From Duganella sp. Leaf126 (GTDB taxonomy: Bacteria; Pseudomonadota; Gammaproteobacteria; Burkholderiales; Burkholderiaceae_D), in contig NZ_LMNW01000032.1 in NCBI RefSeq assembly GCF_001423125.1, positions 62,214-126,213 on the forward strand: 64,000 nt of DNA, written 5' to 3'. Under the pieces are notes generated by a model that was not told where the DNA came from, searched no databases, and was given only the letters and a program-made list of their open reading frames with translations. Positions 1-64,000 of the stretch are shown here, piece by piece (position 1 is the stretch's first letter; every line of letters begins with the position of its first letter). The translations under genes and the position numbers were made by a program.

Positions 1-376
1 ACATCTCGAGCACGCGCACAATGTCCTGGTAACGGGCCGATTGATCGCCATCGATGCGGATGGGCCGCTGGGGATGAAGCGCCGCCTCGGCCTTGAGCCG
101 GTCGAGCATGCCTTGGGTCGTCACCTGACGACCTTCGACGTACAGCGCGCCGCTGCGGTCGACGCCTAAGACCAACGGTGCGGTACTCGCTGTAGCGCGA
201 TCGAGGCTGACCTGTGCGGTGGGCAGGACGACAGGCAGCTCCTTGTCCTGTTTGGCAGCGTCCGGCTGTTTGAACGAGGTGGCAATCATGAAATACATGA
301 GCAGAAAGAAAATACAGTCGATCAGCGCGATCAGACCGATTTCAGGCTGCTCGTCATCGACGAGATCAATGCGCAA
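1..376 (-). CDS. exbD: ExbD/TolR-family biopolymer transport protein (3' end outside window)
   Basis: Inner-membrane partner of ExbB that transmits proton-motive force to TonB and outer-membrane receptors. The visible N-terminal 125 codons read MRIDLVDDEQPEIGLIALID and continue into one hydrophobic segment (CIFFLLMYFMIA), then a periplasmic part with the ExbD-type stretch RIDGDQSARYQDIV. There is no in-frame ATG. I chose a TTG start because it is preceded by a GAGGTG ribosome-binding site lying inside the last codons of exbB. The two genes overlap by 11 bases, so they are probably translationally coupled. The gene runs off the left edge. The N-terminal Asp in the membrane segment (LIDCIFF) fits the proton-carrying Asp of the family. 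Confidence 0.85.
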   Translation of the reverse strand, partial: MRIDLVDDEQPEIGLIALIDCIFFLLMYFMIATSFKQPDAAKQDKELPVVLPTAQVSLDRATASTAPLVLGVDRSGALYVEGRQVTTQGMLDRLKAEAALHPQRPIRIDGDQSARYQDIVRVLEM

Positions 377-1082
377 GTTGCACCTCTTTCAGTCGCTGGT
401 TCGCGGTCGCGGCCGGCAAAAACCATGCGTTGAGCAGCGCGTTGATCTGCTTTTCGAGTCGCAGCCCCAGCGTCGCCATCCGGTGCTTGAGAAAGTGATG
501 CATGCCCAGTGCGGGCAGCGCGACGGCCAGGCCGGCTGCAGTATTGACCAGCGCCTGCGATATACCGCCTGCCAGCAATGCCGGGTTACCCATGCCGTTG
601 GCGTAGGCAATCACGCGGAACGCCTCGATCATGCCCAGCACCGTACCGAGCAGGCCGACGATCGGTGCGACCGTGGCCACGATCGCGAGTGCATACGCTT
701 TCTGCTGGTGCCCGCGCAACTCCATGGAAGCGATATCGCCTGTTCCATTGTTGAGAAAGTCGAACCCCCGGTCGTGATAGGCCACCATGTAGCGCATGAC
801 ACGCGCCAGCGTACTGTCTTCCTCGGCCAGCAGTTGCTCGATCGCGGCAAAGTTGCGCGCCTCCCAGAGCGGCTGGACACGTTCTACCAGCCCTTCCGGA
901 ATCACCGACTTTGTGCGGAAATTGACCAGGCGCTCGGCACTCACGGTCAAAAACAATACCGACAGGGCAAGCACGATCAACAGGGGCACGCCGCCTTCCG
1001 CAAGCTGATCGGAAAACCCCGCAGCCGTTGCCACCAGCGGCATACTCAAGAGGATGACAAGGCTGTTCGTCGGCATACGCAT
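366..1082 (-). CDS. exbB: ExbB/MotA/TolQ proton channel family protein
   Basis: 238-residue inner-membrane protein, the proton channel of an ExbBD energiser for TonB-dependent uptake (TolQ is the close alternative). It has an N-terminal hydrophobic stretch, a long membrane segment (GVPLLIVLALSVLFLTVSAE), a cytoplasmic loop, and two C-terminal helices containing the family signature ATVAPIVGLLGTVLGMIEAF followed by GGISQALVNTAAGLAVALPA. I chose the ATG giving MRMPTNSL because an AAGGA lies about 11 bases upstream; a longer frame reading further upstream has no such site. It precedes and overlaps exbD. A TonB-dependent receptor is encoded about 20 kb away, but no tonB gene is in the window. Confidence 0.88.
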   Translation of the reverse strand: MRMPTNSLVILLSMPLVATAAGFSDQLAEGGVPLLIVLALSVLFLTVSAERLVNFRTKSVIPEGLVERVQPLWEARNFAAIEQLLAEEDSTLARVMRYMVAYHDRGFDFLNNGTGDIASMELRGHQQKAYALAIVATVAPIVGLLGTVLGMIEAFRVIAYANGMGNPALLAGGISQALVNTAAGLAVALPALGMHHFLKHRMATLGLRLEKQINALLNAWFLPAATANQRLKEVQLAH

Positions 1083-1443
1083 GGAATGATTCAATCCTTG
1101 GCAATCGGTTGTAGATAGACCAGCGCGATACAAAATCGCTTGCCTAAGCATAACTGAATTCCCAGAAGAATTATATAAAAAACAAAACTTATCATGCCCC
1201 GCCTGGCGGCCAGAGATGGCAGCAGCGCCAGTTCGCGTGGGTCCTGCCAACTGCAGGCCGGCACCCCGGTTCCGTATCAGCGCCGCTTATGGATCACCCA
1301 AAGAATTACTGACTATCCGTCACGCCCGCCCCGCCCTACTATTTCTCCATGGAGTACCTGCCGGCGACATCCACCGTGCAGCGCGCTCCGGCAGGTCCCC
1401 GCTGCCGGTCCCGAGCAGCGGCAACTCTTCGAGGAGAAATCGT
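1083..1443. other. Intergenic region between divergent exbB and oxalate decarboxylase genes
   Basis: Non-coding as far as can be seen. It holds an AT-rich patch (about 1167-1192) containing TATAAT on the minus strand at 1170-1175, a candidate -10 for exbBD with no good -35. An inverted repeat CCTGCCGG/CCGGCAGG (1357-1364 and 1388-1395) lies before the plus-strand gene. The GAGGAG ribosome-binding site of the decarboxylase is at the right end. Confidence 0.4.
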
Positions 1444-2700
1444 ATGACCGACATGACACGTCGCGGCATCCTGGCCGGCGCCGCTGCCGGTGCGGTAGCG
1501 CTGGGCGCTGCGGCAGCGGCCAAAGCGGCCGAGTTCGGCAACCCGAGCCGGCCGCCGCAAGGCGCCATCAATTCTTCAGCGATCGCCAACGCCGATCCGG
1601 GCCCGCAAAACCCGGCGCTGCGCGATGTGCTGCCGTCGTTTACCAATCCGCCGGCCACCGATGTCGGCGGCATGCCGATTCCCTGGAACTCGTTCAACAT
1701 GGCGCACAAGCGCATCCAGGATGGCGGCTGGGCGCGCGAGGTGACCACCAAGGCCTTTCCCGTCTCGAAGGACATCGCCGGCGTCAACATGCGCCTGGGA
1801 CCTGGCGGCGTGCGCGAGCTGCACTGGCACCAGCAGGCCGAGTGGGCCATCGTCACCGTGGGCGAGGTCCGCATCACCACCCTCGACAGCCAGGGCCGCG
1901 CCGAGGTGGCCGATGTCGGCGTGGGCGACATCTGGTACTTCCCGCCCGGCCTGCCCCACTCGCTGCAGGGCCTTGGCAACAATGGCGGCGAGTTCGTGCT
2001 CGCCTTCGATGACGGCGCCTCGGGCGAATTCAATACCCTCATGCTCAGCGACTGGCTGGCCCACACGCCGCCCGAGATCCTGGCGCAAAACTTCGGCGTG
2101 CCGGCAGACCGGTTCAAGAACATCCCGCTCGAGCAGCTGTGGATTTACCAGGGCGCGCAGGCCGGACCGCTGAAGGCCGACCAGCGGTATGCGGCCGGCA
2201 CCAACGGCCGTCCCGACCACCCGTTCATCTTCCGCATGGGGGCGATGAAGCCCACGCTCACCCAGCCCGGCGGCGAAGTGCGCATCGTCGATACCAACAA
2301 CTTCCCGATCTCGAAGACGGTGGCGGCAGCGCTGGTCACACTGCGCCCGGGCGGCCTGCGCGAACTGCACTGGCACCCGGACGCCGACGAATGGCAGTAC
2401 TTCATCAAGGGCTCCGGCCGCATGACGGTGTTCAATACCGGGCCGGTGGCGCAGACGGTGGACTTCAACCCCGGCGATGTCGGCTACGTGCAGAAAAGCC
2501 TGGGCCACTACGTCAAGAATACCGGCACCACGGACCTGGTGTTCCTCGAGCTGTTCAAGTCCGACCACTTCTCGGAAGTGACGCTGGCGCAGTGGCTGGC
2601 CAACACGCCGCGCCAGCTGGTCAAGGAACATCTGCGGGTGGACGACGCCACGCTCGACGTGATCCACCAGCTCAAGAACCGCCGCGACGTGATCGCCTGA
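1444..2700 (+). CDS. oxdC: Tat-exported bicupin oxalate decarboxylase
   Basis: Predicted to convert oxalate to formate and CO2 using Mn. The 418-residue protein starts with a twin-arginine signal (TRRGILAG, then an Ala-rich hydrophobic stretch ending AKAAE). It carries two cupin domains, each with a full metal site: H127, H129, E133, H172 (ELHWHQQAEW...LPHS) and H309, H311, E316, H355 (ELHWHPDADEW...LGHY). The lid that separates decarboxylase from oxidase activity (SENST in Bacillus OxdC) aligns here with GEFNT, keeping the catalytic Glu (E195), so decarboxylase is favoured. The ATG is preceded by GAGGAGAAATCGT. An NRAMP Mn transporter follows after 33 bases, which fits a Mn enzyme folded in the cytoplasm and exported by Tat. 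Confidence 0.9.
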   Translation: MTDMTRRGILAGAAAGAVALGAAAAAKAAEFGNPSRPPQGAINSSAIANADPGPQNPALRDVLPSFTNPPATDVGGMPIPWNSFNMAHKRIQDGGWAREVTTKAFPVSKDIAGVNMRLGPGGVRELHWHQQAEWAIVTVGEVRITTLDSQGRAEVADVGVGDIWYFPPGLPHSLQGLGNNGGEFVLAFDDGASGEFNTLMLSDWLAHTPPEILAQNFGVPADRFKNIPLEQLWIYQGAQAGPLKADQRYAAGTNGRPDHPFIFRMGAMKPTLTQPGGEVRIVDTNNFPISKTVAAALVTLRPGGLRELHWHPDADEWQYFIKGSGRMTVFNTGPVAQTVDFNPGDVGYVQKSLGHYVKNTGTTDLVFLELFKSDHFSEVTLAQWLANTPRQLVKEHLRVDDATLDVIHQLKNRRDVIA

Positions 2701-2733
2701 CGTCAACCTCGGTAAAACCTCGGGACCGCCACC

Positions 2734-4014
2734 ATGCACACTGCCGCCACCGTCAGCACCGCCGATACCGTCGCCACCATGCGCGCCGCCCTCGACCACC
2801 GGCGGCGCGGCCCGCGCGCCGTGCTGGCGTTTGCCGGACCGGCGGTGGTGGCGTCGGTGGCATACATGGACCCCGGCAATTTCGTCACCAACCTGCAGGC
2901 CGGTTCCACCTGCGGTTACCAGCTGCTGTGGGTGGTGCTGCTGGCCAGCCTGGTGGCGATGCTATTCCAGGCCATGTCCGCCAAGCTGGGCATCGTCACC
3001 GGCCGCAGCCTGGCCGAGGTATGCCGCGACGAGTTTTCGCAGCCGCTGGTGGTGGCGATGTGGCTGGCGGCGGAAATCGGCGCCATCGCCACCGACCTGG
3101 CCGAATTCATGGGCGGCGCCATCGGCATCTCGCTGCTGGCCGATGTGCCGCTGGGCTGGGGACTGGTGGCGACGGGCGTGCTCACCTTCGCCATCGTGTC
3201 GCTCGACGCCCGCGGTTTCCGGCCGCTGGAAATCGTGATTGCCGCGCTGGTGGCGGTGGTCGGACTCAGCTACCTGGCCGAGCTGGTGGTGGTGCCGCCC
3301 GACTGGCACGCGGCGCTGTTCCACACGGTGGTGCCGCAACTGCACGGCAAGGATGCGCTGATGCTGGCCGTGGGCATCGTCGGCGCCACCATCATGCCGC
3401 ATTCGATCTACCTGCATTCGGGGCTCACCACGCACCGCGCGCCGGCCCGCAACGACGTCCAGCGCCGCCAGCTGGTGGCGTTCTCGCACCGCGAGGTGGC
3501 CGTCGCGCTGGGCGCGGCCGCCCTGGTCAACATGGCGATGGTGGCGATGGCGGCTGCCGCCTTCAGCAAGACGTCACCCGGCATTGCCGACATCGCCGTC
3601 GCCTATCACCTGCTGGTGCCGACGCTGGGCGCCGGCGCCGGCGTGCTGTTCCTGGTGTCGCTGCTGGCCTCGGGCATCTCGAGTTCGGTGGTGGGCACCA
3701 TGGCCGGCCAGCACATCATGCAGGGCTTCGTCGGCTTCAGGATGCCGCTGCTGGCGCGGCGCCTGGTCACGATGGTGCCGGCATTTATCGTGTGCGCCAC
3801 CATGAATCCGATGACCGCCATGCTCGACAGCCAGATCGTCCTGAGCCTGGTCCTGCCGGCGCCGCTCATCGCGCTGGTGGTGCTGTCGTCGCGCCGCTCG
3901 GTCATGCAGGGCTTTGCGGCCAGCCGCACGCAGACTACGGCAGCGACACTGGCCACCACCGCCATCGTGCTGCTCAATGGGGCGCTGTTGTGGCAGGCAG
4001 CGACTGCGGCGTAG
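2734..4014 (+). CDS. mntH: NRAMP-family Mn2+/H+ symporter
   Basis: 426-residue inner-membrane divalent-metal importer. The family metal site is present: DPGN at residues 46-49 in the first helix and MPH at 221-223 in helix 6 (TIMPHSIYLHS). About 11 hydrophobic segments can be traced. It sits 33 bases after the oxalate decarboxylase gene on the same strand, so both are probably one transcript. Supplying Mn to the bicupin enzyme is the inferred role. The start is not fixed by a strong ribosome-binding site; an ATG at 2779 is an alternative nearer the usual MntH N-terminus. The 3' end overlaps the convergent LysR gene by 41 bases. Confidence 0.88.
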   Translation: MHTAATVSTADTVATMRAALDHRRRGPRAVLAFAGPAVVASVAYMDPGNFVTNLQAGSTCGYQLLWVVLLASLVAMLFQAMSAKLGIVTGRSLAEVCRDEFSQPLVVAMWLAAEIGAIATDLAEFMGGAIGISLLADVPLGWGLVATGVLTFAIVSLDARGFRPLEIVIAALVAVVGLSYLAELVVVPPDWHAALFHTVVPQLHGKDALMLAVGIVGATIMPHSIYLHSGLTTHRAPARNDVQRRQLVAFSHREVAVALGAAALVNMAMVAMAAAAFSKTSPGIADIAVAYHLLVPTLGAGAGVLFLVSLLASGISSSVVGTMAGQHIMQGFVGFRMPLLARRLVTMVPAFIVCATMNPMTAMLDSQIVLSLVLPAPLIALVVLSSRRSVMQGFAASRTQTTAATLATTAIVLLNGALLWQAATAA

Positions 4015-5005
4015 GCAGGTGGGACAGGCTGTTCGGCGCGGGCGCCAGGTCAGCGAGCCGCGCTGCGCCTTCGGCGAGCAGGAAGCCATGAAAATCGCGC
4101 GCCGCGCGCGGCAGCGCAGCCAGGCCGCGGTGCACGGCGTGCCAGCGCTGCATCACCGGAAACCCCTGCACATCAAGCACGCGCAGCCGGCCGCCGAGCA
4201 GGTCGGCCTGGACCTCGCGGGCGGACAGCAGGCCGATGCCCATACCGGCCATCACGGTCTGGCGGATCGCCTCGCTGCAACCGAGTTCCATGAAGCGCGG
4301 CGCGGCAGCAAGCCCGTACTGTGCGCGGGCGCCGGGCCGCAGCAGCGTATCGTCGGCCACCTGGCGGGTATCGGTGCCGGGCTCGCGCACGATCAGGCAT
4401 TCCGCGGCCAGGCGCGCGACCGGAATCTGCCGCGCGTCGGCGAGCGGATGCAACGCCGGCGCCACCAGCACGAACGGATTGTCGGCAAACGGCGTGGCGG
4501 TGACCCCGCCCAGTTCCGGCGGATGCAGCATCAGCGCCAGGTCGAGCGCATCGCAGCGCAGCATGGCGACCAGCTGGTCGCGGCTGCGGACGGTCAGTTC
4601 GAGATCGATGTCATGGCCGGCATGGTGGACCTGGCCATCGTTCTGCAGGAAGGCGCGGATCAGCTGCGGAAAGCAGCAGCTGCCGGAGGTGATCAGCCCC
4701 ACGCGCAGGCGCTGGCGCGGCTGGTCGGCGGCGTTCTCCAGCAGGCCGGCCAGCGACTGCTCGGCAGCGCGCAGGTCGGCCAAAATTACCTGGCAGTGGC
4801 GCAGCACCACGCGCCCGCCATCGGTCAGGGCGATGCGCTTGCCGGTCTGGCGAAACAGCGGCAAGCCGGCCAGCCCCTCCATCTGCTTGATCTGCATCGA
4901 CACCGCAGGCTGCGTCAGATGCAGGTCTTCGGCGGCGCGCGAAAAGCTCAGGTTGCGCGCCACGCTCTCGAAGATGCGGAACTGGCGCAAGGTGATATTT
5001 TTCAT
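3974..5005 (-). CDS. LysR-family transcriptional regulator (CbbR-like)
   Basis: 343 residues with an N-terminal winged helix-turn-helix (LRQFRIFESVARNLSFSRAAEDLHLTQPAVS split over residues 6-36) and a periplasmic-binding-like effector domain (from about residue 95). The arrangement resembles CbbR-type LysR regulators, but the effector cannot be named. The C-terminal tail (PAPNSLSHLPTPQSLPATTA) is non-conserved and lies within the 41-base overlap with mntH. Convergent placement means that both 3' ends share sequence, with possible transcriptional interference. A symmetrical T-N11-A motif about 60 bases upstream may be its own operator. Whether it controls oxdC-mntH is unproven. Confidence 0.85.
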   Translation of the reverse strand: MKNITLRQFRIFESVARNLSFSRAAEDLHLTQPAVSMQIKQMEGLAGLPLFRQTGKRIALTDGGRVVLRHCQVILADLRAAEQSLAGLLENAADQPRQRLRVGLITSGSCCFPQLIRAFLQNDGQVHHAGHDIDLELTVRSRDQLVAMLRCDALDLALMLHPPELGGVTATPFADNPFVLVAPALHPLADARQIPVARLAAECLIVREPGTDTRQVADDTLLRPGARAQYGLAAAPRFMELGCSEAIRQTVMAGMGIGLLSAREVQADLLGGRLRVLDVQGFPVMQRWHAVHRGLAALPRAARDFHGFLLAEGAARLADLAPAPNSLSHLPTPQSLPATTAPH

Positions 5006-5334
5006 CGGCTACAGTCTCCCTTGCGGGACCTCGTAAAAACCGCAGCGCGCGGCCCGTTATCGTCTTGCGTAGCGCAAGCGCACGGAGGTACGCTCAGCAA
5101 CGGCGAGGCGATAGCGGGTCGCGCAGCAGGTTTTACGGGGTTCCCTTGCTGGTCACTTGGCGACACCGTCCTGTGTAGCACGTCGCCACACTGCCGGCGA
5201 CACTGCCGAGTCTACTCCATGTGTCGAAGTGCAAAGATTACCAATCGGTAGGGAAACCGGCACAACCGGAAGTCGGGGCGGCAAGCCAGGACCGCACAGC
5301 AGCCCGGGAGTCTGGCCGGCAGCCAGGCCGACAG
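5006..5334. other. Intergenic region upstream of the LysR gene
   Basis: No convincing gene on either strand. It contains the palindrome at 5064-5078 listed separately. Near the chemoreceptor stop are repeated GGCCGGCAG/CAGGCCG words (about 5313-5346) that could fold, but they lack a U-tract, so I do not call a terminator. Confidence 0.4.
5064..5078. promoter_or_regulatory. Palindrome with LysR-type T-N11-A layout
   Basis: CTTGCG-TAG-CGCAAG is a perfect inverted repeat with a 3-base spacer. TTGCGTAGCGCAA fits the T-N11-A core of LysR-family binding sites. It lies about 60 bases upstream of the LysR start, consistent with autoregulation. Sequence symmetry is the only evidence. Confidence 0.35.
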
Positions 5335-6936
5335 TCAGGCCGGCAGCGCAACCCGCGCCGGCGCTGACGAGCGGCCGTCGCGGCCATCGCCGCCGTCGAG
5401 CCGGAACTGGCTGACGATCTGCGCCAGCGCCCGCGCCTGGTCCTGCATCGATTCGGCCGCCGCTGCCGCCTGTTCCACCAGCGCTGCGTTCTGCTGGGTC
5501 ACGCCGTCCATCTCGGTGACGGCCTGGTTGATCTGTTCGATGCCCTGCCCCTGCTCGGCGCTGGCGGCGGCAATGTCGGCCATGATGGCGGTCACGCTGT
5601 CGATGCTGGCCACCACTTCGGCCATGGTCTGGCCGGCCTGCTCCACCAGCGCGCTGCCCTGCCCCACCTGCTGCACCGAAGCGTTGATCAGGGTCGAGAT
5701 TTCCTTGGCGGCGGTGGCCGAGCGGTGCGCCAGATTGCGCACCTCGGTCGCCACCACCGCAAAGCCGCGTCCCTGCTCGCCGGCGCGCGCCGCTTCCACG
5801 GCCGCATTCAGGGCCAGGATGTTGGTCTGGAAGGCGATGCTGTCGATCACGCTGATGATGTCGGCCACCTTGCCCGACGAGGCGCGGATCGACTGCATGG
5901 TATCGACCACGCTCGACACCACGGCGCCGCCGCGCGCGGCCACCTCGGACGCGGTCTGCGCCTTGCGCTGCGCCTCGCGGGCATGGTCGGCATTGTGCCG
6001 CACGGTGGACGTGAGCTCTTCCATCGACGATGCGGTTTCCTCCAGCACGCTGGCCTGCTGCTCGGTGCGGGCCGACAGATCCTGGTTGCCGCTGGCGATC
6101 TCGGTGGACGCCGAGGCGATGGTCTCGGTGCCGCCGCGCACGCGGCCGACGATCTGCTGCAGGTTGCCGCTCATGATGTGCAATGCGTGCAGCAGCTGCC
6201 CGGTCTCGTCGCGCGCAAAGCGCTGGTGGCGCGTGCGCAGGTCGCCGGCGGCCACCGCCTCGGCCAGCGTCACGGCCGTGCCGATGGGGACCACGACCGA
6301 GCGCGTGATCAGCCAGGCGCCGGCAGCGCCGCCCGCCAGCGCCAGCACGCCGAGCAGGATGATGGTCAGGCGCGTGGCGGCGATGCGCGCGCCGATCTCG
6401 GTCACGGCGTCGTGGGCGATCTGTTTTTGCAGCGTGGCCAGGCCGCCGATGGTGGCCTGCAGCGCGTCCAGTGCCGGCAGGGTGCTGCCCATCAGCTGGG
6501 CGCTGGCCTGCTCGCGCCGGCCGTCGGCCAGCAGCGCGCTGACCTGCGAGAACGACTTCACGTACGCGGCGCGGTCGGTCTTGAACTGCGCCAGCAGCGC
6601 CTTGCCTTCCGGCCGCCGCACCAGCGCGTCGAGCACGGCCACGGCGTCGGTGATGGTTTGCTTGTTGCCGTCGATTTTGGCGCGCAGGCGCTCGCTGTAG
6701 GCCCGGTCGGGCGCCATGAACAGCTCCATGGTGTAGCGCGCGTTGGCGCGGGTGGTGGCGTCGATCAGGGCCACGGCGTCGGCCTTGACCATGTCTTCCT
6801 GCACCAGCTGTTCGCTGCGGTCGCCAATGCCGGTGATGCGCGTGATCGAGATGACGGCCTGCGCGGCCATCATCAGCAACACCGCTGCAAAACATGCACC
6901 CAGCCGGGTGCCTATCTTCAGATCCTGGATGCGCAT
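5335..6936 (-). CDS. Methyl-accepting chemotaxis protein
   Basis: 533-residue transmembrane chemoreceptor. It has a first membrane helix (about residues 11-31), a periplasmic helical-bundle sensor domain of about 160 residues (4HB type), and a second membrane helix ([20 protein letters not shown]). A HAMP domain and a long cytoplasmic signalling coiled coil follow. The kinase-control tip is well conserved ([35 protein letters not shown]). Glutamine/glutamate-rich methylation-type helices flank it. The start MRIQDLKIG has GGAGGACGT directly upstream. No chemotaxis kinase genes are adjacent, so this is an orphan receptor. The ligand is unknown. Confidence 0.92.
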
Positions 6937-7216
6937 ACGTCCTCCGTTACCGCTGCCGACCGACAGCATCGACCGATGGTAGCGATTTAATTGACGCGAT
7001 GCAACAACGGGCAGCATCGGCAAAGCCGGTTTTGGCATCACTACAACGCTCTGCCGGCGCACCTGCCATCCCGGCATTTGGCCGTTATTTTGCCGTTCAA
7101 GCCGCGCCGACGACGGTCTGTCGCATGGTGGCCGCAACCGCGGCAACTGCCGCTACCATAGCTGTGCGTGTGCAAATTGCCATGCTTGATCATTCCGCCA
7201 CTTCGACGAGGTATAC

Positions 7217-9274
7217 ATGAACCGCAACGTCCTGCACCTGTCTTTCCCGCTGTTGTCACTGCTGCTGGGCGGCGCCCTGCCCGCCCATGCCCAAGATGCT
7301 GCCGCACCGGCGGCGAGCGCGGCGCCGGCGGCCGAGGTACCGCTGATCGAGCGCGCCAAGATCTTCGGCAACGCCAGCAAGTCCGGCGCCAACATCAGCC
7401 CGGACGGCAAGTGGCTGTCGTGGATCGCACCGCGCGACGGCGTGCTCAATGTGTGGGTGGCGCCGAGCAGCGACCTCCGTCGCGCCAAGCCGCTCACCGA
7501 CGAAAAGTCGCGGCCGATCCGCGGCAGCTTCTGGGCGCCCGACTCGCGCACCGTGCTCTACATCCAGGACAAGGGCGGCGATGAAAACTTCCTGCTGTAC
7601 GGCGTCGATGTGGTGTCCGGCAAGCAGACCAATTACACGCCGTTCGAGAAGACCCGGGTGCAGATCGTCAACATCAGCGACAAGATCAAGGACCGCATCC
7701 TCATCGGCGTCAACAACCGCGATCCGAAGTGGCACGACGTGCACAGCCTCGACCTCAAGACCGGCAAGCTGACGCTGGTGCAGCAGAACGACGGCTACGG
7801 CGGCTTCGTGGCAGACGAACAGCTCACCTTGCGCCTGGCGATGAAGGCGCGTCCCGACGGCGGCGCCAGCTACTACCGCATCGTCAACGGCAAGATCGAG
7901 ACCGCCCCGGTGACCGAGGTCGGGCTCGACGATTCCCAGACCACCGCGCCGCTCGGGTTCACCACCGATGGCAAGACCCTGTACTGGACCGACTCGCGCA
8001 ACCGCAACACCTCGGCGCTGCTGGCGCAGGATGTGGCCAGCGGCAAGACCACCGTGGTGGCCGAAGACCCGCGCGCCGATATCTCCAACGCCCTGCTCGA
8101 CAAGCGCAGCGGCCGCGTGCTGGCCTACGGCGTCGATTATCTGAAGCAGGAATACGTGCCGCTCACGAACGAACTCAAGGCCGACCTGGCCTACCTGAAG
8201 CAGCACATCAAGGGCCAGTTCTTCCTCAGCTCGCGCAACGAGGCCGACGACAAGTGGCTGGTCACCGTCGATCCGGTCACGGCGCCTTCGTCCACCTGGC
8301 TGTACGACCGCAAGGCCAAAAAGCTCAGCCAGCTGTACGTGAGCCGGCCGGAACTCGACGGCGCGCCGCTCGCTGCCATGCATCCGCAGGAAATCAAGGC
8401 GCGCGACGGCCTGACGCTGGTGTCGTACCTGACCCTGCCCAAGTCGGTCGATCCGGCGGGCACGGGCCGTGCCGGCAAGCCGGTGCCGCTGGTGCTGATG
8501 GTGCACGGCGGCCCGTGGGCGCGCGACCGCTACGGCTACAACAGCTACCACCAGTGGCTGGCCAATCGCGGCTACGCGGTGCTGTCGGTGAACTACCGCG
8601 GCTCGACCGGCTTCGGCAAGAACTTCATCTCGGCAGCCGACCTGCAATGGGGCCGCAAGATGCACGACGACCTGCTCGACGCGGTGGACTGGGCCGTCAA
8701 GAACGGCGTCACCACGCGCGACAAGGTCGCCATCATGGGCGGCTCCTACGGCGGTTACGCCACGCTGGCCGGCCTGGCCTTCACGCCCAAGGTATTTGCC
8801 TGCGGCGTCGACATCGTCGGTCCGTCGAACCTGTTCACGCTGCTGCAGACGATCCCGCCGTACTGGGAGGCGGGCAAGCAGCAGTTCTACAAGCGCATGG
8901 GCGACCCGACCACCGAAGAAGGCCGCGCCCTGCTCAAGGAACGCTCGCCGCTCAACTTCGCCGCCGACATCGAACGCCCGCTCCTGATCGGCCAGGGCGC
9001 CAACGACCCGCGCGTCAACGTGCGCGAATCGGTGCAGATCGTGGACGCGATGAAGGCCAGGAATATCCCGGTCACCTACGTCGAATTCCCCGACGAAGGC
9101 CACGGCTTCGCGCGCCCGGTCAACAACATCGCCTTCAACGCGGTGACCGAAAACTTCCTCGGTAAATGCCTGGGCGGCCGCGCCGAACCGATCGGCGGCA
9201 CCATCAAGGCTTCCACCGCCGAGGTCAAATACGGCGCCGAATTCGCGCCCGGCCTGACCGACGCGATGAAGTGA
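7217..9274 (+). CDS. Secreted S9-family prolyl oligopeptidase-like peptidase
   Basis: 685 residues with a signal peptide (LPAHA-QD, about 1-26). An N-terminal beta-propeller domain (residues about 50-390) gates an alpha/beta-hydrolase domain. The catalytic triad is readable: Ser510 in GGSYGGY, Asp597 in GANDPRVN and His629 in DEGHGF. The HGGPW motif supplies the oxyanion hole. This class cleaves short peptides, often as dipeptidyl- or acylaminoacyl-peptidase; the exact specificity is not deducible. Export suggests periplasmic peptide breakdown. The start ATG has GAGG about 8 bases upstream. Confidence 0.88.
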   Translation: MNRNVLHLSFPLLSLLLGGALPAHAQDAAAPAASAAPAAEVPLIERAKIFGNASKSGANISPDGKWLSWIAPRDGVLNVWVAPSSDLRRAKPLTDEKSRPIRGSFWAPDSRTVLYIQDKGGDENFLLYGVDVVSGKQTNYTPFEKTRVQIVNISDKIKDRILIGVNNRDPKWHDVHSLDLKTGKLTLVQQNDGYGGFVADEQLTLRLAMKARPDGGASYYRIVNGKIETAPVTEVGLDDSQTTAPLGFTTDGKTLYWTDSRNRNTSALLAQDVASGKTTVVAEDPRADISNALLDKRSGRVLAYGVDYLKQEYVPLTNELKADLAYLKQHIKGQFFLSSRNEADDKWLVTVDPVTAPSSTWLYDRKAKKLSQLYVSRPELDGAPLAAMHPQEIKARDGLTLVSYLTLPKSVDPAGTGRAGKPVPLVLMVHGGPWARDRYGYNSYHQWLANRGYAVLSVNYRGSTGFGKNFISAADLQWGRKMHDDLLDAVDWAVKNGVTTRDKVAIMGGSYGGYATLAGLAFTPKVFACGVDIVGPSNLFTLLQTIPPYWEAGKQQFYKRMGDPTTEEGRALLKERSPLNFAADIERPLLIGQGANDPRVNVRESVQIVDAMKARNIPVTYVEFPDEGHGFARPVNNIAFNAVTENFLGKCLGGRAEPIGGTIKASTAEVKYGAEFAPGLTDAMK

Positions 9275-9285
9275 GCCTACAGAAC

Positions 9286-9300
9286 TAGACGACTGGTCTA
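9286..9300. promoter_or_regulatory. NemR-type operator upstream of the TetR gene
   Basis: TAGAC-GACTG-GTCTA, a 5+5+5 inverted repeat about 20 bases before the repressor start. The same arms and spacing recur at 9981-9995, which supports both as sites of the adjacent TetR/NemR-like repressor (autoregulation). Confidence 0.75.
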
Positions 9301-9320
9301 ATCATGCTATGATGGTGGCC

Positions 9321-9950
9321 ATGAAAGCTGACTACACCGACGTTCGCCAGCACATTCTCGATCAGGGGAAGGCCATCATCACGCGCAAGGGTTTTGCCGG
9401 CGTGGGCCTGAACGAGATTTTGACGGCGGCGGCCGTGCCCAAGGGGTCGTTCTACCATTACTTCAAGTCGAAGGAATTGTATGGCGAGGCCTTGCTGGCC
9501 GACTACGTGGCGCAGTACCTGGTGCACATGGATGGCTTGCTGGTGCAGCCGGGCAAACCGGTGGCGTCGTGCCTGATGGCTTACTGGGACAGCTGGTTCA
9601 GCGACATGGGCGAGGCCACTGGCGAGGCGGACAGCTGTAATGTCCGCTGCCTCGTGGTCAAGCTCAGCAGCGAGGTGGCCGATATGTCGGAGCCGATGCG
9701 CGTGGCCCTGCGCGACGGTACCGACCAGATCATCGCCCGCCTAGCCGCCGCCCTCGACCGCGGGGTGGCCGACGGTTCGCTGCCGGCCGTGCCGGATCCG
9801 GCCGACCTGGCGCAAACGCTGTACCAGCTGTGGCTGGGCGCTGCCCTGCTGACCAAGCTGCGGCGCGAACCGAGCGCCCTGCATTCGGCCTGGCGCACCA
9901 CGCTCGCACTGCTGCAGCTGGCGCCGTCTGCCTATCGGGCACGCGGATAA
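9321..9950 (+). CDS. TetR-family repressor, NemR/AcuR-like electrophile sensor
   Basis: 209 residues. The N-terminal TetR helix-turn-helix includes the NemR-like stretch VPKGSFYHYFKSKELYG, and the ligand domain has RCLVVKLSSEVADMSEPMR. In E. coli NemR a reactive cysteine in the corresponding region senses quinones, aldehydes and chlorine species. Cys106 and Cys110 are candidates here. I prefer the ATG at 9321 (MKADYTDVRQ) over 9309 because family members begin there and GGTGG lies just upstream. It is flanked by two identical-arm operators and followed by an aldehyde reductase and a DJ-1 protein. It most likely represses itself and those detoxification genes until modified by an electrophile. 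Confidence 0.87.
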   Translation: MKADYTDVRQHILDQGKAIITRKGFAGVGLNEILTAAAVPKGSFYHYFKSKELYGEALLADYVAQYLVHMDGLLVQPGKPVASCLMAYWDSWFSDMGEATGEADSCNVRCLVVKLSSEVADMSEPMRVALRDGTDQIIARLAAALDRGVADGSLPAVPDPADLAQTLYQLWLGAALLTKLRREPSALHSAWRTTLALLQLAPSAYRARG

Positions 9951-9980
9951 ACCGCCGGCGTTTTTTTTTGACACCGATTC

Positions 9981-9995
9981 TAGACGACCAGTCTA
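9981..9995. promoter_or_regulatory. NemR-type operator upstream of the aldehyde reductase gene
   Basis: TAGAC-GACCA-GTCTA, with arms identical to the site at 9286-9300 and only the spacer differing. It ends 16 bases before the reductase ATG, with AAGGAG between them, so repressor bound here would block transcription of the reductase/DJ-1 unit. A run of nine T at 9961-9969 lies just before it. Confidence 0.75.
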
Positions 9996-10011
9996 ATAAT
10001 AAGGAGCAACA

Positions 10012-11169
10012 ATGAACAATTTCGACTTCCATAACCCGACCCGCATCGTGTTCGGCGCCGACACCGTCGGCAAGCTTGCCACCCTGGTACAGCACGACGC
10101 CCGGGTACTGGTCCTGTTCGGCGGCGCCAGCGCCGAGAAAACCGGCACCCTGGCCGAAGTGCGCGCCGCGCTCGGCGAGCGCACGGTGCGCGAGTTCGGC
10201 GGCATCGAACCCAATCCCAGCTACGAAACGCTGATGCGCGCCGTGCAGCTGGTGCGCGAAGAACAGATCGACTTCCTGCTGGCCGTGGGCGGCGGTTCCG
10301 TGATCGACGGCACCAAGTTCGTCGCGGCGGCCGCGCTGTACGACGGCGAGCCGTGGGACATCGCCCGGCAGGGCGGCGCCAATGTCGTGCGCGCCCTGCC
10401 GTTCGGCACGGTGTTGACGCTGCCGGCCACCGGGTCCGAAATGAACAACGGCGGCGTGGTCACGCACAAGGCCACCCAGTCCAAGCTGGCGTTCCGCCAC
10501 GCCCTGCTGTTCCCGGCGTTCTCGATTCTCGATCCGCGCAAGACCTATACCCTGCCCACCAGGCAGATCGCCAACGGCCTGGTCGATGCCTTCGTCCACA
10601 CCACCGAGCAGTACCTGACCTACCCGGTCGATGCCCGCGTGCAGGACCGCTTTGCCGAAGGCTTGCTGCAAACGCTGGTGGAGATCGCGCCGCAGGCCGT
10701 GGCCACGCCCAACGACTACGACACGCGCGCCAACCTGGTGTGGACCGCGACCCTGGCCTTGAACGGCCTGATCGGCGCAGGCGTGCCGCAGGACTGGGCC
10801 ACCCACATGATCGGCCACGAACTGACGGCACTGTACGACATCGACCACGCCCGCACGCTGGCGCTGGTGTTGCCGGCTCTGCTCGACGTACAGCGCGAGC
10901 AAAAACGCGGCAAGCTGCTACAGTTTGCCGAACGCGTGTGGGGCATCACCGACGGCAGCGACGAGCAGCGCATCGACGCGGCCATCGCCCGCACCCGCGC
11001 CTTCTTCGAGGGGCTCGGTATTCCGACCCGCCTGGCCGCCTACCAGCTCGGCGACGAGGCCGTGGAAGCCGTCCTCAAGCAATTGCAGGCGCACGGCATG
11101 ACGGCGCTGGGCGAGCATGGCGATATCGACCTGGCGCGCAGCCGCAAAATTTTACAGGCAGCACTCTGA
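10012..11169 (+). CDS. Iron-containing alcohol dehydrogenase, YqhD-like aldehyde reductase
   Basis: 385 residues, group III metal-dependent alcohol dehydrogenase. It is expected to reduce toxic short-chain aldehydes (such as methylglyoxal, acrolein and malondialdehyde) with NADPH. The nucleotide-binding loop GGGS is at 93-96. The metal ligands of E. coli YqhD (D194, H198, H267, H281) have counterparts at D192, H196, H265 and H279 (LVDAFVHTTEQY; THMIGHE; YDIDHA). AAGGAG precedes the ATG. Its operator and position behind a NemR-like repressor indicate induction by electrophiles. The next gene, encoding a DJ-1 protein, begins 36 bases on, probably in the same transcript. Confidence 0.9.
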   Translation: MNNFDFHNPTRIVFGADTVGKLATLVQHDARVLVLFGGASAEKTGTLAEVRAALGERTVREFGGIEPNPSYETLMRAVQLVREEQIDFLLAVGGGSVIDGTKFVAAAALYDGEPWDIARQGGANVVRALPFGTVLTLPATGSEMNNGGVVTHKATQSKLAFRHALLFPAFSILDPRKTYTLPTRQIANGLVDAFVHTTEQYLTYPVDARVQDRFAEGLLQTLVEIAPQAVATPNDYDTRANLVWTATLALNGLIGAGVPQDWATHMIGHELTALYDIDHARTLALVLPALLDVQREQKRGKLLQFAERVWGITDGSDEQRIDAAIARTRAFFEGLGIPTRLAAYQLGDEAVEAVLKQLQAHGMTALGEHGDIDLARSRKILQAAL

Positions 11170-11205
11170 TCCACCACCTCAACTGACGACCGACAAGGAC
11201 ACGCT

Positions 11206-11886
11206 ATGAACATACTGATGGTACTGACCTCGCACGACCAACTGGGCGACACCGGCAAGAAAACCGGCTTCTGGCTCGAAGAATTCGCCGCGCCGTATTA
11301 CACGCTGAAAAACGCCGGCGCCAAGCTGACCGTGGTGTCGCCGGCTGGCGGCCAGCCGCCGCTCGATCCGAAAAGCGACGAAGCCGATGCCCAGACCGAA
11401 GCGACCAAGCGTTTCAAGGCCGACCCGGAAGCGCAAGCCGTGCTGGCCAATACCGGCAAGCTCGCCGACGTCAAGGCGCAGGACTTCGACGCCGTGTTCT
11501 ACCCGGGCGGCCACGGCCCGCTGTGGGACCTGGCCGAGAACCGCGATTCGATCCAGCTGATCGAAACCATGATCGCTGCCGGCAAGCCGGTCGCCACCGT
11601 GTGCCACGCGCCGGGCGTGTTGCGCCACGTGAAAGCAGCCGACGGCACGCCGCTGGTCAAGGGCAAGAAGGTCACCGGCTTCACCAACACCGAGGAAGAA
11701 GCGGTCGGCCTGACCAAGATCGTGCCGTTCCTGGTGGAAGACATGCTCAAGCAAAACGGCGGCAACTACTCGAAAGTGGGCGACTGGCAATCGTACGCGA
11801 TCACCGACGGCATCCTGGTGACCGGCCAGAACCCGGCCTCGTCGGAAGCGGCGGCCGAGGCGCTGCTGAAACTGCTGGCAAAATAA
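11206..11886 (+). CDS. DJ-1/PfpI-family protein, probable glutathione-independent glyoxalase
   Basis: 226 residues of the HchA/Hsp31-like branch of the DJ-1 superfamily. The nucleophile elbow carries Cys133-His134 (TVCHAPGV), and the conserved acid is Glu25 (GFWLEE). The family converts methylglyoxal to lactate without glutathione or acts on glycated adducts. Cluster context (aldehyde reductase upstream, NemR-like control) favours reactive-carbonyl detoxification. It could instead be a class 1 amidotransferase-like protein of unknown substrate. The reading frame is compact, and its ATG follows GACAAGGACACGCT. Confidence 0.85.
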   Translation: MNILMVLTSHDQLGDTGKKTGFWLEEFAAPYYTLKNAGAKLTVVSPAGGQPPLDPKSDEADAQTEATKRFKADPEAQAVLANTGKLADVKAQDFDAVFYPGGHGPLWDLAENRDSIQLIETMIAAGKPVATVCHAPGVLRHVKAADGTPLVKGKKVTGFTNTEEEAVGLTKIVPFLVEDMLKQNGGNYSKVGDWQSYAITDGILVTGQNPASSEAAAEALLKLLAK

Positions 11887-11970
11887 AGCTGTTCCCCGCG
11901 TGGCCAACCGGCGTATAGTGATTTGGCGACACATTTTCTGTCGCGCCATCCTATCAATGCGAGGTCACTC

Positions 11971-12276
11971 ATGAAAAAGCTGTTAGTTGCCGGCATGCTG
12001 CTGGCGTTGAGCGGCGCGGCGTTTGCCGCCGAGCCCACCGCCCAGCAAACCAAGATGAAAACCTGTAACGCCGAAGCCACGGGCAAGAAGGGCGAGGAGC
12101 GCAAGGCATTCATGAAGCAATGCCTGAGCGCCAAGCCCGCGGCGCCAGCAGCCGCGGCGGAACCCGAGATTCCGCTGAGCCAGCAAAACAAGATGAAAAA
12201 ATGCAATAACGACGCGGTCGGCAAAAAAGGCGACGAGCGCAAGGTCTTCATGAAAGCCTGCCTGAGCGCCAAGTAA
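11971..12276 (+). CDS. PsiF-repeat secreted protein
   Basis: 101 residues. A signal peptide (MKKLLVAGMLLALSGAAFA) is followed by two PsiF repeats, each of the form QQ-x-KMK-x-CN...GKKG-x-ERK-x-FMK-x-CLSAK, joined by a Pro/Ala linker. Each repeat has two cysteines that probably pair after export. In E. coli psiF is phosphate-starvation induced, but the molecular function of the family is unknown. I chose the ATG at 11971 because GAGGT precedes it and the signal peptide starts there. A strong terminator follows. Confidence 0.85.
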   Translation: MKKLLVAGMLLALSGAAFAAEPTAQQTKMKTCNAEATGKKGEERKAFMKQCLSAKPAAPAAAAEPEIPLSQQNKMKKCNNDAVGKKGDERKVFMKACLSAK

Positions 12277-12302
12277 CACGACCGACGTCAGCCGTATCCC
12301 AG

Positions 12303-12340
12303 AACGCCACCGGTGCCCTGCGCCGGCTGGCGTTTTTTTT
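12303..12340 (+). terminator. Rho-independent terminator after the PsiF-like gene
   Basis: AACGCCACCGG (12303-12313) pairs with CCGGCTGGCGTT (12323-12334) around a short GC-rich loop, followed by a run of eight T (12333-12340). Confidence 0.8.
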
Positions 12341-12411
12341 CGCGCACCCGCACATTGCCGGGCTGGCACATAAATTGCACTAAACATACTTTTTGTGATC
12401 GACCACGAGTA

Positions 12412-15000
12412 ATGAACGCACATCCCCTACCGCGTTCGGACATGTTTTTACCCTACATGCCGGACGTCGCGCGCTGCGAGCTGTCGCTGCGCGAACTGAA
12501 CCAGATGTGGCAGCTGATCGAATCGTCGGCCAGGATGAACTGCCCGGCCGAGGCGCGCCTGCTGCTGCCTGCCATGGTGACCACCCGCACCGGCTTCGCG
12601 CAGCTGGAACAGTCGCTGATCACCAACCTGGTGCAGGAAAAAGTCAAGCAGGTGCTGACCAGGCTCGGCACCCAGGCCCGGTATGCGATCGACATCCTGG
12701 TGCGCAACCTGTTCGAGCGCACCGCCGATGTCGGCTTCCTGGCCACCGATGCCGACCTGTGCGCCTTCGTTGCCGGCAGCGACCATGCCGGCGCCGCGCT
12801 GGACGCGGCGCGCCGGCGCCTGGCCGCCTACCGCGACAAGTACACCGTGTACGACGATATCGTGCTGCTCGATACCGCCGGCCGGGTGCTGGTGCAGGCC
12901 GACATGGGCACGCCGGTGCTGCGCAGCGCCGATCCGCTGCTGGCCGCCACCCTGGCCGCCGACGGCTACGTGGAAACCTTCCGCGCCACCGACCTGCGGC
13001 CCGGCACATCGCGCGCGCTCGTGTACTCGCACCGCATGCGCGACTCGCGCAGCGGCGAGACGGTCGGCGTGCTGTGCCTGTGCTTCAATTTCGAGCACGA
13101 GATGGACGCCATCTTTGCCGCCTACCGCGATCCGTCGCACCGCGCCAACATGCTGCTGCTCGACGCCGACAACCGCGTGGTCAGCAGCGCCGACCCGCTG
13201 TGGATCCCGCCCGGCGTGCGGGTGCCGGTCAATGCCGGCGGCGCCGCCCGCCCGCTGCTGTTCGGCGGCCGCGAATACCTGGTGCAGACGTTCGGCTGCA
13301 CCGACTACCAGGGCTATCCGGGGCCCGCCGGCTGGAAGGCGCAGCTGATGGTGCCGCTCGACCTGGCCTTTCGCGACAGCGGCGCCGACGCCATGGACGG
13401 CATCGATGCGGACCTGGTGCAGGGTCTGCTCTCGCACGCGCAGGCCTTCAGCCCGCCCCTGCATGCGCTGATGACGGCCGTCACCCGCACCACGCGCACC
13501 ATCGGACGCATCGTCTGGAACGGCAAGATCACCAGCCGCAGCGGCGCCGATGACGACGTCAATACGGGGGCGGGAGCGGGCCGCAACCGCCTCAACACCA
13601 TCCTCGACCAGATTACCGGCACCGGCGCGCGCAGCGATGCGCTGTTCTCGCGCTCGATCCGCGACCTGTACCAGACCGTGCTGGCCGCCAGCATCGGCCA
13701 GGCCGAGCTGACCGCGCAACTGCTGGTGGACATGCTGGACCGCAACCTCTACGAGCGTGCCAACGACTGCCGCTGGTGGGCGCTCACCGCCCAGCTGCGC
13801 AGCGGCCTGGCGCAGCCGGGCCCCGGCCAGGAAGCGGCGATCGGCGCCGTGCTGGCCCAGATCAACCGCCTGTACACCGTGTATGCGCGGCTGTTCTTGT
13901 ACGACCGCCAGGGCCGTATCGTCGCTGCCACCGGTACGCAGCCGCTGCCGCGCAGCCAGGTCGATGCGGCCACGCTGGGCCGCGTCTGCGCGCTGCGCAG
14001 CGACCTCGATCACCATGTCGAGCCGTTTGCGCCATCGCCCCTGTACGGCGATGCGCCGACCTTCATCTATCACGCCGCCATCCGCCACCCGGGGCAGCCA
14101 TCCACCGTGGTGGGCGGCATCGGCGTGGTGTTCGATGCAGGCCCGGAGCTGGCCAACATGCTGCACAGCGGCGTGGCGGGACGGCGCAATATGCACGCCT
14201 ATTTCATCACGCCCGAGCGGCAGGTGCTGGCCAGCACCGACGCCGCCCACCCGCCCGGCGCCACGCTGGCGCTGCCGGCCGCGCAACTGGCCACGCTGCT
14301 GGCGGCAGTCGACCGCTGCGGGCGGGGCAGCGGTTCGCAGATCATGGAGTATGACGGCCAGTACGTGATTGCGGCCTGCTCGCGCGCATCCGGCTACCGC
14401 GAATTCCGGCGCGGTGCGGGGGTGGAGCAGCCGGTACTGGCGCTGCTGCTGGAATCGTTCGGACCGGTGCGCGACCGGCGCGAACTGGCGGCGCTGAGCG
14501 CGCAAGGGGCGCCGGTGGAACAGGCCGAGGCGGTGGCGAGCGGCGGCGCCGACTACGCCATTTTCCACGCCGGCCGCGCACTGATGGCGCTCGCAGCGCG
14601 CGCGGTGCAGGAAGCGGTGCCGTTCGCCCGCGTGCAGCGGGCGGCGGGCAACTACCCGGCCCGCGTGGGCATGCTCGACGTGGCGCCGGGCGGCGGCAGC
14701 AAGCAGTTCGTGTGGGTATTCGACCTGGCGCTGCTGGCCACCGGCAGCGCCGCCACCATCACCGACAACAGCCAGGTGATGCTGGTAAACTTGCGCAGCG
14801 GGGGCAGCGGCGCCGGCACCATCGGCCTGCTGGTCGATGACCTGCACTCGGTGCAGCAGTTCGCCGACAGCGCGCTGACCGCCTCGCCGATTGGCGCAGG
14901 CAGCCAGGCGCTGGCGCCGAGCCTGATCACGGCCAACGGCGGCAAGCTCCTGATCGAGGCGATCGACCTGGAACGGCTGGCCTTGCGGCTGGGGTTGTGA
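12412..15000 (+). CDS. Large sensor protein with two cache-like modules and a C-terminal CheW-like domain
   Basis: 862 residues without an obvious signal peptide or membrane helix. Two related halves can be seen. Each opens with a helix ending in RNL-[FY]-ER-x-x-D (VRNLFERTADVGFLAT; DRNLYERANDCRWWALT). Each then has a YTVY-x-[DR] segment and a LDTAGR-VL / YDRQGR-IV strand typical of cache/PAS sensor folds. The last about 130 residues (FDLALLATGS..., IGLLVDDLHSVQ..., LIEAIDLERLAL) look like a CheW fold, which would dock to a CheA kinase or receptor array. The start ATG has only a weak GAG upstream; an internal Met at codon 11 is possible. It stands alone after a terminator. A soluble sensor that couples directly to the chemotaxis machinery is the best reading. 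Confidence 0.7.
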   Translation: MNAHPLPRSDMFLPYMPDVARCELSLRELNQMWQLIESSARMNCPAEARLLLPAMVTTRTGFAQLEQSLITNLVQEKVKQVLTRLGTQARYAIDILVRNLFERTADVGFLATDADLCAFVAGSDHAGAALDAARRRLAAYRDKYTVYDDIVLLDTAGRVLVQADMGTPVLRSADPLLAATLAADGYVETFRATDLRPGTSRALVYSHRMRDSRSGETVGVLCLCFNFEHEMDAIFAAYRDPSHRANMLLLDADNRVVSSADPLWIPPGVRVPVNAGGAARPLLFGGREYLVQTFGCTDYQGYPGPAGWKAQLMVPLDLAFRDSGADAMDGIDADLVQGLLSHAQAFSPPLHALMTAVTRTTRTIGRIVWNGKITSRSGADDDVNTGAGAGRNRLNTILDQITGTGARSDALFSRSIRDLYQTVLAASIGQAELTAQLLVDMLDRNLYERANDCRWWALTAQLRSGLAQPGPGQEAAIGAVLAQINRLYTVYARLFLYDRQGRIVAATGTQPLPRSQVDAATLGRVCALRSDLDHHVEPFAPSPLYGDAPTFIYHAAIRHPGQPSTVVGGIGVVFDAGPELANMLHSGVAGRRNMHAYFITPERQVLASTDAAHPPGATLALPAAQLATLLAAVDRCGRGSGSQIMEYDGQYVIAACSRASGYREFRRGAGVEQPVLALLLESFGPVRDRRELAALSAQGAPVEQAEAVASGGADYAIFHAGRALMALAARAVQEAVPFARVQRAAGNYPARVGMLDVAPGGGSKQFVWVFDLALLATGSAATITDNSQVMLVNLRSGGSGAGTIGLLVDDLHSVQQFADSALTASPIGAGSQALAPSLITANGGKLLIEAIDLERLALRLGL

Positions 15001-15054
15001 CGCCCGGTAGCGGGGCCGGGCTTTGACGCTGCGTCCGGCCGGCCTGTCACCACC

Positions 15055-16368
15055 TTACGGTTGTGCAGTGCCTTGCGCAGCGCTGCGGCGGCGGTACAGG
15101 AACAGCGTTGCCAGCAGGCCGCAGACGGCGGCAAACGTGAGCCACCAGCCGGGCGCACTCTTGTCGCCGGTGGCCTCGATCAGGCCGGTGGCCACGGCCG
15201 GCGTGAAGCCGCCGAAGACGGCGGTGGCCAGGCTGTAGGCCAGCGAGAAGCCCACGGTGCGCACTTCCACCGGCATCACTTCGGTCAGCGCCACCACCAT
15301 TGCGCCGTTATAGCTGGCGTACAGGAACGACAGCCACAGTTCCACTTCCAGCATGCGGGTAAAGCTCGGGGCCTGCACCAGCCAGTGCAGCGCCGGCCAG
15401 GCGGTCAGGATGGCCAGCACCGTGCAGCCGGCCAGCAGCGGCCGGCGGCCCACGCGGTCCGACAGCGCGCCCATCACCGGCAGCCAGATGAAGTTCGACA
15501 CCCCCACGCACAGCGTCACCAGGAGCGCGGCGCTGGTGGTCAAATGCAGCACCGACTTGCCGAACGTGGGCGTGTACACGGTAATCAGGTAGAACGACAC
15601 GGTGGTCATCGACACCAGCATCATGCCGGCGACGATCAGGCCCCAGTTGGCCGCCATCGAGCGGAAGATCTCGCGCAGTTCGGGGCGGTGCTTGCGGGCC
15701 TTGAACTCCTCGGTCTCCTGCAGCGAACGGCGGATCACGAACAGCACCGGCACGATCAGGCAGCCGACGAAGAACGGCAGACGCCAGCCCCACTCGCTCA
15801 CCTGGGCGGGAGCGAGCAGCTGATTCAGGCCGAAGCCCAGTGCGGCAGCGGCAACGATGGCCACCTGCTGGCTGGCCGACTGCCAGCTCACATAAAAGCC
15901 CTTGCGGCCCGGCGGCGCCATTTCGGACAGGTAGACCGACACGCCGCCCAGTTCCACGCCGGCCGAGAAGCCCTGCAGCAGCCGGCCGGTCAGCACCAGC
16001 AGCGGCGCAGCGTAGCCGATGGTGGCGTAGCCGGGCACGCAGGCGATCAGCAGGGTACCGGCCGCCATCAGCGCCAGCGTCACGATCAGCCCCTTGCGGC
16101 GGCCCACGCGGTCGACATAGGCGCCGAGGATGATGGCGCCCAATGGCCGCATCAGGAAGCCGGCGCCGAAGGTCATGAAGGTCATCATCAGCGATGCCAC
16201 TTCGTCGGTGGCCGGGAAGAAGGCAGCGGCGATGGCGTTGGCATAAAAGCCGAACAGGAAGAAGTCGAACATCTCCATGAAATTGCCGCTGACGACACGG
16301 AACACGGTGCCGATGCGCGATGGCGCGGCGGGCGGCGGGCTGGAAATGCTGGAAGGAATGGCTGACAT
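15055..16368 (-). CDS. MFS transporter, metabolite:H+ symporter family (citrate/tricarballylate type)
   Basis: 437 residues with 12 predicted membrane helices. The MFS signature loop [12 protein letters not shown] lies between helices 2 and 3 and its relaxed repeat [11 protein letters not shown] in the second half. [15 protein letters not shown] in helix 1 and [15 protein letters not shown] in helix 4 match the citrate/alpha-ketoglutarate/shikimate proton symporter group. The likely job is uptake of a di- or tricarboxylate; the substrate cannot be fixed from sequence. The start MSAIPSSI has AGAGGTAGCC just upstream. The open frame extends further 5', but that part shows no family similarity. 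Confidence 0.85.
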
Positions 16369-16579
16369 GGCTACCTCTGCGTTAAAAAACTGTCTGCCAT
16401 TATTGATTTTTTCATTTGTAAAGTAAATCGGTAGTTTTGCCAGTGTTTTTGCGGCGCCGCCCCTGCTTGCGTAGCCGGGCTGCAACAAATTAGGTATTTC
16501 GCAACGATTCTTCGCTGCCGCCATGGCGTGCCAGTAAAATCGTCGCGACGGAAAAACCTGCACTTCGATCGAGGAAACC

Positions 16580-17212
16580 ATGCGCCGCATCCTGCTTGCC
16601 ACCCTGTTCACCGCCACCCTGCCCCTGCCCTGGACCGTGCACGCTGCCGACGCGACGCGCCAGGTGGCGCCCTTCATCGCGGTCAACGCGCGCGGCGCGT
16701 TTGCCATGACGGTGGAAGCGGGCAAGGCGCAATCGGTCAGGGTCAGCGGCGACGACGCCTTCGTGAATGCGCTGGAAACGCGCGTGGTGGACAACGAACT
16801 GGAAATTACGGTCAGCGGCAAGCTGCCGCGCAGCGGCAGCAGCAACGCCCACGTCACCATCACGCTGCCGTCGCTCAGCCGCGTCAAGGTGGAAGGCGCC
16901 GGCGAGACCATCATCACCGGCGTGGCCAGCGACCGCCTCGATATCGGCTACCAGGGCGCCGGCCGGCTGACCGCCAGCGGCAAGGTGCAGTACCTGCGCC
17001 TGAACGCCAGGGGCGTGGGGGAAGTCGACACCAAAGGTCTGCACGCCGAGCGCGTGGACGTCAACTTCAGCGGGGTCGGCGATGTGAAGGTGTACGCCAG
17101 CGACACCGTCAACGCCGTGGCCAAGGGCATGGGGTCGCTGACGTACTACGGCAAACCGAAGACGGTCAACAAGTCGGCGTCGGGCATCGGCAGCGTCAGC
17201 GCCGGCGACTGA
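16580..17212 (+). CDS. Secreted DUF2807 (head GIN domain) protein
   Basis: 210 residues: a signal peptide (about 1-23, cleaved near VHA-AD), then a right-handed beta-helix-like DUF2807 domain with Gly/Ser/Val-rich repeats ([37 protein letters not shown]). The function is unknown; such proteins are usually periplasmic or surface-associated. AGGAAACC precedes the ATG. Its stop is one base from the stop of a second DUF2807 gene on the opposite strand. Confidence 0.82.
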
Positions 17213-17213
17213 C

Positions 17214-18092
17214 TCACTGCACCAGCGTGATGCGCTTGCCGCTGACGCTGCGCTGGGCCGGGTTGCCGTACACGGTGATGCTGCCCGAGCCATTGCTGCC
17301 GGCTACCAGCGACCCGCTGGCCATCGCGGTCACGCTGCCCGACCCGTTGGTGGCGATGTCGGCGTCGCGGCTGGCGAGACCGGCCAGGTCGGCGCTGCCC
17401 GAACCGCTGAGGCGAACCCGCAGCCGTTCGACACTGCCGCTGGCGCTGGCGCTGCCCGACCCGCGCTGATCGAGCGTCAGCGACTGCCCCTGCAGGCGGC
17501 CCAGCTGCAGCCGCCCGGAGCCGTTCAGGGTGGCGTCGATGGCGGTGCTGGCTAGGCCGCTGGCGTTCATGCTGCCCGACCCGTTGAGACGGACATCGAA
17601 GCGGCCCACGCGGCCTGCGATCTCGGCCTCGCGCGAGCCGTTCAGGCGCAGGTCGAAGTCGCCGCCATCGAGGCCGCTCACCAGCAGCCGCCCGGAACCG
17701 CTGGCCTCGGCCTGGCGCAGGCGCGGCACGGTCAGCGTCACGCGCAGCGGCGAGGTCGTATAGATGCTGCCCTCGGTACGCACGCGCAAGGTGCCGCTGC
17801 TGGCGTCGGTGCGCAGCAGCGGCAGCAGGTTGCTGTCGCCCTCCACCGTCAGCGACGGCGCCGGTCCCACCCGCACCGTCACGATCAGCGAGCCGTTGAT
17901 GTCGACGCCGTCCACGCCGGCGCCCACGGCGCGCTGCTCGGTCACTACCTGGCCGTTGCCCCTGACCGCATCGCCGCCGAAGGCCGACTTGATCTGGGCG
18001 TTGCCGTCTTCCGGCACCACGATCACGGCGCAGCCGGCGATCAGTGCGAACAGCGGAACCAGGGCGGAAGAAGTAAGGGCGAAACGGCGCAT
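17214..18092 (-). CDS. DUF2807 lipoprotein
   Basis: 292 residues. The N-terminus has a lipoprotein signal with lipobox LIAGC, so it is predicted to be membrane-anchored by a lipidated Cys. The body is a DUF2807 beta-helix-like domain with a striking repeated NGSGS/SGSGS motif (NGSGSMNASG, NGSGRLQLG, RGSGSASASG, SGSGSADLAG, NGSGSVTAM, NGSGSITVYG) spaced about every 22 residues. That spacing probably marks one turn per coil. The start at MRRFALTS has AGGAA about 10 bases upstream. It converges with the other DUF2807 gene with one intervening base. Function is unknown. Confidence 0.8.
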   Translation of the reverse strand: MRRFALTSSALVPLFALIAGCAVIVVPEDGNAQIKSAFGGDAVRGNGQVVTEQRAVGAGVDGVDINGSLIVTVRVGPAPSLTVEGDSNLLPLLRTDASSGTLRVRTEGSIYTTSPLRVTLTVPRLRQAEASGSGRLLVSGLDGGDFDLRLNGSREAEIAGRVGRFDVRLNGSGSMNASGLASTAIDATLNGSGRLQLGRLQGQSLTLDQRGSGSASASGSVERLRVRLSGSGSADLAGLASRDADIATNGSGSVTAMASGSLVAGSNGSGSITVYGNPAQRSVSGKRITLVQ

Positions 18093-18226
18093 GGCAAAAT
18101 TCCTGTCAGTGATGATGTCGATAGGGCCACTGTAGCGGCAACACCGGGCGCGCCAGGACGCCATGCGACGGACGGTCGGATTCGGGGACTGAACTGCATT
18201 TTCGCGCGGCCGGCGCCGGTGCTACC

Positions 18227-18586
18227 ATGGCGGCCATGAACCCGACCCCCGACAGCCTGGCGCACCTGCGCACCCTCACCCGCCAGTTCGCCCGCGAGCG
18301 CAACTGGGCGCCGTTCCACACGCCGAAAAACCTGGCCATGGCCCTGTCGGTGGAAGTGGCCGAACTGGTCGAACATTTCCAGTGGCTGCCCACCGGCGCC
18401 GACGCCGAACTCGATGACGACGCCCGCCTCGGCATCCGCCACGAGCTGGCCGACGTGCTGCTCTACCTGGTGCAGCTGGCCGACCGGACCGGCGTGGACC
18501 TGCACGCCGCAGCGCTGGAAAAGATGGCGCTCAATGCGGCGAAATACCCGGCCGACCCATCGGCCGGCCTTCCCGCAAAACGCTGA
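18227..18586 (+). CDS. MazG-like nucleotide pyrophosphohydrolase
   Basis: 119-residue all-alpha NTP pyrophosphohydrolase of the MazG/RS21-C6 (dCTPase) group. Motifs read SVEVAELVEHFQW and RHELADVLLYLVQLAD, which provide the EExx...ExxD Mg2+ ligands; WAPFHTPKNLAMAL is typical of the RS21-C6-like branch. It probably sanitises non-canonical or excess dNTPs. Start choice between 18227 and 18236 (MNPTPDS) is open, since neither has a clear ribosome-binding site. It is divergent from the DUF2807 lipoprotein gene. Confidence 0.82.
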   Translation: MAAMNPTPDSLAHLRTLTRQFARERNWAPFHTPKNLAMALSVEVAELVEHFQWLPTGADAELDDDARLGIRHELADVLLYLVQLADRTGVDLHAAALEKMALNAAKYPADPSAGLPAKR

Positions 18587-18648
18587 CCGGCCCGACACTG
18601 TTGGTCCCGCCGCCGCCACCGCGCCCACCGCAACCGTCAGGACTGCTG

Positions 18649-18757
18649 GGGTAGCAGCGGTAGCAGTCGCGGCAGTGGCGGCAGCGGTAGCAGTGGCAGC
18701 AGCGGCAGCGGCAGCGGCGGCAGCAACAGCGGCAGCGTCGGCAGCAGCAGCGGCAAC
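18649..18757. repeat. Imperfect GGCAGC/GGTAGC trinucleotide-type tandem repeat
   Basis: About 110 bases made almost entirely of GGCAGC, GGTAGC and GGCAGT units (period 3/6), lying between the MazG-like gene and the convergent esterase gene. It is outside every gene called here. Such tracts are prone to slippage. Confidence 0.75.
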
Positions 18758-18788
18758 GATGACAGTTCCCTCAGTACTGCTCAGCGTC

Positions 18789-19667
18789 CTACTTGGCCGG
18801 CATCCCCAGCGCCTGGCGGATCTGCGCGCCGACGATGCGCCAGGCGTTGGAGGTGGCCGAGACTTCGTCGTAGTGGCTGGCGCCCGGCAGCACCACGACG
18901 TCGGCGGCATCGCCGGCGGCCCGCGCGCGGCGCGCGTAGTCCTGGCCCACGCGCGGCGGCGCAATGGTGTCGCGCTCGCCGTGGATCAGCACCGTGCGCA
19001 CGCCGGCCGGCAGCAGCTCGGCCGGCGAGGTGTCGGCATACACGTCGGGCCGGGCCGCGCTGGGCAGGCCGGCCAGCTGCGCGGTGCTGCGGTCGCAGCT
19101 GGTCTGGATCAGCGCCGCCTCGTTGCGCAGGTCGGCCAGTCCGCCCAGGCTGATCACCACCGGCACCGGCAGCGGGTCGGCCACATATAACGGGCTGGCG
19201 CCGGGCAGGCGCGCGCGCGACGCGGCCCACTGCGCCAGATGGCCGCCGGCCGAATGCCCGACCAGCACCAGTCGCGCCAGGTCCAGCCGGTACTGCGGCG
19301 CCAGCGCGCGCAGGCGGTCCATGGCCGTGGCCACGTCCTGGTACATGCCTGGATAACCGCCGCCCTCCTCGTCGTAGCGGCGGTATTCGATATTCCATAC
19401 CGCCACGCCCTGCGCGGCCAGCGCACCAGCCATATTGCGCATCTGGACGATGCCGCCGAACTGTTTGGTCCAGCAGCCGCCGTGGATGATGGCCGCCACC
19501 GGGTGCGGCCCCGGTCCGGCCGGTGCGTACAGCTCGGCGAACTGGGACGGCGCGGCGCCGTAGGCGATGTGCGCGGTAGGCGCCGGACCGGTCATGGCCA
19601 GGTAGTCGTCGAGCGACATCGGGGCAGTGACGGCGGCGGCCAGCACGGTGGTGGCGATCAGACTCAT
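18789..19667 (-). CDS. Exported alpha/beta hydrolase, kynurenine-formamidase/esterase type
   Basis: 292 residues. A hydrophobic N-terminus suggests a signal peptide or anchor (MSLIATTVLAAAVTA). The hydrolase fold shows the oxyanion motif HGGCW (62-66), nucleophile Ser139 in GHSAGGH, an acid in HGERDTIAPP and His in GASHYD. This HGG plus GHSAGGH pattern is common in BD-FAE/kynurenine-formamidase-like carboxylesterases. The natural substrate is unknown; no tryptophan-degradation genes are nearby. The start has only a distant GGAG. Confidence 0.78.
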   Translation of the reverse strand: MSLIATTVLAAAVTAPMSLDDYLAMTGPAPTAHIAYGAAPSQFAELYAPAGPGPHPVAAIIHGGCWTKQFGGIVQMRNMAGALAAQGVAVWNIEYRRYDEEGGGYPGMYQDVATAMDRLRALAPQYRLDLARLVLVGHSAGGHLAQWAASRARLPGASPLYVADPLPVPVVISLGGLADLRNEAALIQTSCDRSTAQLAGLPSAARPDVYADTSPAELLPAGVRTVLIHGERDTIAPPRVGQDYARRARAAGDAADVVVLPGASHYDEVSATSNAWRIVGAQIRQALGMPAK

Positions 19668-19718
19668 GAAGGGGTCGGCTCCGGGTGGGCGTCAGTGGGG
19701 AAGCGGCCATGCTACACG

Positions 19719-19749
19719 AAAAAAAGGCCGTCCCGGACAGCGGACGGCC
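19719..19749 (-). terminator. Rho-independent terminator of the TonB-receptor operon
   Basis: GGCCGTCC (19726-19733) pairs with GGACGGCC (19742-19749). On the minus strand the hairpin is followed by seven T (A-run 19719-19725). It lies 33 bases past the receptor stop codon. Confidence 0.85.
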
Positions 19750-19781
19750 AATCCCCCCAACGACCAACCCGTCGTGCCGGG

Positions 19782-22307
<2,526 letters not shown>

Positions 22308-22364
22308 AGTTTTAGATCCCCATTTTTAGATAGAACAGTACAAAGGCAAGACGTGAAGCCGTGC

Positions 22365-22901
22365 TTATTTTTTCGCCGCGACCACCTCGATTTCGACCAG
22401 CCAGCCCGGGTTGCTCAAGCCCGCTACCTGCACCACGGCGCGCGCCGGCAGGTTGGGCTGGCTGCCGCCGAAGTACTGGGTATAAGCGTCCATGAAGCCC
22501 TTGGTGTCGGCCTTGCCGCCCTTGGCGGGATCGCCGACCAGGAACACCTGCATCTTGACCACGTCCGACATCTGCAGCTGCATGCCTTCGAGGATGTCCT
22601 TGATTTTCTTGAGCACCGTCGCGGTCTGGGTCCTGGTGTCGCCAAAGGCGGCCGGCGTATCGGCTGCAGCCGCCTTGTCCACCACGGCCGGCACCTGGCC
22701 GCTGATGAAGTGAATGGTGGCGGTGGGCGGGATGCTGACGGCCAGCGCGATCGGGAAATCCGAGTTCGGAATCTTGTGGCGCACGATGTCCGCGGCCGGC
22801 GCGGCGGGCTTGGCGGGTACGGCCGCCTGCACGGCGCCGGACCACAGGCCGGCTGCCGCAAAGGCGATCGGGGTCAGAACGGTGGCAGCGATATTCTTCA
22901 T
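22365..22901 (-). CDS. Periplasmic RidA-family imine/enamine deaminase
   Basis: 178 residues: a signal peptide (about 1-27, ending AVQA-AV), then a complete RidA/YjgF domain. RidA hydrolyses reactive imines or enamines, such as 2-aminoacrylate, to ketones and ammonia. The Arg that defines active RidA (R105 in E. coli, PARSCVEVA) is kept as R154 (LPARAVVQVA), and the C-terminal VEIEVVA matches the family. Most RidA proteins are cytosolic, so export is notable. It lies between the cytochrome c and TonB receptor genes, downstream of a Tat-exported amine oxidase whose product would be an imine. It probably completes the oxidation in the periplasm. Confidence 0.85.
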   Translation of the reverse strand: MKNIAATVLTPIAFAAAGLWSGAVQAAVPAKPAAPAADIVRHKIPNSDFPIALAVSIPPTATIHFISGQVPAVVDKAAAADTPAAFGDTRTQTATVLKKIKDILEGMQLQMSDVVKMQVFLVGDPAKGGKADTKGFMDAYTQYFGGSQPNLPARAVVQVAGLSNPGWLVEIEVVAAKK

Positions 22902-22916
22902 CTTTCTCTCCGGTGG

Positions 22917-23330
22917 TTAGTGTTTGTTCGACATCTCGGCGGCGCCGTATTGCGCCACGCCCAGCGTGGTGCGCAGCTGGCGGATCTCGTCTTCGGTCAG
23001 TGCATCGGCCCGGTTGTCCCAGGCGCTGCGCACATAGGTGAGGATGGCGGCCAGGTCGCGGTCGTCGATGGTTTCGGAAAAGTCGGGCATGCCGCCGCGT
23101 CCCTTGAGCAGCACGCCCGCCACGGCAGCGTGGTCGCCGGTGACGAACTTGCTGCCGGCCAGCGCCGGGAACGCGCCCGGAATGCCCTTGCCGCTGGCCT
23201 GGTGGCAGGCCGCGCAGTTTTTCATGAACAGCGCCTTGCCGTCCGGGCCCTGGGCCAGGGCCGGGGCAGCGGCCAGCAGCGCCGTGGTCACCAGAGCGCT
23301 CATCAGGGAAGTGGTGAAGAGGGGCTTCAT
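22917..23330 (-). CDS. Periplasmic monohaem cytochrome c
   Basis: 137 residues with a signal peptide (about 1-26, LAQ-GP). Haem attachment is CAACH at 39-43, and the likely Met ligand is in GRGGMPDFSETI. It has class I cytochrome c length and spacing. Its ATG overlaps the amine oxidase stop in an ATGA arrangement, so the two are translationally coupled. This makes the cytochrome the likely electron acceptor from the oxidase, by analogy with other flavin amine dehydrogenases that use cytochrome c. That role is an inference from coupling. Confidence 0.87.
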   Translation of the reverse strand: MKPLFTTSLMSALVTTALLAAAPALAQGPDGKALFMKNCAACHQASGKGIPGAFPALAGSKFVTGDHAAVAGVLLKGRGGMPDFSETIDDRDLAAILTYVRSAWDNRADALTEDEIRQLRTTLGVAQYGAAEMSNKH

Positions 23331-24997
23331 GCGCTGGCCCTCGCGTGGATGCGGGCGATCTGCTGCCAGGCCGATTCGATAGCGCCGGCCTGCCAGCCGG
23401 TCAGATAGCTCAGGTGTTCGCCGGCCAGCATGATGCGGCCCTCGCCCTCCACCAGCGTCGGGTAGGCAGCAGCGCGGGTCTTGTCGGTCCATTCGGCCCA
23501 GCCACCGAGGTTGTACTGGACCCGGTGCCAGGCCACGGAAAAGGCGTTCTCGTATTCCTTGCGGTACTGCGGGAAGATTTTTTCGCCGGCAGCGAGCGCG
23601 AATTCGGCGCGTCCGGCCGGCGACAGGGCGCTGACCTCGATGGCGGCGGTCTGGTACTGGTAATAGCCGAGCACCACGCCCTTCTGCTTCTGCCAGTTCG
23701 ACGACGGCAGCGAGATCGTGTTAATCCCGCGCAGGTCGGTCAGCACGTGGCCGCCGTATATCTGCTCGTCCTCTTCCCAGAAGCGGCGCTTCATCTGCAG
23801 GCCGATCTTGCCCACCGGGGCGTAAGCCACGGTAGCCACGGCCTGCTTGAACCTGTCCGAGAAATCGGTGTCGATCTGGCGCAGCACCGACAGCGGTATC
23901 GTGCACAGGCAGTAGTCGGCCGTGACGGTGCCGCCCTTGCCGCTGGCTGTATCCTTGAAGGCGATGGTCACGCCCCGGTCGTTCTGGCGGATGGTCTGCA
24001 CTTCGGCGCGGTAGCGGATCACCTTGCCCAGGCGCTTTTCGAACGCCTTCGGGATCGCGTCCATGCCGCCCACCGGCTGGAACATGGTCGCCTGCATCGG
24101 GAAGTCGTGCACTGCGCTGTACACATTGCCCAGCTTAGATTCGAGCAGGTCGTGAAAGCCCAGCGGGTCCGACGGTTTGCCCGGTCCCGGTTCCATGCCG
24201 GCGCCCGGATAGACGGCGTAACCGCGACCCGGGCGGCCACGGTAGGTCAGATCGCCGGCCGACAGCTGGCCCTCGTGCACCAGGTAGTCGAGCAGCAGGC
24301 GCCGGTCGTCGGCGCTCAGGGTCTGGTCCAGCTGCCCGTTCTTGATCGACTTGGCCAGCAGCTCGTCGACGTGACCGCGCATATCGGCCTTGACCTCCTT
24401 GATGCGCATGCGCTTGCCCGAGAACGGTCCGGCGTTTTCGGAATACACGTACGCGTGGTCGTTCTCGTTGACCATCACTTCGAGCGGCACTTCGAACAGG
24501 CGCGTATAGTGCAGCGTGGACTGGTGGTGCAGCGGGATGCGCCACGGGCCGTGGTTGATGTAATGGCCGGCGTCGAAGGCGCAGGTCTGTTTCTCTCCTC
24601 CGAGCTCGGTCAGGGCGAAGCCCCGGCGCGCACTCTGGCAGCGGCCGCCGGCAAACTCGCGCGCTTCGAGGATCTGGCACTGGTAACCGAGCTTGCCGAG
24701 TTCGTAGGCCGCGGTCAGGCCGGCCAGGCCGGCACCGAGGATCACGACCTTCTTGCCCTTGCCGCTGCCGGTCAGCGCCGGCGGCCCGGATACGGTGGAA
24801 TTGATGCCCATGCCCCAGGCGTTCATGGTGGTCAACAACAGGCCGGTGCCGCCCACCGCCGCCGCCCGGTACAGGAAATCCCTGCGGGTGACGGCTGCGC
24901 CCGGGCCGGAAGGGCCAGAAGAAGCAGCCGACCCGGCCGACCCAAATGAACTAAACGATTTAAACGGTGTAAACGGTTTTACTGTTTTGCTATCCAT
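23327..24997 (-). CDS. Tat-exported FAD-dependent amine oxidase
   Basis: 556 residues of the flavin monoamine/L-amino-acid oxidase superfamily. A twin-arginine motif (TRRDFLYRAA, RR at 38-39) follows an unusually long, Ser/Gly/Phe-rich N-region. The FAD-binding GAGLAG lies at 88-93 with the acid-ended second strand (QILEAREFAGGRC), and the C-terminal FAD motif reads RIMLAGEHLSYLTGWQAGAIESA. The start is supported by GAGGAAAGCAG directly upstream, so the long N-region is likely real. It would oxidise an amine or amino acid to an imine in the periplasm. The following cytochrome c (overlapping), RidA and TonB receptor genes make a coherent operon. The substrate is unknown. Confidence 0.87.
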   Translation of the reverse strand: MDSKTVKPFTPFKSFSSFGSAGSAASSGPSGPGAAVTRRDFLYRAAAVGGTGLLLTTMNAWGMGINSTVSGPPALTGSGKGKKVVILGAGLAGLTAAYELGKLGYQCQILEAREFAGGRCQSARRGFALTELGGEKQTCAFDAGHYINHGPWRIPLHHQSTLHYTRLFEVPLEVMVNENDHAYVYSENAGPFSGKRMRIKEVKADMRGHVDELLAKSIKNGQLDQTLSADDRRLLLDYLVHEGQLSAGDLTYRGRPGRGYAVYPGAGMEPGPGKPSDPLGFHDLLESKLGNVYSAVHDFPMQATMFQPVGGMDAIPKAFEKRLGKVIRYRAEVQTIRQNDRGVTIAFKDTASGKGGTVTADYCLCTIPLSVLRQIDTDFSDRFKQAVATVAYAPVGKIGLQMKRRFWEEDEQIYGGHVLTDLRGINTISLPSSNWQKQKGVVLGYYQYQTAAIEVSALSPAGRAEFALAAGEKIFPQYRKEYENAFSVAWHRVQYNLGGWAEWTDKTRAAAYPTLVEGEGRIMLAGEHLSYLTGWQAGAIESAWQQIARIHARASA

Positions 24998-25328
24998 CTG
25001 CTTTCCTCGCCAGTCTGCTGAAAAATCCCTGGGGTGACTTGCGTCCCCATAGTCCTCTCATAGCAAACGGCATGCCATATTTGAAAGCCAAATAAACATC
25101 ATTCCTGGCGGTCGACAGGCAGTACCGGCGTGCGAAAAAAGTCGTTACGTCACTGCGATGTTCCCGGCGGCGGTCGGCCGCGAGACCCGTTCGCCGCCAC
25201 ACTTTATTTTTCTGGAACAGACTTTATTGACGGCCCCGCAGGTCACCGCAAATGGATCCGTGCGCGCAGCCGCGCACCACCACATGGCGGCGGTGCATTG
25301 CGGCAGGACGAAAAATAAGGGAAAGGAG
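24998..25328. other. Intergenic region upstream of the amine oxidase operon
   Basis: No gene is supported. It must contain the promoter of the minus-strand amine oxidase operon and the 3' flank of the TnsB-like gene. I searched by eye for a hairpin with U-tract after the TnsB-like stop, and for Tn7-type terminal repeats, and saw neither. Confidence 0.4.
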
Positions 25329-27371
25329 TCAGCCGGCAAAGCTGAACTGGGCACGGGCGTTGCTGCGCGTGCCGGCGCTGGCCGCAGGCTCGCCAACGGC
25401 AACGGCGGCAGGCAGATAGGCCATTTCCACCGCGCTCAGGTGGTGGCGCACGCCGCTGGCGTCGGCCAGGTGGCAGGCGTGGAACTGCCTCGGCGCGGCA
25501 GTGTCGAGCAGGTAGATGGTGTCGAGGCTGGACGGGTCGTACGCCACCTTGACCTGCCAGCCGCCGCGCTGGCGTGCACGGTCGTACCAGCGCTCCTGCA
25601 CCGCGCGCGCACAGGTATAGATGCTGCCGGCGAAATGCAGACCGTCGCTTCCGACCAGCGCCGGCGCCACCGGCATCAGGCTGCAGCGCACCAGGTGCTC
25701 GGGATAGGTCTTGAGCGCCCCGCCCCGGTGCTGCGTGCCCCAGTGCCACAGCACCGCCGGCGCCGGCGAACCGTCGCTGCCCTGGCAGTTGTTGTAGTAC
25801 AGGATGCAGTCGATGACGATGCGGGTCAATTGCGCCACATCGAGCACGCCGTCGAGCCGGCACGGCTTGCCGGCGGCATGCGCCCCCTGCACCAGCTCAG
25901 GCGCCAGCAGCCGGAAACGCCGCGCCAGCACCTGCTGCCAGTTGCCGGGGCCATGGTCGGCAGTCACGCAGCGCAGGTTGAAATTGGTGTGCAGCGTGCC
26001 GAAGTCGCCCCACTCGGCGCCGGCCAGGCCGGCAATCGGCGCGGCCGCGAACAGGATGTCGGGCAGATGGCGGCCCGGCCACTGCGCAGCCTCGATGCGG
26101 CGGCCGAACTGCTGGCAGTAGCGCTGCTTGTCGATGCAGCAGCCGGCCAGCGCCAGCATCGCCTGCGGCCAGTCGGCCGGCCCCAGCCCGACATGGATGC
26201 CGGTCACCAGCCCGCTGTAGGTGTCCTGCACCACGTAGAGATGGGGGCGGCCGATGGCCTGTGCGCGGTCGGCGCGCGACACCAGCTGCACATCGGCGCA
26301 CACCACGTCGAGCCGGTAGCTGGCGCCGGGCCGGTCGCCAATCGAGCGCCAGGCCGCCCGCGCGACGCCGGCAGCGGGGTCGGCTTCGGTGCCGGCGGCG
26401 GGGTCGACTTGAGTGCCGGCTGCGGGATCGACCTGGGCGCCGGGTGCCGGGCCGGCTTGGGCGCCCGCGACGGGATAGACCTGGGCGCGGGCTGCGGCGC
26501 CGGCGGCAACGGCCAGCGCGGACGCCGCCGGCCCCGCATGGCGCTGGCCCGCAGCGGCCATGGTTGGCGGCGCGGCGCCGCCGTGACGGCGCGCCACTTC
26601 CGGCGGATGGTCATGGTCGTGGTCGAGCCAGTAGTTGAACTGGCCGAAGGTGGGCAGCATGGCGGCGCTGCGCTGCGGCGCCGCCTGCACCCGGCCGCTG
26701 GCCGGATCGATGTGGCGCTCGGCGAAGAACTCGTCGAGCATCTGCCGGTAGGCGCCCAGGCGCGAAAACTTGCGGTGACCGGCCGCATAGCGGGCAATCG
26801 CCACCCGGAACACGCGGCGCACCTCCTCGTCCGCGTTCACGCCCGGTCCGGCGTCGGCGCCGTTCTTGCGCGGCCGGCCGCGCTTGACGCCTTCCGACGA
26901 TTGCCGCACCTTGCCCTTGCCGCCGGAATTGCAGTAATCGGGCAGCAGCGCATTGGGCGTCTGCCCGCGCTGCCAGTAGCGGCGCAGGTAGCGGTAAACG
27001 GTGGGATGCGACACCTGGTGTTCGGCGGTGGCGCGGGCAATCATCTGGCCGCGCTGGCGCGGGTCGTAGATGTCCGGCTCCTGCGCCACCAGCGCGGCGA
27101 TGATCTGCCAGGCGCGCGCGCGCAGTTGCAGGTACTTGGGTGGCAGCAGTTCCTGGCTGACCACCATCAGGTAAGGATCGGCCGGCAGGACGCTGGCGCG
27201 GCCGGCGCGCAGGTCGTCCAGCAGGTCCGGCAGCTGGACCAGCACCACGTCCGCCGTGCGGGCGCAGACGTCGTAGACGTAGGCGTGGCGCTGACCGGGA
27301 TCGATCCACAAAACGCGGACGGTGCGCGCCGATGGCTGCGGGTAATGCAGCAAATCGTTGCGCAGTAACAT
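25329..27371 (-). CDS. TnsB-like (Tn7/Mu-type) transposase homologue with a degenerate catalytic triad
   Basis: 680 residues, close to the 702 of Tn7 TnsB and collinear with it. The DNA-binding region is well kept (VSHPTVYRYLRRYWQRGQ, TPNALLPDYCNSGGKGK). So are the RNase H-like core (YRLDVVCADVQLVSR, IGRPHLYVVQD, WPGRHLPDIL) and the C-terminal domain (LWHWGTQHRGGALK, VAYDPSSLDTIYLLD). Against recalled Tn7 TnsB, catalytic D273 matches D355. However, D361 (LLADRGEL) falls on A443 in LFAAAPIA, and E396 (GIVESTFR) falls on A483 in QVLARRFR. The protein should therefore bind DNA but not cut or join it. An Ala/Pro/Gly repeat (residues 300-339) sits before the core. No tnsA, tnsC, tnsD/tniQ or end repeats are near. 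Its ATG overlaps the stop of a 45-residue ORF. It looks like a domesticated or regulatory transposase rather than a mobile element. Confidence 0.85.
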   Translation of the reverse strand: MLLRNDLLHYPQPSARTVRVLWIDPGQRHAYVYDVCARTADVVLVQLPDLLDDLRAGRASVLPADPYLMVVSQELLPPKYLQLRARAWQIIAALVAQEPDIYDPRQRGQMIARATAEHQVSHPTVYRYLRRYWQRGQTPNALLPDYCNSGGKGKVRQSSEGVKRGRPRKNGADAGPGVNADEEVRRVFRVAIARYAAGHRKFSRLGAYRQMLDEFFAERHIDPASGRVQAAPQRSAAMLPTFGQFNYWLDHDHDHPPEVARRHGGAAPPTMAAAGQRHAGPAASALAVAAGAAARAQVYPVAGAQAGPAPGAQVDPAAGTQVDPAAGTEADPAAGVARAAWRSIGDRPGASYRLDVVCADVQLVSRADRAQAIGRPHLYVVQDTYSGLVTGIHVGLGPADWPQAMLALAGCCIDKQRYCQQFGRRIEAAQWPGRHLPDILFAAAPIAGLAGAEWGDFGTLHTNFNLRCVTADHGPGNWQQVLARRFRLLAPELVQGAHAAGKPCRLDGVLDVAQLTRIVIDCILYYNNCQGSDGSPAPAVLWHWGTQHRGGALKTYPEHLVRCSLMPVAPALVGSDGLHFAGSIYTCARAVQERWYDRARQRGGWQVKVAYDPSSLDTIYLLDTAAPRQFHACHLADASGVRHHLSAVEMAYLPAAVAVGEPAASAGTRSNARAQFSFAG
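26355..26474 (-). repeat. 24-bp tandem repeat encoding five 8-residue units inside the TnsB-like gene
   Basis: Five consecutive 8-residue units (PVAGAQAG, PAPGAQVD, PAAGTQVD, PAAGTEAD, PAAGVARA) at residues 300-339. They form an Ala/Pro-rich flexible linker between the DNA-binding and RNase H-like parts. The frame is maintained throughout. Confidence 0.85.
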
Positions 27372-27508
27372 CAGCGCCCCTTGCCGCCAGCGCCGAACGG
27401 CCGCGTATCGACCATGATGGCGTGCTGGCCGACACCGGCCTTATCGCGCAGCAGCGGCGGCTTGATCGCGTCGATCAAGGTATTCCACAGTTTCCTGAAT
27501 GGCGTCAT
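27371..27508 (-). CDS. 45-residue hypothetical protein coupled to the TnsB-like gene
   Basis: Short ORF beginning MTPFRKLWNTLIDAIKPPLL and ending FGAGGKGR. GGAG lies 6 bases before the ATG; an in-frame upstream ATG at 27532 has its GGAG too close to work well. Its TGA shares one base with the ATG of the TnsB-like gene (TGATG), the arrangement expected for translational coupling. The N-terminal half could form an amphipathic helix; the C-terminal tail is Gly/basic. No family is recognised. It could be a leader peptide or a small partner protein. Confidence 0.55.
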   Translation of the reverse strand: MTPFRKLWNTLIDAIKPPLLRDKAGVGQHAIMVDTRPFGAGGKGR

Positions 27509-27545
27509 TGCGAGCTCCAGTCCAAACGACATGTCTCCAGGTTGA

Positions 27546-27562
27546 GGTGCGTCAGGCGCACC
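27546..27562. promoter_or_regulatory. Perfect palindrome upstream of the sORF/TnsB-like operon
   Basis: GGTGCG-TCAGG-CGCACC, 6+5+6, about 40 bases before the small ORF and just downstream (minus strand) of an AT-rich stretch at 27563-27600 that could hold the promoter. It is a possible operator or TnsB-like binding site; nothing beyond symmetry supports it. Confidence 0.35.
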
Positions 27563-27734
27563 GTTTATGACATTTGTATGAAATCAATATGCAAAAAGCG
27601 GGCCACCCTGTCCACGCGATGACAGCAGCGTGACGCCAGCGTGCCAGGCACCATGTTGGTACTTTCACAAGCTGCTTCTGGTGCGGCCGGGCGCGCGGCC
27701 GGCGGCGCCTGCACCGTGTTCGTGCGGAAATAAA

Positions 27735-27756
27735 AAAAGGGCCTAACGGCCCTTTT
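27735..27756. terminator. Bidirectional-looking terminator after the DEAD-box helicase gene
   Basis: AAAAGGGCC (27735-27743) pairs with GGCCCTTTT (27748-27756) across a TAAC loop. On the minus strand it continues into seven T (27732-27738). It lies 25 bases past the helicase stop. Confidence 0.85.
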
Positions 27757-27780
27757 CATTGGTACAGCGTGCGCGGCAGG

Positions 27781-29994
<2,214 letters not shown>

Positions 29995-30174
29995 GGCGTC
30001 ACTCGCAAGTATGTTCGAATCGCCTGATTGCGAAAGAAATTTGCGCATAGTTTACCCTGTATCAGCTGTGCCAGCGGCAAATTGCTTGAATTCCGGCCAT
30101 TTAAGCGCTGTTTAAGCGAGAAAACTGCCGATTTACACTAGATTGGCCGCATCCCACGATAGGAGAACTTCAAC

Positions 30175-31233
30175 ATGGTCGTATCCACCACGCCGCGCGC
30201 ACTGGCGCTGGCCATCACCCTCGCCGTCCTGGGCCAGAGCGCGCCGGCCGGCGCCGCTGTGGAAGCCACCACGGCGAACAGCGTCAAGCACGACTACCGC
30301 TACGGCCCGCGCCTGGAAGGGTTTCGCTATCCGTATCCGCTGCAGCAGTTCGATCTCACGTCGCAGGGCGTCCCGCTGCAGATGGCCTATATGGACGTGG
30401 CGCCGACAGCGCGCGGCCAGGGCGATGGCCAGACCGCCGTGCTGCTGCACGGTAAAAACTTCTGCGGCGCCACCTGGGAAGACACGATCAAGGCGCTGAC
30501 CGGGGCCGGCTACCGCGTGGTGGCGCCCGACCAGATCGGCTTTTGCGCGTCCACCAAGCCGGAGCACTACCAGTATAGCTTCCAGCAGCTCGCCGCCAAT
30601 ACCGACGCCCTGCTCAAGCACCTGGGCATCGAGCAGGCGATCATGATCGGCCACTCGACCGGCGGCATGCTGGCCACCCGCTATGCGCTGATGTATCCGC
30701 AGGCGACAGCCAAGCTGGTGATGGTCAACCCGATCGGGCTGGAAGACTGGAAGGCGCTCGGCGTGCCGGCACGCAGCGTGGACCAGTGGCGCGAGCGCGA
30801 ACTGAAGACCACGGCCGACAGCATCCGCGCCTACGAGCGCAAGACCTATTACGGCGGCACCTGGAAACCCGAGTACGAGCGCTGGGTCGACATGCTGGCC
30901 GGCCTGTCGAACGGTCCGGGCAAGCAGCTGGTGGCGTGGAATTCGGCGCTGATCTACGACATGATCTACACCCAGCCCGTGGTGTACGAATTCCCGCTGC
31001 TGAAAGTGCCGACCGTGCTGCTGATCGGCGACGCCGACACCACGGCCATCGGCGCCGACATCGCCCCGCCCGACGTCAAGGCCAGACTCGGCCACTACAA
31101 GCTGCTGGGCAAGCAGGCGGCCAGGGCGATTCCAGGCAGCCGCCTGGTGGAATTCTCCGGCAAAGGTCATGCCCCGCAAATGGAAGACCCGGCGATGTTT
31201 CACCGGGCGTTGCTGGAGGAGCTGGGGCGCTGA
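30175..31233 (+). CDS. Secreted alpha/beta hydrolase
   Basis: 352 residues with a signal peptide (about 1-28, AGAAVEA). The fold shows HGKNFCG for the oxyanion region, Ser161 in GHSTGG, Asp in GDADTTA and His in GKGHAPQMED. The layout resembles epoxide hydrolase/haloalkane dehalogenase-like hydrolases, though the substrate is unknown. AGGAGAACTTCAAC precedes the ATG. It is divergent from the helicase gene. Repeats of a dispersed palindromic family follow it. Confidence 0.82.
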   Translation: MVVSTTPRALALAITLAVLGQSAPAGAAVEATTANSVKHDYRYGPRLEGFRYPYPLQQFDLTSQGVPLQMAYMDVAPTARGQGDGQTAVLLHGKNFCGATWEDTIKALTGAGYRVVAPDQIGFCASTKPEHYQYSFQQLAANTDALLKHLGIEQAIMIGHSTGGMLATRYALMYPQATAKLVMVNPIGLEDWKALGVPARSVDQWRERELKTTADSIRAYERKTYYGGTWKPEYERWVDMLAGLSNGPGKQLVAWNSALIYDMIYTQPVVYEFPLLKVPTVLLIGDADTTAIGADIAPPDVKARLGHYKLLGKQAARAIPGSRLVEFSGKGHAPQMEDPAMFHRALLEELGR

Positions 31234-31325
31234 GTAGCGCGGATGTCAGCTCGCCAGGGCAAGCTCGGTAGCGTAACTTGCGGGATCGCAGCGCCAGCCT
31301 CCCTGTCATAGCAGCGGCCGAACCC

Positions 31326-31352
31326 GTCATTCCCGCGCAGGCGGGAATCCAG
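31326..31352. repeat. Dispersed palindromic (REP-like) repeat, copy 1
   Basis: GTCATTCCCGCGCAGGCGGG followed by AATCCAG. It is self-complementary around CCCGC/GCGGG and related, in reverse orientation, to the two copies downstream. The GTCAT...ATCCA outline is a well-known intergenic repeat type in proteobacteria. Confidence 0.7.
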
Positions 31353-31377
31353 TTTTACGCGCGCGGCACGTTGAGAT

Positions 31378-31405
31378 TGGATCCCCGCCTGCGCGGGGAT
31401 GACGG
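31378..31405. repeat. Dispersed palindromic (REP-like) repeat, copy 2
   Basis: TGGATCCCCGCCTGCGCGGG followed by GATGACGG. All 28 bases are identical to copy 3 at 31495 and the unit is inverted relative to copy 1. Confidence 0.75.
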
Positions 31406-31494
31406 TGCTGCCTACTTCAGCCGTGCTGCCAGCTTTCACCGGTGCTGGTGGCACCGGTGCGCTGTCTTTTTCCGCGGGTGGCTCGGACGGGCAT

Positions 31495-31522
31495 TGGATC
31501 CCCGCCTGCGCGGGGATGACGG
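31495..31522. repeat. Dispersed palindromic (REP-like) repeat, copy 3
   Basis: Identical in all 28 bases to the copy at 31378 and in the same orientation. It lies just 20 bases beyond the stop of the Ala/Pro-rich gene, where its hairpin could act on that gene's 3' end. Confidence 0.75.
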
Positions 31523-31541
31523 ATCAAGCGCTGACGGTGCC

Positions 31542-31922
31542 TTACTTGACTGGCGCTGCTGGCGCGGCCGGGGTCGCTGGTGCTGCTGGTGCTGCCGGTG
31601 CTGCCTTGCCCGGCGCCGGGGCTGGCGGCACTGGTGCGCCGTCTTTTTCAGCTGGCGGCGCGGCCGGCTTCATTTTTTTGGCATGCGTTTTCTTTGCATG
31701 TTTTTCAGCGTGCTTGGCTTCCGGCGCCGGGGTGGTGGCGCCTGGCGCTGCCGGTGCACCCATCGGCGCTGCTGCCGGCGCTGGTGCTACCGGTGCCGGG
31801 CCATGGCCTGCTGCGTGGACCGGGGCAGGGGCCGGGGCGGCTGCCGGGGCAGGCGCAGGGGTTTGGGCAAAGGCGGCGCCGGCGACGACGGTGGCGATCA
31901 GGGAGGCAATGATTTTCTTCAT
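31542..31922 (-). CDS. Secreted Ala/Pro-rich low-complexity protein
   Basis: 126 residues. A signal peptide (MKKIIASLIATVVAGAAFA-Q) is followed by an almost pure Ala/Pro/Gly chain with one central basic cluster (AKHAEKHAKKTHAKKMK). AAGGAT stands upstream of the ATG, which together with the signal peptide supports a real gene despite low complexity. It has no folded domain. The function is unknown; periplasmic spacer or cell-wall-binding roles are guesses. Confidence 0.7.
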   Translation of the reverse strand: MKKIIASLIATVVAGAAFAQTPAPAPAAAPAPAPVHAAGHGPAPVAPAPAAAPMGAPAAPGATTPAPEAKHAEKHAKKTHAKKMKPAAPPAEKDGAPVPPAPAPGKAAPAAPAAPATPAAPAAPVK

Positions 31923-32064
31923 GATATGAAATCCTTAAAATCGTTTATAACGTTTATCTGGTTTATATGGTTTTAGTAACTGACCCTGCTTTTTTTCTTC
32001 ATGGCCGCCTGTTGTGTCGGTCATGAGCAAAAAACGCCGCCGCCCCGCCCGGCGTTGACCGCGA

Positions 32065-32110
32065 TTACACTCCCTTACACTCTGCCGGCGATACTTACAG
32101 TTGCTTACAG
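32065..32110. promoter_or_regulatory. Four TTACA repeats phased at 10-base intervals upstream of the M28 peptidase
   Basis: TTACAC begins at 32065 and 32075; TTACAG begins at 32095 and 32105. Spacings are 10, 20 and 10 bases, so all lie on one helix face, 50-95 bases before the peptidase ATG. Paired direct repeats at 10-base spacing are typical of OmpR/PhoB-family response-regulator sites. The regulator is unknown. Confidence 0.45.
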
Positions 32111-32160
32111 ACGGCGCGAAAGTGCAGTAAGATGGTCCGCTTTCACGTCACGGAGTCCTC

Positions 32161-33807
32161 ATGCGTCTTACCCCGCTCGCCCTCGCCGCCGGCCTCGCCA
32201 TCCAGGCCGCCGCCCCCGTCATGGCCGATGACCAGGCCGGACAGCCGGTCGTCACCGAGGCGCCACTGCGCGCCCACCTCTCGTTCCTGGCCGACGACCT
32301 GTTCGAGGGACGCGGCACCGGTCAGCGTGGCGGGCTGCTGGCCGTGCGCTACCTGGAAACCCAGGCGGCCGTGATCGGCCTGCAGCCGCTGGCAAACGGC
32401 ACCTACCGCCAGTCCGTCAACATCGAGGGCACCCGGCTGCTGCCGGGCAGCAGCCTCAGTTTCGACAGCGGCGGCAAGACCATCACGCCCAAGGTCGGCG
32501 AACAAATCCTGATCGGCACCATGAGCGGCAAGGAGCAGGTGACCATCGATGCGCCGCTGGTCTTCGTCGGCTATGGCGCCGAGGCGCCGGAAGAACGGTG
32601 GGACGACTACAAGGGCGTCGATGTCCAGGGCAAGGTGCTGGTGATGATGGTCAACGACCCGCAACCGACCGCCGAGGAACCGAACCGTTTTGCCGGCAAG
32701 GCCTATACCTATTACGGCCGCTGGCTGTACAAGTACGAGGAAGCCGTGCGCCGCGGCGCTGCCGGCGTGCTGCTGATCCACACCACGCCGTCGGCCTCGT
32801 ATCCGTGGAGCGTGCCGGCCAACGGTTTCGGCCACGAACGCTTCCACCTCAAGGGCAAGGGCAACCCGGTGGAAGGCTGGCTGCAGGAAGAGACGGCGCG
32901 CACGCTGTTCGCTGCCGCCGGCTTCGATCTCGACACGCTGCGCGCAGCCGCCGAGCGGCGCGATTTCAAGCCGGTGGACCTGAACACCCGCGTCCATGGC
33001 CAGTTGCGCAGCACCGTGCGCCAGATCGAGGAATTCAACGTGGCCGGCATCGTTCCCGGCACCGACGCCACGCTCAAGGAGCAGGCGGTCATCTATTCGG
33101 CGCACTGGGACCACCTGGGCATGGACGACGCTGGCGCCGACCACGGCCAGCACGACCGCATCTACAACGGCGCCATCGACAATGCCTCGGGCAGCGCCGC
33201 CCTGCTGGTGATGGCTGCCGAAGCGGTCAGGCATCCGGCCAGGCGCACGCAGGTGTTCCTGTGGCCGGCCGCCGAAGAACAAGGTTTGCTGGGCGCGGCC
33301 GCCTACGTGCAACACCCGGCCTGGCCGCTGGACAAAACCACGGCCGACCTCAACCTCGACAGCATGAACTTCGTCGGCAAAACCTCCGACATCGGCGTGG
33401 CCGGCGCCGAGCGCAGCAGCCTGTACGACGCCTCGGCTGCCGTCGCCAAACAGATGGGGCTGACGCTGGCGCCGGCCGTGCCCGACCTGTCGGGCGCCTT
33501 CTTCCGCGCCGACCATTTCGTCTTCGCCAAGGCCGGCATCCCGGCCTTCAATGTCGGCTCGGCCGTGTTCTCGGGCGACGGCCACTTCACGTTCGTGAAA
33601 GACCTGGACGCCTCGCGCGCCAAGCTGGTCGCCTTCAAAAAGGACTACCACCAGGTGACCGACGAATACCGTCCGCAGTGGGACCTGTTGGGCATGGTGC
33701 AGCAGGCCCAGTTCACGCTCAACCTCGGCTACTACGTGGCCAATGCCCCGGCCATGCAGACCTGGAAGGCCGGCGAAGCGTTCGGCAAGGTCAAACGCAA
33801 GCGGTAA
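32161..33807 (+). CDS. Secreted M28-family zinc metallopeptidase
   Basis: 548 residues with a signal peptide (…APVMA-DD). A PA-type insert occupies about residues 120-240, followed by the M28 catalytic domain. The zinc ligands and catalytic acid are visible: H315 in SAHWDHLG, D340 in GAIDNASG, E372/E373 in PAAEEQGLLG, D400 in LNLDSMN and a C-terminal His in DYHQVTDE. It is probably an aminopeptidase acting on peptides in the periplasm or outside the cell. The ATG follows CACGGAGTCCTC. The upstream phased TTACA repeats suggest control by a response regulator. Confidence 0.88.
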   Translation: MRLTPLALAAGLAIQAAAPVMADDQAGQPVVTEAPLRAHLSFLADDLFEGRGTGQRGGLLAVRYLETQAAVIGLQPLANGTYRQSVNIEGTRLLPGSSLSFDSGGKTITPKVGEQILIGTMSGKEQVTIDAPLVFVGYGAEAPEERWDDYKGVDVQGKVLVMMVNDPQPTAEEPNRFAGKAYTYYGRWLYKYEEAVRRGAAGVLLIHTTPSASYPWSVPANGFGHERFHLKGKGNPVEGWLQEETARTLFAAAGFDLDTLRAAAERRDFKPVDLNTRVHGQLRSTVRQIEEFNVAGIVPGTDATLKEQAVIYSAHWDHLGMDDAGADHGQHDRIYNGAIDNASGSAALLVMAAEAVRHPARRTQVFLWPAAEEQGLLGAAAYVQHPAWPLDKTTADLNLDSMNFVGKTSDIGVAGAERSSLYDASAAVAKQMGLTLAPAVPDLSGAFFRADHFVFAKAGIPAFNVGSAVFSGDGHFTFVKDLDASRAKLVAFKKDYHQVTDEYRPQWDLLGMVQQAQFTLNLGYYVANAPAMQTWKAGEAFGKVKRKR

Positions 33808-33853
33808 GCGTGCAGTTTAGCCACAGCGGAATATGCCAGCAGGCAACTCCTAG

Positions 33854-33890
33854 AGGTAAAGCGCCTATAATTCAGGCAGGCGTTTTACCT
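33854..33890. promoter_or_regulatory. 12-base inverted repeat enclosing a TATAAT -10 box before the MshQ-like gene
   Basis: AGGTAAAGCGCC (33854-33865) and GGCGTTTTACCT (33879-33890) match in 11 of 12 paired positions, the twelfth being a G-T pair. The 13-base loop begins with TATAAT (33866-33871). The gene starts 10 bases further on. The layout suggests an operator over the -10 region, or an RNA hairpin next to the ribosome-binding site. There is no good -35. Confidence 0.5.
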
Positions 33891-33900
33891 GAGAGAAATA

Positions 33901-36900
33901 ATGTTGCGCGTAATATGGCGATTGATATGGCGATACCTATGGCGATCCCTGTGGCTGGGCTGGATGATGTCGGTTGCCGTCACCGCCCAAGCCACCAGTT
34001 TCGATGGCAAGGGCAAGGCGCCCGCCACCTGCACGCTCAATGGCAGCACCTACACCTGCGCCACGATTTTTGCCGATGCCAACGATGTTGCCGATATCGC
34101 CGGCGGCATCACCGTGCTGGTGACATCGGACCTCACGTTCGGCTACTTCCAGGACCTGCGCATGGCCGCCACGGCGCGCCTGGAGACCACGGGCAGCTAC
34201 GACATCGCGATCACCAATACGCAGCAGAATAACTTCAGTACCAACGGCGCCACCATCAAGGCGGGCGGCGACTTCTCGCTGGGCAATGGCAAAACCATGG
34301 CCGCCAACATCATCGGCACCAACGTCAGCCTGGTCGGCTCGTCATCGAAGCTTACCGGCACGATTACCGCCAGCGGCGCGGTCGATATCGTCAGCGGCTC
34401 GGAAGTGACGGGCGCGGTGTCGGCCGGGTCTGCCGTGGTCCGTTCCAACGCCAAACTCGGCAGCACGCTGACCGTCAACAACGGCGGCGCCATCACGCTC
34501 GAATCGGCAGTCACGATCGCCGGCGCCGTCTCCGGCGGCTCGATCACCACGTCCTCGAACGTGACGCTCAACGGCCCGGTCAATGTCAGCGGCCAGGCAT
34601 TGTTCGACTCCCAGAGCATCGTCTACGGCACCGTCAACGCCGGCTCGCTGGTGCTGAAGTCGGCCAACGCCACCATCAACGGCAACGTCAAGGTCACGGG
34701 CGACGTGACGCTGGAAAACAGCACGGTGATCAATGGCGACCTCGATGCCAGCAACGTCAAGACCGGCGACTCTTACGCCAAGATCAACGGCAACGCAGCG
34801 GTAAACTCGATTTACTTCGGCTACGGCGGCACCGTGTCGAAAGTGATTACCTGCAAGGCGCCGCCGCCCAATGCGCCGAAATGCAGCTGCGTCACGACCG
34901 CCTCGACTTACTCGTACAGCCCCACCTGCGCCGCCGGCTCCCCGCCGCCGCCCGCCAGCGTCCACCATTTCCAGATCACCCACAGCGGCAATGCGCTGAC
35001 CTGCCAGCCGCAGACGGTCACCGTGACCGCGTGCGCCAACGCCGCGTGCACCGCGCCGCACTACACGGGCAGCGTCAAGACCACGCTGCAACCGGGCGGT
35101 GCCGAGTTCACCGTCGTCAACGGCAGCAACAACGCGGCCACCGTCAGCCGCAGCACGGCGGGCACGGCCACGCTGTCGGCCAGCGGTGCCGCAAATGCGT
35201 CCACCTGCGTCAACGCGGTGGCCGGCGGCACGTCGTGCGACATGGTGTTCAGCGACCGCGGCCTGACGCTGTCCGTGCCCGATCACGTGTCGATGACCAC
35301 CGCCAGCGTCACGGTCCAGGCGCTCAAGTCGGCGTCCGCCCCCAACGCCGGCAAGAGCTGCGTGCCGCTGCTGGCCAATACCACGGCCACCGTCAATTTC
35401 AGCTGCAGCCAGCTCAACCCGGCCAACGGCGCCAAGCCGCCGGTGGCGCTGAAGAACCAGGACGCTGCCGGCTACACCAGCGTGAGCTGCGGCAGCGGCA
35501 GTACCGGCGTGCCGCTCAAGTTCGACGCCAACGGCCTGGCTGTCGCCAGCCTGCAATATCCGGAAGCGGGCAATGTCGGCCTGTCGGCCAGTTACACCAG
35601 CGGCACGCTCGGCGCCAGCACGCCGGCAGCGACCGCCTTCACGGTGGCGCCGTTCGCGTTCCGGCTCAAGGCCACGCGCAGCACCACCACGCCGGTCCTG
35701 CCTGCCGGCGTGTTCGCCCGCGCCAGCGAACCGTTCACGCTGCAGATTGCAGCCGTCAATGCGCTGCCGGACGACCCCAATAATCCGGATGCCAATGTCA
35801 CCAAGAATTTTGGCAAGGAAAACACACCGGAAAGCGTCAAGCCCGGCATCACCGTGACCGCGCCGGCCGGTGGCGGGGGCACGCTGACGGGCAGCTTCGT
35901 GCTCGTCAACGGCGTTGCCAGCGGCACCTACAGTTTCGACGAAACGGCAACGCTCGCCATCACGGCAGTCAGTGCCAATGCCAGCGGCTATTACCTGGGC
36001 ATCCAGGCCAGCGGCTTCAATACCCGCGGCACGCTGAACCCGGGGCGCTTCATTCCCGACCATTTCGACACCGCCCTGCCCGCGCCGCTCACCGACACCA
36101 ACGAAGGCGACACCATGGATTGCACCAACACGGGCGGCCTGGTGCAACCGTGTAACAAGCGCCTGGTCTATTCGGGCCAGCCGTTCCAGCTAATCGTGAC
36201 TGCCTACAACGGCGCCGGTGCGGTCACGAAAAACTACACGGGCAGCTATGCCAAGACGATTACGCTGGGCAGCTGGAGCGACTCCAACGATACGGCCACC
36301 ACCAAGGCCGTGGCCATCCCCAGCATCGGCTGGACCGGTGCGGCCGGCGCCACCCGCTACACGTTTACCGATGGTGTGGGCAAGCTGGTCCCGGACGCCC
36401 AGGGCAAATCCAACCTGCCCTACTTTGCCTTTGCCGCCGCCAGCACGCCCAGCAATCCGACCCGCTTCGTGGTGCGCGCCAGCGATGGCGATGGCGTGTC
36501 GTCGCAACGCAGCGTGCCGGTCGAGCAGGAACTCACCGCCATCAGCGGCCAGCTGTACATTGCCCCCGGTTTCGGTTCCGCCACGGCGCCGATGCCGGTC
36601 AACCTGGAAGCGCGGTTTTACGTAAACGGCGCCTACCGCATCAACCCCGCCTTCAACGGCCCCACGCCGGCGGTGGTCAGCGGCGCGCTGTTGTTGAGCA
36701 ATTGCCAGAAAGCACTGGCCGCCGATCCGAAGACCGGCGCCTGCAACAGCGCCGGCCAGTTGAAACTGTCCGGCAAGGCGCAGCAGAATTTCAAGAACGG
36801 CAAGGCCAGCTTCTTCGTGCAAGGTCCGCAGGTCGGCCCCGGCGCAGTCGGCATGTCGCTGCGCGCACCGTGTGCGACGGGTACCACGTGCGCCGTGACC

Positions 36901-36993
36901 GACTGGATCGGCTACCTGCCGCGCACGGTTGGCAACCTCACCTTCGGCATCTACCGCGCCGGCCCGGTGATCTATACGCGCGAAGTCTACTAG
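33901..36993 (+). CDS. MshQ-like/DUF6701 surface protein (orphan)
   Basis: 1030 residues. The N-terminal signal-like segment contains four WRxx-type units (WRLI, WRYL, WRSL, WLGW) encoded by a 12-base repeat. Next is a bactofilin-like beta-helical region (about 90-300) with regular alternation such as TITASGAVDIVSGSEVTGAV. A Cys/Pro-rich hinge (CKAPPPNAPKCSC) follows. The long C-terminal half has Ig-like and DUF6701 features, including LNPGRFIPDHFD and TDWIGYLPRTVGNLTFGIYR. It resembles MshQ of the MSHA pilus system, thought to be a surface or adhesin component. No other msh genes are in the window, so it stands alone. A secreted adhesin is the likely role. Its promoter region carries a conspicuous inverted repeat. 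Confidence 0.75.
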   Translation: MLRVIWRLIWRYLWRSLWLGWMMSVAVTAQATSFDGKGKAPATCTLNGSTYTCATIFADANDVADIAGGITVLVTSDLTFGYFQDLRMAATARLETTGSYDIAITNTQQNNFSTNGATIKAGGDFSLGNGKTMAANIIGTNVSLVGSSSKLTGTITASGAVDIVSGSEVTGAVSAGSAVVRSNAKLGSTLTVNNGGAITLESAVTIAGAVSGGSITTSSNVTLNGPVNVSGQALFDSQSIVYGTVNAGSLVLKSANATINGNVKVTGDVTLENSTVINGDLDASNVKTGDSYAKINGNAAVNSIYFGYGGTVSKVITCKAPPPNAPKCSCVTTASTYSYSPTCAAGSPPPPASVHHFQITHSGNALTCQPQTVTVTACANAACTAPHYTGSVKTTLQPGGAEFTVVNGSNNAATVSRSTAGTATLSASGAANASTCVNAVAGGTSCDMVFSDRGLTLSVPDHVSMTTASVTVQALKSASAPNAGKSCVPLLANTTATVNFSCSQLNPANGAKPPVALKNQDAAGYTSVSCGSGSTGVPLKFDANGLAVASLQYPEAGNVGLSASYTSGTLGASTPAATAFTVAPFAFRLKATRSTTTPVLPAGVFARASEPFTLQIAAVNALPDDPNNPDANVTKNFGKENTPESVKPGITVTAPAGGGGTLTGSFVLVNGVASGTYSFDETATLAITAVSANASGYYLGIQASGFNTRGTLNPGRFIPDHFDTALPAPLTDTNEGDTMDCTNTGGLVQPCNKRLVYSGQPFQLIVTAYNGAGAVTKNYTGSYAKTITLGSWSDSNDTATTKAVAIPSIGWTGAAGATRYTFTDGVGKLVPDAQGKSNLPYFAFAAASTPSNPTRFVVRASDGDGVSSQRSVPVEQELTAISGQLYIAPGFGSATAPMPVNLEARFYVNGAYRINPAFNGPTPAVVSGALLLSNCQKALAADPKTGACNSAGQLKLSGKAQQNFKNGKASFFVQGPQVGPGAVGMSLRAPCATGTTCAVTDWIGYLPRTVGNLTFGIYRAGPVIYTREVY

Positions 36994-37076
36994 CCGGCCG
37001 CACGCGCCGGTGGCGTACGGCAGCGCGGTAAAAAACACGGTACGATGGCCGTTTTCCCCATCTACCAAGGAGCACC

Positions 37077-37778
37077 ATGGAAACGAATTCGCAATGGATC
37101 GACATCAAGACCGACGACGGCAGCTTCGGCGCCTACCTGTCGCTGCCGCGCGGCGGCAAGGGTCCCGGCATCGTCTTGCTGCAGGAAATCTTCGGCGTCA
37201 ATCAGCACATCCGTAACGTGGCCGACCAGTACGCGGCCGACGGCTACGTGGTGATCGCTCCCGACCTGTTCTGGCGCGACAGCGCCCGCATCGAGCTGAC
37301 CTACGACGAAGCCGGCTGGAAGCGCGCGATCGCGCTGATGAACGCGCTGGACTTCGACAAGGCCCAGTCCGATATCGCTGCCACCGTCAAGACGCTGCGC
37401 GCCCACGAAGGCACGGCTGGCCAGAAGATCGCCGCCCTGGGCTTCTGCATGGGCGGCCTGCTGGCATACCGCACCGCCGCGGACGGCCTGGTCGATACAG
37501 CCGTGGCCTATTACGGCGGCGGCATCCAGAACGGTCTCGATCGCGCGGACGACATCCAGGTGCCGCTGCTGATGCACTTCGGCAGCGCCGACAGCCACAT
37601 CCCGAACGAGGCCGTGAAAACCATCGCCGAGCGTTTCGAGGGCGTGGAAACGGTGGAAATCCATGTGTACGACGGCGCCGAGCACGGCTTCAACTGCAAC
37701 CACCGCGATTCGTACAACCAGCGCGCTGCCGTCGAAGCCCACGGCCACACGCTGGTCTTCCTGAGCGAACAACTGTAA
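37077..37778 (+). CDS. Dienelactone hydrolase family protein
   Basis: 233-residue cytosolic alpha/beta hydrolase. The diagnostic Cys nucleophile is C124 in GFCMGG. The partner Glu of this family is E37 in LLQEIFGVN, and Asp and His follow in GSADSHIP and GAEHGFNC. It is similar to carboxymethylenebutenolidase, but no chlorocatechol or beta-ketoadipate genes are nearby, so the substrate is open. AAGGAGCACC precedes the ATG. The thioesterase gene begins 8 bases after its stop, so they form an operon. Confidence 0.88.
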   Translation: METNSQWIDIKTDDGSFGAYLSLPRGGKGPGIVLLQEIFGVNQHIRNVADQYAADGYVVIAPDLFWRDSARIELTYDEAGWKRAIALMNALDFDKAQSDIAATVKTLRAHEGTAGQKIAALGFCMGGLLAYRTAADGLVDTAVAYYGGGIQNGLDRADDIQVPLLMHFGSADSHIPNEAVKTIAERFEGVETVEIHVYDGAEHGFNCNHRDSYNQRAAVEAHGHTLVFLSEQL

Positions 37779-37786
37779 GGACCGCC

Positions 37787-38230
37787 ATGGCCCGCCTGCA
37801 ACTCGATTTCCCGGACGATCAATATTATTTTTCCACCCAGCTCACCGTGCGCCACACCGACATCAATGCCGCCAATCACCTCGGCAACGATTCGATGGTG
37901 TCGATGATCTCGGAAGCGCGCGCCCAGTTTCTGGCGGAATTTGGCGTCGAGGAAATGGACAGCAGCGGCGCCGGCATCATCGTCACCGACCTGGCCACGG
38001 CCTACCGCGCGGAAGCGCATGCGCGCGACCACCTGCTGTTCGAAGTGGGACTGATGGATTTCAACCGCTACGGCGGCGATATCACGTTCCGCGTCACGCG
38101 CCCGCGCGACGCCACGCTGGTGGCCATGGCCAAGTATGGCTTCGTGTTCTTCAACTACCGCACCGGCGCGGTCACGCCGATGCCGGCAGCGTTTGCGGCC
38201 AAGTTCCCGCGCGTAAACCGCATCGCCTGA
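37787..38230 (+). CDS. Hotdog-fold thioesterase
   Basis: 147 residues of the 4HBT/FcbC-like acyl-CoA thioesterase group, with VRHTDINAANHLGND carrying the catalytic Asp typical of that group, and DITFRVTRPRD later in the fold. The start codon follows TAAGGACCGCC, 8 bases after the dienelactone hydrolase stop. The pair may process an unusual carboxylic or thioester intermediate together; this is inferred from spacing only. Confidence 0.82.
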   Translation: MARLQLDFPDDQYYFSTQLTVRHTDINAANHLGNDSMVSMISEARAQFLAEFGVEEMDSSGAGIIVTDLATAYRAEAHARDHLLFEVGLMDFNRYGGDITFRVTRPRDATLVAMAKYGFVFFNYRTGAVTPMPAAFAAKFPRVNRIA

Positions 38231-38252
38231 TTGCCCAGGCCGGCTGCCAGGC

Positions 38253-38750
38253 TTACCTGGCGGCCGTCTTGGGCGCGATGGTTTTCTCGAACCAGTCGTC
38301 GATCATCTGTTTTTCGTAGCGCAGCGGGTCGCTGTCGGACAGCCGCGTGAGGCGCTGCTGGTACATCATGTTCGACAGCTCGCTCTCGCCGCTGCGCAGC
38401 ACGGCGCCGTTTTCCTCCAGCGTGTAACGCAGCGTCATGTGCGGCCAGTCGGCGCCGCCGGTCATGACGCGGATATCGTCGCCGCCCGAGCGGCGCGGCC
38501 ACAGCCGTCCGGCCAGGTCGATGTCGAGCACCTCGATTTTCAGTTGCTGGCCCGGCGCCAGCTTGTTGTCGAAGCTCGAAAAATACTGGGTGAAGTCCTT
38601 GAGCAGGCGCTCGCGCTCGATCTGGCTGCGCGGCACATCGATGAATTCGTCGGGCTTCACATAGCTGACGCTGACCTGGGCCCAGGCCGCGCCGGTGGTG
38701 GCGGCCAGCAGCGCCAGGGCCACCAGGGAAGATTTGATCGTCGGGCGCAT
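38253..38750 (-). CDS. DUF3016 periplasmic protein
   Basis: 165 residues. A signal peptide (ending AAWAQ) is followed by a DUF3016 domain (VSYVKPDEFIDVPRS..., LKIEVLDIDLAGR..., MTLRYTLEENGAVLRSGE). I chose the start at MRPTIKSS because AAGGAG sits 7 bases upstream; a Met 8 codons earlier lacks this. The function of the family is unknown. It converges on the thioesterase gene. Confidence 0.8.
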   Translation of the reverse strand: MRPTIKSSLVALALLAATTGAAWAQVSVSYVKPDEFIDVPRSQIERERLLKDFTQYFSSFDNKLAPGQQLKIEVLDIDLAGRLWPRRSGGDDIRVMTGGADWPHMTLRYTLEENGAVLRSGESELSNMMYQQRLTRLSDSDPLRYEKQMIDDWFEKTIAPKTAAR

Positions 38751-38858
38751 CGCGCACTCCTTCGCAGACATCATGGGGAAGTAAACAATATAGCCCGTTT
38801 GCCGACGCGCCGCGCAGTTTGATGCGATTTGTTACCAATCATCGCCAATCGCGCGCCG

Positions 38859-38886
38859 ATGTCACGCTGCGGTCATCTGCGGTCGC
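38859..38886. promoter_or_regulatory. Possible Pho box upstream of the PhoX-like gene
   Basis: ATGTCAC-GCTG-CGGTCAT keeps the 7+4+7 Pho-box layout (consensus half CTGTCAT; matches 5/7 and 6/7). A third weaker half, CGGTCGC, follows 10 bases later. It lies about 80 bases before the phosphatase start. This fits phosphate control, but the match is imperfect. Confidence 0.4.
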
Positions 38887-38962
38887 TAACATTGCGGCCG
38901 TCGGGATGCAGCGCCATCCCCTCGCCCGAGCCTTGACCCAAGCCTTAACTCCAGGAATGAAT

Positions 38963-40888
38963 ATGACCGAGCAGCCCGATGTCTCCCGTCGCCGTATCGT
39001 CCAACTGTTTGCCGGCCTGCCGCTGCTGCCGCTGGCCGGCGGCAGCGCGGCCGCCGCATTGTTGTCCGCCTGCGGCGGCGGCAACGACAGCGCCGCCCCC
39101 GCCACCAGGCTGATGGCCGTCACCTTTACCGGCATGGCCGCGCCCACGCTGGCCGATCCGGCCAAGATGGCCACCACCACGGTCGGCTCGGGCATGAACG
39201 CCACCTACTCCGACGGCAAGACCCAGCCGTACGCGCTGGCGTACCAGACCTTCTTCATCACCGGCGCCCAGGTACCGAACGGCAGCGGCGGCACCACCCT
39301 GTCCGGTGGTTACTACGACATCAACAACCGTCCGATCATGGACAACAGCGGCAGCAGCCCGCGCCAGTTCTTCTCCGACTGCCCCGACGGCACCTCGCTG
39401 CTCAAGCTCGACGCGCCCACGGTGGCCGGCGTCAAGGGCAACACCGTGTTCGCGGTGGTGCAGTTCGAATACACGTCCGCCAACCTCAAGGGCGACTCGA
39501 TGTACGGCATGCTGCCGTCGCCGATCGCCGTGCTGACGCTGGACCAGGACAAGACCACCGGTGCGCTGACGCTGGTGAAATACCACAACGTCGATACCAG
39601 CGCGGCCAACGGCCTGTGGATCACCTGCGGCGCCAGCCGCTCGCCGTGGAACACCCACTTGTCGAGCGAGGAATACGAACCGGACGCCACCGCGATTGCC
39701 ACCGACAGCCAGTTCGCCGGTTTCTCGCGCAGCCTGTACGGCGACGCCACCCGCGCCAACCCCTACCACTACGGCCACATGCCGGAAATCACGGTCAACC
39801 CGGACGGCACCGGCAGCTGCAAGAAGCACTACTGCATGGGCCGCATCTCGCACGAACTGGTGCAGGTGATGCCCGACGAGCGCACCGCGCTGATGGGCGA
39901 CGACGCCACCAACGGCGGCCTGTTCATGTTCATCGCCGACAAGGCGCGCGACCTGTCGAGCGGCACCCTGTACGTGGCCAGGTGGCAGCAGACGTCGGTC
40001 GCCAACGGCGGCGCCGCCACGCTGCAATGGATCAAGCTGGGCCAGGCCAGCAGCGCCGAGATCAAGGCCCTGGCCGACACCCTGAAGGCGGCCGACATCC
40101 TCGACGTGCGCACCACCGATCCGGCCGACGCCAGCTTTACCCGGATTCCGTTCAGCGGCCGCAGCAACTGGATCCGGATCAAGCCCGGCATGGAAAAGGC
40201 CGCCGCGTTCCTGGAAACCCACCGCTACGCCGCGCTGGCCGGCGGCAGCATGGGCTTTACCAAGATGGAAGGCACGACCGTCAACACCCGCGACAAGATC
40301 GCCTACACGGCCATCTCGGCGATCGGATCGGCCATGACCAACGGTTCGGGCGGAATTGCGATTAAGGGGCCGAGCGCCGGCGCCGTGTATGCGCTGAACC
40401 TCAAGGACGGGCAAAAGGACACCGGCGGCGCGGCCATCGACAGCGCCTGGGTGCCGGTGGACATGGCGGCCGTGCCGGCCCTGCTGAGCGAAGACCTGGC
40501 TACGCCCGATGCGCTCGGTAACACGGCCAATGCCGACAAGGTGGCCAACCCGGACAACATCAAGTTCTCGGAAAAGCTGCGCACGCTGTTCATCGGCGAA
40601 GACAGCGGCACCCACGTCAACAACTTCCTGTGGGGTTACAACGTCGATACCAAGGTGCTCACGCGCCTGCTGTCCACGCCGTCCGGCGCCGAATCGACCG
40701 GGCTGCACGCGGTGGACGACATGAACGGTTTTGCCTACGTGATGAGCAACTTCCAGCACGCCGGCGACTGGTCGAGCACGCTGCACGCCAAGGTGCGCAC
40801 CACGCTCGACCCGCTGATCCGCGCCAACTACCGCGACCGCTACGGCGCAGCAGTCGGCTACCTGACCGGCTTCCCGCTGCTCGGCTAG
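38963..40888 (+). CDS. PhoX-family (DUF839) Tat-exported alkaline phosphatase-like protein
   Basis: 641 residues. A twin-arginine signal (SRRRIVQLFAG) runs into a hydrophobic stretch ending LSACGGG, a possible lipobox. The body is a PhoX/DUF839 beta-propeller (TCGASRSPWNTHLSSEEYEPD, YHYGHMPEI, RISHELVQVMPDERTALMGDD, FIGEDSGTHVNNFLWGY). Several of these acidic strings match the Ca/Fe-binding regions of PhoX. It is predicted to release phosphate from organophosphates in the periplasm. I chose ATG 38963 because CCAGGAATGAAT places AGGA 6 bases upstream; ATG 38957 would have no gap. A candidate Pho box lies upstream and a strong terminator downstream. Confidence 0.82.
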   Translation: MTEQPDVSRRRIVQLFAGLPLLPLAGGSAAAALLSACGGGNDSAAPATRLMAVTFTGMAAPTLADPAKMATTTVGSGMNATYSDGKTQPYALAYQTFFITGAQVPNGSGGTTLSGGYYDINNRPIMDNSGSSPRQFFSDCPDGTSLLKLDAPTVAGVKGNTVFAVVQFEYTSANLKGDSMYGMLPSPIAVLTLDQDKTTGALTLVKYHNVDTSAANGLWITCGASRSPWNTHLSSEEYEPDATAIATDSQFAGFSRSLYGDATRANPYHYGHMPEITVNPDGTGSCKKHYCMGRISHELVQVMPDERTALMGDDATNGGLFMFIADKARDLSSGTLYVARWQQTSVANGGAATLQWIKLGQASSAEIKALADTLKAADILDVRTTDPADASFTRIPFSGRSNWIRIKPGMEKAAAFLETHRYAALAGGSMGFTKMEGTTVNTRDKIAYTAISAIGSAMTNGSGGIAIKGPSAGAVYALNLKDGQKDTGGAAIDSAWVPVDMAAVPALLSEDLATPDALGNTANADKVANPDNIKFSEKLRTLFIGEDSGTHVNNFLWGYNVDTKVLTRLLSTPSGAESTGLHAVDDMNGFAYVMSNFQHAGDWSSTLHAKVRTTLDPLIRANYRDRYGAAVGYLTGFPLLG

Positions 40889-40920
40889 CACCGGCCAACG
40901 TTTCCTTCAGTGGTCCTGTT

Positions 40921-40952
40921 ACCCGCAGCGCGCGCGCCCTGCGGGTTTTTTT
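40921..40952 (+). terminator. Rho-independent terminator after the PhoX-like gene
   Basis: ACCCGCAG (40921-40928) pairs with CTGCGGGT (40939-40946), followed by a run of T to 40952. Confidence 0.85.
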
Positions 40953-41009
40953 GTTAACGAACTGTTGCACGGAAGTGTTGCACGGCGTAACAGCTTTGTT
41001 TGTTGCCTG

Positions 41010-41038
41010 TTGTTAATAGCAATAACTGGGACTACAAT
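41010..41038 (+). promoter_or_regulatory. Sigma-70-type promoter of the HD-GYP regulator gene
   Basis: TTGTTA (41010-41015) and TACAAT (41033-41038) with an ideal 17-base spacer. It lies 43 bases before the ATG. Upstream, GTTGCACGG occurs twice (40964-40972 and 40977-40985), possibly a regulator site. Confidence 0.55.
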
Positions 41039-41080
41039 CGAACGCTCACTGGTCCAGCCACTTTCAAGCGGAACGTTCCC

Positions 41081-42586
41081 ATGTCTTTTTTGTCCTCTGC
41101 CACGCCCAAGTTAGCGCCATGGAAAGTTTTGCTGGTCGATGACGAACCCGACATCCACGACATCACCAAGCTGACCCTGACCCGCTTTCGCCTTGACGGC
41201 CGCGCACTGACCTTTTTGCACGCCTACAGCGGCGCCGAAGCGAAGGAAGTGCTGGCGCGCGAGACCGATATCGCGCTGGTCTTTCTGGACGTGGTGATGG
41301 AAAAGGAAGACAGCGGCCTGGAAGTGGCGCGCTGGATGCGCGAGGATCTGAACAACCAGTTCACCCGCATCGTGCTGCGCACCGGTCAGCCCGGCCAGGC
41401 CCCCGAGGAGCGCGTAATCGTCAACTACGACATCAACGATTACAAGGAAAAGACCGAGCTCGATCGCACCAAGCTGTTTACCACCACGTTTGCCGCGCTG
41501 CGCGCCTACCGCGACATCATGAAGGTGGAAGAGGCGCGGGTGCAGCAGCTCAATTACCGCGAAGGCCTGGAACGCGTGATCGCCGCCTCGGCCCATATTT
41601 TCCAGCAGCGCAATCTAAAAGATTTCGCCAACGGCTTGCTGCAGCAGGTGGTGGCGCTGCTGCGTCTCGAGCACAGCATGCTGCTGCGGCTGCGCGCGGC
41701 CACCGCCATTTCCAGCGTCAACGATTACGAGATCCTGGCCCAGATCGGCGATGAGGACGGCACCCTGCTCAGCCCCGACGTGCTGGCGCAGCTCGATGTC
41801 GCCAAGAGCAACAAGATCTCGCGCCTGCAGGGCGACACCTATGTCGGTTACTTCCCCAACAATAGCGGCAAGGCCTCGCTACTGATCCTCAAGGGGGTGG
41901 AAGAGATTTCCGAGATCGATACCAAGCTGCTTGAAATTTTCTGCTCGGGCGTGGCGATCGCCTTCGACAATATCCTGCTGACCCAGGAAATCACCGACAC
42001 CCAGGCCGAGCTGATCCTGCGCCTCGGCGACGTGGTGGAATCGCGCTCGCACGAAGCGGGCAACCACGTGCGCCGCATGGCCGAGGTCTGCCACCTGCTG
42101 GCCACGGCCGCCGGCCTGCCCGACGACGAAACGGCGGTGCTGCGCCACGCCGCGCCGATGCACGACATCGGCAAGATCGCCACGCCCGACGCCGTGCTGC
42201 TCAAGCCGGGCAAGCTCGATCCGGCCGAGTGGGAGATCATGAAGCAGCATCCGACGGTGGGCCTGTCGATCCTGGACGGCTCGCAGCGGCCGATCCTGAA
42301 AGCGGCGGCCGTGATCGCGCACCAGCACCACGAAAAATACGACGGCAGCGGCTACCCGCAGGGCCTGAAAGGCGACGCCATTCACCTGTACGCGCGCATC
42401 GTTGCCGTGGCCGACGTGTTCGACGCCCTGATGCACAAGCGCTGCTACAAGGATGCCTGGCCGGTGACGCAGGTGGTGCAGCACCTGCGCGAGGTGGCCG
42501 GCCACCACCTCGATCCGCACTACGTCGACCTGCTGGTGGCGAATATGGACCAGGCGCTGGCGATCAACGAGCGTTTTCCGGACTGA
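41081..42586 (+). CDS. Response regulator with DUF3369 and HD-GYP c-di-GMP phosphodiesterase domains
   Basis: 501 residues in three parts. The receiver domain is at about 14-140 (acidic pocket D20-D21, phospho-acceptor D70 in LVFLDVVME). A DUF3369 sensor-like domain spans about 155-310. The HD-GYP domain spans about 325-495, with H361-D362 (HDIGKIATPD) and G424-Y425-P426 (YDGSGYPQGLKG) intact. Phosphorylation is expected to control degradation of c-di-GMP. A frame starting at 41000 is open, but I use MSFLSSAT, the first Met close to the domain and downstream of the promoter. No kinase is adjacent; the GAF kinase 1 kb on is separated by an esterase gene. Confidence 0.9.
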   Translation: MSFLSSATPKLAPWKVLLVDDEPDIHDITKLTLTRFRLDGRALTFLHAYSGAEAKEVLARETDIALVFLDVVMEKEDSGLEVARWMREDLNNQFTRIVLRTGQPGQAPEERVIVNYDINDYKEKTELDRTKLFTTTFAALRAYRDIMKVEEARVQQLNYREGLERVIAASAHIFQQRNLKDFANGLLQQVVALLRLEHSMLLRLRAATAISSVNDYEILAQIGDEDGTLLSPDVLAQLDVAKSNKISRLQGDTYVGYFPNNSGKASLLILKGVEEISEIDTKLLEIFCSGVAIAFDNILLTQEITDTQAELILRLGDVVESRSHEAGNHVRRMAEVCHLLATAAGLPDDETAVLRHAAPMHDIGKIATPDAVLLKPGKLDPAEWEIMKQHPTVGLSILDGSQRPILKAAAVIAHQHHEKYDGSGYPQGLKGDAIHLYARIVAVADVFDALMHKRCYKDAWPVTQVVQHLREVAGHHLDPHYVDLLVANMDQALAINERFPD

Positions 42587-42750
42587 TTCCGCAGCGGCAG
42601 GGATGGTGTCGCGGACCTGGTCGAAAGGCCAGGCCCGGTCCCTGCATGAAGACCGGCACGCGCGTTTTTACGCCGGTCAGGGCGATGTTCGCTGCTAGTA
42701 TCGGGCCTCCGGCGCGGCAGGGGCCGCGCCATCCGATACCAGGAGTAGAC

Positions 42751-43548
42751 ATGACCACATCCTTCGCCCGCCTGGGCAAACGCGCTGCGCTGGCCGCAAT
42801 GGTTGCCGCTTCCGCCTTTGCCTTGCCGTCCGCCGGCGCCGCCGCTGGCGCCAAGCCCACCGTGGTGCTGGTGCACGGCGCGTTTGCCGATTCGTCGAGC
42901 TGGGACGGCGTGATCGCCAGGCTCGCACAGGACGGCTACACCGTGGTAGCGGCGGCCAATCCGCTGCGCAGCGTCCAGGGCGATGGCGCCTACGTGGCCG
43001 CGCTGGTCAACAGCATTGCGGGCCCGGTGGTGCTGGTCGGCCACTCGTACGGCGGCTCGGTGATCAGCGCTGCCGCCACCGGCGCCAGCAACGTCAAGGC
43101 GCTGGTGTACGTGGCCGCGTTTGCGCCGGAAGCGGGCGAGACGGCCGTCGGCCTGTCGGGCAAATTCCCGGGCAGCACCCTGGGCCCGGCCCTGGCGCCA
43201 CCGGTCGCATTGGCCGACGGCGGCAAGGACCTGTACATCCAGCAGGACAAATTCCCGGCCCAGTTTGCCGCAGACGTGCCGGCCGCCAAGGCCAGGCTGA
43301 TGGCGGCCGGCCAGCGCCCGATCACCGACGCGGCACTGAACGAAGCGTCGCCCGCGCCAGCCTGGAAAACCATCCCGTCGTGGTTCATCTACGGCACCGG
43401 CGACAAGAACATCCCGCCCGCCGCGCTGGACTTCATGGCCAAGCGCGCCAGTTCAAAAGAAACCATCGTCATCCAGGGCGCCTCGCACGTGGTCATGACC
43501 TCGCACCCCGCCGAAGTCGCCAGGCTGATCGCATCGGCCGCAAAATAA
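42751..43548 (+). CDS. Exported alpha/beta hydrolase (EstC/salicylate-esterase-like)
   Basis: 265 residues with a signal peptide (about 1-30). The compact hydrolase domain reads PTVVLVHGAFADSSSW for the oxyanion loop, Ser99 in GHSYGGS, Asp in YGTGDKNIPP and His in GASHVVM. The pattern matches bacterial members of the plant methylesterase/hydroxynitrile-lyase-like group. AGGAGTAGAC precedes the ATG. The substrate is unknown. It converges with the histidine kinase gene, 14 bases apart. Confidence 0.82.
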   Translation: MTTSFARLGKRAALAAMVAASAFALPSAGAAAGAKPTVVLVHGAFADSSSWDGVIARLAQDGYTVVAAANPLRSVQGDGAYVAALVNSIAGPVVLVGHSYGGSVISAAATGASNVKALVYVAAFAPEAGETAVGLSGKFPGSTLGPALAPPVALADGGKDLYIQQDKFPAQFAADVPAAKARLMAAGQRPITDAALNEASPAPAWKTIPSWFIYGTGDKNIPPAALDFMAKRASSKETIVIQGASHVVMTSHPAEVARLIASAAK

Positions 43549-43562
43549 ACTTCGAGGTAGAT

Positions 43563-45011
43563 TTATTTGCGCTTGATTTTGGGGAAGCGCAGCTTGTAGT
43601 GGAGGCCCATGCCGGGGGCGCTGGCGACTTTGACGGTGCCGCCCAGGGCGCCCGTGACCAGGTTGAACAGGATGTGGGCGCCCAGGCCGCTGCCGCCGGT
43701 GCCGCGCTTGGTGGTGTAAAACGGGTCGAACAGCTGGCCCAGGGTGGACGTGTCCATGCCGACGCCGTCGTCGCTGTAGTCGAAGTTGACGAAGTCGCCG
43801 TCGGCCTTGCCGGTAATGGTGATGCGTCCCGGCTGCCCTTCTTCGAAGCCGTGCACCAGCGAATTGACGACCATGTTGGTGAGCACCTGCGAGACCGCGC
43901 CGGGGAAGCTGGCCAGGTTGATGTCGTCGTCGCAGTCGATCGCGATCGTGACCGGCTTGCCCTTGAGCTTGGGCTGCAGCGACAGCAGCACTTCGTCGAG
44001 GTACTTGCGCAGGTTGAAGCTGCGGATATCGTCGGACGACTGGTCCACCGCCACCTGCTTGAAGCTGCGCACCAGCGCCGCCGCCCGCTGGGTGTTGGTG
44101 GTCATGATGCGCAGCGACTGGTCGACAATGTCGAAGAACTGGTTCAAGCCGTCTTCGTCGAGGATGCCGGCCGCCAGGTCGGCACGGGTGAGCCGCAGTT
44201 CTTCCACCAGATGGCTGGTGGCGGTCACGCAGATGCCGAGCGGCGTGTTGATCTCGTGCGCCACACCGGCGACCAGCCGGCCCAGCGAGGCCAGCTTCTC
44301 TTGCCGTACCAGCTCGCCCTGGGCGTCCTTGAGCGACGTCAGTGCGTGTTCCAGCGCGGCATTCCGCTCTGCCAGCGCATCGTTGGCGTGGCGGATGTCG
44401 TCCTCGGCGCGGCGCCGTTCGGCCACCTCGTGCGCCAGCAGCGCCGTGCGTTCCTGCACCGCGCGTTCGAGCCGGTCCACGCTTTGCAGTCCGCGCAGCG
44501 CCGCCGAAACGTAGTCGGCCAGCAGCTCGAACAGGGCCTGGTCTTCGCTGTTGAAGGTATGGCGGCGGTCGTAGCTCTGGATGACCATCGCGCCCAGCAC
44601 CTGGTGGTCCTGGTCCAGCAGCGGGCACCCCATCCAGTGCTCGGCAATGGTGCCGATGCCGAAGGCGGCGTTGTCGAGGCGCCTGGAGACGTGCTCGGCC
44701 GCCGTCATCACCATCGGCCGGCCGCTGCTGATGACAGCAGCCGTCGGCGATTCGCCGGCCACCATTTCGAACAGCTCGTCGGCAGGGGGCGCCGCATCGA
44801 CCTCGTCGACGAAATACACGAAGCGCACCTGGTTGGGGGGCCCCTCTTCATCGCTGAGCGCGACAAAAAAATTGGCCGCATACATGATGCGCCCCAGCGC
44901 CGCATGCACCGACTGCAAGAATTCGCTGATATCGGTGCAACTGCTCGATTTGCGGCCGATTTCCAGCAGGATGGCCTGGACGGCTTCGAGGCGGGCGAGA
45001 CGGTCTTCCAT
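43563..45011 (-). CDS. Cytosolic sensor histidine kinase with GAF domain
   Basis: 482 residues and no membrane helix. A GAF-type sensor domain (about 12-178) leads into a coiled coil (about 178-240). The HisKA region has phospho-acceptor H252 in VAHEINTPLG. The ATPase domain shows the N box (TNMVVNSLVHG), DDGVGM, and FDPFYTTKRGTGGSGLG. The HEINTPLG form is typical of a kinase class found with PAS/GAF sensors. No receiver gene adjoins it. The HD-GYP response regulator 1 kb away is a possible partner but faces the other way. Confidence 0.88.
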   Translation of the reverse strand: MEDRLARLEAVQAILLEIGRKSSSCTDISEFLQSVHAALGRIMYAANFFVALSDEEGPPNQVRFVYFVDEVDAAPPADELFEMVAGESPTAAVISSGRPMVMTAAEHVSRRLDNAAFGIGTIAEHWMGCPLLDQDHQVLGAMVIQSYDRRHTFNSEDQALFELLADYVSAALRGLQSVDRLERAVQERTALLAHEVAERRRAEDDIRHANDALAERNAALEHALTSLKDAQGELVRQEKLASLGRLVAGVAHEINTPLGICVTATSHLVEELRLTRADLAAGILDEDGLNQFFDIVDQSLRIMTTNTQRAAALVRSFKQVAVDQSSDDIRSFNLRKYLDEVLLSLQPKLKGKPVTIAIDCDDDINLASFPGAVSQVLTNMVVNSLVHGFEEGQPGRITITGKADGDFVNFDYSDDGVGMDTSTLGQLFDPFYTTKRGTGGSGLGAHILFNLVTGALGGTVKVASAPGMGLHYKLRFPKIKRK

Positions 45012-45074
45012 TCAATGTCCTGTAATTAGTACGCACAGGAAATATTATCAGTCAGCCCGGCCAACGGCCAGCAA

Positions 45075-45581
45075 TCATTGCGGTTTACGGTAATCGTTGG
45101 CGATCCATGTGGCGGCGCTGGTCACGCTGAGCTTGAAGGTGGGCGCCACCCGCACCCGGGCCAGCTCTTCGCCATACGGATCGAGGGCGGTCAGCATGGC
45201 GTACGGATCGTCCTCGTCGGGCACGATGTCGAGCGTGACCTTGACCTGGCCGCCGTCATCGGTGTTGACGAACACGTTCTTGTGCAGCTGCGCATGCAGC
45301 TGCTGCTCGTGGCGGCGGATCACCTCGTTGGCGGTCTTGACCAGCGTGTTGAAGGCGCCGACATCGAGCGGCTTGGGATTTTTCTTGTCGCGGCCCATGG
45401 TCCAGGGACCGACCAGCGCCGGCTCCGGCTCGCCATCCTTGATCATCGCCACGGCCCAGCCTTCGTCGTCATCGTTCTTGATCACGCGCGCGGTCCAGCC
45501 ATTGCCCTGCCACAGGCGCGGCTCCTGGACCGGGGCGTCGTCGTCGGGCGTATCTGGTGCTTCAAGGAAATCGTTGGGCAT
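45075..45581 (-). CDS. Conserved-looking hypothetical protein
   Basis: 168 residues, acidic N-terminus (EAPDTPDDDAPVQEP), then a globular region with TARVIKNDDDEGWAVAMIKDG and GPWTMGRDKKNPKPLD, ending in a strand-rich part (VKVTLDIVPDEDDPYAML). No family is recognised. Codon usage matches neighbours and no signal peptide is seen. An ATG at 45605 is an alternative start; neither has a strong ribosome-binding site. It lies upstream of, and in the same direction as, the histidine kinase gene (63-base gap). Confidence 0.65.
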   Translation of the reverse strand: MPNDFLEAPDTPDDDAPVQEPRLWQGNGWTARVIKNDDDEGWAVAMIKDGEPEPALVGPWTMGRDKKNPKPLDVGAFNTLVKTANEVIRRHEQQLHAQLHKNVFVNTDDGGQVKVTLDIVPDEDDPYAMLTALDPYGEELARVRVAPTFKLSVTSAATWIANDYRKPQ

Positions 45582-45711
45582 ACTGTGGCTCGGCTGTCTT
45601 GGCATCGGGGGTGAAATGATAAGCCCCCGCTACCGGAACAACAATAGCCAGCCAGGCGGAACCCCGAAAAAGCCGTCGCGCCGCCCGCCTTCAGCCAACG
45701 CTGCAGCTAAA

Positions 45712-45981
45712 TCAGCCGAGGCAGCTAAGGCAACTGAGGCAGCTGATACCGGGCCGGTGCGGCACCTGCGGCGGCTTCGGCGGCTTGTAGCGCGGGTCGA
45801 TCGCCGGTTCCGGCTTGCGGTAGCTGAACGGCGTGATGATGATGGGTGGAATCGCCGGCGGCGCGGACGGTGGGCCCTTGGGGCCGCCGCCCGACGAGCG
45901 CCGGGCGCTGCGTTGGCGCCGGGTACGGTGTGGAGACGCGGCGGGGATCGATTGCCCCGCGCACCATGCAAGCCATGCCAT
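45712..45981 (-). CDS. Small Pro-rich hypothetical protein
   Basis: 89 residues starting MAWLAWCAGQS. GAGGGAGGGCC lies directly upstream of the ATG, an unusually good ribosome-binding site. The centre is Pro-rich with a non-random string PAIPPIIITPFSYRKPEP followed by KPPKPPQVPHRP. The C-terminus repeats SCL three times. No family is known. It may be spurious, since the region is GC-rich and several frames are open. Confidence 0.4.
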   Translation of the reverse strand: MAWLAWCAGQSIPAASPHRTRRQRSARRSSGGGPKGPPSAPPAIPPIIITPFSYRKPEPAIDPRYKPPKPPQVPHRPGISCLSCLSCLG

Positions 45982-46227
45982 GTTGTGGCCCTCCCTCAAC
46001 TGGTCAGACATTCAGTATAGAACGGCGTAACGTTAAATCAAGGAACAATCGGACCGCCGGGCCGCCGGACCGCCGCTCACTGCCGCGCCACTGGTGCCCG
46101 CCTGCATGCGTTCCAGGCCGCCATTTCGGCGCCCTGTCGCAATCCGCTGGCTGCGCCAGGCCCCGCTCGCTACAGTTCAACCATGCCAAACGGCATCGAG
46201 CAAAGCAACCAACCACGGGGTCATACC

Positions 46228-46617
46228 ATGAACAACACTGCCAAAAAACTGTTAGCCGCCGCCATCGTCTTCGTGGCCGCCATCGCACTGTGGGACGTCC
46301 TGTGGGGCAGCGATCTGCATGTCCACCTGGGCGACGAGGACTTCGACGGGCCGCTCGGCACCCTGTTCGGCCTGGCCCTGGCCGGCGGCGGCCTGCTGAT
46401 CGCGGTGGTCGCCATCGTCTGCGCCGCCCTGTTCGTGGGCGTGGTGTGCGCCGGCGTCGGCATCGTGCTGGTCAGTGCGCTGGTGCTGGCCTCGGTGCTG
46501 GTGGTGGCGGCGATCTCGCCACTGCTGCTGCCGCTGCTCATTCCCGTGGGCCTGTACTGGCTCTTCACCGCGCGGGCCCGCCGCCAGCGCCGCGCCAGCT
46601 ACCAGCCAGCCGCCTGA
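46228..46617 (+). CDS. Small inner-membrane protein
   Basis: 129 residues with an N-terminal hydrophobic helix (LLAAAIVFVAAIALWDVLW), a short acidic loop (HVHLGDEDFDGPLG), then two to three long Ala/Val/Leu helices and a basic C-terminus (RARRQRRAS) placed inside by the positive-inside rule. GGGGTCATACC stands before the chosen ATG. The function is unknown. It converges on the diguanylate cyclase gene, 13 bases apart. Confidence 0.65.
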   Translation: MNNTAKKLLAAAIVFVAAIALWDVLWGSDLHVHLGDEDFDGPLGTLFGLALAGGGLLIAVVAIVCAALFVGVVCAGVGIVLVSALVLASVLVVAAISPLLLPLLIPVGLYWLFTARARRQRRASYQPAA

Positions 46618-46630
46618 TCGCCTAACCGTT

Positions 46631-49600
46631 TCAAGCGGAAGCGGCCGGGCCGTCAGGGCCCGGCCGGTCCGCCCCCACACTGTCCTGCAACGCCACCCGG
46701 TTACGCCCCGCGCGCTTGGCGCGGTACAGCGCCTGATCGGCGCGGATCAGCGCCGCGTCACCACCGGGCTGCCCCCCTCCCATCACCGCAATGCCGATGC
46801 TGACCGTGACGTGCAGGCGCACGCCGCCGTCGAGCTGCAAGGGGCTCTGCGCCACGCGCTGGCGCAGCCGCTCGGCAAACACGCTCGCAGCCGGCAAGGT
46901 GGTCCCCGGCAGCAGCATGGCAAATTCCTCGCCGCCCATGCGGCCCACCATGTCGATCTTGCGCTGCTCTTCGAGCATCAGCACGCCGAGCTGGCGCAGC
47001 ACGGTGTCGCCTGCCGCGTGGCCATGTTCGTCGTTGATGCGCTTGAAGTGATCGATATCGAGTTGCAGCACGGCCGCGCAGGCGCCGAGGTCGCGCCGCA
47101 GCCGCGCTTCCTCGTCGGCCAGGCGGTGCATGAATTCGCGCCGGTTGGCCAGGCCGGTCAGGAAGTCGGTGGTGGCCAGCAGCCGTAATTCGTCGTGCAT
47201 GCGGCGCTTTTCGGTGGTGTCCACGGTGGAGACGATGACGAAGTCCAGGCTGTCGGTGTGGCCGGGCATGACCATCAGGGTCAGTTCGTTGTGGCGCACC
47301 ACGCCGTCGAGGCGGCGGAAGCTGCCCTCGCACACGAAGAAATGTTCGCCGCGCGCCAGCGCCGCCAGCGCCTGGGCAAACGCCGGCATGGCGGCAGCCT
47401 CGAAATTCTGCGCCAGCGTGACGTCGACCAGCCCTTGCGGACCGGCGCCCACCTGGCGGCGCGCCGCCGCGTTCAGGTCGACGATGCGCACCAGCGCGGC
47501 CAGCCGCGCCACCTGGCCCGGATTGGCGTCCAGGTAGCAGGCCATGTCGTCGATGCCGGACGCGGCCAGCTCGCCCAGCGCGGCATACAGCGCCGACCAG
47601 TCCTGCTCCCACAGCGCTACCGGCGCGTGGTCGTACAGCCGGCGGAAACGCGCCTCGCCGGCACGCACGGCCTGCGCGGCCTGGGCCTGTTCGATGGCGA
47701 TGCCGGCCAGCCGCGCGGCCTGCTCGATCAGGGCGATGTTGGCCATGCTGGGCTGGCGCGCGTCGCGGTGGTACACGGCAAAGGTGCCGATCACCGCGCC
47801 GCCGGCGCCCAGAATCGGATCGGACCAGCCGGAGGCGATGCCGGCGCGCAGCGCCAGGTCGCGATGCGCGATCCACGACGGCGCATGATGCAGGTTTTCG
47901 GTGATCACCCGGCGCCCGGTCAGCACCGCTTGCACGCACGGCGCCGGCCACTGCTCGCCGTGCAGCGCGATGCCGTGGATGGCGGCGGTGAAGAATGCCG
48001 GCAGACTGGGGGCCGCCGCCACCAGCAGGCGCTCGCCCTGCTCGTCGAGCAGCATCACGCAGCACAGAAGGTCGTCGTTGGCCGCTTCCACGCCCGCCAC
48101 CACGCTTTCGAGGATGGTCGCCAGCGGCGCGGCGCTGGCCAGCAGTTCCAGCACGCGGCGGCGGGTCTGCTCGCGCCGCTCGCCATGCACCCGTTCGGTG
48201 ACGTCGCGGAACGACCAGATGCGCGCCGGCTCGCTGCCCAGCTGCAGGCCGCGCGTGTGCTGCTCGATCACGCGGCCGTCCTTCAGGCGCAGCAAGGCGT
48301 GCTGCGGACTTTGCCACTGGCCGTCCCGGTCCTGCAGCGGCGGATCGAGATCGAACTGGCCGTCCTCGGGACGCGAAAGCTGGGCGCGCAGATGCGCCAT
48401 CAGTACCGCGCCGTCGCTGTCCCAGTCGAAGTATTCGGGCACATTCCACAGCTCGCGGAAGCGCCGGTTGGCGTTCAGGATCGCGCCCTTGAAGTCGTCG
48501 GCCAGGATGCCGTCGATGGTGGCGTCCAGGATGCTGCGCAACATGGCCTGGCTGCGTCCGGCGCTGTCGGCCATGGCCAGCAGGTTACTCTGCCCTTCCT
48601 CGAGCTCCGCCGCCAGCGCGTGGCTGCGCGCCAGCGCCTGGTGGGCCCCCACGCGGCCGTGCGCCAGGGTCCAGGTCAGGCAGGCCGCCAGCGCGCTGAG
48701 CAGGATTCCGCACAGCGCGATCAGGTGCATGCGGTCGGAGGCCACCGCATGCGCGGCGTACGGCGCGCCGATGCGCAGGGTCCAGCGGTGACCGCCCAGC
48801 GACAGCTGCTGGACACTGGTGCGCATCGGCGCCTGGGCGCCGTCGGCGGCGCTGCGGTAGACCAGCATGTCGGACCTGGCGCGGTCGCCGTCGTACACCT
48901 CGACCGCCAGCCCCGCCGTGTGCGGACTGTCCAGGCGCGCCATCACGTCGCGCAGACGAAACGGCGCGAACACCCAGCCCGCGATCGCCGCGCGCCGCGC
49001 TGCCACCGTGGTCACCGGCTGGCCGCTGGCGTAGAGCGGCAGCAGTATCAGGAACGCCGAGCGCGGCGTCTCGGCAGGATCGTTGAGCAGGCGTACGGCG
49101 GCCGTCATGGCCGGCAGCCCGGTATCGCGGGCGCGTTCGAGCGCGGCGCGGCGCAGCGGTTCGCTGGCGCCGTCGTAGCCGAGCGCGCGCAGGCTGAGCG
49201 CATTCGGCGGCTCGCTGTACACGGTGGGCGCGTACCAGGGACGGTCGCCTTCCGGGTAGATGCGGTAGCCGGGCCGGATGTCGGGCTGGCGCCGCACCGC
49301 CGCCTCGTGCGCGGCACGTTCGTTGGCGGGGACCAGCTGCATGTAACCGATCGACTGGATGCCGGGCCAGCGGCGCGCCAGGTTCTGGCCTTCGAGGTAG
49401 GTGCGGAACTCGCGCCGCGAGACCTGGTCGGAACTGTAGAACAGGCCCTGCACGCCATACAGCACCTGGACATAGGTCTGCATGCGCTGGTCGAGTTGAT
49501 TGACCAGTTCGCGCACCCGCATCTCGAAATCGGCCTGCTGCTCCTGGTCGGCATCCTGGCGGGCGTCGCGCCACAACACGCCGGTTACGCCCAGGCTCAC

Positions 49601-49690
49601 CGTCAGCACCAGCGCCGACAGGAAACGGGGCGACTGCACCAGCGCCGCCAGCGGGCGCCGGTGCAACGGCCGTAGCGCGGCCGGATCCAC
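46631..49690 (-). CDS. Membrane diguanylate cyclase with CHASE, PAS, GAF, PAS and GGDEF domains
   Basis: 1019 residues. Two membrane helices (about 24-41 and 322-340) flank a periplasmic CHASE domain. PAS (about 375-500), GAF (about 515-665) and a second PAS-like domain (about 675-830) lead to a GGDEF domain with active-site GGEEF at 919-923. An inhibitory I-site RKID sits five residues before it, so product inhibition is expected. It makes c-di-GMP in response to an external signal, perhaps opposing the HD-GYP protein nearby. The start is GTG directly after the TAG stop of queC (TAGGTG), so translation may be coupled to queC. Confidence 0.88.
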   Translation of the reverse strand: MDPAALRPLHRRPLAALVQSPRFLSALVLTVSLGVTGVLWRDARQDADQEQQADFEMRVRELVNQLDQRMQTYVQVLYGVQGLFYSSDQVSRREFRTYLEGQNLARRWPGIQSIGYMQLVPANERAAHEAAVRRQPDIRPGYRIYPEGDRPWYAPTVYSEPPNALSLRALGYDGASEPLRRAALERARDTGLPAMTAAVRLLNDPAETPRSAFLILLPLYASGQPVTTVAARRAAIAGWVFAPFRLRDVMARLDSPHTAGLAVEVYDGDRARSDMLVYRSAADGAQAPMRTSVQQLSLGGHRWTLRIGAPYAAHAVASDRMHLIALCGILLSALAACLTWTLAHGRVGAHQALARSHALAAELEEGQSNLLAMADSAGRSQAMLRSILDATIDGILADDFKGAILNANRRFRELWNVPEYFDWDSDGAVLMAHLRAQLSRPEDGQFDLDPPLQDRDGQWQSPQHALLRLKDGRVIEQHTRGLQLGSEPARIWSFRDVTERVHGERREQTRRRVLELLASAAPLATILESVVAGVEAANDDLLCCVMLLDEQGERLLVAAAPSLPAFFTAAIHGIALHGEQWPAPCVQAVLTGRRVITENLHHAPSWIAHRDLALRAGIASGWSDPILGAGGAVIGTFAVYHRDARQPSMANIALIEQAARLAGIAIEQAQAAQAVRAGEARFRRLYDHAPVALWEQDWSALYAALGELAASGIDDMACYLDANPGQVARLAALVRIVDLNAAARRQVGAGPQGLVDVTLAQNFEAAAMPAFAQALAALARGEHFFVCEGSFRRLDGVVRHNELTLMVMPGHTDSLDFVIVSTVDTTEKRRMHDELRLLATTDFLTGLANRREFMHRLADEEARLRRDLGACAAVLQLDIDHFKRINDEHGHAAGDTVLRQLGVLMLEEQRKIDMVGRMGGEEFAMLLPGTTLPAASVFAERLRQRVAQSPLQLDGGVRLHVTVSIGIAVMGGGQPGGDAALIRADQALYRAKRAGRNRVALQDSVGADRPGPDGPAASA

Positions 49691-50398
49691 CTAGTGACCG
49701 GCGTTCACGAACTGCCGGTAGCCGCGCGCGCGCAGCTCGCACGCGGGGCAGGCGCCGCAGCCGTAACCCCAGTCGTGCAGCGCGCCGCGCTCGCCCAGGT
49801 AGCAGGTGTGGGTGCCGGCGCGGATCAGGTCCACCAGCGCGGCGCCGCCCAGCTCCTGCGCCAGTTCCCAGGTCTGGCGCTTGTCGCGCCACATGAGCGG
49901 GGTTTCGAGCTTGGTGCGGGTGTCCATGCCCAGGTTGAGCGCCACCTGCAGCGCTTTCATGGTGTCGTCGCGGCAGTCCGGATAGCCGGAAAAATCGGTC
50001 TCGCACATGCCGCCGACGAGCACCGTCAGGCCGCGCCGGTAGGCCACCGTGGCGGCCACCGTCATGAACAGCAGGTTGCGGCCCGGGACAAAGGTGTTGG
50101 GCAGGCCGTTGGCCTGGGTTTCGATGGCGATATCGTGGGTCATCGCGGTCTGCGAGATGCGCGAGATCAGCGACAGGTCGATCATGTGGTCTTCGCCCAG
50201 TTTGGCGTCCCACGCCGGATCGAGCGCGCGCAGGCTGGCCAGCAGTTGCGGACGCACCGTCAGTTCGACCGCGTGGCGCTGGCCGTAATCGAAGCCGATG
50301 GTTTCGACGCGGGCGTAGTGCTTGAGCGCCCAGGCCAGGCAGGTGGTGGAGTCTTGGCCACCGCTGAACAGGACCAGGGCGGAATCGGTTGGCAACAT
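49691..50398 (-). CDS. queC: 7-cyano-7-deazaguanine synthase
   Basis: 235 residues. It makes preQ0 from carboxydeazaguanine, ammonia and ATP in queuosine biosynthesis. The PP-loop SGGQDS is at 12-17. The zinc site is Cys199, Cys214, Cys217 and Cys220 (THTCYLG... [10 protein letters not shown]). GFDYGQRH and [10 protein letters not shown] are typical. I chose the second Met because GGAAAG lies 8 bases upstream; an ATG 8 codons earlier has none. Other queuosine genes are not in the window. Confidence 0.92.
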
Positions 50399-50494
50399 TG
50401 CTTTTCTTTCCAGATGATTCAACTATTATTAGTACGCCATGATTCGGGGCATTCCGGTACCATGCGCTCAATGCACCACCCCTGATGGAGTCTC

Positions 50495-52594
50495 ATGTTA
50501 CCGGCATCGCCCGCAAATAAATCGGCAAGACCACGAATTTTGGCACAACTTGTGGCAAAAGTATCGGTGCTGCTTGCAACAACCACAGTCACCGCCGTGG
50601 TTCCATCGCTGTCGATGGCGCAGGACGGACCGTCCGCCGCGCTGCTGCCTGCCACCGGGTCCGCCGCTGTCACTAAGCCCGCCGCTGCTGTCACTGCCGA
50701 CGCTGCTTCTGCCGCCGCTGCAGGCCCATCTGTGCCCGCTGCGGCTGCCGAAGCGTCTGCAGCTGGCGCCCAATCGTCGGCGCCGTCCGTACCGGCGGCC
50801 GCCGACGATGCCGCCGTACCTGCCAACGCCGCGCCGGTCATCATCAGGTACACGGTGCGCATCGACGCGCCCAAGGACTTGCAGGAACTGCTCGAAGATA
50901 ACCTCGACCTCGAACGCTACCGCGACAGCCCGCGCATGACGCGCGAGCAGCTGTTCCGGCTGGTACGCGCCGCGCCCGAGCAGATCCGCACGCTGGTCTC
51001 CACCAGCGGTTACTACACGCCCGAGGTGTCGGTGCAGTTCGACCGCTCCGCTACCCCGCCGGTGGTGCAGGTCAAGGTGGCGCCGGGCGAACCGGTACGC
51101 GTGGGCGAGACCGACCTGGTGCTCGAAGGCTTTGCGCCGAATCCCGGGCAGCCGGCCGACCAGCAGTTCGACACGGCCGCCCTCAAGGCCAGCTGGCCGC
51201 TCAAGAAAGGCGCCATCTTCCGCCAGGACGAGTGGGAAAGCGCCAAGCGCGCCTTCCTGCGCCAGGTCGTGCAAACGCGCTACCCGCGCGCCCAGCTCAC
51301 CGACAGCCGCGCCACCGTCGATCCCGAGCAGCACACGGCCAACTTGCGCGTGGTGCTCGACAGCGGTCCCGAGATGCGCTTCGGCGAGCTGCGCATCGAA
51401 GGCCTCAAGCGCTATCCGGACACCGTGGTGCGCAACCTGAACCCGATCAAGCCCGGCGACTATTACAGCGAGGCGGCGCTGCAGGCGTACCAGTCCAAGC
51501 TGCAGGACACCGGCTACTTCGCCGGCGTGGAAGTGAGCGCCGACCTGAGCGCGGTGCTCGACCAGCAGCTGGCCAATGCCGACGGTGCGCCGACGCCATC
51601 GGACCCGGCCGACCCGCAGGCTGCCGCCAGGGCGATGGAGCCGCTGCCGCTGCTGGTGCGGGTGACCGAGAACAAGCGCAAGAACGTCAGCGCCGGTCTC
51701 GGTTTCAGCACCAATACCGGCAACCGCGCCTCGCTCACCTACGACGACCTGCAGGTGTTCGGGCTGCGCATGAAAAGCGCGCTCACGCTCGAGACCAAGA
51801 AGCAGACCGCCAAGTCCGACCTGTATTTCCCGATCACGCCGGACGGCTACAACCACAGCATCGGCCTGACCTACGAGCGCAGCGACATCGCCGGCGAAGT
51901 GACGGCCGTCTCCAGCATTGCCGGCAAGCGCGCGTGGGGCACGCCGCTGCTCGAACGCAGCTTCACGCTGGAGCTGCTGTCGGAAACCAAGTCGGTGGAC
52001 AACATCCCCAAGTCCACCAGCAAGAGTTTGCCGCTGACGTACGCGGTCACCTGGCGCCGGCTCGACAACCTGCTGCTGCCGACCAAGGGTTACGCCATCA
52101 ACGCCCAGATCGGCGGCGCGCTGCTGCCGGTGCTGACCGACGAAAAATTCATCCGCAGCTATCTGCGCGGCGTGTACTACAAGCCGTTCGGCGCCCGCTC
52201 CAACATCATCCTGCGCGGCGAAGCGGGCGCGCTGGCCTCGGGCAGCAAGAACGGCGTGCCATCGGTGTTCCTGTTCCGCGCCGGCGGCGACCAGTCGGTG
52301 CGCGGCTATGCCTACCAGGAACTGGGCGTCAAGCAGGGCGACGCCACCATCGGCGGGCGCTATCTGGCCACGGCCAGCGCCGAATACCAGTACTGGTTCA
52401 AGCCCGCCTGGGGCGCGGCCGTGTTCTACGACGCCGGTAACGCCGGCGACCGCTTCAAGGACCTGCATCCGAAGTCCGGCTACGGCGTGGGCGCGCGCTG
52501 GAAAAGCCCGGTCGGTCCGCTCAATGTCGACGTGGCGTATGGCCACGCGGTTCAAAAATATCGTCTGCACTTCTCGCTGGGATTCACTTTCTGA
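50495..52594 (+). CDS. tamA: Outer-membrane translocation/assembly module protein TamA
   Basis: 699 residues. A long signal peptide (ending LSMA-QD) is followed by an exceptionally Ala-rich stretch (about 50-113), POTRA domains (about 113-380; IRYTVRIDAP, FGELRIEGLKRYPDTVV) and an Omp85-type barrel. The barrel carries the family motif VRGYAYQELG and ends in VQKYRLHFSLGFTF with terminal Phe. With TamB it assembles outer-membrane proteins or moves lipids. Its stop shares a base with the tamB ATG (TGATG). Confidence 0.9.
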   Translation: MLPASPANKSARPRILAQLVAKVSVLLATTTVTAVVPSLSMAQDGPSAALLPATGSAAVTKPAAAVTADAASAAAAGPSVPAAAAEASAAGAQSSAPSVPAAADDAAVPANAAPVIIRYTVRIDAPKDLQELLEDNLDLERYRDSPRMTREQLFRLVRAAPEQIRTLVSTSGYYTPEVSVQFDRSATPPVVQVKVAPGEPVRVGETDLVLEGFAPNPGQPADQQFDTAALKASWPLKKGAIFRQDEWESAKRAFLRQVVQTRYPRAQLTDSRATVDPEQHTANLRVVLDSGPEMRFGELRIEGLKRYPDTVVRNLNPIKPGDYYSEAALQAYQSKLQDTGYFAGVEVSADLSAVLDQQLANADGAPTPSDPADPQAAARAMEPLPLLVRVTENKRKNVSAGLGFSTNTGNRASLTYDDLQVFGLRMKSALTLETKKQTAKSDLYFPITPDGYNHSIGLTYERSDIAGEVTAVSSIAGKRAWGTPLLERSFTLELLSETKSVDNIPKSTSKSLPLTYAVTWRRLDNLLLPTKGYAINAQIGGALLPVLTDEKFIRSYLRGVYYKPFGARSNIILRGEAGALASGSKNGVPSVFLFRAGGDQSVRGYAYQELGVKQGDATIGGRYLATASAEYQYWFKPAWGAAVFYDAGNAGDRFKDLHPKSGYGVGARWKSPVGPLNVDVAYGHAVQKYRLHFSLGFTF

Positions 52595-55500
52595 TGTCCG
52601 ACCAACCTCATAACGACCATCAGGATCCGGGCTCGGTGCCGGAATCGGTCCCTGAAAAAAAGCCGCGCCGCTGGCCGCGCCGCGTATTCATCGCGCTGAT
52701 GGTGCTGGTGCTGCTGCTCGGCGGCGCCTTCTGGCTGCTGGGCCGCGAATCGACCCTGCAGCAGCTGGTGCAGCGCGTCTCCAGCGCCAGCGGCGGCAGC
52801 ATTGCCGTCACCGGCGTTACCGGCTCGCTGTACCACCGCATGCATATCGGCCAGCTGGTGTACAAGGCCAAGGACTCCACCGTCACCGCGCAGGGCATCG
52901 ACATCAACTGGTCGCCGCTCCAGTATTTTTCGGAAGGCCTGCAGATCAGCGAACTGCACGTGGCGGTACTCACCGTGCGCAGCACCGGAAAGTCCGATGA
53001 ACCGGCCACCCTGCCCGCGTCGCTGGCCGCGCCGTTCCGTCTGAGCCTGTCCGATGCGCGGCTCGACAAGCTGGTGCTGGCCAGCGATACCGGCACCACC
53101 GAGATCAACAACCTGCGCTTTGCGCTGGATGGCGACAAAACCGGCTGGCACCTGCAGGACGCGTCGGCCCAGACGCCGTTCGGCCTGGCCAGGGCCGATC
53201 TGACGATTGCCGGCGCGCGCCCGTTCGCGCTCAAGGGCACGGCCTCGCTGACCCAGGCGCTGGTGGCCAGGCCGGCCCCGCCCGGGACCGCCGCCACGCC
53301 GGTGGGCCAGGCGCCCACGCCGGCGCAACTGAGCTTGCAGGCCGGCGGCAGCCTGGCGCTGCTCGAACTGAAAGCCAAGGGCGACGCCGGCACCGCCACC
53401 GGCACCGCCGCGCTGTCGCTGGCGCCGTTCGACCCGGTGATCCTGCGCGCCATCGACCTGGTGGCGCACGACGTCGATCCGAACGGCTTCGACAGCGGCC
53501 TGCCGCCGGCAAAGTTCAACCTCAAGGTCCACGCCTCGATCGGCGCCGACCAGAAACTGGCCGGCGAATTCGAACTGCTCAACCAGGGCAAGGCCGGCCC
53601 GCTCGACCAGCAGCTGCTGCCGCTCGACGTGTTCCGCGGCGTACTGGGCGGCACCCTGACCGCCTCCACGCTCGACAAGGTGCTGCTCGACCTGGGCCCG
53701 GCCGGCCGCTTCAATGGCGCCGGCAGCGTCGATCGCAAGGCCATCGACGCCGGCATCGACACCGCCGTCTTCAAGCTGCACACCGACCGCCTCGACCTGT
53801 CGCTGCTGCACACCAGCGCCAACAAGACGGCGATCGCCGGCGACATCGTCCTGTCCAGCACCGCCACCACGCAGTCGCTCACAGCGGCGCTGGCCGACAA
53901 GGGCTTGCGCCTGGACGCCAGCGCCACCCTGGCCGACGCCCTGCTGAAACTGCAGCAGCTGCGGCTGGTGGCCAAGAACGGCAGCATCGACGCCACCGGC
54001 CAGCTGAGCCTGAAGGACCAGCAGGCGTTCAGCGCCAAGGTGCGCACCCAGCGCTTCGATCCGTCGGCGCTGGGCGCCGGCTATCCCGCAGGCGACCTCA
54101 ATATTGACGTCAACGCCACCGGCCATGTTGCCCCGGCCTGGAAAGTGGCGGCCGACTTCGAGATCAAGCCGAGCAAGCTGGGTGGCCAGCCGTTGACGGG
54201 CGCCGGCAAGCTCGCTGCCGATGCCGCCCACATCAGCGGCGTCGATGCGCGCCTGGCCATGGGCCAGAATACGGCCACCGTTGCCGGCGCCTTCGGCGCA
54301 CCGGGCGAGCAGCTGCGCTGGAAGGTCGATGCGCGCCAGCTCGCTGCCGTCAGCCCCGACCTGATCGGCGCCATCAACGCCAGCGGCGTGGTCACCGGTT
54401 CGATGGCATCGCCACGCACCAGTTTCGAGGCCGATGCGCGCGGCCTGGGCCTGGCCTCGGCCAGGCGCGCCGCCAACGACAGCGCCCTCCACGCCAGCGG
54501 CAACGTCGCCATGGCGGGCGCCAAGGGTGCCGCCATGGTGCCGGAACTGAACATGACCGGCACCGTGCAGCGGTTCAATCCAGCCGCCTTCGGCGCCGCG
54601 CAGGCCGGCGCCATCAACGCCGCCTTCACGGCCGATGCGCGCCTGTCGGCCGACTGGCGCGCGGGCCTGAACCTGACGCTGCAGCCGTCCACGCTGGCCA
54701 ATGCGCCACTGTCTGGCTACGCCAAGTTGTCGGCCAATGCGAAGGACATCAGCAGCGCCGACATCGACCTGCACCTGGGGGCGAACCGCCTCACCGCCAG
54801 GGGCAGCTTCGGCAGCGCGCTCGATAAACTGGACTGGCAGCTCGATGCGCCGCAGCTGGCCGCCCTCGGTCCGCAGTTTGCCGGCGTATTGCACGCCAGC
54901 GGCACGCTGTCCGGTACCACGGCCCGTCCGGCCGTGTCGCTCAAGCTCGATGGCAGCAAGTTGCGTGCGCCGGGCCAGCAGCAGCTCGAGAGCATCCGCG
55001 GCAGCGCCACGCTGGGCAGCACGGCAGCCACCGCCGCCACGGCGTCGGCCGGTGCGCGCAGCCGCGCCGCCGCCGGCACCGCCGATGTACCGCTGATCAG
55101 CGATATCGAGGTGGCCGGCTACGAATCGCCGTCGATGAAGATTGCCAAGGCCCGCCTGCAGACGGCCGGCACGCGCAGCGCCCACACCATTACCGTCAGC
55201 GCCAGCAACAGCGACTTCGACGCCACCGTGCGCGTCAAGGGCGGCTGGGCCAACGACAGCTGGACCGGCGCCATCGACGCGCTGCAGAACAAGGGCCGCT
55301 TCGCGCTGGCGCTGGCGGCGCCGGCGCCGCTGCGCCTGGTCGCACCGAAAGACAGCGGCGTGGCCGGCCTGGCCCGCCCCGAGCAGATCGCGCTGGGCGC
55401 CACCACCATCAAGATCCGCGACGGCAGCGTGCGCATCGACAGCCTGGAAAAGAACGGCGCCACCTGGCGCAGCAAGGGCCAGGTCACGGCCCTGCCGGTG

Positions 55501-57150
55501 TGGTACCTGGGCCAGCTGTCGGACGCCTGGCGCGACAGCGTGCGCGGCAACATGACCATCGGCGCCGACTGGGGCCTGAGCCTGCAGGCCGGCAGCAAAT
55601 CTGCCGCGCCGGTGCTGGCCGGATCGGTCCACGTATTCCGCGAACAGGGCGACATCACCATCATCGGCGCCGACCTGTCGCAGTCGCTGGGCCTGAAAAC
55701 ACTCGATGCGCGTGCCACCGTCAACGACGGCGCACTGCGCGTGCAGCTGAATGTCGACGGCACGCGCGTGGGCCAGGCGCGCCTGGACGGCACTGCCCAG
55801 CTGCGCAACGGCCGCCTGGCCAACGACAGCCCGTTTACCGTCAGCGGCAGCGCCAATATGGGGTCGCTGGCGTGGCTGGCGCCGCTGGCAGGCCAGCCGG
55901 GCCTCGAAATCGACGGCATCCTCAAGCTGGCGCTCGAGGGCAGCGGCACCATCGGTGCGCCGCAGCTGACCGGCGACATCAACGGCCAGAAGCTCGTGGT
56001 CAACCTGCCCGACCAGGGCATCAAGCTGCGCAACGGCGTGCTGCAGGCGCACCTGACCGGCGACCAGCTGCAGCTGCAAACGCTGAGCTTTGAGGGCCAG
56101 CAGGGCCGCGCCCAGGCCGACGGCTGGATCCGCTATGCAGGCAACGAGGCGACCATGCAGCTCAAGCTGAGCGCCGAGCAGCTCGAAGTGCTGTCGCGCC
56201 CCGACCGGTTGCTGGTCCTGAGCGGCCAGAGCACGCTGGTGCGCGATGCGCGCCACTTCGAGCTCGATGGCAAGTTCCGCGCCGACCGCGCCAATATCGA
56301 ACTCGGTGACGAAAACACGCCCACGCTGTCGAAAGACGTGGTCGTCCTCGGCAAGGGCGCCCCGGCGCCTGCCGCCAAGCCGGCGCAGGGCCTGCCCCTC
56401 AATATCGATATCGAGGCCGACCTCGGCGACGCCTTCAAGCTCAAAGGCATGGGCATCGAGACCGAACTGGCTGGCGCGGTGCGCGTGCGCATCACCGACC
56501 GCCGTCCGCCGCGCGTCAACGGTTCGATCCGCGTGGTGGGCGGCACCTACGCCGCGTATGGCCAGAAGCTGGCGATCGACCGCGGCGTGATCAACTTCAC
56601 CGGCGCCTACGACAATCCGGGCCTGAACATCGTGGCCGTGCGCCGCCGCCCCGAGGGCGAGCCGCTAAGCGAAACCAATGTCGAAGCGGGCGTGGAAGTG
56701 CGCGGCACGGCACTGGCGCCGTCGGCCAAGCTGATCTCCACGCCGACCGTACCGGACAGCGACAAGCTGTCCTGGCTGGTGCTCGGCCACGGCATCGAAA
56801 ACACCCAGGGCAACGAGATGGGGCTGCTCAGCACCGCCGCCGGCGCCCTGTTCGGCGGCAAGGGCCAGGGCAAGCTGGCCAGTTCGCTGGGGCTCGACGA
56901 ACTCGGTGTTGGCCAGGCCAGCGGTACCGGCGCGGCCGGCACCGGTGCCGCCGCCACGGGCCTGCAGAACACGGTGGTCACGGTGGGCAAGCGGATCTCG
57001 TCGCGCGCCTACCTGAGCTTCGAGCAGGGTGCAGGCACAGCCACCAGCCTGGTCAAGCTCAAATACAAGCTCAATCCGCGCATCTCGCTGCAGTTCCAGA
57101 CCGGGACCAATAACGCGCTCGACATCCTGTACAGCTGGGCGTTCGATTGA
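52594..57150 (+). CDS. tamB: Translocation and assembly module protein TamB (AsmA-like bridge)
   Basis: 1518 residues with a single N-terminal membrane anchor (31-49, after RRWPRR). A very long periplasmic beta-groove of repeating short strands follows, then the DUF490/TamB domain at the C-terminus (VNGSIRVVGGTYAAYGQKL, INFTGAYDNPGLNIVAVRR, LSWLVLGHGIENTQGNE). It spans the periplasm and partners TamA, whose gene it overlaps by one base. The length is larger than the E. coli protein (about 1260). A terminator follows immediately. Confidence 0.92.
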   Translation: MSDQPHNDHQDPGSVPESVPEKKPRRWPRRVFIALMVLVLLLGGAFWLLGRESTLQQLVQRVSSASGGSIAVTGVTGSLYHRMHIGQLVYKAKDSTVTAQGIDINWSPLQYFSEGLQISELHVAVLTVRSTGKSDEPATLPASLAAPFRLSLSDARLDKLVLASDTGTTEINNLRFALDGDKTGWHLQDASAQTPFGLARADLTIAGARPFALKGTASLTQALVARPAPPGTAATPVGQAPTPAQLSLQAGGSLALLELKAKGDAGTATGTAALSLAPFDPVILRAIDLVAHDVDPNGFDSGLPPAKFNLKVHASIGADQKLAGEFELLNQGKAGPLDQQLLPLDVFRGVLGGTLTASTLDKVLLDLGPAGRFNGAGSVDRKAIDAGIDTAVFKLHTDRLDLSLLHTSANKTAIAGDIVLSSTATTQSLTAALADKGLRLDASATLADALLKLQQLRLVAKNGSIDATGQLSLKDQQAFSAKVRTQRFDPSALGAGYPAGDLNIDVNATGHVAPAWKVAADFEIKPSKLGGQPLTGAGKLAADAAHISGVDARLAMGQNTATVAGAFGAPGEQLRWKVDARQLAAVSPDLIGAINASGVVTGSMASPRTSFEADARGLGLASARRAANDSALHASGNVAMAGAKGAAMVPELNMTGTVQRFNPAAFGAAQAGAINAAFTADARLSADWRAGLNLTLQPSTLANAPLSGYAKLSANAKDISSADIDLHLGANRLTARGSFGSALDKLDWQLDAPQLAALGPQFAGVLHASGTLSGTTARPAVSLKLDGSKLRAPGQQQLESIRGSATLGSTAATAATASAGARSRAAAGTADVPLISDIEVAGYESPSMKIAKARLQTAGTRSAHTITVSASNSDFDATVRVKGGWANDSWTGAIDALQNKGRFALALAAPAPLRLVAPKDSGVAGLARPEQIALGATTIKIRDGSVRIDSLEKNGATWRSKGQVTALPVWYLGQLSDAWRDSVRGNMTIGADWGLSLQAGSKSAAPVLAGSVHVFREQGDITIIGADLSQSLGLKTLDARATVNDGALRVQLNVDGTRVGQARLDGTAQLRNGRLANDSPFTVSGSANMGSLAWLAPLAGQPGLEIDGILKLALEGSGTIGAPQLTGDINGQKLVVNLPDQGIKLRNGVLQAHLTGDQLQLQTLSFEGQQGRAQADGWIRYAGNEATMQLKLSAEQLEVLSRPDRLLVLSGQSTLVRDARHFELDGKFRADRANIELGDENTPTLSKDVVVLGKGAPAPAAKPAQGLPLNIDIEADLGDAFKLKGMGIETELAGAVRVRITDRRPPRVNGSIRVVGGTYAAYGQKLAIDRGVINFTGAYDNPGLNIVAVRRRPEGEPLSETNVEAGVEVRGTALAPSAKLISTPTVPDSDKLSWLVLGHGIENTQGNEMGLLSTAAGALFGGKGQGKLASSLGLDELGVGQASGTGAAGTGAAATGLQNTVVTVGKRISSRAYLSFEQGAGTATSLVKLKYKLNPRISLQFQTGTNNALDILYSWAFD

Positions 57151-57159
57151 GCTGCGACG

Positions 57160-59688
57160 TCACGCCCCCTGCGCGCGGGGCGTGGCGTTTTTCACATAGG
57201 TCTCCAGCCAGGCATTGGTCTCGTACAGCATGTGCAGGATCGATTCGCGCGCCCGGTAGGCATGCGCTTCGTGCGGCAGCATCACCAGCCGCGCCGTGCC
57301 GCCCAGGCCCTTGATGGCCTGGAACATGCGCTCGCTCTGCATCGGGAAGGTGCCCGAGTTGCTGTCTTCGGCGCCGTGGATCAGCAGCATGGCGTCCTTG
57401 ATGCGGTCTGCATGGTTGAACGGCGACATGGCCTGGTACACGGCCGGCGCCTGCCAGTACGAGCGCTCCTCGGCCTGGAAGCCGAACGGCGTCAGGGTGC
57501 GGTTGTAGGCGCCGCTGCGGGCGATCCCGGCGCGGAACAGGCGCGTGTGGGCCAGCAGGTTGCCGGTCATGAAAGCGCCGTACGAGTGGCCGCCAATGGC
57601 CAGCCGGTCGCGGTCGGCCACGCCGCGCCGCACGACTTCTTCCACCGCCGCCTCGGCATCGGCCACCAGCTGCGCCAGATACGTGTCATTCGGCTCCTGC
57701 TCGCCGCTGCCGACGATCGGGAACGACGGATTGTCCAGCACCGCGTAGCCCATCGCCAGGAAGGCGGCCGGGCCCCAGTAGCTGACCGCATTGAAGCGGT
57801 ACGGCGAGCCGGTGGTCTGGCTGGCCGCGCCGGCCGACTTGAACTCGTGCGGGTAGGCCCACATCAGCAGCGGCAGCGGGCCGTCGCGGGCGCTGTCGTA
57901 ACCGGGCGGCAGCATCAGGGTGGCGGTCAGCTCCACGCCGTCGTGGCGCGCATAGCGGATCTGCTCCTTGCGGATGTCGCGCAGCTGCGGCGTGGGATGC
58001 GGATAACGGGTCAGCGCGCGCAGCTGGCGCTCGGCCGGCTGCGACAGGTCGCGCAGATAGTAGTTGGGGCGCTCCAGCGGCGACTCGCGCGTGGTCAGCA
58101 GCAGCGTGCCGCTGGCGTCGAGGACAGCCGCGACATTTTCGAAGACGGGTGCCGCGCTCTGGAACAGCCGGGTCTTCTCACGCGTGATCAGGTTCAGACG
58201 ATCGAGGAACGGCCGGTCGCCGTCGGGAGTGGCGCCCGCGCCGTCGAGCAGGATGGTGGTGCCGGGACCGATCAGCAGGCGCGGGTAGCCGCTGGCGTCG
58301 GCGCGCATGACCGGCGCGCCGGGGCTGTTGTAGCGGTCTTCGGATGAGCCGGCGTGGAGCAGTTCCGGCGCGATGTCCGGCCGATCCGGTGCGATGCGCC
58401 ACTGCCGGTACTGGCGCGTCTTGTGCCAGCGCTCGTTGAGCAGCGCCACGTCGTCGCGGCCCCAGGCCACACCCGCGTAACGCATGCTCAGGCGCGCCAG
58501 CAGCAGCGGCGGCGCCGCGAACGGCGCCGCCTGCAAATACACCAGGTCGCGCACGCCGTCGGGCGCCGGGCGCGCCGGATCGCCGCCATCCTGCGCTTCG
58601 GCCCACACCAGCGAGGCCGGTGCGTCGGCACGCCACGCGACATGGCGCACGCCTTCGGACACGGCGTCGTTCCCCGGCGGCAGACCTTCTTCCAGCGGCA
58701 GCACTGCCACCGTATGCAGCACCGCGCCGTGCAGGTCGCGCACCTCGATCCGCTCGCCGAAGCTCGCTGCCGTCACCAGGTAAGAGTACGGGCGGGTGAT
58801 GCTGTGGGTGAGCAGGTAGGCGCCGCCGGGCGCCACCGAGGTGCGCGAGAACGGCCCCGGTGCGCCGACCGGCCGCGCACTGCCATCGAGGTTCACGATC
58901 ACCATCTGCACGGTGACGTAATACTCGAACAGGCGCGCATCGTCTTCGCTGCGCAGCAGGTCCTGGTACGTGCGCAGCTGGCGCACCTCGCCATCGGCCT
59001 CGCTGTCCTGCACGACCGGACCGGTGGGCACCGCGCTCGCCTGCGGCGGCTTGCCGATGCCGGCCGGGCGCCAGTGCACCAGCAGGCCGCTGCTGTCGGG
59101 CAGCCAGTTGAAGCCGCGCGTGAGCACCGCCGACAGCGGCTGCGGCGACAGCTTGCGCGCGCGCCGCGCGGCGATATCGACCAGCCACAGTTCGACTGCG
59201 CCAGCGGGGTTGCCAGCGCCGCCCTCGAGGGCAACATGGGTGAAGGCCAGGTGGCGCTGGTCGGGCGACCAGGCCAGGTCCGACAGCCGCAGGGCCGGCG
59301 GCAGACCGGCGAGCGTGGTTTCTTCGCCGCTGGCGATATCGAGCAGCGCGAGGCCGGTGCCGAACGCAACGCGCGAACCGGCGCAGGTGCGCGGGTTGAT
59401 GCGCAGGCCGGCCAGCTTCAGTTCCGGTTGCGCCACCTCGGCGATGCCGGGCAGCGCCGGCGTCTGCACCACGGCCAGGAGGTCGCGGCGGGGACTGAGG
59501 CTCAACGCCGGCGTGCGCGGCGCATCGACGATGGCCTGCAGTGCCGCCGGTGGCAGCCGATAGCCGCCGGTATCGGCGGCGCTTTGCCGGGTGGCCCCAG
59601 GTGTGGCGGGATCGGGCGCAGTGGCCATCAGGCCAGTTGTTGCAGGCATGGCAGGCACGGCGGGCAGCGCGGTGGGCTGTAGTGTCAT
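57160..59688 (-). CDS. S9-family prolyl oligopeptidase-like peptidase without signal peptide (glutamyl-endopeptidase-like)
   Basis: 842 residues. A beta-propeller region (about 60-590) precedes the hydrolase domain. The catalytic triad is Ser702 in GGHSYGAFMTGN, Asp775 in HGAEDSNSGT and His809 in HEAHAYR. GGHSYGAF resembles the glutamyl-endopeptidase subgroup known from chloroplasts and bacteria. The N-terminus (MTLQPTALPAVPAMPATTG) lacks a signal peptide, so it should be cytosolic, unlike the S9 enzyme at 7.2 kb. AGGACCTTC stands before the chosen ATG; the frame is open further upstream but that part is repeat-derived. Its 3' end overlaps the tamB terminator. Confidence 0.85.
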   Translation of the reverse strand: MTLQPTALPAVPAMPATTGLMATAPDPATPGATRQSAADTGGYRLPPAALQAIVDAPRTPALSLSPRRDLLAVVQTPALPGIAEVAQPELKLAGLRINPRTCAGSRVAFGTGLALLDIASGEETTLAGLPPALRLSDLAWSPDQRHLAFTHVALEGGAGNPAGAVELWLVDIAARRARKLSPQPLSAVLTRGFNWLPDSSGLLVHWRPAGIGKPPQASAVPTGPVVQDSEADGEVRQLRTYQDLLRSEDDARLFEYYVTVQMVIVNLDGSARPVGAPGPFSRTSVAPGGAYLLTHSITRPYSYLVTAASFGERIEVRDLHGAVLHTVAVLPLEEGLPPGNDAVSEGVRHVAWRADAPASLVWAEAQDGGDPARPAPDGVRDLVYLQAAPFAAPPLLLARLSMRYAGVAWGRDDVALLNERWHKTRQYRQWRIAPDRPDIAPELLHAGSSEDRYNSPGAPVMRADASGYPRLLIGPGTTILLDGAGATPDGDRPFLDRLNLITREKTRLFQSAAPVFENVAAVLDASGTLLLTTRESPLERPNYYLRDLSQPAERQLRALTRYPHPTPQLRDIRKEQIRYARHDGVELTATLMLPPGYDSARDGPLPLLMWAYPHEFKSAGAASQTTGSPYRFNAVSYWGPAAFLAMGYAVLDNPSFPIVGSGEQEPNDTYLAQLVADAEAAVEEVVRRGVADRDRLAIGGHSYGAFMTGNLLAHTRLFRAGIARSGAYNRTLTPFGFQAEERSYWQAPAVYQAMSPFNHADRIKDAMLLIHGAEDSNSGTFPMQSERMFQAIKGLGGTARLVMLPHEAHAYRARESILHMLYETNAWLETYVKNATPRAQGA
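57161..57192 (+). terminator. Rho-independent terminator of tamAB
   Basis: CACGCCCC (57161-57168) pairs with GGGGCGTG (57177-57184), followed by GCG and five T (57188-57192). The hairpin lies inside the 3' end of the convergent S9 peptidase gene, whose last codons it constrains. Confidence 0.8.
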
Positions 59689-59700
59689 GAAGGTCCTTTC

Positions 59701-59760
59701 GGTGGCCGGCAGTCCGGTGGCCGGCAATCCGGTGGCCGGCACCCCGGTGGCCGGCAATCG
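59701..59760. repeat. Four tandem 15-bp repeats upstream of the S9 peptidase gene
   Basis: Four head-to-tail units of GGTGGCCGGCANNCS (GGTGGCCGGCAGTCC, then AATCC, ACCCC and AATCG variants of the last five bases) at exact 15-base period, starting 13 bases upstream of the S9 start codon. The first ten bases of each unit are identical. Confidence 0.9.
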
Positions 59761-59880
59761 GGGCGCTGCGCAGGTCGCGTTTGCCACCCGAGTGTGCGCA
59801 TGCGGGCAGCGAATGTCAATCGCCGCCCGCACCACTCTGGCGTACAATCGCTGTTCTCGAAAAATCGCCGTGGACTGCTT

Positions 59881-60414
59881 ATGGAAATGACTACTATCGT
59901 GCTGTTGCTGCTGGTGCCGGTGGCCGTGTGGCGCATCTACTCGCGCGTCAAGGCCATGCTGGTGCGCACCCAGTCCGAACTGTGGAAGCACTACGCGGTC
60001 GGCGCCGTGATGGCAGCCGCGCTGGTGGCGCTGGTGGTGGTCTCGATCGGCAAATGGCCGGCGCTGGGCGCCCTGGTGGCTGGCGCCGTGCTGGGCGCCT
60101 ACCTGGGCCGGCGCCAGTTCGCCCTCACCCGCCTGCGTAATATCCCGGAAGGCTTTTTCTATACGCCCGACCGCCGCCTGCCGCTGCTGATCATCATGCT
60201 GTTCGTCAGCCGCCTGATCTACCGCCTGTTCGAAGCCTACCTGCACATGCACGACGGTATCGCACTCGATCCCGACTTCCTCGGCAGCCCGGTCACCACC
60301 GTGGTCTTCGGCCTGCTGGCCGGCTTCTACCTGACGTACAGCGTGCTGCTGGCGCGCTGGCACAAGCGCCAGACGCCGCTGCCAAAGCCGATCAACATCT
60401 TCGACATCAAATAA
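59881..60414 (+). CDS. CcdC-like (DUF1453) inner-membrane protein
   Basis: 177 residues with about four to five membrane helices (TTIVLLLLVPVAVWRIY, VGAVMAAALVALVVVSIGKW, LGALVAGAVLGAYLGRRQF, LPLLIIMLFVSRLIYRLF, TTVVFGLLAGFYLTYSVLL). The order and the GRRQFALTRLRN-type loop resemble CcdC/DUF1453 proteins. The role is unknown outside Bacillus, where CcdC is dispensable. I take the Met at 59881; frames further upstream are open but not membrane-like. Confidence 0.72.
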   Translation: MEMTTIVLLLLVPVAVWRIYSRVKAMLVRTQSELWKHYAVGAVMAAALVALVVVSIGKWPALGALVAGAVLGAYLGRRQFALTRLRNIPEGFFYTPDRRLPLLIIMLFVSRLIYRLFEAYLHMHDGIALDPDFLGSPVTTVVFGLLAGFYLTYSVLLARWHKRQTPLPKPINIFDIK

Positions 60415-60418
60415 ACAA

Positions 60419-60446
60419 AGGGCAGCGAGTGCAAACTCCCTGCCCT
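60419..60446. terminator. Hairpin between convergent membrane-protein and SMC-like genes
   Basis: AGGGCAG (60419-60425) and CTGCCCT (60440-60446) flank a 14-base loop in the 52-base gap between the two stop codons. There is no clear U-tract, so termination by it is uncertain. Confidence 0.35.
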
Positions 60447-60466
60447 GTTGACTTCCCGCTCGGCGA

Positions 60467-63313
60467 TCAGGCTGCCTTGGCTGCCTTGGTATCCCCCGGC
60501 TCCGGCGTACGCCGCTGCAGCACGAAGATCGGCTGCGCCCACTGCGTGTCCTTCTTCTTCTTGCTGGTGATGAGCGTCAGTTCGGAAGGGTCGTAGACGT
60601 CGGTGTTGTGCGTGAGCGGCGTCGTCATCAGGTACTGGGCGTCGGTGTTCTTGAGGAACTCGCCGACCAGCTGGATGTTGCGGATGTCCAGGTGGGCGAA
60701 CGGTTCGTCGATGAACACGAAGCCGCCCGAACCTTCTTCCGATTTCAGCAGCGCGATCAGCAGCACCAGCGACTTCATGACCTGCTGGCCGCCCGATGCT
60801 TCGCCGTCGTTCATGCCGATCACGCCCTTGCCGTCGAACTTGAAGCGCACGTGCAGCCCGGCCTGGGCCAGCAGCACGTCGTCGTTTTCCAGCTTGACCG
60901 GATCGGCGTGCACCTCGATGCCGGCCAGTTCGCCGAGCTCCTTGATGTTCTTCGAATAGGTCTTGATGGTGTAGCGCAGCCGCTCCATGTAGGCGCCGCG
61001 CGCATTGCCGGTCGCTTCGATGGCGCGGTTGTTCTGGTAGCGGCGCTCTTCGGTTTCCGACTGGCGTCCGCTCAGCTGCTCGTTGAGGCGCTGGTACTGG
61101 TCGATCACGGTGGCGTCCAGTTCCCAGTCGCTGCGCGCCAGGCTCGCTTCGAGCGTGTGCAGGCGCAGCGTGACCTGGTGCGTGTTCTGGTGCTCGGCCA
61201 CCAGCGCCAGGCGACGCTCGAGGCGGCGCCAGGCCTTGGGCAGGTGGCGCCAATTCTTGCGCAGCGTGAGCAGCGCACGGGCATGATCGGCGCGCTGCTC
61301 GATCTGGCGCTTGAGGTTCAGGCGCGTGCCCGCTTCCGCCTCCGACAGCGCGAAGCGCGCGTTCTGGCAGGTGGTGTCGGCGCGGGTGCGCGCCACCACG
61401 GCGGTCTTGATCAGGTTTTGCAATTCGCCCAGGCGGCTGCCCACCTCGGTGCGCTCGGCGCGCAGTGGCACCGCGTTGCGCGCCGCTTCCTCGAACTCGT
61501 CGTGACGCGCCGCCAGCTCCTTGGCCGCATCCACACCCGCCAGGCGGGTTTTCAGGGCGCTGATCTCGGACGCCAGTTTCGATACTGCCAGCGTCAGCGT
61601 GTCTTCCTGCGCTTCCAGCGCCGGCAAGGCCTTCTGGATTGCTTCCATGCGCTGGGTGCGGCCGGCCGTGCCGAAGCGGTAGCGCGACGCTTCCACGAAC
61701 AGCGAGCGGCCGCCGCGGCGTTCGCGGTGGTAGGCGTCCGGCGTGATCCATTCGTCGTTGTTACCGAGCTTGGCGCCGGCATCGACGCTGTCGACGCGGG
61801 TGATGCGCGAGAGCTGTTCGACCAGCCAGCTCGGCACCTTGGCGGCGAACTTCACCACCGACATCAGGCTGTCGTCGCGCGTGGCATGGGCCGTCACCAG
61901 GTCGGTGACGATGAAGTGGCGATAGCGCTCCTTCTCGGCCAGGCGGTAGGCCGACGTGGCGTCGCTGGCCTTGTCGAGCAGCACCACCGATGCATAACCA
62001 CCGAGCACGCCTTCCACCGCGCCTTGCCAGCGCGGGTCGGTCACTTCCACGATATCGGACAGCATGGCGTGGCTGATGCCGGCGTCGTTCAGGGCGCGGC
62101 GCATGCTGCGCTGCGCTTCCGGTTCCGGCATCGCGGTCTTGCCTTGCAGGGCCGAGATGGTGGCCATCTCGCCGGCGATTTTCGCGGCCACCGCATCGCG
62201 CGCGGTGCGCTGGCGCGCCAGTTCGATTTCCTTTTCCTGCAGCTGCTGCGCCACTTCGGCCAGGTCGGCGCCGGAATCGGCGGCCAGCTTCTGCAGGCGC
62301 GCCTTTTGTTCGAGCAGACTGTCGAGCGGCTTGAGTTTGCCGTTGATCAGGTTCAGGCGCGATTGCAGCGACGTCGATTCCTGCTCCAGCACCGTCTCGT
62401 GCTGCTGCGCCTCAGTCAGCGCCTTGGCGAAGCTGGTGACGGCGTTGCGCTTGTCGGCCAGCTGGGCGTCGGCCTGCTGCAGCGGCTTGCGCGCTTCGCG
62501 CAGCTGGCGGCTGATGTTGGCCTGCTTCTCGCGCGCCTCGTGGTATTCGAGCGTGGGCAGCGCTTCTTCCTGCAGGTTGCGGCGTTCCTTGTTCAGGTCT
62601 TCCCACTGGTGGTAGTTGGCCACGCGCAGGCGCAAGCCTTCCAGGTTGGTCTTGGACGCGTCGAGTTCCGCTTCGAAGCGTTTCAGTTCTTCCTCGGTAT
62701 CGCGCTGGTGGCGCTTGGCTTCATCGTAGGCGTCCAGCACTTCCTTGTCGCCGAAGACCTGGAACACCAGGTCGAGCAACTGGCGCGGCGCGTACTCGCA
62801 CAGCTTGTCGGTCTCGCCCTGCTCCAGTGCCAGCACCTTGGCCATGGCCGGCGACAGGCCGGCGTTGGCCAGGCGCTTGCGGTAGTTTTCCACGCCGAGC
62901 CAGTCGTTGCCGACCTCGCCGATGTCTTCGATCTGCACATTCCCGGGTCGCATCAGGTACTGGCGCTTCCAGTCGCCGCCGTTTTTCTGGATCTGGCAGA
63001 ACAGCGTCACTTCGTCGTCGCTGAAGAAGCCGGAACTGCGGAACGGCCGGTTCGACAGCTGCCGGCCGACGGCCTTGTTATCGACCACCGCGCGCAGCCA
63101 GGCCGTTTGCTGGCCGCTGTGACGCGCGTAGTGTTTATAGGTGCGGCCCATCGAGCAATCGAGGCCGAACAGCGTGCGCAAGGCGTCGAGCAGCGTGGTC
63201 TTGCCGGAGCCGTTCTGGCCGGCGATGGTGATGATCTTGGCGTCGAGCGGAATGTTCTTGATGCGCTGCCAGTAATCCCAGTGGACCAGCTCCAGCGATT
63301 TGATATGAAACAT
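60467..63313 (-). CDS. SMC-like ATPase, probable MksB/JetC-type condensin subunit
   Basis: 948 residues. The N-terminal ATPase half has Walker A GQNGSGKT (32-39). Two long coiled-coil arms flank a central globular hinge (about 405-560; TDPRWQGAVEGVLGGYASVVLL). The C-terminal half has the ABC signature ASGGQ (839-843) and Walker B FVFIDEP with D869-E870. This is a complete SMC fold. The length (about 940) and the small winged-helix protein encoded just upstream fit MksB-type bacterial condensins, which act in chromosome organisation. JetC of the Wadjet plasmid-defence system is the close alternative, but no JetD-type nuclease gene follows. AAGGAT precedes the ATG, three bases after the partner's stop. 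Confidence 0.75.
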   Translation of the reverse strand: MFHIKSLELVHWDYWQRIKNIPLDAKIITIAGQNGSGKTTLLDALRTLFGLDCSMGRTYKHYARHSGQQTAWLRAVVDNKAVGRQLSNRPFRSSGFFSDDEVTLFCQIQKNGGDWKRQYLMRPGNVQIEDIGEVGNDWLGVENYRKRLANAGLSPAMAKVLALEQGETDKLCEYAPRQLLDLVFQVFGDKEVLDAYDEAKRHQRDTEEELKRFEAELDASKTNLEGLRLRVANYHQWEDLNKERRNLQEEALPTLEYHEAREKQANISRQLREARKPLQQADAQLADKRNAVTSFAKALTEAQQHETVLEQESTSLQSRLNLINGKLKPLDSLLEQKARLQKLAADSGADLAEVAQQLQEKEIELARQRTARDAVAAKIAGEMATISALQGKTAMPEPEAQRSMRRALNDAGISHAMLSDIVEVTDPRWQGAVEGVLGGYASVVLLDKASDATSAYRLAEKERYRHFIVTDLVTAHATRDDSLMSVVKFAAKVPSWLVEQLSRITRVDSVDAGAKLGNNDEWITPDAYHRERRGGRSLFVEASRYRFGTAGRTQRMEAIQKALPALEAQEDTLTLAVSKLASEISALKTRLAGVDAAKELAARHDEFEEAARNAVPLRAERTEVGSRLGELQNLIKTAVVARTRADTTCQNARFALSEAEAGTRLNLKRQIEQRADHARALLTLRKNWRHLPKAWRRLERRLALVAEHQNTHQVTLRLHTLEASLARSDWELDATVIDQYQRLNEQLSGRQSETEERRYQNNRAIEATGNARGAYMERLRYTIKTYSKNIKELGELAGIEVHADPVKLENDDVLLAQAGLHVRFKFDGKGVIGMNDGEASGGQQVMKSLVLLIALLKSEEGSGGFVFIDEPFAHLDIRNIQLVGEFLKNTDAQYLMTTPLTHNTDVYDPSELTLITSKKKKDTQWAQPIFVLQRRTPEPGDTKAAKAA

Positions 63314-63316
63314 GGC

Positions 63317-64000
63317 TTAATCCTTGGATGGTTCTTGCGGTGCTTGCGGCGCGTCGTACGGTACATCGAACACCGGCACGGCATTGCCATCGGCGTCGAA
63401 GTCGGGGTTCTCCAGCTCCGGCTCCGCGGTATCGACGGCGTTCGGCGCATCGTCCTCGTAGGGACGCGGCTTGGGTGCGCGGCGCGGCACGGCCACCACT
63501 TGCGGCGGCGTGCGTTTGAACACGTCGGCCAGTGCACCGTTGATGATGCGCTCCTTGAGCAGGTCGGTATCCATCAGCAGATCGAGCAGCGGGCCTTCGA
63601 GCACCACGTCGCCGCGGCGCTCGATGAATCCGAGCTTGGCCAGGATGCTGAGGTTCATGTCGAGACGGGTCTTTTTACCGAGCTTGTCGCCGAAATCGGC
63701 CAGCAGCGCCTTGTAGGCGATGCCGATCGAGGTGTCTTCGGCGCGCGGCAGCGGGCGCTCGGTGCCGAACATGTCGTTCTGCTTGTCGTCGGCGTGCTGG
63801 TGGTTTTCCTGGCGCTCGCGCTTGGGCAGGATGATCTGCGCCCACAGCACCACCAGCAAGGCCACGCCGTCGCGCGACAGGCCGAAGTTATTGTTCTGCC
63901 AGACATCCTTGGCGCCGAAAATCTTCGGTTCGATATTGCGCGTGAGCGCCACGGTGACATGGTCGGCATACACATTGTCGAGCAGTTTCAGGCCCACGGC
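63317..64000 (-). CDS. Condensin accessory protein, MksE/JetB-like (5' end outside window)
   Basis: At least 226 residues, open to the right edge of the window. The first possible start inside (GTG at 63997) is probably not the true one. A helical, winged-helix-like region (LLVVLWAQIILPKRERQ..., SIGIAYKALLADFGDKLGKK..., LSILAKLGFIERRGDVVLEGPL) is followed by an acidic, Pro-rich tail. The fold pattern and its place three bases upstream of an SMC gene match MukE/MksE/JetB partners, which dock on the kleisin. The kleisin gene would be expected further right. The family call is inferred mainly from context. Confidence 0.6.
   Translation of the reverse strand, partial: AVGLKLLDNVYADHVTVALTRNIEPKIFGAKDVWQNNNFGLSRDGVALLVVLWAQIILPKRERQENHQHADDKQNDMFGTERPLPRAEDTSIGIAYKALLADFGDKLGKKTRLDMNLSILAKLGFIERRGDVVLEGPLLDLLMDTDLLKERIINGALADVFKRTPPQVVAVPRRAPKPRPYEDDAPNAVDTAEPELENPDFDADGNAVPVFDVPYDAPQAPQEPSKD

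Follow-up and report, generated by a model that had tools for sequence, protein, structure and literature searches.

A domesticated, catalytically degenerate TnsB as a probable regulator of an amino-acid oxidase operon in Duganella

The protein described here, TnsB*, is encoded in a 64-kb stretch of DNA (64,000 nucleotides), which was analysed as a whole and is referred to below as the window. TnsB* is probably a domesticated TnsB that has turned into a transcription factor, is wired into nitrogen control and regulates the amino-acid oxidase operon that lies beside it. The evidence that carries this reading is drawn from sequence and encompasses homology, loss of the catalytic triad, selection, synteny, enrichment of transposon-end-type sites and promoter motifs. 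The genus is referred to as Duganella on the basis of its named records, which are Duganella, Rugamonas and one Oxalobacteraceae bacterium.

TnsB* and the Tn7 TnsB family

The gene and its parts are located as follows.

25329..27371, minus strand: TnsB*, a domesticated, catalytically degenerate TnsB of 680 aa (phmmer, Pfam, alignment, orthologues)
26610..27371, minus strand: N-terminal DNA-binding half, residues 1-254 (phmmer stretch 57-253, N-terminal-only homologues, lowest omega)
26337..26609, minus strand: low-complexity linker, residues 255-345, with AQVDPAAGT-like repeats (translation; mostly outside the matched stretches)
25452..26336, minus strand: degenerate RNase-H/Mu-C half, residues 346-640 (Pfam, phmmer, alignments)
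26307-26309, 26043-26045 and 25923-25925, minus strand: codons of the triad residues D355, A443 and A483
27371..27508, minus strand: 45-aa ORF (MTPFRKLW...VDTRPF...), the stop of which overlaps the TnsB* start codon (ORF reading)

A first-pass annotation, made from the letters of the sequence, had described the protein as collinear with Tn7 TnsB over its full length, and this is borne out by phmmer, in which Tn7 TnsB (PDB 7pik, 7pik_A) is matched at E 9.2e-69 over two query stretches, 57-253 and 344-641. The Pfam domain Mu-transpos_C is also found above its cut-off, which together with the phmmer match places TnsB* in the Tn7 TnsB family by descent. The rve domain gives no Pfam match in TnsB*; since the intact TnsB of L159 likewise has no Pfam match at 1e-4, its absence is uninformative. 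When TnsB* is aligned with Tn7 TnsB and two intact relatives, the positions of the Tn7 catalytic residues D273, D361 and E396 are occupied by D355, A443 and A483, just as had been read previously.

The reading frame is uninterrupted over all 680 codons, and its codon-position GC is 0.75/0.52/0.88, the third position being as high as that of the neighbouring genes (mostly 0.85-0.91); the earlier description of an intact frame with neighbour-like codon usage thus holds. TnsB* is present as a single copy in its own genome. The linker, residues 255-345, is poorly conserved, and its in-frame repeats (26337-26609, minus strand) make it longer in the window protein than in other members of the genus. 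Relatives of TnsA, TnsC and TnsD are absent from the window, as had been noted for TnsA and TnsC, with tblastn searches using the L159 and L160 proteins giving only matches of E >= 0.012; by these searches the locus does not display the Tn7-like gene set, in which tnsA, tnsC and tniQ/tnsD stand beside tnsB. PADLOC matched nothing, and no AAA+ sigma54-interaction domain was matched in TnsB* by Pfam at E <= 1. An AlphaFold2 model of TnsB*, built with 19 relatives, was too poor for use (pLDDT 46.9, pTM 0.28).

The 45-aa ORF upstream belongs to no Pfam family, and a comparable small ORF (MTSFRKLW..VDTRPF) is found in part of the genus loci. It was considered as a remnant of TnsA and rejected, since it has no TnsA similarity.

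Orthologues and synteny within the genus

TnsB* is followed in the window by four genes on the same strand, which from their order are assumed to form one transcript.

23327..24997, minus strand: flavin L-amino-acid oxidase/amine oxidase (Pfam Amino_oxidase 9.5e-47; PDB 2jae 5.8e-84)
22917..23333, minus strand: small c-type cytochrome
22365..22901, minus strand: RidA-family (enamine/imine deaminase-like) protein
19782..22307, minus strand: TonB-dependent receptor (domain search)

The oxidase is closest to the L-amino acid oxidase 2jae, and its N-terminus, as read from the translation, is twin-arginine-like. Periplasmic deamination of amino acids under nitrogen limitation would fit this set of genes, and the role of the operon is probably nitrogen scavenging.

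An orthologue of TnsB* is found in 51/66 same-genus genomes, comprising 47/60 (the own genome included) and 4/6 further ones. The usual gene order is DEAD-box helicase, TnsB*, oxidase, cytochrome c, RidA and TonB receptor, with the oxidase directly downstream of TnsB* in 49/51 genomes. Both orthology and synteny, which had been suggested as a check on the locus, therefore extend through the genus. In the two remaining genomes (G017 and G052) TnsB* has no adjacent oxidase, and none is found elsewhere in the genome at E <= 1e-60. In the 15 genomes of the genus that lack TnsB*, the only oxidase found at E <= 1e-100 is a 41%-identity paralogue (G014), and the helicase is retained in 14 of them. 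At these empty sites (L172-L185) the helicase is followed, in 14/14 readable loci, by an alpha/beta hydrolase that corresponds to the gene beyond the TonB gene in the window, such that the five-gene block is missing. At the level of the family (294 genomes), the oxidase is found at E <= 1e-170 in 37 genomes, in which TnsB* is present in 31/37 and missing in 6/37.

The DDE triad is found in none of 48 aligned same-genus rows, which carry DNE (16), APE (6), DAA (3), DHA (3), EDA (3), DPE (3) or other combinations (14); an aspartate at the second position is seen in just three rows, those with E first and A third. As no DDE occurs among these varied triads, loss of the triad is clade-wide, and the window's D-A-A is common to only two other rows. 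By its triad TnsB* does not qualify as an active TnsB. In two genomes, G027 (L059) and G048 (L073), TnsB* has been broken separately, leaving N-terminal parts of 263 and 369 aa; these two rows were left out of the triad count. One gene split over two contigs (L045 and L046) was left out of the motif, triad and selection counts, and a broken copy from a genome that is 48% complete (L147) was dropped.

Selection on the two halves

Pairwise codon maximum likelihood gave a whole-gene omega of 0.058-0.152 for 21 pairs, each of which rejects a value of 1 (2dlnL at least 42). These pairs include N-terminal-only forms, and omega is far below 1 throughout; for the TnsB* copies that have no oxidase (G017, G052) it is 0.08. 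The dN/dS calculation that had been proposed as a check therefore reveals purifying selection, with omega of 0.06-0.15. The N-terminal half has a lower omega than the C-terminal half in 13/14 full-length pairs (0.022-0.082 vs 0.051-0.165), the one exception being L071/L072 (0.155 N-terminal vs 0.044 C-terminal), a pair with a mis-called start codon. Identity of the window protein to L041 is 80% in the N-terminal and 68% in the C-terminal half, and to L074 57% and 47%. As estimated from these sequences, selection is strongest on the DNA-binding half, and the dead catalytic half is also under purifying selection.

This is the reverse of what is seen in the intact, DDE-containing TnsBs of L159 and L160, in which the catalytic half is better conserved (64%) than the DNA-binding half (40.5%). 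This reversal, the omega values, and orthology and synteny through the genus all support the proposal of the first-pass annotation, a DNA-binding, non-cutting TnsB maintained by selection. An immobile orthologous locus, purifying selection and the loss of catalytic residues together mark TnsB*, as far as sequence allows, as a likely domesticated transposase.

Sister genera and phylogeny

In the sister genera g44, g52 and g59 the homologue is an ORF of around 240-270 aa that consists of the DNA-binding half only, a state that the broken L059 and L073 copies resemble. In g44 (two loci) and in the g59 'A' copies (nine loci) it is again located before the oxidase, cytochrome c, RidA and TonB genes, so the five-gene unit is found in these two other genera in other genomic contexts. 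In g52 (ten loci) and in the g59B copies (six), TnsB* is found without the oxidase operon and without local exact AATAAAGT sites (see below). The unit lies beside a phasin gene in g44 (2/2) and g59A (4/9), where further neighbours (acyltransferase, sensor, FMN reductase) are partly those of g52 and g59B; the phasin, acyltransferase and FMN reductase were identified from Pfam for L129. The A and B loci may represent one ancestral locus from which the operon was later lost in g52 and g59B, and the five-gene unit may have moved as a block in Duganella.

In L134-L137, L139, L140 and the g52 loci, TnsB* is situated beside the phasin gene with a sigma54-type promoter and no oxidase, and 4/6 g59B genomes contain an operon-linked second copy. 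Several g52 loci have a TTGATATATATCAA-like palindrome between phasin and TnsB*, which we take to resemble an FNR-type box.

In a phylogenetic tree the 77 domesticated rows all fall together, apart from 17 canonical TnsBs (100/98; 17/18 canonical rows were taken in, with L150 left out), and the genus clade is supported at 99/100, while the branching of the other groups is without resolution. When 399 genomes of the order were surveyed with the N-terminal half as query, six matched at E <= 1e-20, namely the own genome, one g59 form and four long frames, two of which (L159 and L160) are located in glmS-linked tnsABCD elements.

Intact relatives and related systems

The closest intact TnsBs found are those of L159 and L160, where tnsABCD sets stand beside glmS (SIS and GATase domains); TnsA, TnsC, TnsD and GlmS of L159 were named by their Pfam domains. 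Their N-terminal part is 42-45% identical to that of TnsB*, and the interval between glmS and tnsA harbors AATAAAG/AATAAAA-type repeats with a 20-bp period. The right end of Tn7 contains four partly overlapping 22-bp TnsB sites and a DNA bend (PMC11406308, available part), and a Tn7-end primer that reads tgtgggcggacaataaagtcttaaactgaa, and so contains acaataaagt, includes AATAAAGT (PMC1475584, available part). The presence of AATAAAGT-type repeats both at the ends of intact glmS-linked elements and in the Tn7 primer means that the same sequences at the promoter described below may be TnsB sites. Tn7 TnsB therefore shares with TnsB* its DNA-binding and RNase-H/Mu-C regions and this end motif; unlike Tn7 TnsB, TnsB* has no catalytic acids, no tnsA, tnsC and tnsD and no flanking ends, and it occupies a fixed chromosomal locus with a sigma54-type promoter.

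Tandem sites were searched in 34 genomes with two mismatches allowed, and because the numbers of 2-mismatch matches resemble those of a reversed-pattern control, only matches with 0-1 mismatch were used. Tandem repeats are found at the 3' end of glmS in six TnsB*-bearing genomes (L187, L189, L190, L194, L196 and L202), GlmS being recognised by its sequence start and checked with Pfam in two of them (L187, L196). In G332 (L194, L195) tandem Tn7-type repeats lie about 32 kb apart in opposite orientation, one of them beside glmS and tns-like genes, and perhaps bound a whole Tn7-like element. The tandem matches of g52 were considered as targets of the B copies and rejected, as 6/19 stretches are located at the glmS 3' end and no common target was recognisable among the others.

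TldR derives from TnpB. As a bacterial mobile-element protein reused as a transcription factor, TnsB* would be comparable to the TldR transcription factor family as described in the available part of PMC13418256; TldR is RNA-guided, whereas TnsB* descends from a DDE transposase and would recognise DNA sequence directly. In eukaryotes FHY3/FAR1 and ZBED6 are likewise, in the portions of the sources available, transposase-derived DNA-binding proteins at host promoters, although they stem from other transposase families.

Promoters of TnsB* and of the oxidase operon

The promoter elements predicted in the window are listed below; the RpoN and NtrC consensus motifs are those of E. coli, as given in the available part of PMC8743547.

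27590..27605, minus strand: sigma54-type -24/-12 element TGGCCCGCTTTTTGCA upstream of TnsB* (strict motif)
27711..27725, minus strand: NtrC-like box GCACGAACACGGTGC, exact GCAC-N7-GTGC (motif)
27648..27662, minus strand: second NtrC-like box GTACCAACATGGTGC, one mismatch (motif)
25062..25077, minus strand: sigma54-type element TGGCATGCCGTTTGCT of the amine-oxidase operon (strict motif)

The strict sigma54 motif is found upstream of TnsB* in 47/50 genus loci (0.06 expected), 1/2 g44, 7/9 g59A, 8/10 g52 and 6/6 g59B loci, and upstream of the oxidase in 43/50 genus (0.16 expected), 2/2 g44 and 9/9 g59A loci. No such element occurs downstream of TnsB* at the B loci (0/16). A sigma54-like element also precedes 4/8 oxidases that lack TnsB*, which argues that sigma54 control of the oxidase is independent of TnsB*.

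An exact GCAC-N7-GTGC box, a pattern picked after two sites of L071/L072 had been read and thus partly post hoc, is located within 200 nt of the TnsB* element in 40/50 genus loci (0.46 expected) and 3/6 g59B loci, with none upstream of TnsB* in g44 (0/2), g59A (0/9) or g52 (0/10). The genus oxidase promoters have no exact NtrC box (0/43), and 29/43 have one with a single mismatch (10.7 expected). Scanning with the NtrC 17-mer at up to three mismatches identified 16/50 genus loci on each side (1.3 and 1.7 expected), and a scan with N8-9 spacing found little.

Transposon-end-type sites at the oxidase promoter

Three predicted sites of transposon-end type lie between TnsB* and the oxidase in the window.

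25221..25228, minus strand: TnsB-end-type site 1, AATAAAGT (8-mer counts, predicted site)
25201..25208, minus strand: TnsB-end-type site 2, AATAAAGT, 20 bp from site 1 (8-mer counts, predicted site)
25135..25142, plus strand: weak inverted site AAAAAAGT, one mismatch, 65 bp upstream of the -24 element

The two AATAAAGT copies are the sole exact ones in the window. The first-pass annotation was mistaken in seeing no terminal repeats nearby, as these lie around 100-130 bp past the TnsB* stop; with the AATAAAGT core as query, they form the only pair in 64 kb, on one side of the gene, rather than left and right ends that flank it.

AATAAAGT, which was spotted in an alignment before it was counted, is the commonest 8-mer in the 50 genus regions between TnsB* and the oxidase, where it occurs in 33/50 loci, with 40 sites vs 0.47 expected and a maximum of 2 in 100 shuffles. 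It is found in 8/9 g59A loci (16 sites vs 0.11 expected) and 1/2 g44 loci (1 site vs 0.04 expected), and exact copies occur neither upstream of TnsB* nor at the B loci. With up to one mismatch, a site is present in 54/54 loci with a sigma54 element (8.4 expected), giving 106 sites vs 9.3 expected over three genera, although the loci are related and these counts overstate their independence. Excluded from this count were 7/61 rows with no sigma54 element within 520 nt of the stop, among them L071 and L072, which have no operon, and L059 and L073, which have early stops. One subclade carries AACAAAGT/AATGAAGT variants, and an inverted site is found at -43/-44 in 16 loci of three genera; the window promoter has no site at -43. 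Most genus loci have single sites, the exact tandem pair being present in 7/50 and a pair within one mismatch in 11/50 genus, 2/2 g44 and 3/9 g59A loci.

Eight oxidase loci without TnsB* served as controls: none has an exact AATAAAGT site, and three have a site with up to one mismatch (0.99 expected, maximum 4), which is no clear enrichment. Upstream of TnsB* in the genus there is a mild excess at up to one mismatch (11 vs 4.6 expected, maximum 10). As would be expected of a regulator, predicted cognate sites are thus found at the promoter of the putative target and are not enriched at the control loci.

Proposed role and alternatives

A Tn7-type TnsB would have been captured in an ancestor of the family, after which the catalytic acids were lost and the end-recognition domain was kept. 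Expression of TnsB* is probably driven by a sigma54 promoter and, in Duganella, is probably controlled by NtrC, so that the protein would be produced when nitrogen is limiting. TnsB* would then bind AATAAAGT-type sites at the promoter of the adjacent amino-acid-oxidase/cytochrome c/RidA/TonB operon. The direct sites, one or two in number, lie 90-210 bp upstream of the sigma54 -24 element, and some lineages have the inverted site at -43 in addition. With no recognisable AAA+ domain, TnsB* is unlikely itself to activate sigma54 RNA polymerase, and it most likely bends or loops the DNA, tuning the enhancer-binding protein. We infer binding by TnsB*, control by NtrC and the operon as target from the motifs and their placement, and for the sign of regulation we lean slightly towards co-activation over repression. 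Among the three roles put forward by the first-pass annotation, that of regulator fits best, as the sigma54-type promoter next to the gene carries Tn7-end-type sites in three genera. The present results lend no support to the role of a nucleoid protein.

In part of the family the promoter may even be a miniature transposon-end pair, in which one or two direct TnsB sites face an inverted site around 80-150 bp away and TnsB* synapses a catalysis-free, transpososome-like loop from enhancer to sigma54 promoter. This is unlikely, since tandem pairs are a minority and the window has no -43 site.

The main results against an exclusive link between TnsB* and the operon are the occurrence of TnsB* without the operon and of the oxidase without TnsB* (6/37). 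The retention of TnsB* without the oxidase in G017, G052, g52 and g59B implies another role or other targets at least there. It is nevertheless a rather poor prospect that TnsB* is a regulator with its main targets elsewhere, for which the sites at the oxidase promoter would be a minor target or belong to another protein: the B-type loci do lack exact sites, as such a regulator would allow, but the sites are missing where TnsB* is missing and agree with the end sequences of the nearest intact TnsBs, and the exact tandem pattern occurs once in the own genome, at the oxidase promoter (a reversed-pattern control also gave one match).

The first-pass annotation also raised the role of an immunity factor. 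TnsB* would in that case bind incoming Tn7-like ends and block transposition as a dominant-negative competitor. The AATAAAGT-type repeats of 20-bp period at Tn7-type ends of the family could be bound by TnsB*, and such a function would suit its retention in genomes without the oxidase. However, tandem repeats stand at the glmS 3' end in the six TnsB*-bearing genomes named above, and no tandem match at up to one mismatch was obtained from four genomes of the genus that lack TnsB*, so this small set gives no sign of exclusion. Nor does an immunity role account for the sigma54 promoter or for the presence of the sites at a host promoter. These results weaken the proposal, to which we assign only a slim chance. 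That the locus is a relic, with a decaying tnsB and one end of an inactivated element kept by chance or hitch-hiking, is very improbable, for despite the lack of tnsACD nearby, the N-terminal-only copies and the broken copies in G027 and G048, the estimates of selection contradict it (omega well under 1 in 21/21 pairs, whole-gene 2dlnL at least 42), and the sites kept in three genera and a five-gene unit that stays together in different contexts also speak against it.

Implications

Transposases that came to serve as transcription factors are familiar from eukaryotes and, to our knowledge, have been little documented in bacteria. No report of a domesticated TnsB regulator was found in the literature searched, outside which most subscription papers lie, or in the available part of the review PMC8987985. 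Three kinds of protein are open to comparison, namely intact relatives together with their ends, dead full-length forms and forms reduced to the DNA-binding part, which makes each step from transposase to regulator testable. If a loop of the kind described above is indeed synapsed, a transposition synapse would have become a nitrogen-responsive gene switch, and the sister genera, in losing the catalytic half, would have gone further towards a simple transcription factor. The transposon-end-like sites at a host promoter lead to a predicted regulator for a probable nitrogen-scavenging operon.
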